From Thermostichus vulcanus str. 'Rupite' (lineage in GTDB: Bacteria; Cyanobacteriota; Cyanobacteriia; Thermostichales; Thermostichaceae): a stretch of DNA of 59,890 nucleotides. The stretch is from contig NZ_JAFIRA010000019.1 of NCBI RefSeq assembly GCF_022848905.1, forward strand, positions 1 through 59,890, in the 5' to 3' direction. The notes under the pieces were generated by a model that saw only the letters and a program-made list of their open reading frames with translations, did no database searches and was not told the DNA's origin. The translations under genes and the position numbers were made by a program. Of the stretch, positions 1 to 59,890 are shown piece after piece (position 1 is the first letter of the stretch; each line of letters starts with the position of its first letter).

Positions 1-126
1 CAACAACCGGATCAAGGTAATCAAGCGACAAGGGTATGGGTTTACCAACATTACTAACTTCAGAGCCAGATTATTAGCAGCTTTCTGGCCTTAGTAATCC
101 TTGATCACCATAAGTCCAGGAGAGCC
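1..126 (+). mobile_element. ISL3-family insertion sequence, 3' end only
   Basis: This 126-bp stretch is repeated in reverse complement at 59764-59889, with host sequence diverging immediately beyond position 126. It holds the last codons of a transposase (2-94) and then an outer terminus that reads GGCTCTCCTGGACTTATGG when read inward on the minus strand. A GGCTCT-type terminus is usual for ISL3 elements. The body of the element lies left of the window. The 8 bp beside the two copies differ (atcctgat here, agcgagac at the right end), so these are separate insertions. Family assignment rests on the short protein tail and the terminus. Confidence 0.8.
2..94 (+). CDS. ISL3-family transposase, C-terminal fragment (cut by window start)
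   Basis: Thirty codons run in from the left edge and stop at TAG 92-94. The peptide contains NNRIKVIKRQGYGF followed by NFRARLL. This resembles the C-terminal signature of DDE transposases of the ISL3 family (NNKIKxIKRxxYGyrNfxNFRxR). Catalytic residues are outside the window, so activity cannot be judged. An identical fragment lies at the right end on the other strand. Confidence 0.75.
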   Translation, partial: NNRIKVIKRQGYGFTNITNFRARLLAAFWP

Positions 127-139
127 ATCCTGATTTGGA

Positions 140-364
140 TTAGTTATCCCGGCTACTGACAATGAGGGACACTATCAAATAGATGATCCCTAGTGTTATT
201 GCTGCTTCTTCTGACCAAGGTACCAAACGCCATCTCAGCCAATGGGAAAGGCTGCTCAAGGCTGACGACAGCCAATACAAAAACCAATACAAAAAGCGGA
301 ACAGCAGGTAGCTTATGGCTGCCACCGCTACGGATTGCATAAAAATACTACTTTTGAACCGCAT
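140..364 (-). CDS. small hypothetical membrane protein
   Basis: A 74-residue protein of unknown family. It has a hydrophobic N-terminal half (residues about 12-35, rich in Phe, Leu, Trp and Tyr) and a second hydrophobic stretch near the C-terminus (about 57-69), so two membrane segments are likely. The start is supported by AAAGGAG seven bases before the ATG. It lies 14 bp inside the ISL3 element, so the insertion has come very close to its 3' end without removing the stop codon. I do not recognise a function. Confidence 0.55.
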   Translation of the reverse strand: MRFKSSIFMQSVAVAAISYLLFRFLYWFLYWLSSALSSLSHWLRWRLVPWSEEAAITLGIIYLIVSLIVSSRDN

Positions 365-475
365 CTACCGCTCCTTTCAAAGGATCCCCACTTTCATCAT
401 CGACGGTAGTGGGGTTTTCATCCTCCGCCAGATCACCTAACGGAATACTTGCCCAAGATTAGCAGGGATCCCTGA

Positions 476-982
476 CTAGTTGGGATTGATTTCCGGATCC
501 AAGCTTTGGGCCAGAGCCAACAAATCAGCCCCCGTCACCCGGTTCAGGATCCATTCTGGGTGTTGTTTGGCCCCCAAACGTTTGTAAAATCCTATCGCTG
601 GTTCATTCCAATCCAACACCATCCACTCCAACCGCCCATATCCTTTGGCGACGGCTTCTTGGGCCAGCCGAACCAACAGAGCTTTGCCAATGCCACGACC
701 GCGAAACTCGGGCAGTACAAACAGGTCTTCTAGATAGATTCCAGGTCGGGTGAGAAACGTAGAAAAATTGCGGAAATAAAGGGCAAATCCTACAGGGGAT
801 CCAGGACATTCTTCCACTTCCGCCAGTAACACAGTCGCCACTGCCTCAGGCCCAAACAAATACTGCTGTAACTCAGCTACGGATCCGGTCACCAAGTGGC
901 TTAGTTGTTCATATTCAGCCAGGGCTTGAATCAGCTCAAAAATAGCGGGTACATCCAGAGGTGTTGCCGGTCGAATCTGCAT
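476..982 (-). CDS. GNAT family N-acetyltransferase
   Basis: 168 residues with the standard GNAT fold. The acetyl-CoA-binding motif A reads RGRGIGKALL at residues 94-103, preceded by the LEDLFVLPEF strand. The motif B region near residues 120-137 has WNEPAIGFYKRLGA, which carries the usual Tyr. It uses acetyl-CoA to acetylate an amine or protein N-terminus. The LYLEDLFV plus DWNEPAI pattern is close to the diamine (SSAT-like) acetyltransferase branch, but the substrate cannot be fixed from sequence. Length is typical. It is a cytoplasmic single gene on the minus strand. Confidence 0.9.
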   Translation of the reverse strand: MQIRPATPLDVPAIFELIQALAEYEQLSHLVTGSVAELQQYLFGPEAVATVLLAEVEECPGSPVGFALYFRNFSTFLTRPGIYLEDLFVLPEFRGRGIGKALLVRLAQEAVAKGYGRLEWMVLDWNEPAIGFYKRLGAKQHPEWILNRVTGADLLALAQSLDPEINPN

Positions 983-1033
983 AGTATTCTAAGTGCCAAA
1001 ATTAAGCCATGGAACAAAATCAACCCAAAAACA

Positions 1034-1447
1034 CTAGCGGCGACCGGTGCGCAGAGCTTTACTGCGGTTGTTCACCTGTTTCAAAAATAAGGGTAAAAGG
1101 TGCTCTTGAATATGAACAAACGCGGCTTGTAAACCCTCGTTTTCGTAAAGCAGGCCAATTTCTGCCTCAACACGAGTCGGATCCCCAAATGCAGAAAGAA
1201 ATTGATTGGAGGTGATCCAAGTAAAAAGCTCCGTTCGAGTTAAATCACAATTTGGAGGGGAGGGGAAGGGGAGAGGCTCCTTTTGTGGCAAGCCAAGCAG
1301 CCATTGGCGGGCAAACAAACTCAACACTGCATCTCCTAGCCAAGCCTTATCCCGACGGGATCCCTCGTCTAGTTGTGCCACTTGTTGTTTAAGGGTGAGG
1401 GGGCAAGGAGAGTCTACAGACATCGAAGCTAATCCAGAAAGAGTCAT
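1034..1447 (-). CDS. RNase III-like domain protein
   Basis: About 137 residues from the ATG at 1447; a further ATG at 1426 is possible, and neither has a strong Shine-Dalgarno. The motif AWLGDAVLSLF matches the RNase III signature helix (E/W-FLGDAVL), and the later VEAEIGLLYENEGL matches the second acidic helix (ALIGAIYxxxG). There is no dsRNA-binding domain, so this is a short, Mini-III-like or divergent RNase III protein, separate from the canonical mrnC at 19.7 kb. It presumably cuts or binds structured RNA in the cytoplasm. It lies 37 bp downstream of the histidine kinase and may be cotranscribed with it. Confidence 0.65.
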   Translation of the reverse strand: MTLSGLASMSVDSPCPLTLKQQVAQLDEGSRRDKAWLGDAVLSLFARQWLLGLPQKEPLPFPSPPNCDLTRTELFTWITSNQFLSAFGDPTRVEAEIGLLYENEGLQAAFVHIQEHLLPLFLKQVNNRSKALRTGRR

Positions 1448-1484
1448 TGATCCGAAAGAATAATGGGTATTTGGCCGTTGCAAA

Positions 1485-2897
1485 TTAATCTTCTGTGCTG
1501 ATATCCGGTTGATATTCCGGCAGTAGGAAGTAGAAGGTTGTCCCCACATCCACGGCTGAGTCAAACCCAATTTCTCCTCCGTGTTGTTCAATGATCGCTT
1601 TGCAGATGCTCAACCCCAAGCCTGTTCCGCCCCGCATCCGGGTGGTGGAGCTATCCGCTTGGGCAAATTTTTGGAAGATTCGACCCTTGAATTCCTCAGG
1701 GATCCCTGTGCCTTGATCCCGAATCGCTACTCGTACATGCCCCGCCTGACGGGCCACCTGAATATAAACCTCGGATCCCGGTGGAGAAAACTTACAAGCA
1801 TTCGAGAGCAAATTGGTCAGTACCTGCAATAAGCGATGGCTATCCCCCATCACCCAGTGTTCTTTTGAGCTAGGGTCTAACTTCAACTCCACCTCGTATT
1901 GTGTGGCATAAGTACGATTGTCTTCCATGGCTTGGTGAACCAGCTCTAACACCTGCTGGGGCTGCATATTGAACTCCATCCGGCCCGCTTCGATCTTCTC
2001 AATATCGAGAATGTCATTCACCAAAGCTACCAACCGTTCCACACTACGATAGGCAATTTCCGCCAAGGATTTCACCTGGGCAGGCAATTCTCCCGCCGCA
2101 CCACCAATAATTAAGCCCAAAGCCCCTCGAATAGCAGTTAGAGGAGTCCGCAGCTCATGGTTAACTGTCGAAACAAATTCTTTTTTCATTTGATCCATGT
2201 GCTTGCGCTCGGTAATGTCTTCGATGGTGCCTTCGTAATACAATAATTCTCCTTCTCGACTATGAACAGCTTGCGCACTTTGGGAAATCCAGGCCAAACG
2301 ACCATCCAATCGCTGTACCTGAGCCTCAAATTGGGAAATTTTCCCCTCTGCTTGTAGCTCTTGTAAGAAAGTTCGATAGTGCTCGGGATCCACATAAAAG
2401 TGCTCCATACCCTGTTTCAAGTCCGCCAGCAGCTCCGCTGGGGATCCATAGCCAAAAATACGAGCCAAGGCTTGGTTGGCACTTAAGTATCGTCCTTGCG
2501 GGGAAATCTGACACATTCCTTCCGGCGCATTTTCGAAAATGCTGCGAAAGCGAGCTTCAGAGGCACGTAGATCTGCTTCTACCGTATCCCCATGTTCAGT
2601 GGTGGTTTGTAAGATCAGCTCCAAATCTGATTTGGCCAAGACCAATTCTTCCGTTTTCTGAAACAAAACCGCCTCTACAGTATCGGCATGTTCGGTGGTG
2701 GTTTCCAACAAAATTTCCAGATCCCGCTTTTCTTGGGTCAGCTTTTGAATCTGTTGCCAATACTCTTCCACCTGGGTGAGCAGCTGCATCCGTTCTCTTC
2801 GTTCGCTGGCAAGCTGCTGTTGCAAAAACTCCACTTGCTTTTGCAGATCAGCCTCTACCCGATTTGGCATTGCGTCAGAAGGTTGTGGAGATGGCAC
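1485..2897 (-). CDS. PAS-domain sensor histidine kinase, soluble
   Basis: 470 residues without a membrane segment. The order is: an N-terminal coiled coil (about 12-112) with a duplicated TTTEH-DTVEA segment, one PAS domain (about 113-232), the dimerisation/phosphoacceptor domain with VNHELRTPLT (His247), then a catalytic ATPase domain with NLLSNACKFS (N box), DQGTGIP (G1) and GGTGLGLS (G2). It autophosphorylates on His247 and passes the phosphate to an Asp on a partner response regulator. No regulator is adjacent; the nearest in the window is at 34 kb, so the partner is unknown. The PAS domain suggests a cytoplasmic ligand or redox input. Confidence 0.92.
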   Translation of the reverse strand: MPSPQPSDAMPNRVEADLQKQVEFLQQQLASERRERMQLLTQVEEYWQQIQKLTQEKRDLEILLETTTEHADTVEAVLFQKTEELVLAKSDLELILQTTTEHGDTVEADLRASEARFRSIFENAPEGMCQISPQGRYLSANQALARIFGYGSPAELLADLKQGMEHFYVDPEHYRTFLQELQAEGKISQFEAQVQRLDGRLAWISQSAQAVHSREGELLYYEGTIEDITERKHMDQMKKEFVSTVNHELRTPLTAIRGALGLIIGGAAGELPAQVKSLAEIAYRSVERLVALVNDILDIEKIEAGRMEFNMQPQQVLELVHQAMEDNRTYATQYEVELKLDPSSKEHWVMGDSHRLLQVLTNLLSNACKFSPPGSEVYIQVARQAGHVRVAIRDQGTGIPEEFKGRIFQKFAQADSSTTRMRGGTGLGLSICKAIIEQHGGEIGFDSAVDVGTTFYFLLPEYQPDISTED

Positions 2898-3096
2898 GGG
2901 CGGGGGAGCCTCAACCTCTTGATGTTAGCGATTCGAGACTCGATTGAGCCATCCTGAAAGAAACCAATAGGAACCTATTGGCACAAGAACCGGGCAGCAA
3001 AGCGCTCCAGCCTCATTTTAAGATAGGGTCTGGTCTATCCCCCTTCAGGTTGCGGATTGATTTTGGCATTGTTTGGCATTGTGAGGATCCTAGAGC

Positions 3097-3768
3097 ATGT
3101 TGTTGGAGCTAACCCCAGAAGAGTGTGAAGCGGTGATTCCGGTGGTGCCGACCCGCCTGCAGTATGCCGCCTACTGGAGTGATGCCCTGAAGAGTACGGG
3201 CCGAATCATCACTGCCATTTTGGTTGGGGTGGCGCTGCTGGTGCTTTCCCGTGCCTTTGGCGAGGGATCCTTTCTGGGGGCCATTTGTTTTTTGGCTGGG
3301 ATCCTCTCCTTGTTGTACCCCTTCTTGTGGGGGCCACTTTACGTGATTTCCCGCCGCCAACTGGCGTTTCGAGAGATCCCCTATGGGGGCCTGTTCTTTG
3401 GACAGGTGTTGCGCACGCGCCGGGTGAATGTAGTGGTGGAAGAACGGGAAAAACTGGACGAGAATGGCGACCTGTATATCGAAGAGGTGCGGGAGCGGCA
3501 GTTTGAGATGGAAATGGGGGACGAGACCGGCCTCACCTATCGCCTGCGAGCCAAGGATGATCCCCGTTATGGACGGATTGTGAAGAAGCAATCGGTGATT
3601 GGGTTGGTGAAAGCCTATTCCCGCGATCTGCAGCGTCGTCCTACCCTAAGTGAAGTCTATGTGGTCAAGTTGGGGGAATGGGTGGGAGATGTCTCCTACC
3701 TGGATCGGGAGGCTTTTTTGGATATGGCGGATGAACTGTTGGAGCTGCAAGCTCAGGGTCAGGTTTGA
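3097..3768 (+). CDS. conserved cyanobacterial-type membrane protein, function unknown
   Basis: 223 residues. Two hydrophobic segments at about 36-52 and 58-80 form a hairpin, followed by a hydrophilic C-terminal domain of about 140 residues that is rich in charge and probably cytoplasmic. The start follows GAGG some 12 bases upstream. It is transcribed divergently from the histidine kinase and followed by a strong terminator at 3828, so it is a single-gene unit. I do not recognise a catalytic motif. Similar proteins are, to my knowledge, annotated as hypothetical in cyanobacteria. Confidence 0.75.
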   Translation: MLLELTPEECEAVIPVVPTRLQYAAYWSDALKSTGRIITAILVGVALLVLSRAFGEGSFLGAICFLAGILSLLYPFLWGPLYVISRRQLAFREIPYGGLFFGQVLRTRRVNVVVEEREKLDENGDLYIEEVRERQFEMEMGDETGLTYRLRAKDDPRYGRIVKKQSVIGLVKAYSRDLQRRPTLSEVYVVKLGEWVGDVSYLDREAFLDMADELLELQAQGQV

Positions 3769-3827
3769 GTTCAGAATCGCCCCCTGAATAGACTTCTCTG
3801 CTTTTTTTGTTGCTGCTGTAGAGCATT

Positions 3828-3850
3828 GGGGCCATCTGTGGCCCTTTTTT
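3828..3850 (+). terminator. rho-independent terminator after the 3097-3768 gene
   Basis: GGGCCA, a four-base loop TCTG, then TGGCCC followed by six T residues. It lies 60 bp after the stop codon on the same strand and separates the membrane protein gene from sbpA. Confidence 0.85.
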
Positions 3851-4025
3851 GTCTCACGAGATTGAGATCCGCACGGTAGGGATCCCTCTAGCCTGATAGC
3901 GCCCCAAACCCAAGTCGATTGTAAAACACTTGCATTGCAAAGCCGCTTGCGCTATCTTCAATTTGACTAAAGGGCGGTTTTCCTACAGACTTACTGTAGA
4001 TTGCAGTGGGCTTTAGGACTTGTGT

Positions 4026-5060
4026 ATGTCGGTTGTGGGGTTTGCTCGACGGGGATTTCTAGCAGCCGCTGGAGTGGTTGTGTCGGGTTTGGTCTTGAGC
4101 CATCTGTTTACGGCTCTGAGCCAGGCTCAAGATCGAGTGAATCTCACCTTGGTCAGCTATGCTGTCACCCGTGCCGCCTACAACAACATCATTCCCAAAT
4201 TTGCTGCACAGTGGGAAGCTGAAACGGGACAACGGGTGTTCGTTGAGACCAGCTATGCCGGATCTGCGACCCAATCTCGCGCCGTTATCGATGGATTAGA
4301 TGCTGATGTTGCAGCTTTGGCGCTGGCTTTGGATATCCATCGGATCCAAGACGCGGGTTTGATCCAACCGGGCTGGGAAGAGCGCACCCCCAACCGAGGT
4401 ATTCTGACTCGCTCCGTGACGGTGATTGTCACCCGTGAGGGGAACCCCAAAGGGATCCAAGATTGGGATGATCTGGCGAAAGAGGGCATCAATGTGGTGA
4501 CCGCCAACCCAAAGACATCGGGTGGGGCACGCTGGAACTTTTTGAGCCTCTGGGGATACAAAACCCTCGTCCAAGAGGCAACGGATGATGAAGCACTGGA
4601 GTTCACTACCCAGGTCTATCAAAATGTCGGTGTATTGCCTCGGGATGCCCGCGAAGCCACCGATGTCTTTTTCCAGAAGGGACAGGGGGATGCCCTGATC
4701 ACCTATGAGCACGAGGTGCTGCTGGCGAATCTGCGCGGCGAGAATCTACCCTATATCCTCCCTAGCTCCAGCATCTCGATTGATAATCCCGTTGCTGTGG
4801 TGGACGAGATTGTGGATCGCAAGGGTACTCGCGAGGTGGCGGAGGCGTTTGTGGCGTTTTTGTTTACCCCTGAGGCCCAGCGGGAGTTCGCTAAGGTCGG
4901 TTTTCGCCCGGTAAACCCAGAAGTGGCGGCTGAGTTTGCCGACCAATATCCGGTTATGGACAACCTCTTTACGGTAGAGGATTTGGGGGGATGGGATGCC
5001 ATTCAGGAGAGGTTTTTTGATGATGGTGCCATCTTCGACAACATTCAGGCCCAACTTTAA
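4026..5060 (+). CDS. sbpA: sulfate ABC transporter, periplasmic sulfate-binding protein
   Basis: 344 residues from the ATG at 4026, with AGGA seven bases upstream. The N-terminus has an Arg-Arg pair followed by a hydrophobic stretch (residues about 10-34), so export by Sec or Tat is likely. The mature part has the prokaryotic sulfate-binding signature: VSYAVTRAAYNNIIP near the start, SYAGSATQSRAVIDG and NPKTSGGARWNFL in the ligand cleft. It binds sulfate or thiosulfate outside the inner membrane and delivers it to CysT/CysW/CysA encoded downstream. A vapBC pair has been placed between this gene and cysA. Confidence 0.93.
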   Translation: MSVVGFARRGFLAAAGVVVSGLVLSHLFTALSQAQDRVNLTLVSYAVTRAAYNNIIPKFAAQWEAETGQRVFVETSYAGSATQSRAVIDGLDADVAALALALDIHRIQDAGLIQPGWEERTPNRGILTRSVTVIVTREGNPKGIQDWDDLAKEGINVVTANPKTSGGARWNFLSLWGYKTLVQEATDDEALEFTTQVYQNVGVLPRDAREATDVFFQKGQGDALITYEHEVLLANLRGENLPYILPSSSISIDNPVAVVDEIVDRKGTREVAEAFVAFLFTPEAQREFAKVGFRPVNPEVAAEFADQYPVMDNLFTVEDLGGWDAIQERFFDDGAIFDNIQAQL

Positions 5061-5098
5061 CATCTGATTAGATGATTAGAACTTCAAATTGGAGCTGA

Positions 5099-5491
5099 TT
5101 ACAATGCTGAAATCAAGCCCAGCTGAGCGACAAACGGCTCAAAATCTCGGTCGCTGTAAAGCAATGGGATCCGATGGTGGATAGCGAAGGTGGCAATCAG
5201 GGTATCGATGGTTTTGCGAACTGTGATCCCCTGAGATCTGAGTAGACGAAAGTTCTCAGCCGCCAAAAGGCTAATCTTTTCACCCACTAGCGGTAACACT
5301 GGAAGGGCTGTCATCAAGCGCTTGGCCTGCTCAAAGTCGGGCTCCTGACGAAAACCTTGCAACACCTCCACCAAGATCAGATCCCCCACAACCACAAGCT
5401 GATGGCCCAAGACCTGATCCAGTTTGTCCACCTGAGGGCTGGCCGAACCACGGAAATAATCGATCCAAACGCTGGAATCAACTAGGATCAC
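5099..5491 (-). CDS. vapC: VapC-type PIN-domain toxin
   Basis: 130 residues, the usual PIN length. The acidic residues expected of the Mg-dependent RNase site are visible: Asp5 in VDSSVWIDYF, Glu42 in LVEVLQG, Asp97 in TIDTLIATF, and Asp116/Asp118 in YSDRDFEPF. The start overlaps the antitoxin stop by 4 bp, so translation is coupled. VapC toxins cleave tRNA or rRNA when their antitoxin is lost. The pair is antisense to, and sits inside, the sbpA-cysA cluster. Confidence 0.9.
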   Translation of the reverse strand: MILVDSSVWIDYFRGSASPQVDKLDQVLGHQLVVVGDLILVEVLQGFRQEPDFEQAKRLMTALPVLPLVGEKISLLAAENFRLLRSQGITVRKTIDTLIATFAIHHRIPLLYSDRDFEPFVAQLGLISAL

Positions 5492-5730
5492 GGCTGTGGC
5501 CCAAAACAGTCTTCAGGACAATCCGAAATGTCCGTGGGAATGTCCGTACGCATTGCCTCCAGATCCCCTTCCCAGAGCAATCTCCCTCGCCACTGTCTGA
5601 TATCTGCTTGCCGCTGAAGCTGGACAAGTGTTCGCAAACCCAGTTCCACCACCTCTCGCTTAGTTTTCAACCCTGTTGCCTGGAGAGCTGCTTTCATCAG
5701 GTCATCATCAATTACAATGTTGGTTCGCAT
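5488..5730 (-). CDS. vapB: VapB-type antitoxin
   Basis: 80 residues starting at MRTNIVIDDDLM. This N-terminal ribbon-helix-helix plus the KTKREVVELGLRTLVQL helix is typical of the VapB/DUF2191 antitoxins. An upstream in-frame ATG at 5760 exists, but a 27-bp palindrome lies between the two ATGs, so I take 5730 as the start and the palindrome as the operator. The C-terminal tail, rich in Asp and Pro, should bind and block VapC. The gene overlaps vapC by 4 bp. Confidence 0.85.
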   Translation of the reverse strand: MRTNIVIDDDLMKAALQATGLKTKREVVELGLRTLVQLQRQADIRQWRGRLLWEGDLEAMRTDIPTDISDCPEDCFGPQP

Positions 5731-5732
5731 AA

Positions 5733-5759
5733 TGTGTATGTTTTGGAGTTTTATACACA
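5733..5759 (-). promoter_or_regulatory. putative vapBC autoregulatory operator
   Basis: Perfect 7-bp inverted repeat TGTGTAT / ATACACA with a 13-bp spacer, ending two bases before the vapB start codon. VapB-VapC complexes usually repress their own promoter through such palindromes. The site is seen in sequence; the role is inference. Confidence 0.55.
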
Positions 5760-5937
5760 TCGTAGCCCGTCTTCGCTAGTGAACCAGAGCTAAATCCTAA
5801 AACACTTGTATTCCAAGTCTGACCGTGTTAGATTCAATCCTAATCAGCGGTTACTTGACCGGAATACCGTATGATTGTTTCTCGTCTGATCAAGTCCAAT
5901 TACGGCAAGATCCGTTGCATCAGCAAAGGTACGCAGC

Positions 5938-6954
5938 ATGGGCATCACGATTGAAGGGGTCTCGAAGCGGTTTGGAGATTTTCAAGCTCTGCGGCCCACC
6001 GATCTCACCATTGAAACGGGATCCCTTGTCGCTCTACTGGGACCATCAGGATCCGGCAAATCGACGCTACTGCGTTTGATTGCTGGACTGGAGATGCCCG
6101 ATACAGGGCGAATCTTACTCACCGGGCGGGATGCCACCTATGCCAGCGTACAGGAGCGCAACATTGGTTTTGTGTTTCAGCACTATGCGCTGTTTAAGCA
6201 CATGACGGTGCGGCAAAATGTCGCCTTTGGCCTGGAGATTCGCAAGGCCTCGCGGGCGGAGATTCGGGCCAGGGTGGATGAGCTGTTGGAGTTGGTGCAA
6301 CTTTCAGGTTTTGGGGATCGCTACCCCTCACAACTCTCGGGCGGGCAACGGCAACGGGTGGCGCTGGCGCGGGCTTTGGCGGTGGAGCCACAGGTGTTGC
6401 TGCTGGATGAACCCTTTGGAGCCCTAGATGCCAAAGTGCGCAAAGAGCTGCGGGCTTGGTTGCGGCGGTTGCACGATGAAGTCCATGTCACCACCGTGTT
6501 TGTCACCCACGACCAGGAGGAGGCGATGGAGGTGGCGGATCAAATTGTGGTGATGAGCCAGGGGCAGATCGAGCAGGTGGGATCCCCGGCGGAGATCTAC
6601 GACCATCCGGCCACCCCCTTTGTGATGAGCTTTGTCGGGCAGGTGAATGTGTTGCATCCCGAGTCGGCCCTCTCCTGCCAGTTGCCGGAGTACCGTTGCA
6701 ACGGATCCCAGCAGGTGTTCTTGCGTCCTCATGATGTGCTGATCGAGACGGATCCCCGTAGTGGGGGTGTCTCGGCGCAGGTGCAGGCGGTGCTGCATTT
6801 GGGCCGCGAGATTCAGGCGGAATTGCTCCTCTATGATGGGGGATCCCTGTGGGTACACCTGAGTCGTGAGCAATATGCCGCAACCCCCATCCAGCGGGGG
6901 CAACGGGTGTATGTACGCCCCAAAGCGGTGAAAGCTTTTCCTGTCAAAGTATGA
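5938..6954 (+). CDS. cysA: sulfate ABC transporter ATP-binding protein
   Basis: 338 residues. Walker [10 protein letters not shown] is at 35-43, the signature [10 protein letters not shown] at 133-142, Walker [12 protein letters not shown] from 154, and the switch His lies in [14 protein letters not shown]. After residue 235 there is a TOBE-type regulatory domain ([11 protein letters not shown]). It hydrolyses ATP to drive sulfate import through CysT/CysW. The start has AAGG about 10 bases upstream. It belongs with sbpA and cysTW although a toxin locus and a decayed gene now sit on either side. Closely related molybdate or iron ATPases are excluded by context. Confidence 0.93.
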
Positions 6955-7139
6955 CCCAAGCCAAATCTTGACTTGGGCTGACGTTTGGAGTTTCTAGTTA
7001 GGAAAGGGCAGGAAAAGAATTTGATCTACTCATTCTTCTGCTGAACTACAGTTAACCGAAAGAACCAAGTCTTGAATGACGGATCCTAACGAGGAGGGTT
7101 TGAAGAACCAAAATCAGTCCAAACATTCTTAGGCCCTGG

Positions 7140-7397
7140 TCAATAGGTTCTCGCCCATGGGCAATCATTGTCAATCATTTTGTCAATCATTGTATTGATA
7201 TCCTGGGGCACTACAACAGCATTGTGGTCTGCAGCCCACAGCAATATTTCAGGATCGCTACACCCATCAAGACCAACTTTTTGAGTGCGCTGAAAAGAAA
7301 TAGCTGAATTTTGTCGTAAAACACTCCGAATAATGATGTCATTGTTTAGGTTTTCATCAGCGAGGAGACAAAGGATCCCATAGCCACAAACAAGCAC
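7140..7397 (-). pseudogene. decayed DUF5615 PIN-like gene
   Basis: The segment LLADENLNNDIIIRSVL, then KVGLDGCSDPEILLWAA and VVVPQDINTM matches the DUF5615 PIN-like family, which normally has about 110-120 residues starting MxFLADENF. Here the normal start Met is missing (the ATG nearby is out of frame). The C-terminal part breaks off after DINTMI into an imperfect repeat of AATGATTGACA units, giving a stop after 85 residues. I read it as a broken toxin-like gene. It lies between cysA and cysT, on the opposite strand. Confidence 0.6.
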
Positions 7398-7437
7398 TAG
7401 AATCTTACGTCATTTCACATCATTTAAGAATTCTTCG

Positions 7438-8298
7438 ATGCTCATGACTATCTCCTCTGCCCCTACATCTCAGTCTAGCGTCAATCCCCTCAAGGCTCTG
7501 GCCCATCTATCGTGGCCGTGGCGGGTGACGTTCATCTATTTGTTTTTCATGCTGCTGGTGCCCCTAACCGCTTTGGTACTGCGGGCTAGCACGGTGGGGC
7601 CGGCGGAGTTTTGGCGAATTGCCACGGATCGGGTGGCGATGTCCACCTATGAGGTTACCTTTGTCACGGCCTTGATCGCGGCCTTAATCAACGGCGTTTT
7701 GGGCACCCTGACAGCGTGGGTATTGGTGCGCTATCGGTTCCCGTTCAAAACAGTGATCGAGGGGATCCTTGATTTGCCCTTTGCGTTACCCACGGCGGTG
7801 GCGGGGCTGACCCTGGCGACGGTCTACAGCACCAATGGCTGGATTGGATCCCTGCTGGCGCCGATGGGAATCCGCATCTCTTTTACCCGCTTGGGGGTGG
7901 GGGTGGCGATGCTGTTTATCTCCTTGCCTTTTGTGGTGCGGACGGTGCAGCCGGTATTGCAGGAGATTGAAAAGGAAGTGGAAGAAGCCGCTTGGAGTTT
8001 GGGGGCCTCTCGCTTTCAGACCTTTTGGAAGGTACTTTTGCCACAGTTGATGACGGCTATTTTAACGGGAGTGGCCTTGGGCTTTTCACGGGCGGTGGGG
8101 GAATATGGGTCGATTGTGATCATCGCCTCCAGCATTCCTTTTCGAGATCTGATTGCGGCTGTTTTGGTGATTCAACGATTGGAACAATATGACTATGCGG
8201 GCGCAACGGTGATCGGCACGGTTTTGCTCTTGATCTCGCTAGTTTCACTGATTGCCATTAACCTTTTACAAGCCTGGGGCCGTCGCTATGAAGCCTGA
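7438..8298 (+). CDS. cysT: sulfate ABC transporter permease CysT (CysU)
   Basis: 286 residues with six predicted membrane segments. The ATPase-docking EAA loop reads EEAAWSLGASRFQTFWKVLLP. It forms the sulfate channel with CysW in the plasma membrane. Two in-frame ATGs (7438, 7444) are possible starts. The 3' end overlaps the cysW start by 11 bp, so the two are translated together. Confidence 0.93.
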   Translation: MLMTISSAPTSQSSVNPLKALAHLSWPWRVTFIYLFFMLLVPLTALVLRASTVGPAEFWRIATDRVAMSTYEVTFVTALIAALINGVLGTLTAWVLVRYRFPFKTVIEGILDLPFALPTAVAGLTLATVYSTNGWIGSLLAPMGIRISFTRLGVGVAMLFISLPFVVRTVQPVLQEIEKEVEEAAWSLGASRFQTFWKVLLPQLMTAILTGVALGFSRAVGEYGSIVIIASSIPFRDLIAAVLVIQRLEQYDYAGATVIGTVLLLISLVSLIAINLLQAWGRRYEA

Positions 8299-9169
8299 GA
8301 AAAAACCAGAGATTTATGGCCAAACAGGGATCCTTCCACCCTCTCAAAACGAGCGGCCAACACCCTCGCAAGGGGTCTGGGTGCAGTGGGTGTTGATTGG
8401 CATTGTGTTTGTGTATATTGCTCTGTTGCTGGGGATCCCGGCGGTGAATGTGTTCTATCAAGCTTTTAAGGGGGGCATCGGGCCTTTTTTTGAGAACTTG
8501 ATTCAGCCAGATTTTGTCAGTGCCCTCTGGCTGACGGTACTGACAGCGTTGATTGTGGTGCCTCTGAATACCTGTTTCGGCATCTGTGCGGCGTTGGCTA
8601 TTGCTCACAAAAAGTTTCGCGGGCGCACTTTTTTGTTAAGCCTGATCGATCTACCTTTTTCCATTTCACCGGTGGTGGCGGGTTTGATGTTTGTGCTGAT
8701 CTTTGGGCGACAGGGATGGCTCGGAGATTGGCTGCAAAGCTGGAATATTCGCATCATTTTTGCCTTTCCAGGCATCGTGCTAGCAACAGCGTTTATTACC
8801 CTTCCCTTTGTGGTGCGGGAAGTGCTGCCGGTTCTGGAAGAAGCAGGCACCGACCAAGAGGAGGCGGCCAAAACTTTAGGAGCCAATCCCTGGCAGATTT
8901 TTTGGCGGGTGACGTTGCCCAACATTCGCTGGGGTTTGCTCTACGGGGTCATCTTGACCAATGCCCGAGCCATGGGGGAATTTGGCGCGGTGGCGGTGGT
9001 GTCGGGCAATATCATCGGGCGCGCCCAAACCCTGCCGTTGTTTGTGGAGGATGCCTACAAGAGCTACGCCACTTCCTCGGCCTACAGTGCAGCGGTGTTG
9101 CTCTCGCTGTTGGCGCTGGTGACTATCGTTGCCAAAGCCGTTTTGGAGCGAAAAACCTCAGTTCGATGA
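8288..9169 (+). CDS. cysW: sulfate ABC transporter permease CysW
   Basis: 293 residues from the ATG at 8288 (MKPEKKPEI). The EAA loop reads EEAAKTLGANPWQIFWRVTLP, and six hydrophobic segments are present. It pairs with CysT. The start lies inside the last codons of cysT, showing translational coupling. It ends convergent with the minus-strand transporter ATPase gene at 9215. Confidence 0.93.
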   Translation: MKPEKKPEIYGQTGILPPSQNERPTPSQGVWVQWVLIGIVFVYIALLLGIPAVNVFYQAFKGGIGPFFENLIQPDFVSALWLTVLTALIVVPLNTCFGICAALAIAHKKFRGRTFLLSLIDLPFSISPVVAGLMFVLIFGRQGWLGDWLQSWNIRIIFAFPGIVLATAFITLPFVVREVLPVLEEAGTDQEEAAKTLGANPWQIFWRVTLPNIRWGLLYGVILTNARAMGEFGAVAVVSGNIIGRAQTLPLFVEDAYKSYATSSAYSAAVLLSLLALVTIVAKAVLERKTSVR

Positions 9170-9214
9170 AAAAACATCTGGAAAAAACGACTGCAAAAAC
9201 AACTGATTCTTTGG

Positions 9215-10072
9215 TCATTTTTTTGATGTCTGGATCGGCCCTGAAGCATAAGACTTCTCCAAGAAATCGAGGGCATGGTTCCGTAAATCATGATAGTTTT
9301 GCAACTCTCGCAAGTCATGACGGCTGGGGCGAGGGCGCGGCAAATCCACTGTCAAAATTTCGCCAATTCGAGCTTTGGGCCCATTGCTCATCAGGATAAT
9401 TTTGTCTGACATGTAAACAGCTTCGTCCACATCGTGGGTGATCATGATCACCGCCTGCCGATGTCCCTCCCAAATGGCCAAAACCTCCTCCTGCAGACGG
9501 CGTCGGGTCAAGGCATCCAAAGCACCAAAGGGTTCATCCATCAGCAACAACTTGGGTCGAATCGCCAAGGCACGGGCAATGCCGACCCGTTGCTTCATCC
9601 CACCGGAAATTTGGTCAGGATATTTATTGGCTGCTGCCTCTAAATGCACCAGTTGAATGTGAGCTTCAACAATCTGACGCCGTTCTTGTAGAGAATGGGT
9701 TTTGAATACCTCATCTACCGCCAGTTGAATGTTTTCTCGCACCGTTAACCACGGTAACAGAGAATAGTGCTGAAACACCATCATGCGCTCGGCTCCAGGT
9801 TTGCGAATAGGCTTGCCCTGCAACGTCAGGGATCCCTTGGTCGGTTGCTCTAACCCTGCTACTAGCTTGAGCAAAGTGGATTTGCCGCAACCAGAATGCC
9901 CAATAATCGAGACATATTCTGTTTCGCCCACGGTCAGATCAATGTCATTGAGCACCACCAGATCGTGTCCCTGAGGATCGCGATAGGCTTTCACCAAACC
10001 CCGGATTTCTAAAAATTTCTCTGATGGATTAGTGACATCTAGTGTCTGGGAAAACGGTACAGGATAATTCAT
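9215..10072 (-). CDS. ABC transporter ATP-binding protein, NrtD/CmpD/CynD type
   Basis: 285 residues from the ATG at 10072, chosen because AAGGAG lies nine bases before it; longer in-frame starts lack one. Walker A is GHSGCGKST (58-66), followed by FQHYSLLPWLTV (Q loop), SGGMKQRVGIARAL (signature), [13 protein letters not shown] (Walker B) and ITHDVDEAVY. The C-terminal LRELQNYHDLRNHALDFL is typical of the nitrate/bicarbonate/cyanate branch. It is the last gene of a permease-binding protein-ATPase operon under a c-di-AMP riboswitch. No NrtC/CmpC-type fused ATPase is present, so the layout most resembles cynABD; the substrate remains open. Confidence 0.88.
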   Translation of the reverse strand: MNYPVPFSQTLDVTNPSEKFLEIRGLVKAYRDPQGHDLVVLNDIDLTVGETEYVSIIGHSGCGKSTLLKLVAGLEQPTKGSLTLQGKPIRKPGAERMMVFQHYSLLPWLTVRENIQLAVDEVFKTHSLQERRQIVEAHIQLVHLEAAANKYPDQISGGMKQRVGIARALAIRPKLLLMDEPFGALDALTRRRLQEEVLAIWEGHRQAVIMITHDVDEAVYMSDKIILMSNGPKARIGEILTVDLPRPRPSRHDLRELQNYHDLRNHALDFLEKSYASGPIQTSKK

Positions 10073-10140
10073 CAAAACCATCTCCTTCTGTTCAGTTTCT
10101 CTAAAGAGCAAAGAGCGCGATCAACTCACTCAAATTTGAT

Positions 10141-11517
10141 TCAAGCAGGGCGGACATGGAAGGCCACGGGGCGGTGGGCCCGAATCTCAAAACTGTTGAG
10201 GTAGCCGACCGGGTCGCTGGCATCAAAGGCTTTGTTGTCGATAAATACCTCTGCCGGCTCAAGCTTGAAATCCTCCGCTGGGCAGGGGATCCCCATTTCA
10301 GCGGTAATGTCTCGGTAGAGATCGGTACGCCAAGCCCGCCGAATCCGCTCCTCCACATCCGCCGGAATCTCTGGGATCTGACCCCAACGGGCCGCCTGAG
10401 TGACCAACCAGATGCCCTGGGATTGCCATAAAAAGGTGGAATGATCCTGCTCAGGATGGGGCAGATCCTCCGGAAGCTGGAAAAATAAGGTGCTGTCTGG
10501 GAGGATGCGGGTGCGATCCTGTCCATCAAAGCCGCCGTAGTTGTAGTTCCCCGCCAAGGCGGGCAAGGTGTAGCGAGTTGGGGCACCTGTATAGGCCCGC
10601 GCCGAGATCAACTCTGCCACCTCTTGACGGTGCTGATCGCAGTAGCGACAGGCCTCGATCATCGCCATCACCAGGGCGCGATAGGTGCGAGGATTTTCCT
10701 CGATAAAGTTCTCCATCACGGCCAAAACCCGGTCTGGGTGTCCCCGCCAAACTTCTTTGCCATGGGCGAAGGTAAAGCCAACCCCCTCATTGCCCGTAAT
10801 CGCTCGGGTGTTCCACGGCTCCGCCACCATGTAGGCTTGCATAGCGCCAATACGAATGTTGGTGACCATCTGGGGGGGCGGAATGATGATGATACGAAAC
10901 TCCGCAATTGGATTGATCCCGGCAGCAGCGGCCAAATACCGGATGAAGTACTCGTAAATGGCCGAACTGAGCACCGTAGCCCATAGTCGCCGCTGGCTGG
11001 GCAAAGTTTGAAAGTAGCCACGAAAGTCTCGCCCAAAAGACTCCAAGTTGCCGCCATATTCAAACCAAGGACGCAGGCCATAGTCCCACATGGCGGAGTT
11101 CATGGTCATGGCATTGCCGTGGCGGTGAATGGTCATGGCCGCACACATGGGTGCTCGCCGCGCTCCTTCCGCCCCCAAGCGGGCATTGGTTACAGCCCCA
11201 GCTACCACAGGCGAAGCATCCAACCGCCCGAAGATCACTCCATCCCGAGAGTTGGCCCAACTGGATTCACGGTTGAGGCGCACATTCAGCCCATATTTCC
11301 GAAAGAAGCCCTTCTCATGCGCTACCGCAAACGGGGCACAATCGTTGACCGGCACATAGCCCACCGTTAAGTTGGGCTTCTCCAAAGAACTCGGATCCAC
11401 CACCGGCTCAATTTCGGTGGCTTGTACGGTTGGATAGATCCTGCTTGCTAGGATCCCGGCTCCGGCAGCGCCCAACCCTTGCAACAAGCTGCGCCGGGAA
11501 TGAGGTCTTGAGAACAT
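10141..11517 (-). CDS. ABC transporter substrate-binding protein, NrtA/CmpA/CynA family
   Basis: 458 residues from the ATG at 11517, with GAGG about eight bases upstream. The N-terminus has a twin-arginine pattern (SRRSLLQG) then a hydrophobic stretch, so a Tat signal peptide is likely. The mature part has NLTVGYVPVNDCAPFAVA, AHEKGFFRKYGLNV and the family motifs AMTIHRHGNAMTMN and AEPWNTRA. NrtA binds nitrate, CmpA bicarbonate and CynA cyanate; the residues that separate them cannot be assigned safely by eye. It should be tethered outside the plasma membrane and feed the permease encoded at 11695. Confidence 0.88.
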   Translation of the reverse strand: MFSRPHSRRSLLQGLGAAGAGILASRIYPTVQATEIEPVVDPSSLEKPNLTVGYVPVNDCAPFAVAHEKGFFRKYGLNVRLNRESSWANSRDGVIFGRLDASPVVAGAVTNARLGAEGARRAPMCAAMTIHRHGNAMTMNSAMWDYGLRPWFEYGGNLESFGRDFRGYFQTLPSQRRLWATVLSSAIYEYFIRYLAAAAGINPIAEFRIIIIPPPQMVTNIRIGAMQAYMVAEPWNTRAITGNEGVGFTFAHGKEVWRGHPDRVLAVMENFIEENPRTYRALVMAMIEACRYCDQHRQEVAELISARAYTGAPTRYTLPALAGNYNYGGFDGQDRTRILPDSTLFFQLPEDLPHPEQDHSTFLWQSQGIWLVTQAARWGQIPEIPADVEERIRRAWRTDLYRDITAEMGIPCPAEDFKLEPAEVFIDNKAFDASDPVGYLNSFEIRAHRPVAFHVRPA

Positions 11518-11694
11518 GAACAAGCCTCGCAATTGTATCGATAGATCCAGTCAGAACATCAAATCAGAGTCAATCACCCAAATCAGAGTCAATCACCAGA
11601 GCAACTTCCTACCTCGCTACCTTGATGTCGGAATAAAAGGCTCTACCCCCAGTCCTGGCCAGGATGCTGGGCCGAACTGCGGGCTCCCTTCCGA

Positions 11695-12543
11695 TTAGCT
11701 CTGGGCTGCCGGTCGATGGGTTGCCCACACTTGGATCCGGCCCAACAGATAGTCCAACACCAACCCCGTCACCCCAATCACCAGCACCGATAAAAACACA
11801 GCGCTGAGATTGAGACGGTTCCACTCATCCCAGACAAAAAAGCCAATACCAATGCCGCCCGTGAGCATTTCCACCGCCACGATCACCAACCAGGCAATCC
11901 CCAAGCTGATCCGCAAGCCTGTAAAGGTATAGGGCAAGGCTGCCGGCCAAATGACCTTAAGGATTTGCCGCCAACGAGGCATTTCCAATACCTGTGCCAC
12001 ATCCAGGTAATCCTGGGGCACACTGGCTACGCCGACGGCGGTATTGATGATCGTGGGCCAGAGAGAGGTGATAAAAATCACGAAGATGGCGGAAGGATCG
12101 GCCAGATTAAAGATAGAAAGAGCAATCGGCAACCAAGCCAATGGTGAAACCGGCTTCAATACCTGCACGATCGGATTGAACATCAGCCATGCTGAACGTG
12201 ACATTCCCAGCCAAAATCCCATCGGAATGGCCACAACAGCACCCAACAAAAAACCTGTCAGCACTCGCCTTAGGCTGGCCAAAAGCAACCAACCTATCCC
12301 CAAATCTCCGGGGCCACGACGATAAAAGGGATGCAGAATGTAATCCAAATTGGCCACAAACGCCTGGGGTGGGGTGGGCATTAGGTCGCTGCGCCAGAGG
12401 GCTATCCCCCACCACAAGGCCAACAGGAGCCCGAATCCGGCCAGGGGCCAAAGTATCTGCGCCTGAAAAAGCCAGTCCCGCAGCTGCTGAATCCAGCCAA
12501 GACCCGCAGCCGTACCATTCAATCTATTCTGCCTATTCTGCAT
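11695..12543 (-). CDS. ABC transporter permease, NrtB/CmpB/CynB type
   Basis: 282 residues from the ATG at 12543; a GTG at 12618 would add 25 hydrophobic residues. About six membrane segments are visible and the cytoplasmic loop reads LDVAQVLEMPRWRQILKVIWP, the permease-ATPase coupling motif in this family (normally with Gly in LGA). PLAWLPIALSIFN is typical of NrtB/TauC-like permeases. It is the first gene of the operon; its leader carries a ydaO-class riboswitch. Confidence 0.88.
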   Translation of the reverse strand: MQNRQNRLNGTAAGLGWIQQLRDWLFQAQILWPLAGFGLLLALWWGIALWRSDLMPTPPQAFVANLDYILHPFYRRGPGDLGIGWLLLASLRRVLTGFLLGAVVAIPMGFWLGMSRSAWLMFNPIVQVLKPVSPLAWLPIALSIFNLADPSAIFVIFITSLWPTIINTAVGVASVPQDYLDVAQVLEMPRWRQILKVIWPAALPYTFTGLRISLGIAWLVIVAVEMLTGGIGIGFFVWDEWNRLNLSAVFLSVLVIGVTGLVLDYLLGRIQVWATHRPAAQS

Positions 12544-12653
12544 AAGGGCACCCGTGGGGAGTGAAGTGAACAGGAGAAGGCAGAGGACTCGGGCCACAAG
12601 CCCAAAAACCTCTGTCACTGATGTTCAGCCCCGTAGGTCTCTAACGAACGAAA

Positions 12654-12671
12654 TCCCGTCCACAGACGGAT
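12654..12671 (-). terminator. possible expression-platform hairpin of the c-di-AMP riboswitch
   Basis: On the minus strand a TCCGTC / GACGGG stem with a TGTG loop is followed by ATTTCGTTCGTT, a weak U-rich tract. It lies 14 bases after the aptamer and before the permease start. It could be the regulated terminator, but the T run is poor. Confidence 0.4.
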
Positions 12672-12684
12672 CCATCATTCTTTA

Positions 12685-12815
12685 GCCACCTCTTAATGCC
12701 GACGGAGTTAGCTGACGGGCTAGAGCTAAGAGATGCTCTCTCTGGTGTGTGCTCAGAGTAAGCCCCTGGAAATGGTTCCCCCGCTTCTGCACTAGACCAG
12801 TGAGTCGGCAGGCTT
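12685..12815 (-). promoter_or_regulatory. ydaO/yuaA-class cyclic-di-AMP riboswitch
   Basis: Reading the minus strand, the conserved blocks appear in the right order: TGCCGACTCA, then AGCGGGGGAACCATTT, CAGGGGCTTACTC, a variable hairpin, and CCGTCAGCTAACTCCG with TCGGCATTAAGAGG. These match the known ydaO aptamer blocks GCCGAAUCC, CGGAGGAACC, GGGGUUAAUC and GACAGCUAACUCCG-GGCAAUAAAGG. The class binds c-di-AMP and usually turns genes off. Here it precedes the NrtB/A/D-type ABC operon, about 140 bases upstream of the chosen start. Confidence 0.9.
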
Positions 12816-12834
12816 AGTCGCCCCTAACTCACCT

Positions 12835-12947
12835 TACAGCCCTTTCGTGGGTTTGCTACAACAACAGTTGTGTCCTTATTCCATATTCTATTTTGTTAAA
12901 GAGCACTGGGAATTCCCCCGTGCCAAGTGACTAACGAAAGGGCTGTA
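12835..12947. mobile_element. MITE-like element, IS630/Tc1-mariner type ends
   Basis: A perfect inverted repeat CAGCCCTTTCGT / ACGAAAGGGCTG (12837-12848, 12934-12945) is flanked on both sides by TA, the target duplicated by IS630/mariner transposases. The interior is only about 85 bp, AT-rich and non-coding. It sits directly upstream of the c-di-AMP riboswitch, in what should be the operon promoter region. Confidence 0.6.
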
Positions 12948-13489
12948 ACTGATATAGCCAACAGAATTAGGCTGGCTGACATGCAGTTATGGTATCCATG
13001 CAGCCTAATGGCTGTCAAGCTGCTGTCACGCACAACAAATTCCCAGCTTCAGGATTTCAAAGCCCTATTCGATTTCGATCTACACATGACTATCCTCATG
13101 ACTATCCTTGAGATTCAATCTCACCCATGAATTGAGACAGCTATTTTGGATACACACAATACAGTTCCTTCGCTTGTCACCAGGCACAGGATATGTTGCC
13201 CAGGGCACTCTTCTGCACTCTTTCAAAGACACAAATATTGCACGAGCATTGTTGTGGGAAACCCGCGCAAGAGCTGTATGGGCAGAGGGTTGTCGAGGAT
13301 GAGAGATAGCAACTCTTGCTTGTATATGTCTGATGCCTCCCACAAGAGTTCTCTGGCTCATACAAAGCTTATCTGTTCCTCTTGGTTCAGGATGAGATCT
13401 AAGGTTAGGCTATTCCCATTCCGGGGTAGCAGGGATCCCTGTGGCACCGACCGGATAAGCAACCTAGCTGTAGGTGAGGTAGAGCTGAG
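12948..13489. other. intergenic region without recognised genes
   Basis: This stretch has no convincing coding sequence; the open frames are short, low in coding character and without family resemblance. It lacks GGATCC sites until 13434, unlike its surroundings, which suggests degraded insertion-sequence remains. The last 50 bp carry the GGTGAGG-rich leader of the following gene. Confidence 0.5.
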
Positions 13490-14338
13490 GTGAACGGGAA
13501 ACTTGTCCGCTTGACTGCTGTGCTATTGCCTGCCATGGCTGCGTTGGCAGCCCCAACCTGGGCAGGAGAGTATTTCACTGAGGAAGTGACCAGTCCCAGC
13601 CTGGAGATTATTCACGGTTGGCGGCAGGAAGTGTACGGCATTACGATCACCATTACCAATACCAGCCTGGGATCCTTTCAGGTGCCGTTGGAGATCGACT
13701 TGGAGGATCGCGACAGTTGTGAGCGGGCCGACTTGGTGCTGACCAATAATCGCACCATGCCAATGGGATCCTTTCAGGAATGCATTCTCAACATCTTTCC
13801 CTACCTGGATAAGTTCATTAACCAAGAGGTATCCAGCATTCGAGTCACCCTGAGTGGGGCTGCCCCTCTTTTGGAGATTCCGGTAGAGGAGTCGGATCGG
13901 CTGATCTTGGCACAGGTGGCCAATCAATCACGGGAAGCCTTTGTTTTCTTTCAGCAGGAGCTGGCTCGAGTTTTGGAGCTTCTGCAACAATCGGATCCCG
14001 GTTCAAGCGAGACAGCCCAACAGCCACCTTTGCCTGAACCCACCGCAACCCCAGCAGCAGCGGCTGCCAATCCGGGCGATTTTGTTATCGTTGGGCCAAT
14101 TCGGGAGGAACGGGTGGGTGCCGGTAGCCGCTTAAGTGTGGAGGCCATTAACCGCAGTACCCGCACCGTGTTGAATGCTCAGGCTCGTTTTAGCTTTTAC
14201 CAGGGAGAAGAGGTGGTCGATACCCGGGTGGTGGGTTTTCAGCCCAGCGACGTGCCTGCTGGAGAACGAGCCTTTGCCAGTGTATTAAAAACGGATGCAA
14301 ACTGGGATCGCGTCACAGTCACTTTCCAGTGGCAGTAG
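13490..14338 (+). CDS. exported hypothetical protein
   Basis: 282 residues from GTG 13490. A clear Sec signal peptide is present (residues 1-25, cut after PTWAG or nearby). The mature protein has an N-terminal beta-rich domain (about 40-150), a Pro/Ala/Gln-rich linker (about 170-200, with PLPEPTATPAAAAA), and a C-terminal beta-sandwich-like domain whose VEAINRSTRTVLNAQ and FQPSDVPAGE stretches resemble FxLYD-like domains. It is probably periplasmic. It stands alone between two gene-poor stretches. I do not recognise a named family. Confidence 0.7.
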   Translation: MNGKLVRLTAVLLPAMAALAAPTWAGEYFTEEVTSPSLEIIHGWRQEVYGITITITNTSLGSFQVPLEIDLEDRDSCERADLVLTNNRTMPMGSFQECILNIFPYLDKFINQEVSSIRVTLSGAAPLLEIPVEESDRLILAQVANQSREAFVFFQQELARVLELLQQSDPGSSETAQQPPLPEPTATPAAAAANPGDFVIVGPIREERVGAGSRLSVEAINRSTRTVLNAQARFSFYQGEEVVDTRVVGFQPSDVPAGERAFASVLKTDANWDRVTVTFQWQ

Positions 14339-14673
14339 ATTTTGAGCACCTAGAACCTAGGGGCATCTGGAGCTTGGATCCCAGGCGTTTGGTTGGAACT
14401 CGATGCGAACGCCTGCTTCCAGGCGACTGGTACGGAGAGTTACCCTCTAGTCAACTTGGGATGGGCAATTCCCTTGCTCAATATGCCCACATTGGATGCC
14501 CACATTGGCTGCCTTTCTAGGAGGGTAAAGGGGCGATCAGCGAGCATCCCTGCCTCGCGGTGTACGCCGGTGATAGGCCGATCCTAGCTTTATGGGTCGA
14601 TGGCTACACTGAATAAGCGGGGCTATAAATTGGGATCCCGCTCCATTCCAGTTTTTTGGTGTTCTTGACATCT
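14339..14673. other. intergenic region upstream of mnmG
   Basis: No gene is recognised. Short direct duplications (CCCACATTGGATG / CCCACATTGGCTG near 14490) are visible. The mnmG promoter must lie here or within the region just before 14656, but I see no clear -10/-35 pair. Confidence 0.4.
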
Positions 14674-16611
14674 ATGCTCAGGGTTGGACAAGACAGCATT
14701 GATTTTCTCGATCACTACGATGTGGTGGTAGTGGGAGGCGGCCATTCCGGCTGTGAGGCGGCCTTGGCGGCGGCTCGGCTGGGTTGTAATACCCTGATGC
14801 TGACCTTGAATCTGGACAAGATTGCCTGGCAACCCTGTAACCCGGCGGTGGGGGGGCCGGCCAAATCCCAGTTGGTGCATGAGATCGATGCCCTCGGTGG
14901 CGAGATGGGCAAGATCACTGACCGGACTTATTTGCAAAAACGAGTTCTGAACCGCTCGCGGGGGCCCGCCGTGTGGGCGCTACGGGCGCAAACCGACAAA
15001 CGAGAATATGCACGGGTGATGCGCTCGGTGGTAGAGACCCAAGCCAACCTGACGATTCGGGAGGGTACGGTTACGGATCTGGTGCTGGGGCGCAACGATG
15101 ACATTGTCGGGGTCGTCACCCATTTCGGCACCGTGTTTGGCTGCCAAGCGGTGATCCTCACCACCGGCACCTTTCTGGGCGGGCGCATTTGGATTGGTCG
15201 TCACTGGCAAGCCGCCGGACGGGCGGGAGAGTTTGCGGTAGAAGGGCTGACGGATACCCTCAACCAACTGGGGTTTGAAACGGATCGCCTGAAAACCGGC
15301 ACGCCCGCCCGAGTGGATCGCCGCAGTGTGGACTTTTCCGTGATGGAGCGGCAACCGGGGGATCCCGATCTGCGTTGGTTTAGTTTCGATCCGCAGGTGT
15401 GGATCCCACGGGAGCAAATGGATTGCCATCTGACCCGCACCACCCCAGAAACCCATCGCATCATTCGGGAAAACCTCCACGAAACCCCCGTCTACGGTGG
15501 CTGGGTGGATGCCAAAGGGCCGCGCTACTGCCCCAGCATTGAGGACAAAATTGTCCGGTTTGCCGACAAAGAGAGCCATCAGATCTTTATCGAGCCGGAA
15601 GGTCGGGATCTGCCGGAGTTGTATATCCAGGGCTTCTCCACCGGGATGCCGGAGAAAATCCAGATTCAGATGCTGCGCTCCTTGCCCGGCCTAGAAAAGT
15701 GCGTTATGTTGCGCCCCGCCTACGCGGTGGAATATGACTATCTACCGGCCACGCAGCTGTACCCAACCCTAATGACCAAACGGGTGCAGGGGTTGTTTTG
15801 TGCGGGGCAACTGAACGGCACCACGGGCTATGAAGAAGCGGCGGCCCAGGGGTTATTAGCCGGGATCAACGCTGCTCGCCTGGCTCAGGGCAAGCCTTTG
15901 GTGACTCTACCGCGGGAGTCCAGCTATATCGGCACCTTGATTGATGATCTCTGCACCAAAGAGCTGCGGGAACCCTACCGCATGCTCACCAGCCGCTCGG
16001 AATATCGCCTCATTCTGCGCTCCGATAATGCTGACCAGCGCTTAACCCCGCTGGGACGGGAATGGGGCTTGATTGATGACCGCCGCTGGGATCTGTTCCA
16101 AGCCAAGCAGGCCCGCATCGCCTCAGAAATTCAACGGTTGGAGCAGCAACGGGTGAAAGCCCAGGATCCGGCTGGGATCCACCTCTGCCAACTGACGGGA
16201 CAAGCCATCAAGGGATCCGCCACCTTGGCGGAATTGTTGCGCCGCAATCAAGTGCATTACCCGGATCTGCTGGAATGGGATCTGGGGGATCCAGGGTTGG
16301 ATCCCTTTGAGCAAGAAGCTGCCGAAATTGCTGTCAAATACAGCGGTTACATTCAGCGGCAACAAACCCAAATTGAGCAGGTGAGCAAGCAATACCATCG
16401 CCCCTTGCCCGCTGATCTGGACTACCAAGCCATCCCCACCCTCTCCAAAGAATCGCGGGATAAGCTGTCCGCGGTTCGCCCTCTGACGCTGGGCCAAGCA
16501 GCCCGGATTGGCGGTGTCAACCCAGCCGATATCAATGCTCTGCTGATTTATTTGGAGGTGCAGAAGCAACAAAACCGGGTGATAAGGGATCCCGTTGGGG
16601 TGGCTCCCTAA
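14674..16611 (+). CDS. mnmG: tRNA uridine-5-carboxymethylaminomethyl modification enzyme MnmG (GidA)
   Basis: About 645 residues from the ATG at 14674 (a GTG at 14656 is also in frame). The N-terminus has the FAD-binding [21 protein letters not shown], followed by the GidA signatures [12 protein letters not shown] and [14 protein letters not shown]. The C-terminal helical domain has [19 protein letters not shown]. With MnmE it makes the cmnm5 modification of U34 in tRNAs using FAD and methylene-tetrahydrofolate. Length is standard. Its last 80 bp overlap the 3' end of tsaD on the other strand. Confidence 0.97.
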
Positions 16612-17689
16612 GGGGTGGTGAGCCTGTTGTGCTTGTGAATTGCCCAGTATAGAGGGCAGGGATCCCTTCCAAGGGCAGGCGAGAGGCCACCCCCAAGTCC
16701 AAGGAGGAAACTTCCCCCCGCAGCCAGTGGCTTAAGCCAGCCGCACCGATCATGGCCGCATTGTCCGTACACCAAGCCAAGGGTGGAATCACCACCCGCA
16801 ACCCTTTGGCTACTCCAGCTTCCTTGAGGCGGGATCTCAACTCCCGATTGGCGGCCACTCCTCCCGTCACCAGTAGGGTGGATAAGCCCAAGTGTTCTGC
16901 ACAGGCCAGCGCTTTTTCGGTGAGTACTCCTGTCAGGCGAGCTTGAAAGCTGGCGGCAATATCGGCAACCGGAAGCGCCTCGCCTTTGGCTTGCAGGTGT
17001 TGGGTAAGGCGTAACACAGCGGTTTTAAGGCCGCTGAAACTGGTGTCGAAGGGATGATCCACCTTACCTTCGGGCAGTGGAAAGCGCTGTGGATCCCCCT
17101 GTTGGGCCCAGCGGTCGATCTGCGGCCCACCCGGATAGCCCAATCCCAAGAGACGGGCCACCTTATCAAACGCCTCCCCTGCGGCATCATCACGGGTGCG
17201 CCCCAGCGTCTCATACTCTCCGTAGTCCTTCATCCAGATCAAGCTGGTGTGCCCGCCAGAAACCAACAGACACAAACAGGGGGGCTGCAAATCCGGTTCC
17301 GCCAAAAAACCACTGAAAAGATGCCCCTCAAGATGGTGTACCCCGATTAGGGGTTTGTCGTGTAGCCAAGCCAAGGTTTTTGCCCCCATGAGTCCCACCA
17401 ACAGGGATCCCACCAAACCAGGGGCACAGGTCACCGCGACAGCATCCACCTCGGCCACACTCAAGTTTGCCTGTTGCAGAGCTGCCTCAAGCACAAACGG
17501 TAAGGTCTCCACATGCTGACGGGAAGCCACTTCTGGCACCACCCCCCCATAAGCGGCATGGATCTCGATTTGGCTGGCTACAACCGAGCTGAGCACCCGT
17601 GGGGCAAAGCCCTTCTGGGTCGGATCGGCCTCGACCACAGCAACCGCTGTTTCGTCACAACTGGTCTCAAGCGCAAGGATGCGGGGCAT
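16532..17689 (-). CDS. tsaD: tRNA threonylcarbamoyladenosine transferase TsaD (Gcp)
   Basis: 385 residues from the ATG at 17689 ([14 protein letters not shown]). Metal-binding His residues are in [12 protein letters not shown], and the nucleotide-binding motifs [10 protein letters not shown] and [12 protein letters not shown] are intact. It transfers the threonylcarbamoyl group to A37 of ANN-decoding tRNAs with TsaB/TsaE. The family is usually about 340-350 residues; here the C-terminus extends some 30-40 residues beyond [12 protein letters not shown], reading antisense through the end of mnmG. The gene next to psaF is a familiar cyanobacterial pairing. Confidence 0.96.
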
Positions 17690-17974
17690 GGGTCGGGATC
17701 CACCAGAAGCAGGAGAGAGAAAAGGGCTTTCCTTAAGAATTGTGTGAGCTGAAACCCACGATCCGTTGAGGTGAGGCACTCGGGAGTATGATACTAACCG
17801 TTTAGTGCCCGTTTCCGCTTCCCAAACAGGTTTTGGCATTGGGGAGTTGGTGCTCTTAAGGCTGACTCATCGGCTCTTAAGAGGACCGGCTCAGCGGGCG
17901 AGTACGGATCGACTCTGAACTAGGATCCAACTTCATTCAGATCTTAGCCCCCTACCTCAAGGACACATCCTGCT

Positions 17975-18520
17975 ATGCGAACCTTTTTGAGCCTTCTTCT
18001 GGCCCTTTGCATCGCGCTTGGCCTCACCCAATCTGTGCAGGCAGAGCCCTTGATCGGTCTGAAACCTTGCAGCGAAGTTCCCGCTTTTCAGGCCCGCATG
18101 GATGAGCGGCTGAGCAGCTTGGAAGACAAGATTGTCAGTGCCAGCCCGGAAATGGCCGCCTTTTACGAGCAAAAATTGGCCCAAACCAGCAAGCGTTTTG
18201 AGCGCTACAGCACCCTGCTCTGTGGTGAGGAAGGTTTACCGCACTTGGTTACCGATGGTCGTTTGAATCATGCAGGCGAGTTTCTCATCCCTGGCTTGCT
18301 CTTCCTTTACATTGCCGGTTGGCTGGGCTGGGCAGGTCGTTCCTACCTGATTGCCGTGCGGGATGGGGATAACCCTGAGATGAAAGAAAGCTCCATCGAC
18401 GTGGCCTTGGCCCTGCAATGTTTCCTCACGGCTTTGGCGTGGCCAGTGGTTGCCTTCAAGGAAATTGCCAGTGGCGAGATTCAAGCTCCTGAGGCTTCTG
18501 TGCCCATCTCTCCCCGCTGA
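17975..18520 (+). CDS. psaF: photosystem I reaction centre subunit III, PsaF
   Basis: 181 residues. A signal peptide (1-23, ending SVQAEP) directs the N-terminal domain to the thylakoid lumen. The lumenal part holds two Cys (GLKPCSEV, STLLCGEEG) and helical segments; a membrane segment FLIPGLLFLYIAGWLGWAGR follows, then a second hydrophobic stretch. PsaF lies at the periphery of PSI and takes part in docking of plastocyanin or cytochrome c6 in some lineages. It is followed by psaJ after 61 bp. Confidence 0.97.
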   Translation: MRTFLSLLLALCIALGLTQSVQAEPLIGLKPCSEVPAFQARMDERLSSLEDKIVSASPEMAAFYEQKLAQTSKRFERYSTLLCGEEGLPHLVTDGRLNHAGEFLIPGLLFLYIAGWLGWAGRSYLIAVRDGDNPEMKESSIDVALALQCFLTALAWPVVAFKEIASGEIQAPEASVPISPR

Positions 18521-18581
18521 GGGGCTTTGGCTGAGTTTTCTTTTGTGCATCCCATTCTGATCCAACCCTTGAGAGGCATGT

Positions 18582-18701
18582 ATGGCTGATTTCACCAAGT
18601 TTCTGACCACGGCCCCGGTGGCGTTCATCCTGTTCTCCTCTTTCGTCTTCGCGCTGTTCATTGAGATCAATCGCTTCTTCCCCGATATCTTGACCTTCTG
18701 A
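18582..18701 (+). CDS. psaJ: photosystem I subunit IX, PsaJ
   Basis: A 39-residue protein reading MADFTKFLTTAPVAFILFSS and then FVFALFIEINRFFPDIL before TGA 18699-18701. This is the standard PsaJ size and pattern: a single membrane helix with the conserved FLxTAPV start and EINRFFPD end. It packs beside PsaF in photosystem I, and the psaF-psaJ order is the usual cyanobacterial operon. Confidence 0.97.
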   Translation: MADFTKFLTTAPVAFILFSSFVFALFIEINRFFPDILTF

Positions 18702-18819
18702 TCCGCTTCCTTTGGGATCCCTGTGGGCCAACCCCATTGCCTATAGGGATCCCTGCTCATTGTTGAGATGTTGTTGAGATGGTTTGATCCCCCTTTGCGC
18801 TGGACACAGAGTTGCTGAC

Positions 18820-19305
18820 ATGGCTGACATGGTTGAACCCAATGCCGATATTGCTCCGCCCAGCGAGGGCTACATCACCGTTCCTGAGGGGGATCCGCAA
18901 ATTGGCGATCTCTGGACGCCGATCAACCATGCACCTGCCGTCCGCCTGTTGATTGACTGGTTACCGATCAACCGCCCTGGCCTCAGCCCGATTTGGCGTG
19001 GGTTGGAAATTGGCATGGCCCATGGCTACTGGTTGGTGGGGCCTTTTGCCAAACTAGGCCCGTTGCGCAATGAACCCACTGCTCTTTTGAGTGGTTTTTT
19101 GGGGGCCTGTGGTTTGATCTTGATCATGACTGCCGCCCTTTCCCTTTACGGCACCGTTACCTCCCATCGCAATATCGGCCCCGTGGGGGGATCCCAGTCT
19201 TGGAGTGAGTTGGCGGCTGGCTTTTTGGTGGGCAGCATCGGTGGGGCCATCGTCGCCTACTTGTTATTGCTCAACATCGATGTGTTGTTGCCAGGCTTGG
19301 GCTAA
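18820..19305 (+). CDS. psaL: photosystem I subunit XI, PsaL
   Basis: 161 residues from the ATG at 18820 (MADMVEPNADI). Conserved PsaL blocks are visible: the TPINHAPAVRLLIDWLPINR N-terminal region, GLEIGMAHGYWLVGPFAKLG, and membrane helices near 85-105 and 133-155. PsaL holds PSI trimers together and sits near the centre of the trimer. It lies 118 bp after psaJ, so the three photosystem I genes may be one transcription unit. Confidence 0.96.
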   Translation: MADMVEPNADIAPPSEGYITVPEGDPQIGDLWTPINHAPAVRLLIDWLPINRPGLSPIWRGLEIGMAHGYWLVGPFAKLGPLRNEPTALLSGFLGACGLILIMTAALSLYGTVTSHRNIGPVGGSQSWSELAAGFLVGSIGGAIVAYLLLLNIDVLLPGLG

Positions 19306-19307
19306 CC

Positions 19308-19502
19308 CTAATCCATTACCTCATCCACCACATCCTTGATGGATTCTCGGGTATCTTCAACGACTTGGCGGGCGGCTGCTTCCGCTTGTTTGGCCTTATC
19401 TTCCAGCTTTTCCCGTTGGTCTCCGGTGAGTTCACCAACAGCCTCCTGGATTTTACCTTCCAGAGTTTTGGCAGTGGTTTCAACGTGCTTTTCAAGGCTC
19501 AT
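19308..19502 (-). CDS. CsbD-family stress protein
   Basis: 64 residues from the ATG at 19502, with GGAGG nine bases upstream; a longer frame exists but has no such site. The motif GKIQEAVGELTGDQREKLEDKA matches CsbD proteins, small helical, highly charged proteins induced by general stress in other bacteria. Function is not known in detail. It ends convergent with psaL, two bases apart. Confidence 0.85.
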   Translation of the reverse strand: MSLEKHVETTAKTLEGKIQEAVGELTGDQREKLEDKAKQAEAAARQVVEDTRESIKDVVDEVMD

Positions 19503-19709
19503 AAAGTAGGCCCCTCCAGTCGTAGTGCCTTGTTCCTTCGTACAACATGCCACCCCCCTAGCCCAGTGATCCGGATCACCCTTGGGCTGTTTTCGATGGT
19601 GAGCATCAGGCTGGTCGAACAGAGGACGCTTGTCCTAGCATAGATTGAATCTTGAAATGAGCCGACGACAGCGATTCTGAATATCTCTACACAATTCTCC
19701 CAATCTGCC

Positions 19710-20141
19710 GTGAACGATTTGCTGTCTGATCCCACTTCAGAAAAGCTCTCTCTGGCTGAGATTCGCCGCTTGCCGCCGGCAGCCTTGGCCTATTTGGGAG
19801 ATGCCATCTACGAGCTGCATGTGCGTCGCCAGCAGTTATTTCCTCCGGATCGATTGGAGCGTTATCACCAGCAGGTGGTAGGAAGGGTGCGGGGGTCTGC
19901 TCAGGCGAAATTGTTGCTGATGTTGTTGCCTCATCTCAACCCTGAAGAGCAGGAAGTGGTTCGTTGGGGGCGCAATGGCTGCGGTCGTCCCCCCCGACAT
20001 TTACCGTTGGCGGATTATCAAAATGCCAGTGGGTTAGAAACCATCCTCGGCTACCTTTATTTGGTCAACCTGGAGCGGCTAAGGCAAGTCTTGGCTCTTA
20101 CAGATGTTTTGGCGGAGGCCGTGGCGAAGCAAGAAGGCTAG
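19710..20141 (+). CDS. mrnC: Mini-ribonuclease III
   Basis: 143 residues from GTG 19710. The catalytic helix reads AYLGDAIYELHVR (Asp31, Glu35), and the second acidic site is in ASGLETILGYLYL, with no dsRNA-binding domain. Mini-III matures the ends of 23S rRNA in bacteria that have it. Length is typical. The rRNA methyltransferase gene follows 33 bp downstream, which fits a ribosome-maturation operon. Confidence 0.93.
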   Translation: MNDLLSDPTSEKLSLAEIRRLPPAALAYLGDAIYELHVRRQQLFPPDRLERYHQQVVGRVRGSAQAKLLLMLLPHLNPEEQEVVRWGRNGCGRPPRHLPLADYQNASGLETILGYLYLVNLERLRQVLALTDVLAEAVAKQEG

Positions 20142-20174
20142 GATGGTTCTTTGCTCTGCATCCGTTTCGATCTC

Positions 20175-21299
20175 ATGCCCAAGCCCCCTCAGCGCAAACC
20201 CTCTCTACAGCTATCCCGTGCTGGCAAACCGCAGCGGCGCGGCGGGCAATCCGGTGGTGCCAGTCGGGTGCAGCGGCCCAAAGGTCGAGATAGACAAGAG
20301 AGCTCTCCTCCAGTTCCCAGAGCTGCTGCGGAGGAGGCTCCGCTAAAACCGATTCGCCGTGATTCGGAACGGGAACGGCCCAAACGGGTGATTCGCACGC
20401 AACCTGCACGCGAACGCCGTCGGGATCCGATTCCTTCACCCCGAGAGGTTCTGGCAGAGGTTCCCTCGCGTCCTGATCCCCAAGCGACGGTAGCAGACCC
20501 AGAACCCGATCAAGAGATCATCTACGGTCGTCAGGCATTGCTGGCGGCTCTGCGGGCCCAATCCACCCTTAACCGGGTTTGGATTCTTTCTCGGTTGCGC
20601 TACAGCCCCCAATTTCTGCCCCTCCTGGAAGAGGCCAAGGCGCGGGGTACCGTCATTGACGAAGTTTCGCCACAGCGGTTGAATTTCCTCACGGATGGAG
20701 CCAACCATCAGGGGATTGCCGCCCAGGCCACTCCCTACCAGTACATGGAGCTGGAGAGCTTGGTGGAACACAGCCAGCAGGCCGGCCCCAACCCTGTTTT
20801 GGTGGTGCTGGACGGGATCCAGGATCCCCACAATTTGGGTGCCATTGCTCGCAGCGTGGAAGCCTTCGGGATGCAGGGGATGGTGATCCCGCAACGACGA
20901 GCGGCTGGGGTAACCTCAACCGTGCTGAAGGTGGCTGCCGGCGCCCTCTCCACGTTGCCGGTGGCGCGGGTGGTGAACCTGAATCGAGCCTTGGAATATC
21001 TGAAAGAGCAAGGGTTTTGGGTTTATGGCACCGCCAGCCAGGGGGCTGCCCCTGTGTATAGTGCAGATTTTCAACGCCCCATTGCCTTGGTAATCGGCTC
21101 AGAAGGGGAAGGGATCAGCCTGCTCACCCAGCGCCATTGTGACCAACTGCTCTCCATTCCCTTGGCAGGCAGAACCGAGAGCTTAAATGCTTCGGTGGCA
21201 GCTGGGATTGCCCTCTACGAAATCCACCGACAGCGTTCTCCCCAACAACTGAAACGCACAGAATCTGATACATTCCTCAACAAAGGCAGTAGAATCTAG
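20175..21299 (+). CDS. rlmB: SpoU-family rRNA 2'-O-methyltransferase (RlmB/TrmH type)
   Basis: 374 residues. The first 110 residues are a basic, Pro/Arg-rich, probably disordered extension. Then comes the RNA-binding domain beginning [14 protein letters not shown], and the SPOUT knot with its three motifs: [26 protein letters not shown] and [20 protein letters not shown]. It methylates the ribose of a guanosine in 23S rRNA using S-adenosylmethionine. The long basic N-terminus is common in cyanobacterial members. It lies directly after mrnC. Confidence 0.92.
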
Positions 21300-21346
21300 A
21301 GGATTGCAAAAGATGTCGAACGATCATTAACGCCTGTTAATGGGGG

Positions 21347-21604
21347 ATGGATCCCGTGAGCAACCCTTTGGCCAACCTGTTGGATAAGATCCGCGGCTTA
21401 TCGGTCTGGATTGAGATCACCACCGAAGACTGCACCTACTACTATGGCCCCTTCTCCACTGAGGCAGAAGCCGAGCAGCTCAAAGGTCACTACATTGCCG
21501 ATTTAAAAGCGGAAGGATCCGAAAAGATCCAGGTCCTGGTGAAGAAAATGCGCCAGCCGGAGTCCCTGACGGTGGCCCGTACTCGTACTGGAGCTCGGTC
21601 TTGA
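21347..21604 (+). CDS. DUF1816 domain protein
   Basis: 85 residues. The pattern VWIEITTEDCTYYYGPFST then EAEAEQLKGHYIADLKAEG matches the cyanobacterial DUF1816 family, whose function is not established. The stop codon overlaps the ferredoxin start (TGATG), so the two are translationally coupled. Confidence 0.85.
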   Translation: MDPVSNPLANLLDKIRGLSVWIEITTEDCTYYYGPFSTEAEAEQLKGHYIADLKAEGSEKIQVLVKKMRQPESLTVARTRTGARS

Positions 21605-21921
21605 TGGCAGCCACCGCTTACCAGGTGACGGTTCATCATCGCGGCCAGACTTACCGGTTCACCGCTCCTGCCGATCAGCCAGTTTTGCAGGCGGCCTTTG
21701 ACCAGGGAGTCGAGCTGCCTTCCTCTTGTCAGGCAGGGGTCTGTACCACTTGTGCGGCACGACTCCGGTCGGGATCTGTCACTCAGCCGGACGCCATGGG
21801 CATTGGGCCAGAGCTGAAGGAACAGGGCTTTGTGCTGTTATGTGTAGCCTATGCTACCTCCGATCTGGTGGTGGAAACCGATCAAGAGGATGAGGTTTAC
21901 CGTCTACAATTTGGTTCCTGA
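21604..21921 (+). CDS. [2Fe-2S] plant-type ferredoxin
   Basis: 105 residues. Cluster ligands are in SSCQAGVCTTCAARL (the C-x4-C-x2-C pattern) and LLCVAYA, the standard plant-type spacing. The rest follows the beta-grasp fold (AYQVTVHHRGQTYRF start). It carries single electrons in the cytoplasm. It may serve photosynthetic or assimilatory partners, but the sequence does not show which. The start overlaps the stop of the DUF1816 gene. Confidence 0.94.
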   Translation: MAATAYQVTVHHRGQTYRFTAPADQPVLQAAFDQGVELPSSCQAGVCTTCAARLRSGSVTQPDAMGIGPELKEQGFVLLCVAYATSDLVVETDQEDEVYRLQFGS

Positions 21922-21936
21922 GTCTCTTTCTCTGTT

Positions 21937-22155
21937 GTGAAGCTGCATTTGCTCCACCTGTCGTTGCCCTTGACTTTACCCCTCCGTGCTGAGCAACTGG
22001 AAGACCAGCTCTGTCAACAGGTGAGCCAAGTCCTGGGGCAACCTGCAGAGTTGTTGCGCTGGAGCCTAACTGCGGTCGATGGCGAGCAGGTGTGGGCGGA
22101 GGTGGTGGCGACGACACCAGGGGATCCAATTCACCAAAATCCCAGTGAATCTTGA
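21937..22155 (+). CDS. small hypothetical protein
   Basis: 72 residues from GTG 21937, 15 bp after the ferredoxin stop. The sequence (LSLPLTLPLRAEQLEDQLCQ, then LLRWSLTAVDGEQVWAEVV) has the look of a folded small protein and has no family that I recognise. It ends just before the thiD start on the same strand, consistent with being part of the operon. Confidence 0.55.
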   Translation: MKLHLLHLSLPLTLPLRAEQLEDQLCQQVSQVLGQPAELLRWSLTAVDGEQVWAEVVATTPGDPIHQNPSES

Positions 22156-22162
22156 GTTTTCC

Positions 22163-22987
22163 GTGAGTGAAGCAACTGTAGTAACGGAATTACGTCCTCC
22201 CGTCGCTCTGACCATTGCCGGATCCGATAGTGGCGGTGGGGCAGGCATTCAGGCGGATCTGCGCACCTTTGCCTTTCAGCGGGTTCACGGGACAGCGGCG
22301 CTCACCTGTGTTACCGCCCAAAATACCCTTGGGGTCAGTCGGGTCGATGCCTTACCCCCAGAGGCGGTGGCTGCTCAAATAGAGGCGGTGGTGGGTGATA
22401 TCGGCGTGCAGGGGATCAAAACCGGCATGCTGCTAAATCAGGAGATCGTTCAGGAAGTGGCTCACCAAGTGGAGCGATTGGGGCTCAACCCCCTCGTTGT
22501 GGATCCGGTGATGGTGTCGCGGACAGGAGCGAAGTTGCTGGCGGAAGAGGCGATTGTGGCGATTCGAGAGCGTTTAATCCCCTTAGCCCAGGTGCTCACG
22601 CCCAACCGCTACGAGGCGCAAATCTTGTCCGGCTTGGAGCTGCACTCCCTGGAGGATATGAAAGCGGCTGCGGAACGGATTGGATACCAGGGATCCCCGG
22701 CGGTGCTGGTGAAGGGGGGCGGCATGCCGGGGGAGCTGCAGGGGGTGGATGTATGGTTTGATGGGCAGCGATTGGAAGTATTGAAAACGGAGCGGATCCC
22801 CACCCGTCACACCCATGGCACCGGCTGTACGCTTTCGGCGGCAATCGCAGCGCAACTGGCTTGGGGGAAGGAGCCTTTCGAGGCGGTTCAACAGGCCAAG
22901 CTCTATGTGACGGAAGCGCTGCGTCATCCTCTGGCGATTGGAGCGGGTCAGGGGCCGGTGGGTCATTTCTATCCACTTCTCGGTTAG
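22163..22987 (+). CDS. thiD: hydroxymethylpyrimidine (phosphate) kinase ThiD
   Basis: 274 residues from GTG 22163. The ribokinase-like signatures are clear: ALTIAGSDSGGGAGIQADL for the pyrimidine site, GIKTGMLLN, VVDPVMVSRTGAKLL and the anion hole THGTGCTLSAAIAA. It phosphorylates HMP and HMP-P in thiamine biosynthesis. No TPP riboswitch is visible upstream; it seems to be expressed from the ferredoxin operon. Confidence 0.95.
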   Translation: MSEATVVTELRPPVALTIAGSDSGGGAGIQADLRTFAFQRVHGTAALTCVTAQNTLGVSRVDALPPEAVAAQIEAVVGDIGVQGIKTGMLLNQEIVQEVAHQVERLGLNPLVVDPVMVSRTGAKLLAEEAIVAIRERLIPLAQVLTPNRYEAQILSGLELHSLEDMKAAAERIGYQGSPAVLVKGGGMPGELQGVDVWFDGQRLEVLKTERIPTRHTHGTGCTLSAAIAAQLAWGKEPFEAVQQAKLYVTEALRHPLAIGAGQGPVGHFYPLLG

Positions 22988-23344
22988 GTTAGCTAGTCGG
23001 CGGGAAGCTCCGTGCTCTCCCGTTGGCGCAGCCTGCCCGCATAGGGGAGTGTCAGGATGAGCTTTAACCGCAAGCAGCCCCGCGCTCTACCCGTTAGGTG
23101 TTCGCGTCGCGTGCCGTAGGCATAGCGTCGGGAAGAATTGCGGGTCTGTCGTTCATGGGCTTCAATACCCCCTCGACAGACAAGCTCCGAATGTATTGCC
23201 TCAAAACATCGCTTTGGGTTCGCTCCGTAAGACGACAATACTTATCTAAATGTTATCTAAATGCTGTTTTTCTATATCCGAAATCCGAACGGAAAGACTT
23301 CTCATGTATCGCAATCCTATCTGTATTTGCATTACAGCAGTACC
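22988..23344. repeat. intergenic region with cyanobacterial-type interspersed palindromes
   Basis: Blocks such as GTTGGCGCAGCCTGCCCGCA and GTGCCGTAGGCATAGCG recall the short interspersed repeats scattered through many cyanobacterial genomes. No intact gene is seen. It leads into the left end of a decayed TnpB element. An 81-codon open frame on the minus strand is probably not a gene. Confidence 0.45.
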
Positions 23345-23793
23345 ATGCGAACCGCCTATCAGTACCGACTACGATTAACTCGACAGCAGCAAGCCACGAT
23401 CGACCGATAGCTTGAACTGTGTCGCAGGCAATACAACTAGGCAATACAACTATCGACTAGCAGAGCGGTTCAACTGGTGGGAGCAGAATCGTTGTGACGT
23501 TGCTGCCTGTCCGCTTGTTTGCCATCTGCCAGAACTGAAAGATCGCCCTGACTTTTACTCGCAGAAGCGGGATCTGGTCAACTCGAAAAAGCTGTTTCCA
23601 GAGTATGCAGAGATTCCGTCCCATACTTTGCAAGATGTTGTGAGGCGAGTTCACGAAACGTTCGAGTGCTGGCTGGGTGGTGATTGCAAGGGTAGACGTA
23701 GTGGCAAGCCTCGATAGCCAAGTCGGACAGGGAAAGAATCCCCTGCCTTGTTGCTACGCAACGCTGACGCGACTAGGCACGGGGAGAATGTCA
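23345..23793 (+). pseudogene. decayed IS200/IS605-type element with tnpB remnant
   Basis: From ATG 23345 the frame reads [20 protein letters not shown], then a stop where TnpB has Trp. A 13-bp tandem duplication (GGCAATACAACTA, about 23430-23455) shifts the frame, after which the TnpB N-terminal domain continues with [19 protein letters not shown] and [14 protein letters not shown] up to a stop at about 23716. The catalytic RuvC part is gone. The sequence then passes into a right-end-like stretch (GGCACGGGGAGAATGTCA, 23776-23793). This is a dead TnpB element with a large internal deletion. Confidence 0.75.
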
Positions 23794-23845
23794 GTAGAAG
23801 GACTAGAAGAGATTAGAGGGGGCTGAAGCCGAGCTCCCCAGCAGA

Positions 23846-26059
23846 CTATCCCCCTCCCAACAACTGCTGGGCCCGCTGCACAAAAGCCTGCGCCGTTAAA
23901 CCGTTGAAGCCCATTAACTCAGCCGGTGTGGCGGTGGTTTCCCCCCGTTTCCAGCTCAAGAAATCCCGCCGGCCAGCATAGCGCAACATCAGCGGCTCTA
24001 GCATCAAACTGGCCCCCCCTGTCACCCCAATTAAGGCATCCCCGGCAAACAGATCCCGAAACGCTGCCTCGGCAAGAAAGGTTCCATCCGGCTGGGCGCA
24101 GGTGGCCCAAGCCACATCCTCAGGGCGATACAAACGACGTGGGTTAACCACCGACACGATTCGGGATCCGATCCCTTGTGCGTTCAGCTGCTCAGCCGCC
24201 TCAAACACGGGCAGCAGGATCATATCCCCCACCACCGCAAAGACCACCGTTTGGGATCCGGGAAGTTCCTGGAGTACGGTGCAACCCTGTTCCACCGCTT
24301 GGCGAGCTTGTTTTAGGGTGGTGCGGATGGGTAGAGGGGTTTTGCTGGCAATGATCGGGATCCCTTTGTTGCAGGTGCCCAAGGCCCACTCGTAGGCGGC
24401 TTGCGTACAGTTGGCATCCGGCGGAAAGAGGGGGAAGACATTACCGTTGCGCATCATGGCCGCCAAGTAAGCCTCAATTTCTGGCCGTTGGTGGGTCCAG
24501 CCGTTGCGCCCCTGCTCCAACGCCCCAGCCGTATAGAGGGCAATGAGAGAAGGGGTGGGTCGTCGCAATTCCGCCATTGCCTGAGTTACGGTTTGCCAAA
24601 TCGGGAGGCCATTGATGGCAAACGATTCATAGGAACACCACAGTGCCCGCCCGCCCAAAAGAGCTAGACCCGCCGTCAGCCCGGCACAGGCATCTTCGCT
24701 CAGGGGTTCATAGACCTGTCCCTGCGGCTGCTGGTTGTAGAGGGGATCCACGGTGGGGTGAATCACCTTCAGACCCTGGTTGATGTTGGCAATGCCAGAC
24801 GCTTCGTTCCCATCGGCGTTGGAGACCAAAAAAGCGGGATCCTTTTGCCCCACTTGTACCACCATTGCGCCCATAGCCGTGGTGGAAACCTGTTTATCCC
24901 CCAGGGGAAACTCTGTAAGGGTGAGGGATCCCAGCTCCGGTAGGGGGCGGATGGATTCGGTCACCACCACCTTGGCCGCAGGACCTCCTGCTGCTCGTTC
25001 ACAGTTTTGCCGCACCAACGCCCAAGCCGCCGGAGCCAAGGCCCGTGCCTGTAACGCCGCGACGATGTCCGGGTTATCGAGGGTATGGTGGCCGTAGAGA
25101 TTGTGGGATTTGGAGCCCTTGGCGTGCACACCGGATCCCTTCAGTTGTTTGAGGATAAACACCGTCAGTGTTCCCCCCATTGCCGACTGGATTGCCCGTT
25201 CCATTTCGGTGAGTACCCTCTGGGCAAAGCGGATCCGCCCTTCCCATGAAAACAGGGTGCTATCCACATAAGGGCCGGGCTGCTCGGCATCATCAAACTC
25301 CTTGGCATCCACCAACACTACTTCCGCAAAGCCATTGCCCCGCCAGTACTCGGTCATTTGGGCATTGCTGGCTGTGGAAACCATGCTGTGGTGTTCTTGG
25401 CTATAGCCATTCCAAACCAGCACGGGTAGAAAGTTGGTGCGCTGGGGAAAGGCGGTGTGGAAGTGGAGCATGGAGCTCATCACATAAGGCTCCCCCAATC
25501 CGCCATCGCCAATCGTCACTGGAAAGAGGCAATCCGGGTACAGCAGGGCCCCCGCCATTGCAAAATGTTGTCCCTGACCCAACGGCCCCGCCGGAGCCAG
25601 CAAACCGGGAATATAACCGGATAGGTGCCCCAACAACCCCTCCCGCTCCCGGAAGCGGGCCCGCAAATCCGCGACGGTATGAATGCCCATCCCCGCCAGG
25701 GATCCATCCAAAAACATGGCGGCATAGAAGCCCGGCGCATGGTGACCGACTTCGGTGGGGATATTCTTATGACCCAAATACACCAAAGCCGCGTAGGCTT
25801 CCGCTTGGCTGGCAAACCCGCCCGGATGGCCTGAGGCTTTGCTGGCGGTCATCTGTAGGACCAGGTACCGCAGCGCATCGGCATAGAGCAAGGTTTGATA
25901 GGCTGCCGCTCGACTGCTGGGATCCGTCAGCTTGCCGGTGCTGACATCTACCGCAGGGGTCTGGCCCAACTGCTCAAACTCTGGCCAGGGATCCCCGAAG
26001 TACTGGATTCCCTCACAAAAGGCCGGGATCTGAGTGGTTGCATCCTGAGCCAGTGTCAT
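23846..26059 (-). CDS. transketolase/phosphoketolase-superfamily thiamine-diphosphate enzyme
   Basis: 737 residues. The N-terminal third has SGHPGGFASQAEAYAALVYL, like the substrate/TPP loop of transketolases, and the TPP motif starts GDGGLGEPY and ends near WNGYSQEHHS. The middle (SNADGNEASGIANINQGLKV) resembles the pyrimidine-binding domain, and the C-terminal domain follows. It does not match classical transketolase or phosphoketolase closely: the loop HAPGFYAAMFLDGSLAGMG is more phosphoketolase-like. It probably cleaves or transfers a ketol unit from a sugar phosphate. The exact reaction is open. Confidence 0.75.
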   Translation of the reverse strand: MTLAQDATTQIPAFCEGIQYFGDPWPEFEQLGQTPAVDVSTGKLTDPSSRAAAYQTLLYADALRYLVLQMTASKASGHPGGFASQAEAYAALVYLGHKNIPTEVGHHAPGFYAAMFLDGSLAGMGIHTVADLRARFREREGLLGHLSGYIPGLLAPAGPLGQGQHFAMAGALLYPDCLFPVTIGDGGLGEPYVMSSMLHFHTAFPQRTNFLPVLVWNGYSQEHHSMVSTASNAQMTEYWRGNGFAEVVLVDAKEFDDAEQPGPYVDSTLFSWEGRIRFAQRVLTEMERAIQSAMGGTLTVFILKQLKGSGVHAKGSKSHNLYGHHTLDNPDIVAALQARALAPAAWALVRQNCERAAGGPAAKVVVTESIRPLPELGSLTLTEFPLGDKQVSTTAMGAMVVQVGQKDPAFLVSNADGNEASGIANINQGLKVIHPTVDPLYNQQPQGQVYEPLSEDACAGLTAGLALLGGRALWCSYESFAINGLPIWQTVTQAMAELRRPTPSLIALYTAGALEQGRNGWTHQRPEIEAYLAAMMRNGNVFPLFPPDANCTQAAYEWALGTCNKGIPIIASKTPLPIRTTLKQARQAVEQGCTVLQELPGSQTVVFAVVGDMILLPVFEAAEQLNAQGIGSRIVSVVNPRRLYRPEDVAWATCAQPDGTFLAEAAFRDLFAGDALIGVTGGASLMLEPLMLRYAGRRDFLSWKRGETTATPAELMGFNGLTAQAFVQRAQQLLGGG

Positions 26060-26239
26060 CAGAACAGCCTCGCTTGACTCGCGTGAATTTCCTCCTCACT
26101 GTAAACCTGATCGCGTCAGTCGTGAGAAGCTGAAGGTTGACTGCCCTACCGCGAAAGGGATCCCTCCCCTTGGCACAAACAGGTGGGTTATTTGGGGGCG
26201 GCAGTTCCTCTCATTTCACTTCTCCCTTAGCTTCTCTCC

Positions 26240-27484
26240 ATGTCCCTTTCTCCTCATCTGGCGGCGTTTCTGGCCAACCAGCCCCATCCGCCCAAAATCG
26301 AGGCTCCCTCCACGGTTGCTGAACTGGCTGAGATCCTAAAAGAGCACTCAGAAAGCCACTTAGGACAGACCCTGTGGGTGGCGGGGAACGGCAGTAAGTT
26401 GAGCTGGGGCAATCCGACGGGTTCTGTGGATCTGCTCGTCAGCACGCGGGGTTTGCATCGCTTAATCAACCATGCGGCTGCCGACCTCACCGTCACTGTG
26501 GAGGCGGGCATGCCCCTCATGGAATTGCAGCGGATCCTGGCGGAAAAAGGGCAATGGTGGCCGGTGGATCCCCTGTACCCCGACTGGGCCACCTTGGGCG
26601 GGATCCTCGCCACAGCCGATACGGGTTCCCTGCGACAGCGCTATGGCGGGATCCGGGACTTAATTTTGGGGATCACCTTTGTGCGCGCGGATGGGGAAGT
26701 GGCCAAAGCCGGCGGACGGGTGGTGAAAAATGTGGCGGGATACGACCTGATGAAGCTGTTCACCGGATCCCTGGGCAGTTTGGGCATCGTGACCCAGGTG
26801 AGCTTGCGGCTTTATCCTCTCCCGGCGGCACAGGGTTGCCTCAGGGGGACGGGATCCCTGATGGTGTTGGAGGAGTTCTGTCAGCAGCTTTTGCGGGCCA
26901 AGGTCAGCCCGGTTGGGTTGGACCTGGGGCTGGATGGGGGCGAACCGTATGTAGCGATCCTCTTTCATGGCTCAGAGCGGGTCATTGCCGAGCAGATGGC
27001 CCAAACGCGATTTCTGGGTGAGGCCCTCCATTGGCAGGAAGAAGTCAAAGAAGGGTTAGCAGCGACAACCGAAGTGGGGCGGGGTTTGATGACTTTACAG
27101 CCCAGTTCAACTCGTTCAGAAACTGTGCTGATGAAATTCGGCTGTTTGCCCAACCGGAGCCTCGGGATTTTGCAACAGTTTCAAGCCCTTTTTCCCGGCT
27201 GTTGGGTGCAACTGCACCGGGGCTGTGGCCTGGGACGAGCTTGGGTAGTCAACCCAGAAGGGGGATCCCTAGAACAACTGCAACAGCACTTAAAGTCGGC
27301 TGGTGGTTTTCTCACGCTGCTGGAAGCTCCACCCCCGTTAAAAGCAGCCCTTGCCCAAGACCTTGGCCCCACCGGGATCCTCATGGACAAACTTCGTCAG
27401 CAATTTGACCCTGCCCGTACCTTTGGCTTGCGGCTCCCTGTGGTCAGTAGCGACAGCCTACAAAGCCCCGAAGCGAGCCGGTAA
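26240..27484 (+). CDS. glcE: GlcE-like FAD-binding glycolate oxidase subunit
   Basis: 414 residues. The FAD-binding (PCMH/type 4) domain is visible: VAGNGSKLSWGNP, TVEAGMPLMELQRIL, WPVDPLYPDWATLGGILAT and RVVKNVAGYDLMKLFTGSLG. It lacks a full C-terminal catalytic domain, as usual for GlcE, which works with GlcD and the iron-sulfur subunit GlcF. Those partners are not in the window. In cyanobacteria the complex oxidises glycolate from photorespiration to glyoxylate. Its last 27 bp overlap the oppositely oriented FAD oxidoreductase. Confidence 0.9.
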   Translation: MSLSPHLAAFLANQPHPPKIEAPSTVAELAEILKEHSESHLGQTLWVAGNGSKLSWGNPTGSVDLLVSTRGLHRLINHAAADLTVTVEAGMPLMELQRILAEKGQWWPVDPLYPDWATLGGILATADTGSLRQRYGGIRDLILGITFVRADGEVAKAGGRVVKNVAGYDLMKLFTGSLGSLGIVTQVSLRLYPLPAAQGCLRGTGSLMVLEEFCQQLLRAKVSPVGLDLGLDGGEPYVAILFHGSERVIAEQMAQTRFLGEALHWQEEVKEGLAATTEVGRGLMTLQPSSTRSETVLMKFGCLPNRSLGILQQFQALFPGCWVQLHRGCGLGRAWVVNPEGGSLEQLQQHLKSAGGFLTLLEAPPPLKAALAQDLGPTGILMDKLRQQFDPARTFGLRLPVVSSDSLQSPEASR

Positions 27485-28588
27485 GGGGATCCCGAGCATT
27501 TCCAACAATTTTTGCGCGGCATCTTGCCCTGATAGCCAAGCCCCTTCTATACGGCCCCCCGCACACCAATCTCCAGCACAGACCAGTGGCAACCCGACAG
27601 CGTCCGAGGCGGAAACACGGGTTCCCAGGCTGGCCAGCCCCATGGTTTCAACAGGTAGAGAGTAGCGCCAGCGGTGCACCTGCATCCATTCCGGTGTGGC
27701 TAACTCAGGTTGAACCCGTTTGGCGGCATGGGCCAACAAGTCTCGCCCGGCTTGCTCCAGCTCGGATGGGGTAGCCTCCAGATACAAAGACGACCACTCC
27801 GGCCCCCCATGGACCACTATCACCGGCGGCATCGATTCCGAACGTTTGCTGCTGTCCAACCCTAGCCAGACCATCAAGGGATCCCCCAGGCATTTAATCC
27901 CTTTCCAGTCCGGCAGTGGTATTCCTTCCCCATAGCCCGCCAACACCGCGATACAGGATAAGTATTCAGCGTATCCCAGCAAGGAGAGCAGATTGCTTGT
28001 AGAGGGGAGGGCCTCTTCCAGCAGGGGTAACATTTGCGGGGCCGGAATGGCCACCACCAGAGACGCTGCCTGATAAACACAGCCATTATCTGTGCTGATC
28101 TGCCAGGCTTTCTCCAGGGGTTTTAGGCTGACCACACGGGTTTGCCGATGCACCTGGAGTGGAGTTGCCATGTGCTTAGCCAGAGCTGACATGCCCTGAG
28201 GGCAGATGTAGCGCGGCTTTTCATCATTGGGATCCTCCGGGTGCAACCCATCTGCATCCAGCAGGTGCAGCGAGCGCGTCCATTCGGTCAGCAATCCCAG
28301 CGACAGCAGCTCTTTCACCCAGCGGTTGAGACCATCGGAATCGGCAGTCAGGTATTGTGCCCCGTGATCCACCGGCACCGTTTGTCCGGCATGTTCAACC
28401 CGGCGCGTGGCCATGCGTCCACCCAAACCTGCCGATTTCTCCAGCACCAAAACCTGCAACCCTGCCCGCAACAGTTGCCTGGCACAGACCAAACCAGCGA
28501 CTCCAGCCCCAATCACAATCACATCGGCGAACGGTAGGTTTGTTCCGTCAGCCTGCATTATCCCTGCTTGGGTCTCTTCATCGGACAT
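27458..28588 (-). CDS. FAD/NAD(P)-binding oxidoreductase, renalase-like
   Basis: 376 residues from the ATG at 28588. The Rossmann FAD motif VIVIGAGVAGLVCARQLLRA is followed by the GG doublet LEKSAGLGGRMATRRV. A later DHGAQYLTADSD and a C-terminal LVCAGDWCAGGRIEGAWLSG bind FAD as in renalase-type amine oxidases. The substrate is unknown. It is cytoplasmic, since no signal is seen. It is convergent with glcE with a 27-bp overlap. Confidence 0.88.
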   Translation of the reverse strand: MSDEETQAGIMQADGTNLPFADVIVIGAGVAGLVCARQLLRAGLQVLVLEKSAGLGGRMATRRVEHAGQTVPVDHGAQYLTADSDGLNRWVKELLSLGLLTEWTRSLHLLDADGLHPEDPNDEKPRYICPQGMSALAKHMATPLQVHRQTRVVSLKPLEKAWQISTDNGCVYQAASLVVAIPAPQMLPLLEEALPSTSNLLSLLGYAEYLSCIAVLAGYGEGIPLPDWKGIKCLGDPLMVWLGLDSSKRSESMPPVIVVHGGPEWSSLYLEATPSELEQAGRDLLAHAAKRVQPELATPEWMQVHRWRYSLPVETMGLASLGTRVSASDAVGLPLVCAGDWCAGGRIEGAWLSGQDAAQKLLEMLGIPLPARFGAL

Positions 28589-28784
28589 ACTGAGCCTACT
28601 GCTTGTGACCGGAACCGCACTTCCAGTTACCCGACCAGCGTATGGGATCCCTGTGATCCTCCGCCTCGTGAATAGCACGTTAACCCTTTAGGTGGTGCGG
28701 AGCACAGTCACAATTTTACCGGCCTAAACGTGACAGCATGGACATTCAATCCACATCCATCCAAATTCATGAAAGGAAGCGCCA

Positions 28785-29345
28785 ATGAAACGAATGGGGA
28801 TCCTCCTGTGGGCAGCGCTGGGGTTGAGCGGATCCCCAGCTTTTGCGATTCAAACAGCCGATGGCACCACCTATTTTCAACAAGTACCCCGTCTGCTCAA
28901 AACTGCCGTCAGCCCACGCCAAACCCATACTCGGGGAGCAACTCTACAAATCACCGTTCAGGTGCCGCAGGAGGCCGGAGAACCTTTACAAAGCTTGGTG
29001 ATTGACCAAAGCCAAAATCTGGAAGTGTTGCGGATTAACTCTGAGCGAATCACCGCTGTACTGGGAGAGAGCTGGCACTCGGAAGCCCTGCCAGTTCCAA
29101 TTCAATCCGAGATTCGAGGATCGGAATTGCACATTCAGTTTTTGCCCGCCCTTCCTCCCGGCACCATAGTTACTCTAGGGTTACGCCCCATTTCCACTCC
29201 CACCACCTCAGGGGCTTACCTGTATGGAGTTACCGCTTTGGCCAGGGGTAGCCAGCCTTATCCCCATTTTCTTGGCTATGGTCGGGTGGTGTTTGCAGAT
29301 GGGGGCAACGGAGGCCGCAATCGCCTATGGCATTTACACCGATAA
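28785..29345 (+). CDS. DUF2808 exported protein
   Basis: 186 residues with a Sec signal peptide (1-21, ending PAFAIQ). The mature part, with VPRLLKTAVSPRQTHTRGAT and the late GYGRVVFADGG, matches the DUF2808 family common in cyanobacteria, of unknown function. GGAAGCGCCA lies before the ATG. It is followed convergently by a truncated regulator gene. Confidence 0.85.
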   Translation: MKRMGILLWAALGLSGSPAFAIQTADGTTYFQQVPRLLKTAVSPRQTHTRGATLQITVQVPQEAGEPLQSLVIDQSQNLEVLRINSERITAVLGESWHSEALPVPIQSEIRGSELHIQFLPALPPGTIVTLGLRPISTPTTSGAYLYGVTALARGSQPYPHFLGYGRVVFADGGNGGRNRLWHLHR

Positions 29346-29371
29346 GAAATTCTGAAGGTCGCAATCCCTCT

Positions 29372-29709
29372 CTAGAGCCAGATCAGCCCCAACTTGATGC
29401 CAGCGGTGACGGCTTCGGTGCGGCTGGTGGCTCCCAGTTTATTGAACAACGAGGTGATGTGAAATTTGACGGTGTGCTCAGAAATGTGCAGTTGCTTGGC
29501 GATGGTTTTGTTGCCGGATCCCTCCGCCAGCAGGTTTAAGACCTCGATCTCTCGTGGGGTGAGTTGGGGGGGAGTTTCCCCAGAGTGTCCGGTGGAAGTC
29601 GGGGAAAGGGTGATGGATCCGCGCAGATGATCCGGATGAATCACCAGCAAACCCGCTACTGCCGCCTGAACCGCCTGTCGAATTTCTTCCCCAGTGGCTT
29701 CCCGAGTTA
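29372..29709 (-). pseudogene. truncated NarL/LuxR-type response regulator (C-terminal part)
   Basis: Only the C-terminal part is left: a short linker then the LuxR helix-turn-helix LTPREIEVLNLLAEGSGNKT with QLHISEHTVKFHITSLFNKL, ending at 29372. The receiver domain with its phosphoacceptor Asp is missing. At 29710 the sequence changes abruptly into the right end of a TnpB element, so upstream codons now come from the element. Without its own start it is probably dead, though the DNA-binding domain itself is intact. Confidence 0.85.
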
Positions 29710-29900
29710 TTGACACTCCCCCGGTTAGAAACCGGGGGATTCTCCCTTCTAGCCCCCCACAGCTTGAAGCTGTGGAGTATTCATGGAGTTCAGGGGATTG
29801 CCAAGTACCCCATCCCCTGAGCCAACCGCACCCATTACAGATACGGCTTCTTTTAGACTCAGAGGACATGAGAATCCGTCCCACTGGGCTAGGTTCATAG
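29710..29900 (-). ncRNA. predicted TnpB guide (omega) RNA scaffold
   Basis: TnpB elements encode a guide RNA that overlaps the 3' end of tnpB and ends at the right boundary, with the guide taken from the host flank. By that rule the scaffold runs to 29710, includes the 29719-29739 hairpin, and the guide would be the complement of 29690-29709. The 5' boundary is arbitrary. This is inference from family knowledge. Confidence 0.4.
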
Positions 29901-30921
29901 CCGCGTTCCAGTCGGCATCACAGCAATACCCGTCCTGCCCAGTGAACAGATGCCCACTCCTTTTCCCAATCAATCCTGTCCTATGGTCGATTTTGGATGT
30001 GTAGGCAGCCGGACGCTTGTGCAGCGTCCTACCCGCCATTTCCAGCTTGTAGGCAACCTTCCACTCCAGGTCGTAGTACGACCAGGTATGGCGCGATTTC
30101 CCGGCATCCGAACGCGCCTTCTGGCTCTGTCTGGATTGGCGAATACCCGATAGGTCTTCCATCCACACATCCGCATTCACCGCCTTGGCAAACCGCACAA
30201 TGCGGCGGCTAACGGTGTGGTTGACCGCCCTCATCCAACGAGCTTCTTTGCACTCCAGTCGCTTGAGTGCTCGGTATTTACCCGCCTGTTGCAACTGGGC
30301 GCGACGCTTCTGGAAACGACGACGACGGTGAGCTACCTCTCCACCCCCAAAAAACACCGCCCGACCCCAGCGGGTGGCCGCCACTGCCAAACGGTTCTGC
30401 CCCCGGTCAACACCCAGTCGCTCCGTACTCTTCACTTCGGGAACTTCCCAAGTGATAGACAGAACAGCATACCAAACCCCACGTATTTGCATCAGTTTTA
30501 GAGTCCCTCGCTCACAGTCCCGCTCAGCTAAAAGACGTTCGAGACGTTCAGCATAGTAGGAACTGCCAACCTCAAGGGGAACCCGCTTGTCACCCTGAAT
30601 CGTGGGAAAACTCACCGAGTAGGTGCTACCTACTTTGTGCAGCTTCCAGTTTTGGTTGTTGACCTCTGGCCAGAACACTTTGAAGTGTTTGACCCGCTGG
30701 CCGGCTTTCCCCTTCAGGACACGAATCACCTGGTTGGAGAGGGCCGACTTGAGTGGTGTCACCACTTTGGCGGTTGTTAATGCCCTCCGCTCCTTCGGAC
30801 TGATGCGGAGCAGTTCGTTTGCCAGTTCGGTTGTCGCACAAACCGTCTGGGCAAACATCTCTGCTTTGACCACATTGAGGTCAAGAAACTTGAGCTTGAG
30901 TGTGGTGGTGACCCGTTTCAT
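29749..30921 (-). CDS. tnpB: TnpB RNA-guided nuclease-family protein
   Basis: 390 residues. The RuvC residues are present: Asp in RLGVDRGQNRLAV, Glu in VWMEDLSGIRQS and the third Asp in CCDADWNAAMNLA. The zinc-finger region normally has two CxxC pairs; here it reads SKIDHRTGLIGKRSGHLFTG with only the CC of the last pair, so zinc binding is doubtful. TnpB proteins cut DNA next to a TAM with an RNA from the element's right end. It begins at ATG 30921. I believe this finger-less subgroup recurs in cyanobacteria, but cannot check. Confidence 0.88.
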   Translation of the reverse strand: MKRVTTTLKLKFLDLNVVKAEMFAQTVCATTELANELLRISPKERRALTTAKVVTPLKSALSNQVIRVLKGKAGQRVKHFKVFWPEVNNQNWKLHKVGSTYSVSFPTIQGDKRVPLEVGSSYYAERLERLLAERDCERGTLKLMQIRGVWYAVLSITWEVPEVKSTERLGVDRGQNRLAVAATRWGRAVFFGGGEVAHRRRRFQKRRAQLQQAGKYRALKRLECKEARWMRAVNHTVSRRIVRFAKAVNADVWMEDLSGIRQSRQSQKARSDAGKSRHTWSYYDLEWKVAYKLEMAGRTLHKRPAAYTSKIDHRTGLIGKRSGHLFTGQDGYCCDADWNAAMNLAQWDGFSCPLSLKEAVSVMGAVGSGDGVLGNPLNSMNTPQLQAVGG

Positions 30922-31016
30922 GGGGACTATTGTATGTACTATTTCTGTTGCTGAATAAATTCAGCCTGTGCGCTTATATCCCCCGGTTAGAAACCGGGGG
31001 CTTTACGCTGCTTTTC

Positions 31017-31585
31017 GTAAAGTCCAGCCGCCGACCTAGGCGGGAGGTATTCATACCAATCCAATGCCCCAAGGGATCCAACAATGGTCCTCCAGAGAAC
31101 CCAGGGTAAAGGCGAATATCGGGGCGAATCACCCGTTCAATGCGAGGGCCGCGTCGAGTCGGCCAGCCTTCCAACAGGGATCCCACCACCCCCACACTGG
31201 CGGATACCCCTTTTTCTCCCAAACGAGCTAGGGCAATTGCCAGGGATCCCACGCTTAGGTTGTCCAGATTTGCCACCGGCAAGGGAGAAAATGCCTGCCC
31301 TCCTGCGCTCCCCGAAGACACCTCCAACTTCAAAACCGCCAAATCACTGCCGGGATCCCGCCCGATCACCCGTGCTGTGGGGGTTTGCCCGTTGGCCAAC
31401 CGTACCGGAATGTCTTCCTCTCGCTCCAGGCTATGTTGGGCGGTCAACACAATATCCGACTGCCAATGAATCCCGGAGGAGGGAAAGTGATGGCGACCAA
31501 AAATTGAAACAACAGCCGGGGACGCCTGTTGCACCACATCCGCCAGAGCCTTGGAAAACCCAACCAAAGGATTCAGCGCATCCAT
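31017..31585 (-). pseudogene. truncated trypsin-like (HtrA-type) serine protease
   Basis: About 189 host codons remain, with the catalytic triad region in place: His in IVLTAQHSLER, Asp in DPGSDLAVLKL and Ser in LYPGFSGGPLLD. After RLGRRLDFT the sequence runs into the TnpB element, which adds 14 foreign residues and a stop. The C-terminal beta strands and any PDZ domain are lost. A protein with all three catalytic residues could still be made, but is unlikely to fold normally. There is no signal peptide. Confidence 0.82.
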
Positions 31586-32060
31586 ACCCAGACCTCATGG
31601 GAACAACACTGTCCCCAGCATGAGGTCCCAAACAGTGGGATCCCTTCGCCCAAAAGGGGAGCGCCATCCCCGGAAATATGGCTAGGGAGTTACCTGAGAA
31701 CTCTTGTTTGGCTTTAATCTAGCCCAGAGAAAGTGGGTATCCTGAAGTCTGGTGTTGGCGCAAAAAACCTAAAGAGGGCCAAGTCCATAGAGAGTCCATA
31801 GAAGTGAATCAATCCATCTTCAAAAAATTCTCTATATTGACAGCGTCAATATTGTTTAGTCTTGTAAAACATTCCGTGTTTTTACGGATGTCCAGGAGTG
31901 TGAAGACCTTGTAACTTAATCTGAGGTTCCTTAGCTTCTGAAGAGACATCTGAAGAAATAATCTTCACGTGCCGCCCTTGTGTATTAAACGGTGGGATTC
32001 ATACTTCTGCTGGCCCACGATCAGATTCATTCCATCAGGTTTTTCAAAGAGAGCACTACC
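31586..32060. other. intergenic region upstream of the Roadblock gene
   Basis: No gene is recognised. It contains an AT-rich stretch (31800-31900) and a duplicated TCCATAGA unit near 31783-31800. Promoters for the diverging protease fragment and the Roadblock gene should lie here. Confidence 0.4.
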
Positions 32061-32438
32061 ATGCAGAAGATCGAAGATAGTCTAACCCAGGCATTAGCCA
32101 TCGATGGAGCTTTGGGGGTGGCTTTGGGGGATTGGAAAAGTGGAATGTGTTTGGGGTTCAAGGGCACTGATACCCCCCTCTTTCCCGCAGCCAATCTGGA
32201 GCTAGCCGTAGCAGGTAATACAGAGGTAATCCGTGCCAAGATGCGTACCGCGGAAGCCCTGAAAATGAATACTGAGATCGAAGAGATTCTAATTATTCTA
32301 ACCCATCAATATCACTTAATTCGACTCATTAAAACTGTTAACGGGTTGTTTTTCTACCTGGCTCTGGATCGCGAGAAGAGTAACTTAGCCCTAGCCCGGA
32401 TTAAGCTTAACCAAATTGAGGGGGAGTTGAAAATTTAG
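32061..32438 (+). CDS. Roadblock/LC7-like small protein
   Basis: 125 residues from the ATG at 32061; the longer frame from 31992 lacks a plausible ribosome site. The pattern of an N-terminal helix (IEDSLTQALAIDGALGVALG), a beta hairpin, a helix and a late LIKTVNGLFFYLALDREKSN strand fits Roadblock/LC7 domains, which bind small GTPases or form dimers in motility and polarity switches. The specific partner is not adjacent. Confidence in the fold is moderate. Confidence 0.6.
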   Translation: MQKIEDSLTQALAIDGALGVALGDWKSGMCLGFKGTDTPLFPAANLELAVAGNTEVIRAKMRTAEALKMNTEIEEILIILTHQYHLIRLIKTVNGLFFYLALDREKSNLALARIKLNQIEGELKI

Positions 32439-32679
32439 CTTAATTTATTGGTTCAAGCTTAGGGGCATGGCCATGAGCCACAAGTTACTGGCCCCTAGTT
32501 TTGCCAACTTAAATCCGTGCTGTGACGGAACTAGAGGCTTGTTTGTCGGGGTCTTCATTATCTCAGTGAATTATCTCAGTGAGAGATTGGCTCAGCTTAT
32601 GGGTGGTAGACCAGCTGGCTATCTTGCTAACTTTCTTGTTGACTTTGTAATGTAATTTACCATCATTTATCTAGTCTAG

Positions 32680-32762
32680 TGCGGAACCGGGGACTTGAAC
32701 CCCGAAGGCATTGCTGCCACTAGAACCTGAATCTAGCGCGTCTACCATTCCGCCAGTTCCGC
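32680..32762 (-). tRNA. tRNA-Leu (anticodon CAG)
   Basis: On the minus strand the 83-nt sequence starts GCGGAACTGGCGGAATGG and ends GGTTCAAGTCCCCGGTTCCGCA. The anticodon stem CTAGA/TCTAG holds the loop TTCAGGT, giving CAG. A long variable arm of class II type is present between the anticodon and T arms, as expected for tRNA-Leu. CCA is not encoded. Confidence 0.97.
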
Positions 32763-32907
32763 GGCGATCTACAAGTCTGCCGAAGAACAGGGATCCCTGT
32801 CAAGGGCTATCTGGCGTTTGCGAAAAAGGGAACAGTTTAGGAAATATCTAAAGTAGGATCCCGCGCTCCTAGCCTCAACTGTGCTAAGCTCTGCTGCGCA
32901 TGCTTGA

Positions 32908-34020
<1,113 letters not shown>

Positions 34021-34026
34021 CTGGGC

Positions 34027-34797
34027 TCACGGGTTGGGTTTAGCTGGGGCAGAGATACTTGAAGAAGCGGAAGAAACCGTCGCTCTGGCAGGTGTGGGTG
34101 GAGGCTCTGAGGAAGTGCGCTCCCATCCAAAGCAGTAACCGACACTGCGTACCGTCTGGATCAGACTGGGTTGACGGGGATCCCGTTCCAGTTTTTTGCG
34201 CAACGAGAGAATGTGGGTATCAACGGTGCGCGGGTTATCAGTGGAATCCGGCCAAGCTCGCTCCAACAGCTCCATGCGGGAGACCGGATCCCCGTTGGCT
34301 TGGGCCAGTACCATCAACAAACTAAATTCCTGTGGGGTGAGGTCGATCCCTTCACCGGCCAAGGTAACGCGCCGTTGAACCAAGTCGATTTTCAGCTCCC
34401 CATACTGCAAAAAGGTGGGCGGAACAGTGCGACGAAACCGACGGGCCAGGGCCTGAATATGGGCATCCAGCAGTTGCATACTGAGGGGCTTGGTTAAGTA
34501 GTGATCAGCTCCTGCTTCCAGTCCGGCGATGATGTCTGCTTCGGATCCCCGTTGAGAGAGCAACAGAATCAACAGATCACAATGACGATGGGCCCAATGG
34601 CACAGTTGCAACCCAGCCCGGTTGGATAGCTCTGCATCCAAAATCATCAGGTGAATGAGTTGCTGTTGCAGCAGAGCTTTTGCCTGGCGGATCGTATCGA
34701 CTTCACAAACCTGGTGCCCCGCCTGCTGCAGATGCCAACACAACAGGCTGCGCAGGTGAGGATTGCCCTCTGCCACCAAGATTTGTAGGTGTTGCAT
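34027..34797 (-). CDS. OmpR/PhoB-family response regulator
   Basis: 256 residues from the ATG at 34797. The receiver domain spans 1-120 with the phosphoacceptor in LMILDAELSNR and Lys in YLTKPLS; the usual N-terminal acidic pair is weak here (VAEGNPH). The winged-helix domain (about 130-225) has LTPQEFSLLMVLAQ and RTVDTHILSLRKKLE. A Ser/Pro/Ala-rich tail of about 30 residues follows. It binds DNA as a dimer after phosphorylation. The partner kinase is not adjacent. It is convergent with tgt, six bases apart. Confidence 0.9.
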   Translation of the reverse strand: MQHLQILVAEGNPHLRSLLCWHLQQAGHQVCEVDTIRQAKALLQQQLIHLMILDAELSNRAGLQLCHWAHRHCDLLILLLSQRGSEADIIAGLEAGADHYLTKPLSMQLLDAHIQALARRFRRTVPPTFLQYGELKIDLVQRRVTLAGEGIDLTPQEFSLLMVLAQANGDPVSRMELLERAWPDSTDNPRTVDTHILSLRKKLERDPRQPSLIQTVRSVGYCFGWERTSSEPPPTPARATVSSASSSISAPAKPNP

Positions 34798-34993
34798 GGC
34801 CGTCCTCAGGGGGGAGAGAAGAAGAAAGTTGGCTGACCCAGAACACGGCGAAAACGCCCATTTTGGACGAAAATAGCCTGATGTGCCCCAGCAAAGACAT
34901 GCCCTGGCTATCCCTTTCATCCTGCCCACATCATAGACAGCCCCCTAACCGGGAGCAATGCTGGTAAAGTGGAGTGCCTGTCCGCCATACCCC

Positions 34994-36073
34994 ATGACCC
35001 ATTTGCCTCCTAATTCCCCTGTTCCCATTTCCGAGCGTAAGCAGGATCATCTGGACATTGTTTTACAGCAGGATGTCTCCGCCAAAGGGATCCGCACCGG
35101 GTTTGAACGATTTTTCTTTGAGCACATCGCTCTGCCGGAGTTACACCTGGAGCAGATTGACTTGAGCAGCACTTTTTTAGGTAAACGGCTGCAGGCTCCC
35201 CTCCTGATCAGCAGCATGACCGGAGGAACCGGCTCCGCCCATGAGATTAATTTACATTTAGCCGCCGCCGCCCAACACCTGGGGATTGCGATGGGAGTGG
35301 GATCCCAGCGGGCTGCCCTAGAACACCCGGAACTGGCCTGGACCTACCAGGTCCGCAAGGTCGCCCCTGATATTCTTCTGCTGGCCAACCTGGGAGCAGT
35401 CCAGCTGAACTATGGCTATGGGTTGGATCAGGCGCGGCGGGCGGTGGAGATGATCGAGGCGGATGGGCTGATCCTGCACCTCAACCCCCTGCAAGAGGCG
35501 GTGCAACCCCACGGGGATCCCGATTGGCGCGGGTTGTACGGTCGCATTGAGCGGTTGGTGGCCCAGTCGCCGGTGCCGGTGGTGGTGAAGGAAGTGGGGA
35601 ATGGCCTGAGTGCCACGGTGGCGCGGCAGTTGGCGGAGTGCGGGGTAGCCGTGTTGGATGTGGCGGGGGCGGGTGGCACCAGTTGGAGCGAAGTGGAGGC
35701 TCATCGGCAGCCAGATCCGCTGCGCAAGCGCATCGCCCATGCCTTTGTCGGTTGGGGGATCCCGACCGCTCTAGCGCTGCTGGAGATTCGCCGTCAGTTG
35801 CCCCATTTGCCCTTGGTGGCTAGCGGCGGCATTCGCAATGGCATTGATGTTGCCAAAGCCATTCGGTTGGGGGCCGATCTGGTGGGGATGGCCGCCCCTG
35901 CCCTGCAAGCGGTTTGTGGGGCCCAAGAGCAACAAGAGCAAACGGTGATCGAGGCGTTTCAAGCAGTGATCGAGGAGTTGCGCATTGCCGCCTTCTGTAC
36001 GGGATCCGCCAACCTGACTCAGCTCAAACAGGCCACCCTACGCCGCCAGGATACCTGGGATCCCTTGCCTTAG
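34994..36073 (+). CDS. fni: type 2 isopentenyl-diphosphate delta-isomerase
   Basis: 359 residues from the ATG at 34994 (MTHLPPNSP); an earlier ATG at 34958 is possible. It has the FMN-dependent type 2 signatures: ERKQDHLDI at the start, PLLISSMTGGT, ANLGAVQLNYG, VVVKEVGNGLS, DVAGAGGTSWS and LVASGGIRNGID. It interconverts IPP and DMAPP for carotenoid, quinone and chlorophyll side-chain synthesis. Most cyanobacteria use this FMN form. It is convergent with the fusion protein gene that follows. Confidence 0.95.
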   Translation: MTHLPPNSPVPISERKQDHLDIVLQQDVSAKGIRTGFERFFFEHIALPELHLEQIDLSSTFLGKRLQAPLLISSMTGGTGSAHEINLHLAAAAQHLGIAMGVGSQRAALEHPELAWTYQVRKVAPDILLLANLGAVQLNYGYGLDQARRAVEMIEADGLILHLNPLQEAVQPHGDPDWRGLYGRIERLVAQSPVPVVVKEVGNGLSATVARQLAECGVAVLDVAGAGGTSWSEVEAHRQPDPLRKRIAHAFVGWGIPTALALLEIRRQLPHLPLVASGGIRNGIDVAKAIRLGADLVGMAAPALQAVCGAQEQQEQTVIEAFQAVIEELRIAAFCTGSANLTQLKQATLRRQDTWDPLP

Positions 36074-36111
36074 TCTCCTGAACTGCTCAGCTCAGGGGGA
36101 GAGAGGGGGGC

Positions 36112-38664
36112 TTATACCCCCAGCACCTGCCATAAACTGACGGTTAAGACCAAGGCTCCCAAATGGGAGGGCCACTGCCAACCTTGCCGGGCTATTTTTT
36201 GGATCAACACCCAGGAGAGCACCAAGGCCAGGATCAAGGTGGATCCCTGCAAAAAGTCAATCACGGCTGGATGAGCGATCCAAGTCGGTAGGGCGGATCC
36301 CGTCTGGCCAAAGGTTGCCCAAGTTACTGGCAGGATCTGCCCGGCCTCTGTCAGAAAGAGGGGCCAGTAAAAAGCCAGGGTTCCTCCTAGCACGAGAGGC
36401 AAATAGCCGTAGATTATCTCGGCAAAGCGCCGCTGCCCCTTCCGCTTTCTTTGCCACAGCCCAGTCAATCCATAAGCCAAAACCGGGACAAGACTGGGGA
36501 TCCCAAGCGCCAGCAGCGAAGCCCCCAGATGCGGCCAAAAGGCTTGCAAATCCCAGCTTACTCCCCACACCTGCTCAAGCCAGACTAGCAACTGCGGCAA
36601 ACAATGGAGGTAAATCCCCCCCAGCAGCAGTAACAGCAAGGCCACTTCAGGAAGGCGGGGGGTATGGGTTGTCCACAACTCGATCCCTGGCGGGCGCAAG
36701 TTAAACTCCACCGAGCGGTGCGGGCAAGCCTTGAGACAGGTCATGCAGAGGACGCAGTCTTTGTTCTCCTGCAGTTGGGCCGGATGGGAGTACAGAGGAC
36801 AGCCCCCCGTTTCCATACCCTCCCCCTTTTGGGGGCCACCTTTGTAGCACTGGTAGGTGGTACATTCTGCCGAACAGGTACCCTGCTGCGCCCGCAGCTC
36901 GGTGATGGCCAGTTTGGCGTAGAGGCCGTTCATGCCCCCAATCGGGCAGAGATACCGACACCAAAAGCGCCGTTCAAACAACAGCGAGCACACCACCGCC
37001 CCGCCGGTAATTAACAACAGCAACCACGCCGATAAATAGGCCGTATTCGGCAAATCCCAAAGTTCTTCCCAGAGAAAAATTAGGCCAAAGCCGGTAAATA
37101 AAACCCATCCCCCCCAGCGCTCCGCCCATGGTCGGGGCCATTTCCCCAGTTGCCGTGGCCAGACCCACAAGGACACCCTCTGCACCAGTTCCCCGTAGAT
37201 CATGAAGGGACAGACCGCACACCACACTCGCCCCAAAACCGGAAACACCAGCAGCACCAACGGCCACCACCAGGCCCAAAACAGGTTCAGGCCGATGTTG
37301 TGGGCGCGATCCTGCGGCCCCCAAAACAGCAGAAACACTACCAGCGTATACAGGGGCAGCACCAAGCCGTAGTTGAGGCGATCCGTCCACCAAGGGCTGC
37401 GCAGAAACTTCCGCAGGGCAGGATAGGCATTGAGTAGGTTAAGACGAAACTGCTTACCGCGGGGTTGAGGCGCCCAAAACACCTCTTCGTTCAGCACCGG
37501 TGCCCCTGCCGCCTGAACCACCGCCCGCTCAATCAAATTGCGCAGTTCCCGGGAGTTGCCGGGGTAGTCGTAGCTTTGCAAGCGACGCAGCGCTTCCGGG
37601 GTGAGGCGGGGTTTCGGGATCCCACGGCGACGGCTGTAGAGGCTGAGAAAATAGTCGGCCTTGGCTTTGATATCGGCTTTACGCACCCGCAGTGGCGGCA
37701 CCTTGATGGCGGTTACCCAGGGTTCTAGGGCGGGAATCACCCGTTCCGATACCATGAGAATTCGACAGCGATAAGGGCGAGGAGCCACTGCCAGTTCACC
37801 CTCTCCCCGTTGTACCGGCGTGTAGGATCCCGTCTCCAAAAGCTGTAGGATCTTGGGCATCAACTCGGTGGGCAACTCTTGGATATTGTTCAGAAGTAGG
37901 GTGCCTTCTCCTAGCCATTCCAGCAATCCCGGTTTTCCGCCTGCCCGCCCGAACAAATCCGCTCCACTGGCCTGCAGGGCGCTGCAATCCAGCTTGATCA
38001 TCGGTTGACGACGGTAGGGGGATCCAAAGTGGATCAAAGCGGCAATGTTGTCTTTTTCTAGACCCGGTTCCCCAAAAATTAAAATCGGTTTGCGGCTGTG
38101 GGCTGCTTCTTTCACCTGTTGGCGCAACCGCACCGCATACCGACTGGGGCCGACGATGCCCCGCTCCACCTTCGGCACCAAATAGGGGCGCAAAGCCACC
38201 TGCCGTTCTTGTTCGTAGGTAAGGCGAGCGGTCATCTGGGCCAGGGCTTCTGCCAATTCCTGGGCTTCCCCTCGGTTAGACAGCCAGCTTGCCACCTGCG
38301 GATACTCCGCCGCCCAAGCCCGCACCACCGCCGCCGGGATCCAACCTATGTTCCCATCCGAAAGAGCAATCACACTCCGGGACAAGGGCTGCTCCGCCAG
38401 CACCTCCGCCAAACCAATCACGGATCCCGGCAACAAACTCAACAAGGGATCTCCTTCTTCCCGTCCCGTCAGCGGGACAGAGTCCAGACGCCCCTGCAGC
38501 ACAATTTGGATCCCGTCTGGCACCGTTCCAGCTTCTGCCAAAGCCTGACCTTGCCGAAAGGGGCGCTCCTGCATCTGCTCTGCCAGAGGCAGCAAACTCT
38601 CCAGTGACAAGGCTTGGAATAGGGTTTGAGTTTTGAGCCACTGGGCACGCTCGACTGAAGTCAT
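36112..38664 (-). CDS. cNMP-binding + degenerate sigma54-type AAA + membrane polyferredoxin fusion
   Basis: 850 residues, start with GGAGG eight bases upstream. Order: a cyclic-nucleotide-like domain (about 10-125); an AAA domain like that of NtrC-type activators (about 165-410), with a degraded Walker A (FGEPGLEKDN) and Walker B (GTLLLNNIQELP) and no GAFTGA loop; then about eight membrane segments with NapH/NosR-like iron-sulfur motifs (WCAVCPF, WCRYLCPIGG, CVLCMTCLKACPH). ATP hydrolysis is doubtful. Cyanobacteria have no sigma54, so the AAA part must act otherwise. I infer a membrane redox sensor or electron carrier whose ligand is unknown. Confidence 0.85.
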   Translation of the reverse strand: MTSVERAQWLKTQTLFQALSLESLLPLAEQMQERPFRQGQALAEAGTVPDGIQIVLQGRLDSVPLTGREEGDPLLSLLPGSVIGLAEVLAEQPLSRSVIALSDGNIGWIPAAVVRAWAAEYPQVASWLSNRGEAQELAEALAQMTARLTYEQERQVALRPYLVPKVERGIVGPSRYAVRLRQQVKEAAHSRKPILIFGEPGLEKDNIAALIHFGSPYRRQPMIKLDCSALQASGADLFGRAGGKPGLLEWLGEGTLLLNNIQELPTELMPKILQLLETGSYTPVQRGEGELAVAPRPYRCRILMVSERVIPALEPWVTAIKVPPLRVRKADIKAKADYFLSLYSRRRGIPKPRLTPEALRRLQSYDYPGNSRELRNLIERAVVQAAGAPVLNEEVFWAPQPRGKQFRLNLLNAYPALRKFLRSPWWTDRLNYGLVLPLYTLVVFLLFWGPQDRAHNIGLNLFWAWWWPLVLLVFPVLGRVWCAVCPFMIYGELVQRVSLWVWPRQLGKWPRPWAERWGGWVLFTGFGLIFLWEELWDLPNTAYLSAWLLLLITGGAVVCSLLFERRFWCRYLCPIGGMNGLYAKLAITELRAQQGTCSAECTTYQCYKGGPQKGEGMETGGCPLYSHPAQLQENKDCVLCMTCLKACPHRSVEFNLRPPGIELWTTHTPRLPEVALLLLLLGGIYLHCLPQLLVWLEQVWGVSWDLQAFWPHLGASLLALGIPSLVPVLAYGLTGLWQRKRKGQRRFAEIIYGYLPLVLGGTLAFYWPLFLTEAGQILPVTWATFGQTGSALPTWIAHPAVIDFLQGSTLILALVLSWVLIQKIARQGWQWPSHLGALVLTVSLWQVLGV

Positions 38665-38891
38665 CTGCGGTGCCTCCGCTGCTGAACATTCCGTTAGCTG
38701 TATTATCCCGCCAGTTTTTTGGGGAGCTGCCGGGTTTTTGGGATCCTTTACGACTGGACAAGTCGGCTGGATGAAGGAGGAACCCCCTGGCTTCTAGTCG
38801 TAGGGAGGATGTTAGCTTAGCTACCAATGGGTGAAAGGGGGGCTCGTCTCCTCCCTTTGGGTTCTGGCTCCCCAGTTATTCCTTAAATCCA

Positions 38892-39776
38892 ATGCCTCTG
38901 TTTCGTTCTCCTGAATTTAAGCGGCAGCCTGAAAGTTCGGCCCTCAGATGGGGTAAGGTCAGGCTGATGGATGGGTTGCTATATGGGTTGCTGGGATCCC
39001 TGGCCATTCTCATCTTGGCCCCTTTGCTCTGGTTGCTGAGCACAGCCCTCAAGTCACCCCAGGAAAACATCTTTGCCTACCCACCCCGCTGGATCCCGGC
39101 TCAACCGACGCTGCAAGCGTTTGAGCGGGTTTGGCGAGAAAATCCCTTTTGGCGCTATACCTTCAACAGCCTACTGGTGGCTGGGATAACGGTATTGATG
39201 AATCTCTGGGTGTGTTCTTGGGCGGCCTACCCTTTGGCACGGATGACCTTTCGCGGGCGGCAACTGTTGTTTTGGCTGTTGATCGGCACCAGTATGATCC
39301 CTTTCCAGATCACGATGATCCCCCTCTACGTACTGAGTGTGCAGTGGGGGTTGCGCAATTCCTATGTGGGGTTGATCCTGCCCTATGCAGCTTCGGCGTT
39401 TGGGATTTTCTTGCTGCGGCAGGCATTTGCAGGGATCCCGCGGGAATTGGAGGATGCAGCTCGCATCGATGGCTGCTCCCTCTGGGGGATCTGGTGGCAT
39501 GTGATGATCCCAGCAGTACGGCCCGCCTTGATCACCTTAGCGGTTTTTACCTTTGTCGCCATGTGGGGGGATTTCCTCTGGCCGTTGCTGCTGCTGGATG
39601 ACCCGAATCTCTACACCTTGCCCTTGGGGGTAGCGAATTTGGCCAGTGCTTTTTCTGCCGATTGGCGGTTGATCGCGGCGGGATCCCTGATCTCGGTTGG
39701 GCCGGTTTTGGTTCTGTTCTGGGTTCTACAGCACTATGTCATTCCCACCGACTTGGATAGCGGCATCCGGGGTTAG
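38892..39776 (+). CDS. sugar ABC transporter permease (MalG-like)
   Basis: 294 residues with six membrane segments. The EAA loop reads EDAARIDGCSLWGIWWHVMIP, the MalG/LacG-type signature. The N-terminal IFAYPPRWIPAQPT is typical of carbohydrate permeases (CUT1). No partner permease, binding protein or ATPase is nearby, so its complex is encoded elsewhere; a glucosylglycerol/trehalose-type system is one possibility. The stop lies four bases before the next gene's chosen start. Confidence 0.88.
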   Translation: MPLFRSPEFKRQPESSALRWGKVRLMDGLLYGLLGSLAILILAPLLWLLSTALKSPQENIFAYPPRWIPAQPTLQAFERVWRENPFWRYTFNSLLVAGITVLMNLWVCSWAAYPLARMTFRGRQLLFWLLIGTSMIPFQITMIPLYVLSVQWGLRNSYVGLILPYAASAFGIFLLRQAFAGIPRELEDAARIDGCSLWGIWWHVMIPAVRPALITLAVFTFVAMWGDFLWPLLLLDDPNLYTLPLGVANLASAFSADWRLIAAGSLISVGPVLVLFWVLQHYVIPTDLDSGIRG

Positions 39777-39780
39777 GGAA

Positions 39781-40482
39781 GTGCTACCCAACCCCCCCCT
39801 ATCAGACCGGGTGGCTCAGGTGTGGTTGCGGGGGGTTCCCCCTCTGGAGGAGTTGCTGCCGCAAGTTGGAATCCTATCGCCAGAGGAGCAGAACAAAGCA
39901 GAGCGCCTGCAATCGGAAGCGGATCGGCGACGGTTTCTGGCCAGTCGGTTGTTCCTAAGAATGCTGCTCAGCCAGTATAGCGGCCTGCCACCGGCATCGA
40001 TTCGGATCGAGCACAGTCCCAGAGGTAAACCCTATTGGAGGGATCCGCCTCAGCCGATTCAATCTATTCAATTCAACCTCAGCCATTCCCATGAGCGGAT
40101 CTTGATTGCCCTGATACTCAGGCATCGGATTGGTGTGGATTTGGAATGGATTCGGCCTGTGCCCCGTTGGCAAGCGATTGCCCAACGCTATTTTTCCGCT
40201 GCTGAACAAGCTGATTTGGCTCACTGCCCAGATTGTGAGCGGGATCCCCTATTTTTTCAAATCTGGACGCAGAAGGAGGCTCTGCTAAAAGCCATCGGCA
40301 CCGGCCTAGCAGGATACAAAACCCTGGCCAGGGATCCGGATCCCGTTTTTACTCTCCAAGAGGAGCACGCTTGGGCCACTCTCTCCCTAGAGGTTGGAGC
40401 CGGGTATGCCGCTGCTGTTGCGGTGGAAACAATCGGGGCTGAACAACCGGTGGTGCTGTTCCATCGGGATCAAGGGATCTGA
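39781..40482 (+). CDS. Sfp-type 4'-phosphopantetheinyl transferase
   Basis: 233 residues from GTG 39781 (GGGG nearby); an ATG at 39736 overlaps the permease. The signature motifs are HRIGVDLEWI and IWTQKEALLKAIGTGL. It transfers phosphopantetheine from CoA to carrier proteins; cyanobacteria use one Sfp-type enzyme for both fatty-acid and secondary-metabolite carriers. Length is standard. Tight spacing suggests cotranscription with the permease, but no functional link is evident. Confidence 0.9.
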   Translation: MLPNPPLSDRVAQVWLRGVPPLEELLPQVGILSPEEQNKAERLQSEADRRRFLASRLFLRMLLSQYSGLPPASIRIEHSPRGKPYWRDPPQPIQSIQFNLSHSHERILIALILRHRIGVDLEWIRPVPRWQAIAQRYFSAAEQADLAHCPDCERDPLFFQIWTQKEALLKAIGTGLAGYKTLARDPDPVFTLQEEHAWATLSLEVGAGYAAAVAVETIGAEQPVVLFHRDQGI

Positions 40483-40630
40483 ACCCCAAAGCCTCTCGCC
40501 CAGCTCGTCGGCAAGAAAGTTTCCACCCAACTCTGGCCGCAACGGGATCCCTTCTGACTAAACTGGGGACAGGTTCTCAATCTTGCTAAACACTGTTTAT
40601 CTGTCTGTATTCCATGTTGTTTGCCTTGCC

Positions 40631-41080
40631 ATGTTGAGTTGGGTTTATCGCAGCCTACTGCTGGGGGTATGCCTACTTATGCTCTGGGCAGGGATGCCGG
40701 ACACGGCTGCCGCTCGGGATCTGTCTAAACAACCCCCCCAAGACCAATCCATTCAACTGGGGACTGCCGATAGCCAGTTGGTGTTTGTGCCCAAGGATCT
40801 CACTTTTCGCAATGGATCCCTGTACCGTCTGCATCTGAGCAACCCCAGTCAATTGAAGCACTATTTCACCGCCAAAGATTTTGCAGATGCCGTCTGGACT
40901 CGCAAATTGGAAGTGGCCGGTGTAGAAATCAAAGGGCAAATTCGGGAAATTGAGCTGAAGCCAGGGGCATCGGTGGAATGGCAATTTATTCCGCTCAAAT
41001 CTGGAGTCTATTCTCTGGTTTGTACCATCCCTGGACATGCAGAAGCGGGCATGCTGGGGCATATCACCATTAGCGATTGA
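40631..41080 (+). CDS. exported cupredoxin-like protein
   Basis: 149 residues from the ATG at 40631. A signal peptide (about 1-26) precedes a cupredoxin fold: the first copper ligand lies in LKHYF, and the others in LVCTIPGHAEAGMLGH (Cys, His, Met), the type-1 copper spacing. It is likely a periplasmic or lumenal electron carrier or copper protein, not classical plastocyanin since the C-terminal loop differs. A longer start at 40583 is possible. Confidence 0.82.
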   Translation: MLSWVYRSLLLGVCLLMLWAGMPDTAAARDLSKQPPQDQSIQLGTADSQLVFVPKDLTFRNGSLYRLHLSNPSQLKHYFTAKDFADAVWTRKLEVAGVEIKGQIREIELKPGASVEWQFIPLKSGVYSLVCTIPGHAEAGMLGHITISD

Positions 41081-41226
41081 ACATTCCTGCTTAAGCATTT
41101 ATACTTACCCAAATCAACTTGAATCCGTTCCCTCAAGGCTCCACTTCGGTTCGCCAATCCAGGGGGTTTGGGTTGTTTCTGCCAAAAGGGGATAGAAAAG
41201 AGAAAGATTTAGCCTGGGACAACGCC

Positions 41227-43749
41227 ATGAAACACTTACTTACAGCTGTGGTGGAACACTTGCCCCACAGAACAAGTCGCCCCTGGCGCCCCTGGCAACA
41301 GACGGGATCCCTCTCCAGTAATGGCCGCAAAAAGCCTACGCTCTCGGGTCGATTGGCAGGGTATACCCTAACGCTTCTTTCCCTGACTGCCGTCCACGGG
41401 ATCCGTTACTACAACGAACCGCAACTGACTATCGGCAGCCGTTCCCCACAAACCTTTTTGGCGCCTGCTGCTGCAGAAATTGAAGATGTGGAAGCCACTC
41501 AAGCCCGACAAGTGGAGGCGCGACGACGGGTGGTACAAGCGCTCCAGCTCAGCAGCAGTGCCAACGACAAAATGCAGCAGGATTTGGAAGCTCTCTGGGC
41601 TTCTGTGGAGGCGGTGCGACAACAGGCGGGATCCCTGCCCTATGTTTCTGTACAGTTGCTGTCTTTGCCCACCCAAATCTATCTCCGCCAGCTCGCCCCT
41701 GAAGACTGGGAACCGCTTCAGGATCGGGCCCGACAAGAGGCCATTCGTACTCGTACTTCCACCCTGCGGTTACAAGAGGATGCCAACCCAGCGGAGCGTC
41801 CGGATCAACTCCCTCCTGAGCAACGGGCCAAACAAGAATTAATCGAAGTTTGGCAACGGGCCTGGTTGGATGGTTCAGCGACCCTGACTCCGGCAGAGGA
41901 TCCCTACACTCAATTGGTCGCTCAGGTGGAAGCTGCGCAACGACAGTACCAAGCTGCTTTACTGCAGTTAGAACAGCTCACTCCCCCGACCCCAGCCACC
42001 GTTCTCAACCTCGTGGATCCCGATTGGCAACAGCTCCAACAGCAGAGCCGCCGTGTCTTGGAACGCATCCAAAAGATCGGCATTGTCGATGGGTTACCCC
42101 GCGAAGTCCGTGCCGAAGGGATCCAAGCCCAACTGGACGATTTAACCTTTCCCGGCAATGCCGCCCAACGGCAAGAACTGCAAGCGCTGGTCTACCAGTG
42201 GCTGAACCAAGTGCTGACCCCGAATGTAGAGGTGGATCCGCAACGCACCGACCAACGCATTCGTGCCGAAATTGAAAAAGTGGAACCTGTCTTGATCTCT
42301 GTGACGGAAAATCAGGTGATCGTGCGGGCGAATCAAACCATCACCCCTGAGATCTTCTTGGTTCTGGATCACTTCGGGCTAACCCAGCGCGGAGTCAATA
42401 TCTGGGGTTTGGTGGGAGTAGCCGGGCTGATGGGCATGGGCTTAGCCATCTTTGTGCCCTTGCAAAAACGCTTGAAACCGGATCTGCGCCGACGGGATCG
42501 GGTGTTGATCCTGATGGTTTCTCTCACGGCTCCGCTTTTGGCGGCTTTGTTCAAGCTGGAATTCAGTTCCCTCCCGGCGGTGGGGCTGTTGCTGGGCAGT
42601 TTCTATGGGGCGGGACTGGGTTTGGTGGTGGTGGTCGGGCAAGCGTTGTTGTTGCCCCTGGTGGCGCCCGCTAGCTTGCTTGCTTTTGCCCCCTTGCTCT
42701 CCGGCAGTGTCGTGGCCTGTGCTTTGGCAGGGCGTTCTCGTTCTCGAGAGGAGTTGGCCCTCTTAGGGGGTGGGGCAGCTCTGGTTCAAATGCTGGCTTA
42801 TGGAGCGGTTAGCTTGGCGACAACCGGGGGGATCGATCTCCTGGCGATGGCTTTGGCGGGAGGAACCAGCTTGGGGTGGAGCATTGTCGCCCTGGGAGCC
42901 AGCCCCTACCTGGAGCGCCTATTCGACTTGGTGACCCCGATTCGTCTGCTGGAATTGGGCAACCCGAACCGGACTCTCTTGCGCCGACTGGCGGCAGAAG
43001 CCCCTGGCACCTTTCAACACACCCTTTTTGTGGCCACTTTGGCCGAACGGGCCGCCCAAAAGTTGAACCTGAATGTGGAGCTGGTGCGTACCGGCACCCT
43101 CTACCACGACATCGGCAAAATGCTGCAGGCCCGCTACTTTATCGAGAACCAGATGGGTAGCCTCAACCCGCACACCCAACTGGACGATCCCTATCGCAGC
43201 GCTCAGATCATCAAGGCCCATGTCAGCGATGGCCTCCGCCTAGCCAAGCAATACAACCTGCCCACGGCTGTCCGAGCTTTTATTCCTGAGCACCAGGGCA
43301 CAATCCTGATCGCCTATTTTTATCACCAAGCCCAACTCAAAGCTGGGGATCAACCGGTGCCGCAAGAACCCTTCCGCTACGATGGCCCCATTCCGCAAAG
43401 CAAAGAGACCGGGGTGGTGATGATGGCAGATGCCTGTGAAGCGGCCCTGCGCAGCATGACCTTGAGCGATGGATTTGGTTCTGAAGTGATGGAACGAGCT
43501 AGGGCAACGGTGCAAAAGATCGCAAAGGCCCGTTGGCAAGATGGCCAGCTAGCCGATAGTGGGCTGACTCTAGAAGATCTGGAGGTGGTGGCGGAGGCTT
43601 TTGTGGAGGTTTGGCGGGAATCTAACCACGAGCGGATCCCTTATCCCACCTCAACCCCTACCCCTCCCCTTTCTGATAACTCTTCTACTAACTCTTCTAC
43701 CCGTGCCGAGTTCCCGGTCCTGATCACCCCTTCAACGGGATCCCTTTGA
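41227..43749 (+). CDS. pgpH: 7TM-HD protein, probable cyclic-di-AMP phosphodiesterase (PgpH-like)
   Basis: About 840 residues from the ATG at 41227. After one N-terminal membrane segment (TLSGRLAGYTLTLLSLTAV) comes a large extracytoplasmic 7TMR-HDED domain (about 60-390), then seven membrane segments (about 390-595), then an HD domain: TFQHTLFVATLAERA, LYHDIGKM and FIPEHQG. PgpH enzymes hydrolyse c-di-AMP to pApA. The ending is a Ser/Thr/Pro-rich tail. The same window has a c-di-AMP riboswitch, so both ends of one second-messenger pathway are present. Confidence 0.9.
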   Translation: MKHLLTAVVEHLPHRTSRPWRPWQQTGSLSSNGRKKPTLSGRLAGYTLTLLSLTAVHGIRYYNEPQLTIGSRSPQTFLAPAAAEIEDVEATQARQVEARRRVVQALQLSSSANDKMQQDLEALWASVEAVRQQAGSLPYVSVQLLSLPTQIYLRQLAPEDWEPLQDRARQEAIRTRTSTLRLQEDANPAERPDQLPPEQRAKQELIEVWQRAWLDGSATLTPAEDPYTQLVAQVEAAQRQYQAALLQLEQLTPPTPATVLNLVDPDWQQLQQQSRRVLERIQKIGIVDGLPREVRAEGIQAQLDDLTFPGNAAQRQELQALVYQWLNQVLTPNVEVDPQRTDQRIRAEIEKVEPVLISVTENQVIVRANQTITPEIFLVLDHFGLTQRGVNIWGLVGVAGLMGMGLAIFVPLQKRLKPDLRRRDRVLILMVSLTAPLLAALFKLEFSSLPAVGLLLGSFYGAGLGLVVVVGQALLLPLVAPASLLAFAPLLSGSVVACALAGRSRSREELALLGGGAALVQMLAYGAVSLATTGGIDLLAMALAGGTSLGWSIVALGASPYLERLFDLVTPIRLLELGNPNRTLLRRLAAEAPGTFQHTLFVATLAERAAQKLNLNVELVRTGTLYHDIGKMLQARYFIENQMGSLNPHTQLDDPYRSAQIIKAHVSDGLRLAKQYNLPTAVRAFIPEHQGTILIAYFYHQAQLKAGDQPVPQEPFRYDGPIPQSKETGVVMMADACEAALRSMTLSDGFGSEVMERARATVQKIAKARWQDGQLADSGLTLEDLEVVAEAFVEVWRESNHERIPYPTSTPTPPLSDNSSTNSSTRAEFPVLITPSTGSL

Positions 43750-43939
43750 CGGCAAGCTCCCTCTGAGAATGGCCTGAGTAGGTGGAGAAATGTCTAGCTC
43801 TGGAGGCCATCCATCGGTACGATAGGGGATCTATTGCGAATCAGGTCGGTGCTCTTTACTGAGATTGAGTACGCCTGTCTTCTAGGGGATCACTTCAGGA
43901 TCCTCAATTCAATTTGCCTTTTCTCGGATGGCCTACTGA

Positions 43940-45157
43940 ATGCCTAATGCTGCTTCTGCTTCATTGACGGCTCCAACTGCCTTGGTAACCCCCATCCAGA
44001 TCCCGCCCCTATCCCACCCCAGTCCTATCCAACTCTCGCTGGTGATCCCCACCTACAATGAGGCTTCCAGTATCCAAAGCCTGATCAGTCAGTTGTGTGG
44101 ATCCCTGGATACGGTCTTGCCGGGGGCCTATGAGCTGATTGTGGTGGATGACAACAGCCCGGATCACACAGCCAAGGTGGCCCAGGAGTTACAAGGCCAG
44201 TTGCCGCAACTCAAAGTCATTTGCCGCCAACAGGAACGGGGATTGGCCACTGCCGTTTTGCGAGGTTGGCAGGTTTCCCAAGGAGAGGTTTTGGGGGTGA
44301 TCGATGGGGACTTGCAGCATCCACCGGAGATGATTCTCAAGTTGTGGCAGCCCATGCAAAGGGGAGCAGACTTGGCAGTGGGCAGCCGCTATGCAGAATC
44401 GGGTGGAGTCAGCTACTGGAGCTTGGGTCGGCGCATTATTTCCCGAGGGGCACAACTGATCGGGCTGGCCATACTGCCTGGGGTTTTAGGGCGTGTTTCG
44501 GATCCCTTGAGTGGGTTATTTCTGGTTCGGCGTAAATCTATTGCCGGGATCCCGCTCAACCCCAAAGGCTACAAACTGCTGATCGAGGTGCTGGCTCGGG
44601 GCCGAGTTGGAACCATTGAAGAAGTCGGTTATGTGTTTCAGGAGCGTCAAAATGGCGAGAGCAAAATCCAACTGCGAACCTGCATTCAATATCTACAACA
44701 CCTGATCCACCTGCGCCTTTCCCTTGGCCCTCTGGGATCCTTCCTGCGCTTTAGCACTGTTGGGCTCTCGGGCACCTTTGTAGATATGATTCTGCTCTAC
44801 TTTTTGCATGATCCCAGCAATTTAGGCTGGGGACTGATGGCCAGCAAGCTGATTTCCTCGGAAGTTGCTATTTTGAACAACTTTCTTTGGAATGATCTAT
44901 GGACGTTTCGCAGTGTCACCAAGCTGCAACCCGGTGCATTGAACCGACTGAAACGACTGGTCAAGTTTAATGTCATTTGTCTGATTGGCTTGTTGCTCAA
45001 CTCTTTTCTGTTGATCCTGCTGAGTGAATATCTCGGCATCCATTATCTACTGGCCAACCTGATTGCCATTGGCATTGTCGTGTTTTGGAACTTTTATCTG
45101 AATTTTAAACTGAGCTGGCGGGTCACGGAAGTCAAACCTAACCCAAAAAACCCCTAA
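43940..45157 (+). CDS. GT2 polyprenyl-phosphate glycosyltransferase fused to GtrA domain
   Basis: 405 residues. The catalytic domain (about 30-245) has SLVIPTYNEASSI, VVDDNSPDHT, VIDGDLQHPPEM and VGSRY, as in dolichol-phosphate mannosyltransferase-like enzymes that load a sugar onto a lipid carrier. From about residue 265 the protein is a GtrA-like domain with four membrane segments (FLRFSTVGLSGTFVDMILLY onward). The pair likely makes and flips or presents a lipid-linked sugar for wall or glycan modification. A hairpin at 45159 ends the gene. Confidence 0.92.
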   Translation: MPNAASASLTAPTALVTPIQIPPLSHPSPIQLSLVIPTYNEASSIQSLISQLCGSLDTVLPGAYELIVVDDNSPDHTAKVAQELQGQLPQLKVICRQQERGLATAVLRGWQVSQGEVLGVIDGDLQHPPEMILKLWQPMQRGADLAVGSRYAESGGVSYWSLGRRIISRGAQLIGLAILPGVLGRVSDPLSGLFLVRRKSIAGIPLNPKGYKLLIEVLARGRVGTIEEVGYVFQERQNGESKIQLRTCIQYLQHLIHLRLSLGPLGSFLRFSTVGLSGTFVDMILLYFLHDPSNLGWGLMASKLISSEVAILNNFLWNDLWTFRSVTKLQPGALNRLKRLVKFNVICLIGLLLNSFLLILLSEYLGIHYLLANLIAIGIVVFWNFYLNFKLSWRVTEVKPNPKNP

Positions 45158-45158
45158 A

Positions 45159-45185
45159 GGCAGATCAACCTTATGTTGACCTGCC
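45159..45185 (+). terminator. possible terminator hairpin after the glycosyltransferase gene
   Basis: GGCAGATCAAC, loop CTTAT, then GTTGACCTGCC with one mismatch. No strong T run follows on the plus strand, so it may be weak or processed. Confidence 0.5.
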
Positions 45186-45582
45186 CTTAATAAGGGGATC
45201 CCATAATTAGGCTCTAGACTTAAACTTCGAGATCCCAGTAGCACCGAAAAGAAACTACCACTTCGGCTTGGGGATTTTGATTTGAGGGGTCAGAGGAATC
45301 GCTGCTGAGGCAATGGTACTAATGCACAAGTGTTGTATGATAGCTTATCTAATTCTATTGATGATAGAGATACCAAAAATATATAGCGAGAAATTGTTAG
45401 ACAAGTTGAGATATATTCAACTGATTATCCGTCAGGAAAGTAATTTTGTGGTTTGGATGACTCGTATGACTGGAGACCCTAAAGTGTAAAGTATTATGTC
45501 AGGATGCAACGCTTTTGCTCAAAATGTCCGTGCTGCCACGGTTCAAGAATAGATTGAAGACTCGCATCACGGGTGACATCGA
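45186..45582. other. AT-rich intergenic region
   Basis: No gene or RNA is recognised. It is markedly more AT-rich than its surroundings and lacks GGATCC sites after the one at 45197, which suggests a remnant of inserted DNA. It leads into the truncated FmdE-like frame. Confidence 0.4.
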
Positions 45583-45954
45583 ATGGGGCTACGCGCCCTC
45601 GAGGAGTTAGGGCTGATGAGTCCTACTCCCCACACCTCTATGAATCGCTTTGCCGTAGAGGTGATTCATGAATCCCCCAGAGAGATCCAATTCACTTCAA
45701 TTGTGGACGGCTTGCATGCCGGTACGGGGGCCAGTTTGGGCAAGATGAACTTGAGCTTAGTGGAAGTCGGCTCCGTTGAGGAAATGCGCAGCCTTGTCAT
45801 TCATAAAGAAAGTGGTAGGCAGGTGGAATTTCGGGTTTTGCCAGAGTTTTTAGCGACCTATCGAGATTTGCCGAGAGAGGAGTTAGCAGCAGCCGGGCAA
45901 CGGGTTCTGCAAATGCCGGATGAAGAGATTTTCGTTGTTAAAGTGAGTCCCTAA
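45583..45954 (+). pseudogene. FmdE-like gene fragment, N-terminus lost
   Basis: 123 codons whose core, VEVIHESPREIQFTSIVDGL then AGTGASLGKMNLSLVEV, matches FmdE-like proteins (formylmethanofuran dehydrogenase subunit E related). The N-terminal metal-binding CPG/HGH part is missing: just upstream, a different frame gives SHHG followed by a stop, so the gene is broken there. Later text to DEEIFVVKVSP reads normally. A short functional protein cannot be excluded, but I call it a decayed gene. Confidence 0.7.
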
Positions 45955-46034
45955 AGTTCTGGTAAGGTTCTGGTGAATATCCCCCTGGCATGGATTGGGA
46001 TCCTAAATGTTTAGCGCTATGATGCAGATTCACA

Positions 46035-46171
46035 GATAGGTCACTGTGGGGATCAGCCACGGTGAGTAAAGGGGAAAGTCCGGTGGGAATCCGGCGCTGT
46101 GCCGCAGCTGTGATGGGACTCCGCTCTTGTTGAACAAGGGGGGTTCCCTCAGTCAGAATGCCCGCCTATCA
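46035..46171 (+). promoter_or_regulatory. cobalamin (B12) riboswitch
   Basis: The aptamer core is easy to see: GATCAGCCACGGTGAG, AAGGGGAAAGTCCGGTG with GAATCCGGCGCTGTGCC, GCAGCTGTGA and the closing AGTCAGAATGCCCGCC. The outer stem pairs GATAGG (46035) with CCTATC (46165). It should switch off the downstream gene when adenosylcobalamin is present. The controlled gene, btuB-like, is a pseudogene. Confidence 0.95.
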
Positions 46172-46222
46172 ACTTGTGCCTGACCTTTAGTTCCGCGTCG
46201 CACGGAAAAGGACACTTGATTG

Positions 46223-46655
46223 ATGAAAACTTTTGTGCCCTCGGCTTTGGGCTGGGGTCTTTGTCTCTGGGGATCCCTGCTAGCTCTCAGGGGACTTACT
46301 CAGCCGGTTCAATCTTTAGAGACTGACATTCTGGACACAGGCATTAGCGCCGATATTCTCAACCAGCCGGTGACCAGCCCGTTTCGCCGTCCAGGGCTTC
46401 TGCGAGACTCTTCCCGCCCGGTTTATGTGGTTACCCTTCAGCAAATTCGTGAACAGGGGGCCAGAACGGCTCAAGAAGCCTTGCGCTACCTGCCCGGCTA
46501 TACCACTTTAGCTTTGAGGGGTGGGATCCCCCTTTCCGAGACTCTGGCGTTGGATGTCGGGGTCGATAACCTGCTGAACCAGCAGTATTGAAGTCTTCCC
46601 CGGCTATCCCGGCATCGGACAAACCATCCGAGTCAATCTGCGGGGACAGTTTTAG
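46223..46655 (+). pseudogene. btuB-like TonB-dependent receptor, decayed
   Basis: The frame starts MKTFVPSALGWGLCLWG, a signal peptide, and includes a plug-like segment YVVTLQQIREQGARTAQEAL. After LRYLPGYTTLALRGGIP it jumps to the C-terminal strand ETLALDVGVDNLLNQQY. One extra T then ends the frame; the next frame continues EVFPGYPGIGQTIRVNLRGQ and F, the terminal Phe of an outer-membrane barrel. So most of the barrel has been deleted and a frameshift added. A functional receptor is not possible. The riboswitch upstream is intact. Confidence 0.85.
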
Positions 46656-46736
46656 AGGCTTGATTTTTACCGCTACCGCATGGGACGGATCCCAGCCTCA
46701 GTTCCTTTCATTCAACCCTTTAGCCCAAGACAAGCC

Positions 46737-47138
46737 ATGATGACACAAGCCCAATCCCAACCTCTAGAACCCGGTACTGCCAAACCCCATTACCTGCTGG
46801 TGTGCACTACCTGTGGATCCCAATGGGTCAACGGCACACGGCAGGGCACCAGCCAAGGGGAAACCCTGCTTAACACCCTTCAATCCAAGCCACGGGATCC
46901 CCGCCTCTATCTGCAACCGGTCGAATGCATGAGCGGCTGTAGCCATGCCTGTGTTATCGGCCTGGCCGCACCCGATAAAACCACTTATGTCTTTGGAGAT
47001 TTGGATCCGAAGGATACGGAGGCGATCTTGGCAACCGCTCAGCTCTACCTTGCCAAACCCGATGGCATCCTGCCTTGGGCAGAGCGCCCCCTCAAACGAG
47101 GGGTGATTGCCCGCATCCCGCCGCTGGCTCAAGTTTAG
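46737..47138 (+). CDS. DUF1636 metal-binding protein
   Basis: 133 residues from the ATG at 46737. The Cys motifs LLVCTTCGSQW and VECMSGCSHACVIGLA match DUF1636, a thioredoxin-fold-like family with a probable iron-sulfur cluster that often lies near cobalamin or metal genes. It follows the riboswitch and the dead btuB, so it may be read from the same leader. The molecular role is not known to me. Confidence 0.8.
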   Translation: MMTQAQSQPLEPGTAKPHYLLVCTTCGSQWVNGTRQGTSQGETLLNTLQSKPRDPRLYLQPVECMSGCSHACVIGLAAPDKTTYVFGDLDPKDTEAILATAQLYLAKPDGILPWAERPLKRGVIARIPPLAQV

Positions 47139-47186
47139 GATGAAATCACCGGAGCCCATGCCAACCCTCCATCTGAGGTCAGAGCG

Positions 47187-47888
47187 ATGTTATCCACACC
47201 AACCCGGATCCCACCGCTAGAAAGTGGCGACCATCTCAGTCGTGCTGAATTTGAGCGGCGCTATGAAGCCATGCCGGATCTCAAAAAAGCAGAACTGGTG
47301 GAAGGAGTGGTTTATATGGGATCCCCGTTGCGAGTTAGAAGCCATGGTGAGCCACACGCTAATTTACTGATCTGGTTAGGAGTCTACAAAATTAGCCTTC
47401 CTGGTCTTGTTCTTGCTGACAATCCGACTGTGCGGATGGATGCCAAGAATGAGCTTCAGCCGGATATTGTTTTGTTTGTGCCCGGTCAACAAGCCATGAT
47501 TTCCGAGGATGATTATATTGAGGGCAGCCCTGAATTGATTGTTGAGATTGCCGCCAGTTCTGCTTCGCTGGATTTACATGAAAAGAAAGAGGTTTATCGC
47601 CGCAATCAAGTGCGAGAGTACATTGTTTGGCGCACCTTGGAGGGAGGATTAGATTGGTTTACCCTGCAAGCGGGAAGTTATAGTTCTCTGGAACCTGACG
47701 AAAACGGGATCCTAAAATGTGCCACCTTCCCAGGCTTATGGCTGGATAGACAGGCGCTTCTTAACCAACAGATGACACGCGTCTTAGAAGTGCTACAACA
47801 AGGGATCCAGTCTCCTGAGCATTCTAAGTTTGTTCAACTTGTTCAACAGGTACCCCAGGAAATTAAGGGAGAGGAGTCAAATTCATGA
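47187..47888 (+). CDS. Uma2-family (DUF820) restriction-endonuclease-like protein
   Basis: 233 residues, start with GAGG upstream. The PD-(D/E)xK fold is visible: KKAELVEGVVYMGSP, LQPDIVLFVPG (Asp) and ELIVEIAASSASLDLHEKK (Glu and Lys). The family is very abundant in cyanobacteria and unassigned; many copies may be mobile. The stop overlaps the next start by 4 bp, so it is coupled to the 2Fe-2S protein gene. Confidence 0.9.
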   Translation: MLSTPTRIPPLESGDHLSRAEFERRYEAMPDLKKAELVEGVVYMGSPLRVRSHGEPHANLLIWLGVYKISLPGLVLADNPTVRMDAKNELQPDIVLFVPGQQAMISEDDYIEGSPELIVEIAASSASLDLHEKKEVYRRNQVREYIVWRTLEGGLDWFTLQAGSYSSLEPDENGILKCATFPGLWLDRQALLNQQMTRVLEVLQQGIQSPEHSKFVQLVQQVPQEIKGEESNS

Positions 47889-48754
47889 GCCCATTTTCTC
47901 CCTGGATTCAGCCACTGCATCAATCGTGGCAGGAGGCTTCTGCCAACGGTTGGACACTTGCCTACGAAGGGATCCCGACCCATATTGATAGCCTTGGGCC
48001 ATTGCTTTACAACCTGGTTCAGGAGCACTGGGCTGATGTGCAATTGGGTCACGTGGTGGAGGGAGGAGTGCTGGAGTTGTCCTTTAAGGCTCCCCCTGCT
48101 CTTTGTGTGCTCTACGATGGCTATTTAACTGTGGCCACCGAGACTTGGCATCTGCACTTGTGTTTGGAAGAACATCAAGGCGGCCCTCACAACAAAACAC
48201 CACCGGAACTGAGAAAAAAACGTCTTGTCAGTCGCGCAGCTCTCTATCAGCGCCTTAACCCGGATGGCAAACCCCGCATGTGGGGGATCCAGTTTTGGAA
48301 TGGGGCAGGTGAATCGTTGATGCAAATCTTTCTGCCCAGTCCCTTTCTAGGCTCAGATGAGGATTATCTCCCGGAAGGGAAAGCTGATTACCAAAAACTC
48401 TCTTTGTATGAGGAGATACGACAAATCTATGTAGAGGGAAAAAAGCGGATCCCGTATGATGATAACCCGCTCAAGCGCCCTTATCTTTCAGTCTGTCGAT
48501 CTAGCCGCTGCAATCCTTCCCGCTGCTACCAGCCCATCGTCACAGCTCTAGAATCTGCTGTTCAAGCTGCTCAGCTCAACGTCAAGGTGATCACCTCCGG
48601 TTGCCTAGAAGTTTGTCAGCGCGGCCCTGTGGTCTTCTACTCCGGTGATCGCACCTGGTATACGCGCGTAACTCCCGAAATTGCCAAGCGCATTGTCCAG
48701 GAACATGTGATTGATCAATGCCCTCTCAAAGCCCACCTTTTCCCCGGAAACTAA
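47885..48754 (+). CDS. (2Fe-2S) ferredoxin-domain protein with N-terminal extension
   Basis: 289 residues. The C-terminal third is a thioredoxin-like [2Fe-2S] domain: LSVCRSSRCNPSRCYQPIV for the first ligands, and SGCLEVCQRGPVVFYSGD for the second pair, then a WYTRVTPE tail typical of NuoE-like ferredoxins. The N-terminal 190 residues resemble a ligand-binding or chelatase-associated domain that I cannot name. It may handle metals or a corrin-related pathway, given the neighbours. It is cytoplasmic. Confidence 0.8.
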   Translation: MSPFSPWIQPLHQSWQEASANGWTLAYEGIPTHIDSLGPLLYNLVQEHWADVQLGHVVEGGVLELSFKAPPALCVLYDGYLTVATETWHLHLCLEEHQGGPHNKTPPELRKKRLVSRAALYQRLNPDGKPRMWGIQFWNGAGESLMQIFLPSPFLGSDEDYLPEGKADYQKLSLYEEIRQIYVEGKKRIPYDDNPLKRPYLSVCRSSRCNPSRCYQPIVTALESAVQAAQLNVKVITSGCLEVCQRGPVVFYSGDRTWYTRVTPEIAKRIVQEHVIDQCPLKAHLFPGN

Positions 48755-48757
48755 ACC

Positions 48758-49381
48758 ATGACCAGCCTACAATCTTCCACAACTTTTATATCTCAATCCC
48801 AAAGAAGAACCCACATCCCCACCCCCATTTGGCTGCAATCCTGCCAACAAATGGCTTATGGCAGATTCTGGCCAAGTCTGCTGACTACAGTGGGATGCTT
48901 GGGTAGCATCACCTACACTTGCACCCTACCCTTTGTTACCATTGGCATCCTCACAGGAACCACCCTCAGTCGGCAAAAGGCTATTATCAGCACCCTAATG
49001 ATTTGGCTATCCAATCAAATCTTTGGCTATCTTCTCCACAACTATCCCCGCACTCTCGACTCGTTTGGCTGGGGCATTGTTTTGGGCATCTCCACCTTGA
49101 GTGTTACTCTAGCCGCCAGTTATCGCCCGCTTTTTACCCCCGACAAACTGTGGCGCAACTACCTTTGGATCCCGTTGATGTTGATTGTGGGGTTTATTGG
49201 TTTTCAGATTTTAATCTTTCTGGCAGGACTAGGTTTGGGAGGTACCCATGGTTTGACTCTGCCGGTGTTGGGTAAGATTTGGCTGGATAATTGGCTTTGG
49301 ACAAGTCTCTGGATCGGGATCCATTCGTTGCTGGTATGGTCCAAGAGCCGGGCCCTGCTCAGGATCCCTGACCCTCAATAA
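48758..49381 (+). CDS. integral membrane protein in the B12-linked cluster
   Basis: 207 residues with about five membrane segments (roughly 38-60, 65-80, 100-125, 143-165, 185-200). It starts three bases after the preceding gene, so it is cotranscribed. The glycine-rich LAGLGLGGTHG loop is notable. I do not recognise a family; a metal or cofactor permease is a guess from position only. ATG at 48851 is an alternative start. Confidence 0.65.
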   Translation: MTSLQSSTTFISQSQRRTHIPTPIWLQSCQQMAYGRFWPSLLTTVGCLGSITYTCTLPFVTIGILTGTTLSRQKAIISTLMIWLSNQIFGYLLHNYPRTLDSFGWGIVLGISTLSVTLAASYRPLFTPDKLWRNYLWIPLMLIVGFIGFQILIFLAGLGLGGTHGLTLPVLGKIWLDNWLWTSLWIGIHSLLVWSKSRALLRIPDPQ

Positions 49382-49386
49382 GGATT

Positions 49387-49542
49387 TCAAGCTGGATTTT
49401 TGCGTTGCCGCCCTGGTTTGGGATCCTCTACAGGCACAATGCCTCCAATCCGCTTCTCTAGAATGCCAACGGCTTTAACCGGTACATTCCCATGCTCACA
49501 TAAGGGATCCCTACCAACGTAAAGACTTTGCCCATGGCACAC
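49387..49542 (-). CDS. possible small protein (51 residues)
   Basis: From GTG 49542 the frame reads CHGQSLYVGRDPLCEHGN, then VPVKAVGILEKRIGG and a basic end GRQRKNPA. It lies 40 bp downstream of the 49582-49986 gene on the same strand. No family is recognised; composition is protein-like, but support is weak. Confidence 0.35.
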   Translation of the reverse strand: MCHGQSLYVGRDPLCEHGNVPVKAVGILEKRIGGIVPVEDPKPGRQRKNPA

Positions 49543-49581
49543 CCTCGGAACGAGAAAAGAGAGGAGAGAAGAGAAAAACTG

Positions 49582-49986
49582 CTAATCGTCGATTAACCCA
49601 ACCCCAGGCGAGTACAACGCACGGGATCCATCTGGCAGGGTAATCGAGTGGGGTTTGTCCGCCCGATCCCACAGATCCCCATCTCGGTCAAGGTATTCAA
49701 ACGCGGCTACCCAATCCAGGAAATCATCTCCATAGGTGTAGTGGGCCAAAAAATCGGGATCCCCACCCCAATCGGCACAAAAGGAGGCATCCTCCCCCTG
49801 GTACTTGAGCAGCAAAGCCCGCACCCGCGGCCACCAGGGGCCAAACCGCATATAGTGTGAGGGATCCCGTCGCAGTTGGTTTATCTGTCCCCTGGTACCT
49901 CCCTGCAAAATTTGCTCTGGGGTCAGCTTGTATTCCGCCAAGACTTCTTTTGCCCGTTTTTTAATCGCTGCATCAGGCCAACGCAT
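49582..49986 (-). CDS. hypothetical protein beside the CRISPR array
   Basis: 134 residues from the ATG at 49986, with GGAG nine bases upstream; longer reading into the CRISPR repeats is spurious. The N-terminus is a basic helix (RWPDAAIKKRAKEVLAEYK), the rest rich in Trp, Tyr and Asp (DDFLDWVAAFEYLDRDGDLW) with a C-terminal PDGSRALYSPGVGL. I see no Cas motif. It starts 22 bp from the first repeat, and array transcription from the minus strand would read into it. Confidence 0.65.
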   Translation of the reverse strand: MRWPDAAIKKRAKEVLAEYKLTPEQILQGGTRGQINQLRRDPSHYMRFGPWWPRVRALLLKYQGEDASFCADWGGDPDFLAHYTYGDDFLDWVAAFEYLDRDGDLWDRADKPHSITLPDGSRALYSPGVGLIDD

Positions 49987-50008
49987 ACACAATTCTCCGA
50001 GGTATGGG

Positions 50009-53000
50009 GTTTCCATTAATTCCACTTCCCCGAAGAGAAGCGAGCCGAGTGGTATTTTGCTCCCCGACCAGCGGTGGAACGTTTCCATTAATTCCACTTC
50101 CCCGAAGAGAAGCGAGGTCCAGTGGGTGGTAACCTTCGCAAAGGTTACTAACCTAATTGTTTCCATTAATTCCACTTCCCCGAAGAGAAGCGAGCCGATC
50201 CCAGAGGAGGAGATTGTGGCGGCCTATTAGTTTCCATTAATTCCACTTCCCCGAAGAGAAGCGAGTCCAGAAGCGTTTCCCCACCATCCCCGAAGCCCAG
50301 GTTTCCATTAATTCCACTTCCCCGAAGAGAAGCGAGTAGGGCGGAAGATCGTCCCACCACTAGGGCAATTAGTTTCCATTAATTCCACTTCCCCGAAGAG
50401 AAGCGAGAGCTTGCGATTTTGCGCTTGACGGATGCTGGCAGAATGTTTCCATTAATTCCACTTCCCCGAAGAGAAGCGAGTAGGGCGGAAGATCGTCCCA
50501 CCACTAGGGCAATTAGTTTCCATTAATTCCACTTCCCCGAAGAGAAGCGAGAGAAAGGCTGTAGGGAAAGACGGTTCCGTCGCAGGTTGTTTCCATTAAT
50601 TCCACTTCCCCGAAGAGAAGCGAGTAACTTGCCGTGTGACGAGGCTAGCCAGAAGTTGTGTTTCCATTAATTCCACTTCCCCGAAGAGAAGCGAGTACGA
50701 AACAGAATGTGTCCCCTACGGTAGGGGGTATATATGTTTCCATTAATTCCACTTCCCCGAAGAGAAGCGAGGAAAATCACTGGCCCTGACCATACCCAAT
50801 GGATTGGTTTCCATTAATTCCACTTCCCCGAAGAGAAGCGAGATGGTACGGTTAGCCGTAGCGGTCAACCCCTCCTCAGTGGTTTCCATTAATTCCACTT
50901 CCCCGAAGAGAAGCGAGCAGTCAGGAAGCACTTGCCACCTGTAGCAGCAACTTGTTGGGGTTTCCATTAATTCCACTTCCCCGAAGAGAAGCGAGGCGCG
51001 TGAAGCGGTTTCAAGAGCGTTTTCCGAACGCAGTTTCCATTAATTCCACTTCCCCGAAGAGAAGCGAGCGTGTACGTGGTGCATAAAAAAACCCTGCCGT
51101 GGGGGTTTCCATTAATTCCACTTCCCCGAAGAGAAGCGAGGATTTTGAGCTTTTGTGTTCACGGCTTGATAGGTTGCTGTTTCCATTAATTCCACTTCCC
51201 CGAAGAGAAGCGAGTCGCCCAGCTTAAGCCCCTCACCGCTCTCGTTCGTGTTTCCATTAATTCCACTTCCCCGAAGAGAAGCGAGTCATTGAGCAAAAGT
51301 GTAGTCGACAAATTCTCACTCACAGTTTCCATTAATTCCACTTCCCCGAAGAGAAGCGAGTTCCCCTTTAGCAGTTATGGACAGCTACAGGAAAAACTGT
51401 TTCCATTAATTCCACTTCCCCGAAGAGAAGCGAGCGGATCACTCAGGCAAGATTAGTGCCTATTCTAGGCGTTTCCATTAATTCCACTTCCCCGAAGAGA
51501 AGCGAGAAACTCAATTGTTTTATTTTCGGGCAGCGAAGATTGTAGTTTCCATTAATTCCACTTCCCCGAAGAGAAGCGAGCTTGTGTGCTGTGGCGCCAG
51601 TGGATCATGGCCGAATAGGTTTCCATTAATTCCACTTCCCCGAAGAGAAGCGAGAGGCTAAACAAGCTCTGCTCCAAATTCGCCAGAAGAAAAGTTTCCA
51701 TTAATTCCACTTCCCCGAAGAGAAGCGAGACGGGACGGAAAGTTGTCGACCCTTTGGGCCAACTGTGTTTCCATTAATTCCACTTCCCCGAAGAGAAGCG
51801 AGTTCGCGCAAGCGGAGAAAAAGCGCAGAGACGGCTCAGGTTTCCATTAATTCCACTTCCCCGAAGAGAAGCGAGGGCAGCCATTAAGTACTGGGGTAGC
51901 ATGGAACTAATCGTTTCCATTAATTCCACTTCCCCGAAGAGAAGCGAGCAAAGCGCTTTCAAAAGCGCTTTAATTCAGCAGACGAGTTTCCATTAATTCC
52001 ACTTCCCCGAAGAGAAGCGAGTTTATACTTACCGGATGATACCGGATGGATATGTTTACCGTTTCCATTAATTCCACTTCCCCGAAGAGAAGCGAGCAAC
52101 AATGGACAGCCGACTTTATTCAGGAGTGCAAAGTTTCCATTAATTCCACTTCCCCGAAGAGAAGCGAGGGCGAGTTTGCCCCCAGCCCGCGTAATCGAGT
52201 ACCACGTTTCCATTAATTCCACTTCCCCGAAGAGAAGCGAGAAGCCGAACGGAAACGAGCCAAGTTCAACAAAAAAGGTTTCCATTAATTCCACTTCCCC
52301 GAAGAGAAGCGAGGCCAACATTGAGACTTGCCTTCCCGCAGAAGGCAGCTGTTTCCATTAATTCCACTTCCCCGAAGAGAAGCGAGTAGAAAACTCGCTT
52401 CCACCAAGCCAAGTAATTGAGTTTGTTTCCATTAATTCCACTTCCCCGAAGAGAAGCGAGGGGTTAGAGGCGAGTTTGCCTCCAGCCCGAACAATGTTTC
52501 CATTAATTCCACTTCCCCGAAGAGAAGCGAGTTCGGACGGGACGAAAGATCGTCCCGCCTCTAGGGCGTTTCCATTAATTCCACTTCCCCGAAGAGAAGC
52601 GAGGGCACTGCCAGCCCACGGTTATTATAATGAACTCCATTTTCCATTAATTCCACTTCCCCGAAGAGAAGCGAGAACAGGAAAGAGAGAGGAGCCACTG
52701 GGCATCCTGTATTTTCCATTAATTCCACTTCCCCGAAGAGAAGCGAGATTCTCTTCTCTAGTCACACGCTCCCTTAATCACTTAAGATTTTCCATTAATT
52801 CCACTTCCCCGAAGAGAAGCGAGAAGAGGCACTCCAGTGGACAAACAATTTTATTCAATTTTCCATTAATTCCACTTCCCCGAAGAGAAGCGAGAAGGAA
52901 ATATCGTTCTATCTCGGAGCTTCCCAGCTCACATTTTCCATTAATTCCACTTCCCCGAAGAGAAGCGAGCACAAATTAAATCCAGTAGAGCCATTTTGAC

Positions 53001-56000
53001 CCTACGTTTTTCCATTAATTCCACTTCCCCGAAGAGAAGCGAGCAGGCAGCCTTGCCCGCACCTAAGACGATCGAGTATCTTTTCCATTAATTCCACTTC
53101 CCCGAAGAGAAGCGAGAAGGTTAATCGGATTACCTTCCGGTGATACCAATAAATAGCGTTTTCCATTAATTCCACTTCCCCGAAGAGAAGCGAGAGAGCA
53201 TCTAAAGCTCTACATTCGCTCCATATCGATTTTCCATTAATTCCACTTCCCCGAAGAGAAGCGAGTGGACGCAACGAGACGCCTCTAGGTACCCTGTGCG
53301 TTTTCCATTAATTCCACTTCCCCGAAGAGAAGCGAGGTTTGAGCTACTGTCACCATTGGAGCTACCGGACCTGTCTTTTCCATTAATTCCACTTCCCCGA
53401 AGAGAAGCGAGTCTGTCTAAAGCCAAAGACTTCTTAGACAAGGGGCTGTTGTCACTTTTCCATTAATTCCACTTCCCCGAAGAGAAGCGAGGGCAAGAGA
53501 AAAAAGCCCTTATTTCGTCTTTGCCCGTTTTCCATTAATTCCACTTCCCCGAAGAGAAGCGAGTATTCTGAGCTGCAAGACTGCATCCGTGCAGGCAATT
53601 TTCCATTAATTCCACTTCCCCGAAGAGAAGCGAGCCACCTAACCCTGCTTCACAGCAGGGTTTTTTTATGTTTCCATTAATTCCACTTCCCCGAAGAGAA
53701 GCGAGCCCGGACTTGCGCCACTAGCCGTATTAGTACTGGTAATAGTTTCCATTAATTCCACTTCCCCGAAGAGAAGCGAGGAGAGAGAAATGGCTATAAC
53801 CACAACGCAGGAAGTAATGTTTCCATTAATTCCACTTCCCCGAAGAGAAGCGAGTAAGACGATTGAAGTGCACCTTGACTAACACCAACTGTTTCCATTA
53901 ATTCCACTTCCCCGAAGAGAAGCGAGGGACGAAGAAGAGTTCTACCAGTGGCTCAAACAACAAGTTTCCATTAATTCCACTTCCCCGAAGAGAAGCGAGC
54001 CTACGACAATCAAAGTATTCTATCAGCACTTGGTATAGAGTTTCCATTAATTCCACTTCCCCGAAGAGAAGCGAGATGTCATCGTGATCTAACCTAATCA
54101 TGTCCCTACCCCGTGGTTTCCATTAATTCCACTTCCCCGAAGAGAAGCGAGCCTGAAGGAGAATGAAGATGGCAGTAGTGAAGCTAAATTGTTTCCATTA
54201 ATTCCACTTCCCCGAAGAGAAGCGAGAAGTGACACAGTCGTTGTAGCATTACCAGGGCTAGCTCCCGTTTCCATTAATTCCACTTCCCCGAAGAGAAGCG
54301 AGAGGATTGATCACGCTCTCCCTTAGTAGAGGAGAAAAAGGTTTCCATTAATTCCACTTCCCCGAAGAGAAGCGAGTTGGGGTAGAGATGCCTGTAAGTC
54401 GCGCTTTTCTTGCCTGTTTCCATTAATTCCACTTCCCCGAAGAGAAGCGAGACGGGTTGGTAATTTGGATCAGCGAAACAAGCGGAATTGTTTCCATTAA
54501 TTCCACTTCCCCGAAGAGAAGCGAGGAAAAGTGGCGGGTTGGACTTTGGCGGTTGTCAAGTTTCCATTAATTCCACTTCCCCGAAGAGAAGCGAGTGGCA
54601 CTCATTCTTGGGATACCAAAGAAAAGCTAAGGTTTCCATTAATTCCACTTCCCCGAAGAGAAGCGAGCAGAGAGTGCGCCAAGAGAAGCGAGCACTTAGC
54701 GAGGTTTCCATTAATTCCACTTCCCCGAAGAGAAGCGAGCAGATTTTGTCGAACAGGCGAAGTCCGCCTTGCTGTGTTTCCATTAATTCCACTTCCCCGA
54801 AGAGAAGCGAGGCAAGAGCAGTTCGAGCTAGGTCTGGAGGAAGTGTGGTGAAGGGTTTCCATTAATTCCACTTCCCCGAAGAGAAGCGAGCACGTAACTC
54901 ACTTTGCAGGTCTTAATTGGGAGATCCGTTTCCATTAATTCCACTTCCCCGAAGAGAAGCGAGGAGGCCAAGACCTGGGCCGAAGGTTTCATCTCTGAGT
55001 TTCCATTAATTCCACTTCCCCGAAGAGAAGCGAGTAGCAGCCTTAGAGCAAGCAGAGGACGATTACTTCAGTTTCCATTAATTCCACTTCCCCGAAGAGA
55101 AGCGAGCCGTACCTGGCACGTTCGAACCGCTACCGACTTGGTACGTTTCCATTAATTCCACTTCCCCGAAGAGAAGCGAGTGTCCTTATATCTTTGGAGA
55201 GGACTTATCCCCAACATGGGGTTTCCATTAATTCCACTTCCCCGAAGAGAAGCGAGATTAATAAACAGTTCAAGAACCCCATTCCAGCTATGGTAGTTTC
55301 CATTAATTCCACTTCCCCGAAGAGAAGCGAGTACTGGGGGGACGAAGACGAAGAGAACGGTTATCGCGTTTCCATTAATTCCACTTCCCCGAAGAGAAGC
55401 GAGCACTCCCACCAGGGCAGGTAATTGAGTTTCATTTTGGTTTCCATTAATTCCACTTCCCCGAAGAGAAGCGAGGCTGTGCAGGCAAACCGCCTTAGCG
55501 GCACTCGAAGTTTCCATTAATTCCACTTCCCCGAAGAGAAGCGAGAAGATCAAAAAGCAAGATATCAAGATCAAGAAGCAAAAGTTTCCATTAATTCCAC
55601 TTCCCCGAAGAGAAGCGAGGCTACCATGTAGAGGAGCTGAGTGTGATCGCTGAAGTTGTTTCCATTAATTCCACTTCCCCGAAGAGAAGCGAGAAATCTA
55701 TCTGGACATCAAAACGATCAGTTGGACGCTGTTTCCATTAATTCCACTTCCCCGAAGAGAAGCGAGAAAAATAAAAACCCCATAGGATTTAATCCCTATG
55801 GGGGTTGTTTCCATTAATTCCACTTCCCCGAAGAGAAGCGAGCGGATCGAATGTAGCATGGCATGTGTGTGGAGCTCAGTCTGTTTCCATTAATTCCACT
55901 TCCCCGAAGAGAAGCGAGACCGGAAGACGAGCTAGAGCGTAGAGCATCAAGGGTTTCCATTAATTCCACTTCCCCGAAGAGAAGCGAGTGGTTAAAGAAG

Positions 56001-59000
56001 TGTCGGCCGCTCTGCCGTGGCGTAATAAGCGGGTTTCCATTAATTCCACTTCCCCGAAGAGAAGCGAGAGGTTACAGCGGCCCCGAGAAGTTGGGTCAGG
56101 GAGGTTTCCATTAATTCCACTTCCCCGAAGAGAAGCGAGCTATTGGGGGGAATCATCGGATCGGGAAGGTTACCGGTTTCCATTAATTCCACTTCCCCGA
56201 AGAGAAGCGAGTTTTCCTCATTTCAGTAACGAAGTCCTTGCAGAGCTAAGTTTCCATTAATTCCACTTCCCCGAAGAGAAGCGAGAATCTACAAATACGC
56301 TAAGGATCTCTTCCCAGTTGTGGGTTTCCATTAATTCCACTTCCCCGAAGAGAAGCGAGTACCGAGTATCAGAGTCAATACGAAGAGTGGCGAGTGTTTC
56401 CATTAATTCCACTTCCCCGAAGAGAAGCGAGGAGAATCCATTCTCGGTCTCCGTGTTCAGATCGTTGATCAGTTTCCATTAATTCCACTTCCCCGAAGAG
56501 AAGCGAGAAGTAAAAGCCAAAAATACCGGAAGCTTTCTCTTCATCTGTTTCCATTAATTCCACTTCCCCGAAGAGAAGCGAGTGCACAAGGTTTCACTGA
56601 TTTATTCTGCTTATCGCTGTTTCCATTAATTCCACTTCCCCGAAGAGAAGCGAGGAGAGAGTGGACATGTCATGTGCCTTGCGCTCCAGAGTTTCCATTA
56701 ATTCCACTTCCCCGAAGAGAAGCGAGTAATATAGTTTACCCATACTATCAGACTTGATTGCCATCTTGGAGTTTCCATTAATTCCACTTCCCCGAAGAGA
56801 AGCGAGCGCGCTTTTAACGTGTTTAGTCACGGCTGTGGATTTCGTTTCCATTAATTCCACTTCCCCGAAGAGAAGCGAGTCTTTGTGAAATGGAAGTTCT
56901 CGCACAAGTTACAGTGTTTCCATTAATTCCACTTCCCCGAAGAGAAGCGAGCTCAAGAAATTGAGCATATAACACAGGCACGCTTGGTTTCCATTAATTC
57001 CACTTCCCCGAAGAGAAGCGAGCTGGACGCGCTAGACATCGTGGCGCAGGTCAAGGTCGTTTCCATTAATTCCACTTCCCCGAAGAGAAGCGAGCACTTC
57101 TGAGCCTTCGGAGAGACAAAAAAGCCCTCGAAGGTTTCCATTAATTCCACTTCCCCGAAGAGAAGCGAGAGAGACAAAAAAGCCCTCGAAGATTCGATTC
57201 CTGAGTGTTTCCATTAATTCCACTTCCCCGAAGAGAAGCGAGCCGGCCGATCGCGGTTTTGTCGGAGCGTGGGAATCTTTCCAGCGGGAAGTTTCCATTA
57301 ATTCCACTTCCCCGAAGAGAAGCGAGTATTATTCAGAGCTGCTCCCGGACATCCAAACCGGGTTTCCATTAATTCCACTTCCCCGAAGAGAAGCGAGTGA
57401 CTATTCCCTATCCTCCCTGGAAGTTAGGGAATTGTTGTTTCCATTAATTCCACTTCCCCGAAGAGAAGCGAGAGGTACGTGAAGTTTACGCAACCTTGGG
57501 TTGGCCCCCAAGTTTCCATTAATTCCACTTCCCCGAAGAGAAGCGAGTATGTGCGGAGACAGTTGCCTGGGGATAACCCCGGTTTCCATTAATTCCACTT
57601 CCCCGAAGAGAAGCGAGTTTGTGATCTATTAAAGCTATTTGAGAAAGTTTAGTAGAGTTTCCATTAATTCCACTTCCCCGAAGAGAAGCGAGTGAGACAT
57701 GGCGTCAACCGGCTGGCAGAAAGTGCAAAGTCGTTTCCATTAATTCCACTTCCCCGAAGAGAAGCGAGCTGGATTGGTTGATACTTCGCTCTCAAGTTGA
57801 CCCGCAAGTTTCCATTAATTCCACTTCCCCGAAGAGAAGCGAGAGGCGGCTTGTGGTGGCGCATAGAGCGTCCAATCTAGTTTCCATTAATTCCACTTCC
57901 CCGAAGAGAAGCGAGCGGGCGGAGAGTGACCGCACAATCCCTGCCCTTCTAGTTTCCATTAATTCCACTTCCCCGAAGAGAAGCGAGTTGGGTGCTTACT
58001 CTACTGTTGTCGGTTTGCTACAAGGTTTCCATTAATTCCACTTCCCCGAAGAGAAGCGAGTTATGGCTTCCAAAGCCTTGCACATGCTTCATATCGTTTC
58101 CATTAATTCCACTTCCCCGAAGAGAAGCGAGTTTAATAACAAATACCTACTTGTCTCTCAGTTGCCTGAGTTTCCATTAATTCCACTTCCCCGAAGAGAA
58201 GCGAGGCTTCACTTAAGCTTGATACGGGCTTAAGCGAAGTGTTTCCATTAATTCCACTTCCCCGAAGAGAAGCGAGGCGGCCAAGGTTGCCAAAGCGGGG
58301 CTGAATGCCCCGCTGGAGTTTCCATTAATTCCACTTCCCCGAAGAGAAGCGAGATAAACCGTATTTAATATATACCTAATCAAATCCCTTAAAGTGTTTC
58401 CATTAATTCCACTTCCCCGAAGAGAAGCGAGCCAAGTAAACAACCCAACGAGAACCGTAACACGGAACGAGAAGTTTCCATTAATTCCACTTCCCCGAAG
58501 AGAAGCGAGGCTCGAATAAGTATAGGCTAGGCTCCCACACGTGGGAGTTTCCATTAATTCCACTTCCCCGAAGAGAAGCGAGAGACTAGAGAGAAGATTC
58601 TCTCTGAACAAGAGGGCAGGGTTTCCATTAATTCCACTTCCCCGAAGAGAAGCGAGAACAGCTTTTACAAGTAATAATGATTGACTTAGATAGTTTCCAT
58701 TAATTCCACTTCCCCGAAGAGAAGCGAGCACTCTGAACTGGAAGACTCTATCCAGACAGGGAGAAGTTTCCATTAATTCCACTTCCCCGAAGAGAAGCGA
58801 GTTAGGTATTAGTCATAATCCAATGGCAAGGATAAATAGTTTCCATTAATTCCACTTCCCCGAAGAGAAGCGAGCGCGAGGGAAAAGGACTACTACTCCG
58901 AGCTGGAGGAGTTTCCATTAATTCCACTTCCCCGAAGAGAAGCGAGTGGCACACTCTGCGACCGGTGGGGTGAAAACTACAGGTTTCCATTAATTCCACT

Positions 59001-59761
59001 TCCCCGAAGAGAAGCGAGAACCAATATAAGCCTGGATCAGGATCTCCTGGAAGAGGTTTCCATTAATTCCACTTCCCCGAAGAGAAGCGAGTTCTCCCTA
59101 AAAACAGCAAAACTACGCTAGCACAACGTTTCCATTAATTCCACTTCCCCGAAGAGAAGCGAGCAAGCATCTGTACGAACTGGTAGTCCAGACCCAGGGC
59201 CATTTTCCATTAATTCCACTTCCCCGAAGAGAAGCGAGTACCTGGAATCGGGTTGTTACCCGCCAAGTTGGTGCATTTTCCATTAATTCCACTTCCCCGA
59301 AGAGAAGCGAGCTAACTGGACTCCGAGAGCAGAAACGTGATCAATAGGAAGTGGTTTTCCATTAATTCCACTTCCCCGAAGAGAAGCGAGGGAGCAGCCT
59401 GGCTGCCTCCACAACCGGTCCTGGATAGGTTTTCCATTAATTCCACTTCCCCGAAGAGAAGCGAGCGCGACCTAAACGGTTTCGGCCCCGACTCATCAGG
59501 CGGGTTTTCCATTAATTCCACTTCCCCGAAGAGAAGCGAGCGGACTCGTTGTCTACCAGCGTACCGAGATGAAACTTTCCATTAATTCCACTTCCCCGAA
59601 GAGAAGCGAGCAACTACTACCGGTTTCAGCGATTCCGGTAGTAGTTCTTTCCATTAATTCCACTTCCCCGAAGAGAAGCGAGAAACTGTCTTGAGCTCCG
59701 CCGAGCGCAAAGCTAGGATCGCCAGCTTTCCATTAATTCCACTTCCCCGAAGAGAAGCGAG
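50009..59761 (-). CRISPR. CRISPR array, 133 repeats and 132 spacers, no cas genes in the window
   Basis: The 36-bp repeat begins GTTTCCATTAATTCC on the plus strand and ends GAAGAGAAGCGAG, with a short CTTC/GAAG stem inside. I counted 133 copies (50009 to 59726) and saw no internal substitution except at the first base: G in copies 1-36 and 51-125, T in 37-50 and 126-130, C in 131-133. Spacers are 34-48 bp. On the minus strand the repeat ends GGAAAC, like the handle end of many cyanobacterial repeats, so I place transcription from right to left with the leader beyond the window. An ISL3 element interrupts the array two bases after copy 133. Confidence 0.98.
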
Positions 59762-59763
59762 AC

Positions 59764-59890
59764 GGCTCTCCTGGACTTATGGTGATCAAGGATTACTAAG
59801 GCCAGAAAGCTGCTAATAATCTGGCTCTGAAGTTAGTAATGTTGGTAAACCCATACCCTTGTCGCTTGATTACCTTGATCCGGTTGTTGA
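59764..59890 (-). mobile_element. ISL3-family insertion sequence, 3' end only (right copy)
   Basis: Reverse complement of positions 1-126 with one extra base at the edge. The IS end (GGCTCT) starts exactly after AC, two bases into what would be spacer 133, so the element was inserted inside the CRISPR array. The rest of the array and any leader should continue on the far side of the element. Confidence 0.85.
59796..59888 (-). CDS. ISL3-family transposase, C-terminal fragment (cut by window end)
   Basis: The same 30 C-terminal codons as at the left end, read on the minus strand into the window and stopping at 59796-59798. Identity with the left copy over all visible bases points to recent transposition or to a shared assembly path. 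Confidence 0.75.
   Translation of the reverse strand, partial: NNRIKVIKRQGYGFTNITNFRARLLAAFWP

Follow-up and report, generated by a model that had tools for sequence, protein, structure and literature searches.

Three earlier studies come closest to the locus described here. Heidelberg et al. (2009, PMC2612747) studied Synechococcus OS-A/OS-B′ spacers and a hot-spring virome, and found that spacers from arrays of the mat metagenome match a viral lysozyme-like gene; the differences among virome copies of the targeted gene are silent or conservative. In Thermus thermophilus, the strand bias of type III spacers was found to arise by selection, without RT-Cas1 (Artamonova et al. 2020, PMC7515739). 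Natural type III arrays, too, favour spacers that can base-pair with mRNA (PMC8482600), and type III interference requires a crRNA that can pair with the transcript (PMC5576922). The principle underlying our observations is thus already known from the 2009 and 2020 studies. The genus is the same as that of Heidelberg et al., and their 'type I' repeat recurs, unchanged, in another array of our genome (contig C10); their repeat table does not contain that of the present array. In their work the variants lay in virus reads compared against one spacer, whereas here the variants of a site are stored as separate spacers, commonly oriented, and can be read without virus sequence. Likewise, the Thermus study used laboratory infection with known phages, in contrast to the natural record of long divergence that is considered here; and where PMC8482600 took orientation from database protospacers, we took it from spacer-to-spacer comparison only.

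The window, i.e. the whole stretch of 59,890 nucleotides that was analysed, is the entire contig C19 of a 3.72 Mb genome in 120 contigs, whose host is a relative of the Yellowstone hot-spring Synechococcus OS-A/OS-B′. In its CRISPR array (50009-59761, minus strand), 132 spacers with lengths of 34-48 nt alternate with 133 repeats, each 36 nt long. The original prediction also counted 132 spacers, and gave the coordinates 50337-59574 for its families; the array starts further left, at 50009. Spacers 5 and 7 are one exact duplicate, leaving 131 distinct spacers. The repeat is GTTTCCATTAATTCCACTTCCCCGAAGAGAAGCGAG, with 111 exact copies, 19 that begin with T and 3 that begin with C. The first repeat base varies in blocks (52640-53634 and 59203-59761), with T in 14 successive copies, later in five more, and then C in the last three; this block-wise change is possibly a record of array growth. 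Two bases beyond the last repeat begins an insertion-sequence end (59764-59890, no strand assigned), which is also found at the opposite edge of the contig (1-126) and in about 15 places in the genome, often at contig ends. The insertion sequence thus interrupts the array either at its leader or shortly before it, and the leader end is absent from the contig. One reverse-strand copy of the array repeat is present elsewhere in the genome.

The minus-strand repeat, CTCGCTTCTCTTCGGGGAAGTGGAATTAATGGAAAC, folds into a UUCG-capped 9-bp hairpin of -11.2 kcal/mol, as compared to -2.8 kcal/mol for the plus strand, and ends in GGAAAC, as expected for an 8-nt handle of the type III kind at the 3′ end. 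Given this stable hairpin and the GGAAAC ending, the crRNA is predicted to be made from the minus strand, with the newest spacers rightmost. No effector or accessory genes adjoining the array were seen within the window, the leader end being cut off by the insertion sequence. Elsewhere in the genome there are four Cas10 palm matches, a III-B Cmr operon (Cmr2-Cmr6 with Cas1, on contigs C67 and C65) and I-E genes on contig C25. Two other arrays have repeats ending in GGAAAC, namely those of C2 (86 spacers) and C10 (59 spacers). By NCBIfam, the neighbours of the C10 array are Cas10/Cmr2, Csx10 and Csx7, and hence of type III-D, while Cas10/Cmr2 adjoins the C2 array and Cas8c, of type I-C, adjoins the C21 array (19 spacers, repeat ending GGAAC). 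In Nostoc and in another Synechococcus MAG, CARF/Csx1 genes lie next to related repeats. From the repeat end, the co-occurrence in the genome and these relatives, the III-B Cmr system is most likely the one that serves the array. Pfam assigns only a Cas1 domain to the III-B Cas1 (L016:7388-8776); the roughly 130 residues before that domain have no Pfam match, and may reflect a wrong start or a fused domain.

Six-frame translations of the 131 distinct spacers were scored against one another in all pairs, ungapped, with BLOSUM62; 40 dinucleotide-preserving shuffles served as the control. Pairs scoring at least 34, 36, 38 and 40 numbered 19, 14, 11 and 9, respectively, against 1.32, 0.35, 0.15 and 0.03 expected from the shuffles (with a maximum of one pair at the last threshold). 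The original prediction held that different spacers spell the same short peptides with silent changes, and proposed six-frame translation against randomised spacers as the check; both the claim and the check come out in its favour, with observed matches far in excess of the controls. At 28, the lowest score listed, chance alone yields about 25 pairs in the shuffles. It is mainly the excess of peptide matches over the shuffles that argues for the spacers being coding. The GRK, LPP, ASKALH, YWG, QWT and SEL groups hold up, and KRF and SNR are probable.

Five spacers had been proposed to share LPPxxVIE, and all five are found on the plus strand: spacers 30 (52169-52205, ASLPPARVIEYH), 33 (52387-52424, ENSLPPSQVIEF), 34 (52461-52495, EASLPPART), 42 (53044-53080, QAALPAPKTIEY) and 74 (55404-55439, LPPGQVIEFHF). 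A sixth, spacer 21 (51507-51544, QSSLPENKTIEF), lies on the minus strand. The GRKIVPPLG group had been put at four spacers, and GRK[IV]V.PLG is indeed read on the plus strand of spacers 5 (50337-50371, GRKIVPPLGQL), 7 (50481-50515), 24 (51730-51766, TGRKVVDPLGQL) and 35 (52532-52567, RTGRKIVPPLG); since 5 and 7 are identical, only three are distinct. The YYSEL group, for which four to five members were expected, consists of spacers 49 (53564-53598, YSELQDCIRAG), 100 (57327-57361, YYSELLPDIQT), 119 (58729-58765, HSELEDSIQTGR) and, weakly, 121 (58875-58910, AREKDYYSELE), all on the plus strand. Three predicted pairs, again on the plus strand, hold up against the shuffles: QWTxxFIQ in spacers 29 (52097-52132, QQWTADFIQECK) and 39 (52824-52858, EALQWTNNFIQ); ASKALHxLHI in spacers 44 (53195-53229, RASKALHSLHI) and 110 (58061-58095, MASKALHMLHI); and YWGx6GY in spacers 73 (55332-55367, YWGDEDEENGYR) and 84 (56140-56175, YWGESSDREGY). 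The ITQARL pair, spacers 20 (51435-51470, plus strand) and 95 (56952-56986), spans six residues only and scores below 28; it is not significant, and hence not supported, on its own.

Further families emerged on the plus strand. KRFQxRF is found in spacers 14 (50996-51032, RVKRFQERFPNA) and 27 (51949-51985, KRFQKRFNSA), and SN[RK]YRLG in spacers 70 (55107-55144, PYLARSNRYRLG) and 116 (58510-58546, SNKYRLG). A weak family, [ED]KKAL, comprises spacer 48 (53492-53527, QEKKALISSLP), the adjacent spacers 97 and 98 (57095-57206), which have 22 identical nt in common (LLSLRRDKKALEDSIPE), and, by a weak link on the minus strand, spacer 60 (54377-54415, RQEKRDLQASLPQ). Opposite-strand members are therefore present in two families, as spacers 21 and 60. 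Spacer 15 (51069-51104, minus strand) is terminator-like and resembles spacer 50 (53635-53669), which is read from the other strand. Temporal clustering of the families along the array was not significant (p=0.08 and 0.16).

The families also extend beyond this array. When the C2, C10 and C21 arrays and eleven OS-A/OS-B′ arrays were added (490 spacers, 15 arrays), 20 pairs scored at least 40 against 1.04 expected. Spacer 113 (58277-58317, plus strand, AAKVAKAGLNAPL) has a site in common with spacers of the two other type III arrays, forming the family KVAKAGLNAPLEAAK (C19_113, C10_29, C10_56 and C2_42). Spacer 31 (52242-52277, plus strand, AERKRAKFNKK) shares AERKRAxFNK with spacer 60 of the C2 type III array, and LDNLGFIFP links C2 and C10. 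SVYQVT[VI]FRHLE occurs in two OS-B′ arrays and RLV[TS]NSL in both OS-A and OS-B′. The I-C array (C21), with only 19 spacers, showed no link.

Within 31 curated pairs, which were partly chosen on peptide similarity, the differences fall at codon positions 3, 1 and 2 in 154, 69 and 48 cases, respectively, and 106 codons are silently changed. Pairs picked by nucleotide similarity alone show the same trend, which is not significant: the dominant phase holds 21 of 34 mismatches against 18.1 expected (123 of 2000 shuffles). By nucleotide score, this array has 16 pairs of at least 12 and 7 of at least 14, against 4.7 and 0.4 expected, and 7 nucleotide overlaps of at least 15 against 0.10. The expectation that nucleotide searches would miss the links therefore holds for about half of them, but about half are also visible by nucleotide comparison. 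Paired spacers mostly begin at different offsets, up to 14 nt apart, and hence are separate captures rather than drifted array duplicates. Taken together, the silent changes and the differing spacer ends support the proposal that, as the elements diverged, the array repeatedly sampled their shared conserved coding sites.

What goes beyond the original prediction is the shared orientation of matching spacers. Family members in this array, weak ones included, number 27 on the plus strand and 2 on the minus strand (p=1.6e-6). With all arrays turned so that their repeats begin GTTTCC, 23 of the overlaps found by nucleotide match only join spacers of like strand, as compared to 5 that join opposite strands (p=0.0009; 490 spacers, 15 arrays). 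A codon-usage strand caller, with an accuracy of 80% on host 37-mers and 37/54 on family members, assigns 297 of the 490 spacers to the plus strand (p=3e-6); when family members are set aside, the figure is 261 of 437 (p=6e-5). Outside the families of this array the plus excess is weak and not significant by this caller (59/101, p=0.11). The mRNA sense thus appears to lie mostly on the strand opposite the predicted crRNA, so that crRNAs would pair with target mRNA; both the families and the codon bias, read from the spacers only, point indirectly to such antisense crRNAs. Given that III-B and III-D cas genes are present and no reverse transcriptase was found, this arrangement fits type III immunity.

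We therefore regard the array, with good though not full confidence, as a type III store built by repeated, separate captures from the same conserved sites of diverged elements, in which the antisense captures were kept. Overlapping 34-48-nt pieces of the same coding sites were captured in separate events over time, from what would be numerous diverged lineages of related mobile elements. As these lineages differ by silent and conservative changes, the protection given by an old spacer would be weak in a relative's case, which would make a fresh capture at that site worthwhile again. Since it is transcripts that type III effectors recognise, a capture would be retained when its crRNA can pair, as antisense, with the mRNA; the retention of such captures would give a shared orientation without an orienting step at capture, with selection rather than acquisition setting the strand.

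The targets are most likely phages, although searches of phage records, of viral contigs and of six genomes from the genus turned up no protospacer. Phage records gave no credible match in a blastn search (E≤1) with spacers 1-84 and most of 85-132 as queries, nor did IMG/VR with degenerate patterns of the family peptides. A composite of family peptides gave 13 stretches that matched a pattern, none of them confirmed. QWTxxFIQ matched in six viral contigs, apparently by chance, none having a convincing second family; PHROGs searched with short composites returned nothing usable. In the host's own genome and five others of the genus, the spacers (about 80 of 131 queried) matched CRISPR arrays only, and composite peptides run against nine genomes of the order rose above noise only in this array. 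A birthday-type estimate of target size is too model-dependent to be relied upon: this array taken by itself gives 7-21 kb, and comparison between arrays gives 46-152 kb. The targets may, as originally suggested, form one undescribed phage family; 'fast-evolving' and 'old and diverse' targets would look alike in these spacers. The failure to find a phage match is also what would be expected of plasmids or transposons, sampled and oriented in the same way, and type III systems act on plasmids as well. Outside the arrays, however, no matching element was found in the host or the five genus genomes, and we hold this identity of the targets to be rather unlikely.

A different account of how the families grow is site-directed re-acquisition, in which an imperfectly matching type III crRNA guides new capture at the same site in a diverged virus, in place of independent sampling and selection. 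The frequency of linked pairs within this array is about 4.4-fold that found between the genome's three type III arrays (11/8515 versus 7/24069, p=0.002), and six spacers begin within about 13 nt of one another on one site. Different target sets for each array explain the within-array excess equally well, and guided capture seems to us improbable, if a little less so than the readings that follow.

An alternative source of the coding-sense bias would be a reverse transcriptase-Cas1 that makes spacers from RNA and so gives them a shared orientation at capture. No RVT_1 match was found in the 99.99%-complete genome, the III-B Cas1 carries only its Cas1 domain by Pfam, and a type III host free of reverse transcriptase shows the same bias by selection (PMC7515739); this route is very unlikely. 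Capture of RNA from RNA viruses was dropped as a candidate, no reverse transcriptase having been found in the genome. Duplication of spacers within the array, followed by mutation, does account for the exact duplicate of spacers 5 and 7, but it requires identical ends and evenly spread changes, which are not seen: the members' ends differ along the shared site, some members are on the opposite strand, many differences are silent, and the repeats around them are nearly invariant. With silent change and differing ends against it, we give duplication scarcely any weight. Chance, by which 36-nt spacers in six frames would often share short peptides, does produce weak matches in the range of ITQARL and several other pairs, but as the source of the strong families it is refuted by their excess over the shuffles, both in peptide pairs and in nucleotide overlaps, and has the least credence of all.

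Spacers can thus be linked to each other, with coding frame and strand, even when virus sequence is lacking, an advantage where databases hold no match for most spacers. The elements infecting these cyanobacteria have apparently conserved certain protein sites while their nucleotide sequences diverged deeply. The families supply short peptide and DNA probes for locating such elements in hot-spring viromes, and offer a testable case for the question of re-acquisition of type III spacers at sites already sampled.

Several minor observations should also be noted. By eye, spacers 2, 27, 50, 79, 112 and 131 (50117-50158, 51949-51985, 53635-53669, 55767-55806, 58206-58240 and 59611-59646) look like strong hairpins or terminators, which is unexpected if the targets are coding. 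PDC-S03/Uma2-like genes occur both within the III-B Cmr operon (L043:1198-1785) and a few genes before the array (47187-47888). In Synechococcus sp. M44_DOE_062 (L058:889-1485), no array is left, and all that survives is a pair of such repeats behind a CARF-domain gene. Finally, a repeat nearly identical to that of the present array is scattered, singly or in twos and without a long array, over the OS-B′ chromosome (G005 C1, positions 380459, 574992, 1692612, 2471513, 2474052 and 2474124).

Follow-up and report, generated by a model that had tools for sequence, protein, structure and literature searches.

Why do several spacers of one CRISPR array spell out the same short peptide? The window, which is the whole stretch of DNA analysed here (59,890 nt), is one complete contig (C19) of the 3.72 Mb draft genome of Thermostichus vulcanus str. 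'Rupite', a cyanobacterium of hot-spring type. It carries a long array in which spacers 5, 7, 24 and 35 encode GRK[IV]V[PD]PLG(QL) on the plus strand; we refer to these as family A. The explanation that we consider probable is that a type III-B array repeatedly acquired spacers at one coding site shared by related phages with diverged codons.

The array and its family A spacers

The array (Table 1) has regularly spaced, identical repeats and unique spacers of 34 to 48 nt. Of the 133 repeats, 111 begin with G, 19 with T and 3 with C, and this base shifts blockwise along positions 50009-59761 (G ×36, T ×14, G ×75, T ×5, C ×3), hinting at a block insertion or at joined arrays. Allowing up to 3 mismatches, a single copy of the repeat was counted on the reverse strand of the genome. 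Both contig ends, 1-126 and 59764-59890, match the same repeated element, which accounts for the assembly break at the ends of C19.

Table 1. Position and content of the array, its flanking element and the spacers of families A and B
Feature	Position	Strand	Content
CRISPR array	50009..59761	-	133 repeats of 36 nt, GTTTCCATTAATTCCACTTCCCCGAAGAGAAGCGAG on +; 132 spacers; minus is the putative crRNA strand
End of repeated element	59764..59890	.	17 matching places in genome; interrupts presumed leader side; contig stops there
Family A, spacer 5	50337..50371	+	xxGRKIVPPLGQL
Family A, spacer 7	50481..50515	+	identical to spacer 5
Family A, spacer 24	51730..51766	+	TGRKVVDPLGQL
Family A, spacer 35	52532..52567	+	RTGRKIVPPLG
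Possible distant family A member, spacer 37	52676..52711	+	TGKREEPLGIL; one codon shorter; linked to A by eye
Possible distant family A member, spacer 45	53266..53300	+	GRNETPLGTL; one codon fewer
Family B, spacer 21 (reverse orientation)	51507..51544	-	QSSLPENKTIEF; scores 37 and 34 against spacers 42 and 33
Family B, spacer 30	52169..52205	+	ASLPPARVIEYH
Family B, spacer 33	52387..52424	+	ENSLPPSQVIEF
Family B, spacer 34	52461..52495	+	LEASLPPARTI
Family B, spacer 42	53044..53080	+	QAALPAPKTIEY
Family B, spacer 74	55404..55439	+	LPPGQVIEFH

A sequence-only reading of this DNA had already singled out the four family A spacers, and its coordinates coincide exactly with spacer boundaries of the array. 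Spacers 5 and 7 are identical, as it had said, both reading GRKIVPPLGQL, and the array holds 131 unique spacers. The codon changes it had listed, CGG/CGA, CCA/CCG and TTA/CTG, are all present in the family. Its proposal of one common reading frame on the plus strand was borne out when we compared the nine shared codons: differences at codon positions 1, 2 and 3 numbered 0, 0 and 4 between spacers 5 and 35, 3, 1 and 7 between spacers 5 and 24, and 3, 1 and 6 between spacers 24 and 35. Most of the differences in the family are thus carried by third codon positions. The protospacer window is, again as claimed, nearly the same each time, the spacers starting 2, 3 and 8 nt ahead of the first G codon and all inside 6 nt. 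Small shifts of the start (1-6 nt) are accompanied by lengths of 35 to 37 nt, suggesting that the spacers came from separate capture events.

Spacers 37 and 45 are tentatively regarded as distant members of family A. Joining them to it needs a one-codon gap, and at 32 the score between the two is marginal: over all orientations the null yields about 3 pairs that high. An A-B-A pattern, in which identical spacers flank one other, lies near the presumed old end of the array (50337-50515), and a similar pattern was seen in the array of another cyanobacterium, G041 (L048, 13024-13207).

Spacer families across the array

The array contains about ten spacer families of this kind, and the motif of family A is not special, several of the other families behaving alike. 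When the 131 unique spacers were compared after translation, 14 pairs scored 36 or more, against a mean of about 0.4 and a maximum of 2 in 60 dinucleotide shuffles of the same spacers; the shuffled sets contained no pair at 46 or more. These counts exclude chance for the array as a whole. Family B, with the motif SLPPxxVIE[YF], is larger than family A and contains one spacer in the reverse orientation. Further pairs are 44/110, 73/84, 14/27, 29/39, 49/119 and 72/86. Targets are also shared with L017 and L018, two other type III arrays of the same genome: spacer 31 shares one with spacer 60 of L017, spacer 113 with spacers 29 and 56 of L018 and spacer 42 of L017, and spacer 52 with spacer 30 of L018.

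Starts are tightly clustered within the families. If 131 unique spacers were drawn at random from 40 kb, three family A starts would fall within 6 nt on one strand with p ~0.005, and five same-strand family B starts would fall within 14 nt with p ~0.0003 even for 10 kb. The clustering may be partly a detection effect, only conserved sites being recognised, and it is compatible with selection on a few transcripts, an intrinsic hot spot or guided re-capture. Two other groups of spacers were observed. The consecutive spacers 97 and 98 (57095-57206) overlap by 22 identical nt at an offset of 17 nt, as if taken together from one phage region. Spacers 77, 94, 95 and 96 (55620-57058), three of them consecutive, look like a family by eye but lie below the score threshold; their peptides are VEELSVIAEV, EMEVLAQV, ALDIVAQV and EIEHITQA.

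Most families also share one orientation. When the three type III arrays were compared at DNA level, pairs with a score of 13 or more numbered 18 in the same and 4 in the opposite orientation, a count that overstates the number of separate events, since pairs within a family are not independent. Of the four in opposite orientation, 15/50 is a hairpin resembling a terminator. The look of an intrinsic terminator, a hairpin with a T or A run, was noted in spacers 50 (53635-53669), 79 (55767-55806) and 15 (51069-51104). A clear ribosome-binding site followed by ATG occurs in spacers C57, B38 and B69 of these three arrays and in T27 of the G041 array, three on the plus and one on the minus strand; two further matches to this pattern look accidental. 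In spacer 57 (54152-54190) the site and ATG lie on the plus strand and open MAVVKLN, and a similar gene start is present in spacer 52 and in spacer 38 of L017. An array-wide stop-codon test gave no significant strand bias: where a single strand was open, the spacers divided 10 to 6 (p = 0.45). Type III systems need an antisense crRNA (PMC5576922), and about 65% of type III spacers favour the coding strand (PMC8482600). The orientation bias is consistent with these published data and is seen here through the families only: their crRNAs would mostly be antisense to mRNA, as in the published preference (PMC8482600), with the direction read from spacer families.

CRISPR type, transcription and target search

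The repeat starts with GTTTCC on the plus strand and ends with GGAAAC on the opposite strand. Arrays L017 and L018 have such GTTTCC repeats on the plus strand and cas1 genes on their right, and in L048 the leader lies between cas1 and the array start. Because of this repeat end, the position of cas genes in L017 and L018 and the leader by cas1 in L048, the crRNA strand is probably the minus strand, and by analogy the array would be transcribed in that direction. Its presumed leader end is cut by the repeated element. No cas gene was found to the left of the array, and neither cas genes nor a leader anywhere in the window. The far side is cut by the repeated element, with which the contig ends.

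The repeat of L048 differs from ours at 2 of 36 nt and adjoins cas1-cas2 and a Cmr type III-B operon. The Cmr2 encoded there shares 58% identity with a Cmr2 fragment on contig C67 and about 33% with the Cmr2 of C2, so the present genome holds cmr genes related to the repeat-matched operon. From the similarity of repeat and Cmr2 to the G041 locus we infer that the array is of type III-B. A search of the assembly for a reverse transcriptase gave no RVT_1 match, and the RNA-capturing type III systems with RT-Cas1 were not indicated.

Searches for the target were negative in every collection used. Viral contigs scanned for the family A pattern and for five further motifs gave no match; these scans were run without a positive control. 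Comparison of array parts with phages and plasmids by blastn returned nothing credible; the plasmid matches had no annotated feature and were rejected, their pieces spreading along the query and looking like other CRISPR repeats. Neither tblastn with two joined peptides nor a search of PHROGs and Pfam using padded peptides gave a match, the latter result being unsurprising at a length of 12 residues. In a translated comparison with cyanophages PP, Pf-WMP3 and CHP58, the spacers scored no higher, or scarcely higher, than they did when reversed. The single match of the family A motif in GTDB genomes is antisense to ligA of Levilactobacillus brevis, and the single one-mismatch match in 388 cyanobacterial genomes is antisense to a larger open frame (a host gene); both were dismissed as chance. 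Thus no protospacer was found in any known phage or plasmid of these collections, a result that is weak evidence, the 12-residue motif being too short for a sensitive protein search. Spacer 132 (59683-59725) has a weak match of 33 nt (88%, E 0.6) to phage MW202713, read on the minus strand and in frame with the gene for the head-to-tail joining protein, which may be chance.

The sequence-only reading had looked to phage proteins, perhaps to a single gene, for the motif and had held that the lack of a phage or plasmid protein with it, or unrelated hits for each spacer, would refute the idea. One family and one protein-coding site are supported; such a protein was not found in viral contigs, phages, plasmids, the 388 cyanobacterial genomes or GTDB genomes. 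By its own rule this counts against the reading, yet the rule is too strict here, because the whole array is without any convincing spacer match and the phages therefore seem to be absent from the collections searched.

Origin of the same-site spacers

Under the explanation that we favour, family A would be the product of several captures, made at different times at one coding site of a single gene; the phages that supplied them would be related and differ mainly by silent codon changes. Transcription of the array from the minus strand would yield crRNAs antisense to phage mRNA, with an expected 5' tag of ATGGAAAC, and a Cmr complex binding the phage transcript would trigger defence. Phage variants with silent changes may then have escaped or weakened an older spacer, and cells with a newly captured version would have been retained. 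Homology, the codon pattern, a common orientation in most families and a nearly identical protospacer position are directly observed. Counted against this explanation is that no protospacer was matched, so the phage, the gene, its flanks and the targeted strand were not seen directly; the result of the stop-codon test, the reverse member of family B and a window devoid of cas genes and leader count against it as well.

One phage could have supplied all versions of family A if they were paralogous internal repeats of a single gene. Internal repetition is suggested for some shared targets, by KPTT repeats in spacers 34 and 36 of L018 and by the KAGLNAPLEAAK region, and the window is compatible with this origin, but the peptides of families A and B show no repeats of their own, and to account for the several unrelated families with the same behaviour one would have to assume many repeat genes; we consider it unlikely. 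Quite unlikely, too, is that mismatch-tolerant crRNAs steer capture back to the site of an escape variant, as a type III counterpart of priming, or that the site is an intrinsic hot spot of capture. The clustering of the five same-strand family B starts fits these ideas, as do the identical spacers 5 and 7 with one spacer between them and a reverse-orientation family B member at the same site. However, conserved sites and slight offsets are the easiest to detect, and spacers would also pile up if selection acted strongly on one transcript that is abundant or essential. The specific version in which older type III crRNAs with imperfect matches guide uptake to the same site of escape variants, re-arming one position per silent change, appears decidedly improbable.

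Duplication inside the array followed by mutation could explain the identical pair 5/7, but neutral decay of a duplicate would not predict the codon-position pattern, the shifted boundaries or the differing lengths; already disfavoured for spacers 5, 24 and 35, it is very improbable as the source of the family. Short peptides often match at low scores (28-30), and chance resemblance among 132 short sequences might be suspected for that reason, but the shuffles refute it at scores of 36 and above, leaving it a negligible likelihood.

Silent change of phages at CRISPR targets has precedents. It is known from Yellowstone relatives (PMC2612747), and in Synechococcus OS-A and OS-B' from Yellowstone spacers target lysozyme/lysin (DUF847, Glyco_hydro_108; Heidelberg 2009 PMC2612747; Davison 2016 PMC5017753). 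Those cyanobacteria probably belong to the same genus, and there too one conserved phage gene is targeted and its variants are silent or conservative; they differ in that one spacer was set against many phage reads, whereas here the variants sit in the array itself. Spacers of Mastigocladus against cyanophage TC-CHP58 (PMC6129581) likewise involve a hot-spring cyanobacterium and synonymous variants under protospacers, but the phage is another one, and our translated comparison with it was not above its null. The present array is a well-supported new example of a known phenomenon, the CRISPR memory of a silently diversifying phage gene, and not a new mechanism. It extends a pattern already described in relatives, and its unusual point is that several versions of the same few sites are kept in one array. 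Phage codon evolution under CRISPR pressure could thus be read from a host genome without the phage in hand, and the array is natural material for asking whether type III same-site resampling arises by selection or by guided capture.

The Cmr type III-B array of G041 is a close counterpart in its repeat and in having a Cmr2 related to that of this genome; there the array, leader and cas genes are adjacent, whereas here the array lies apart from them on its contig. In the present genome cas1 occurs at five loci: with type I-E (C25), type I-C-like (C21) and Cmr type III-B genes (C2 and C67), and on C10, where it lies near a Cas10-type gene and csx3.
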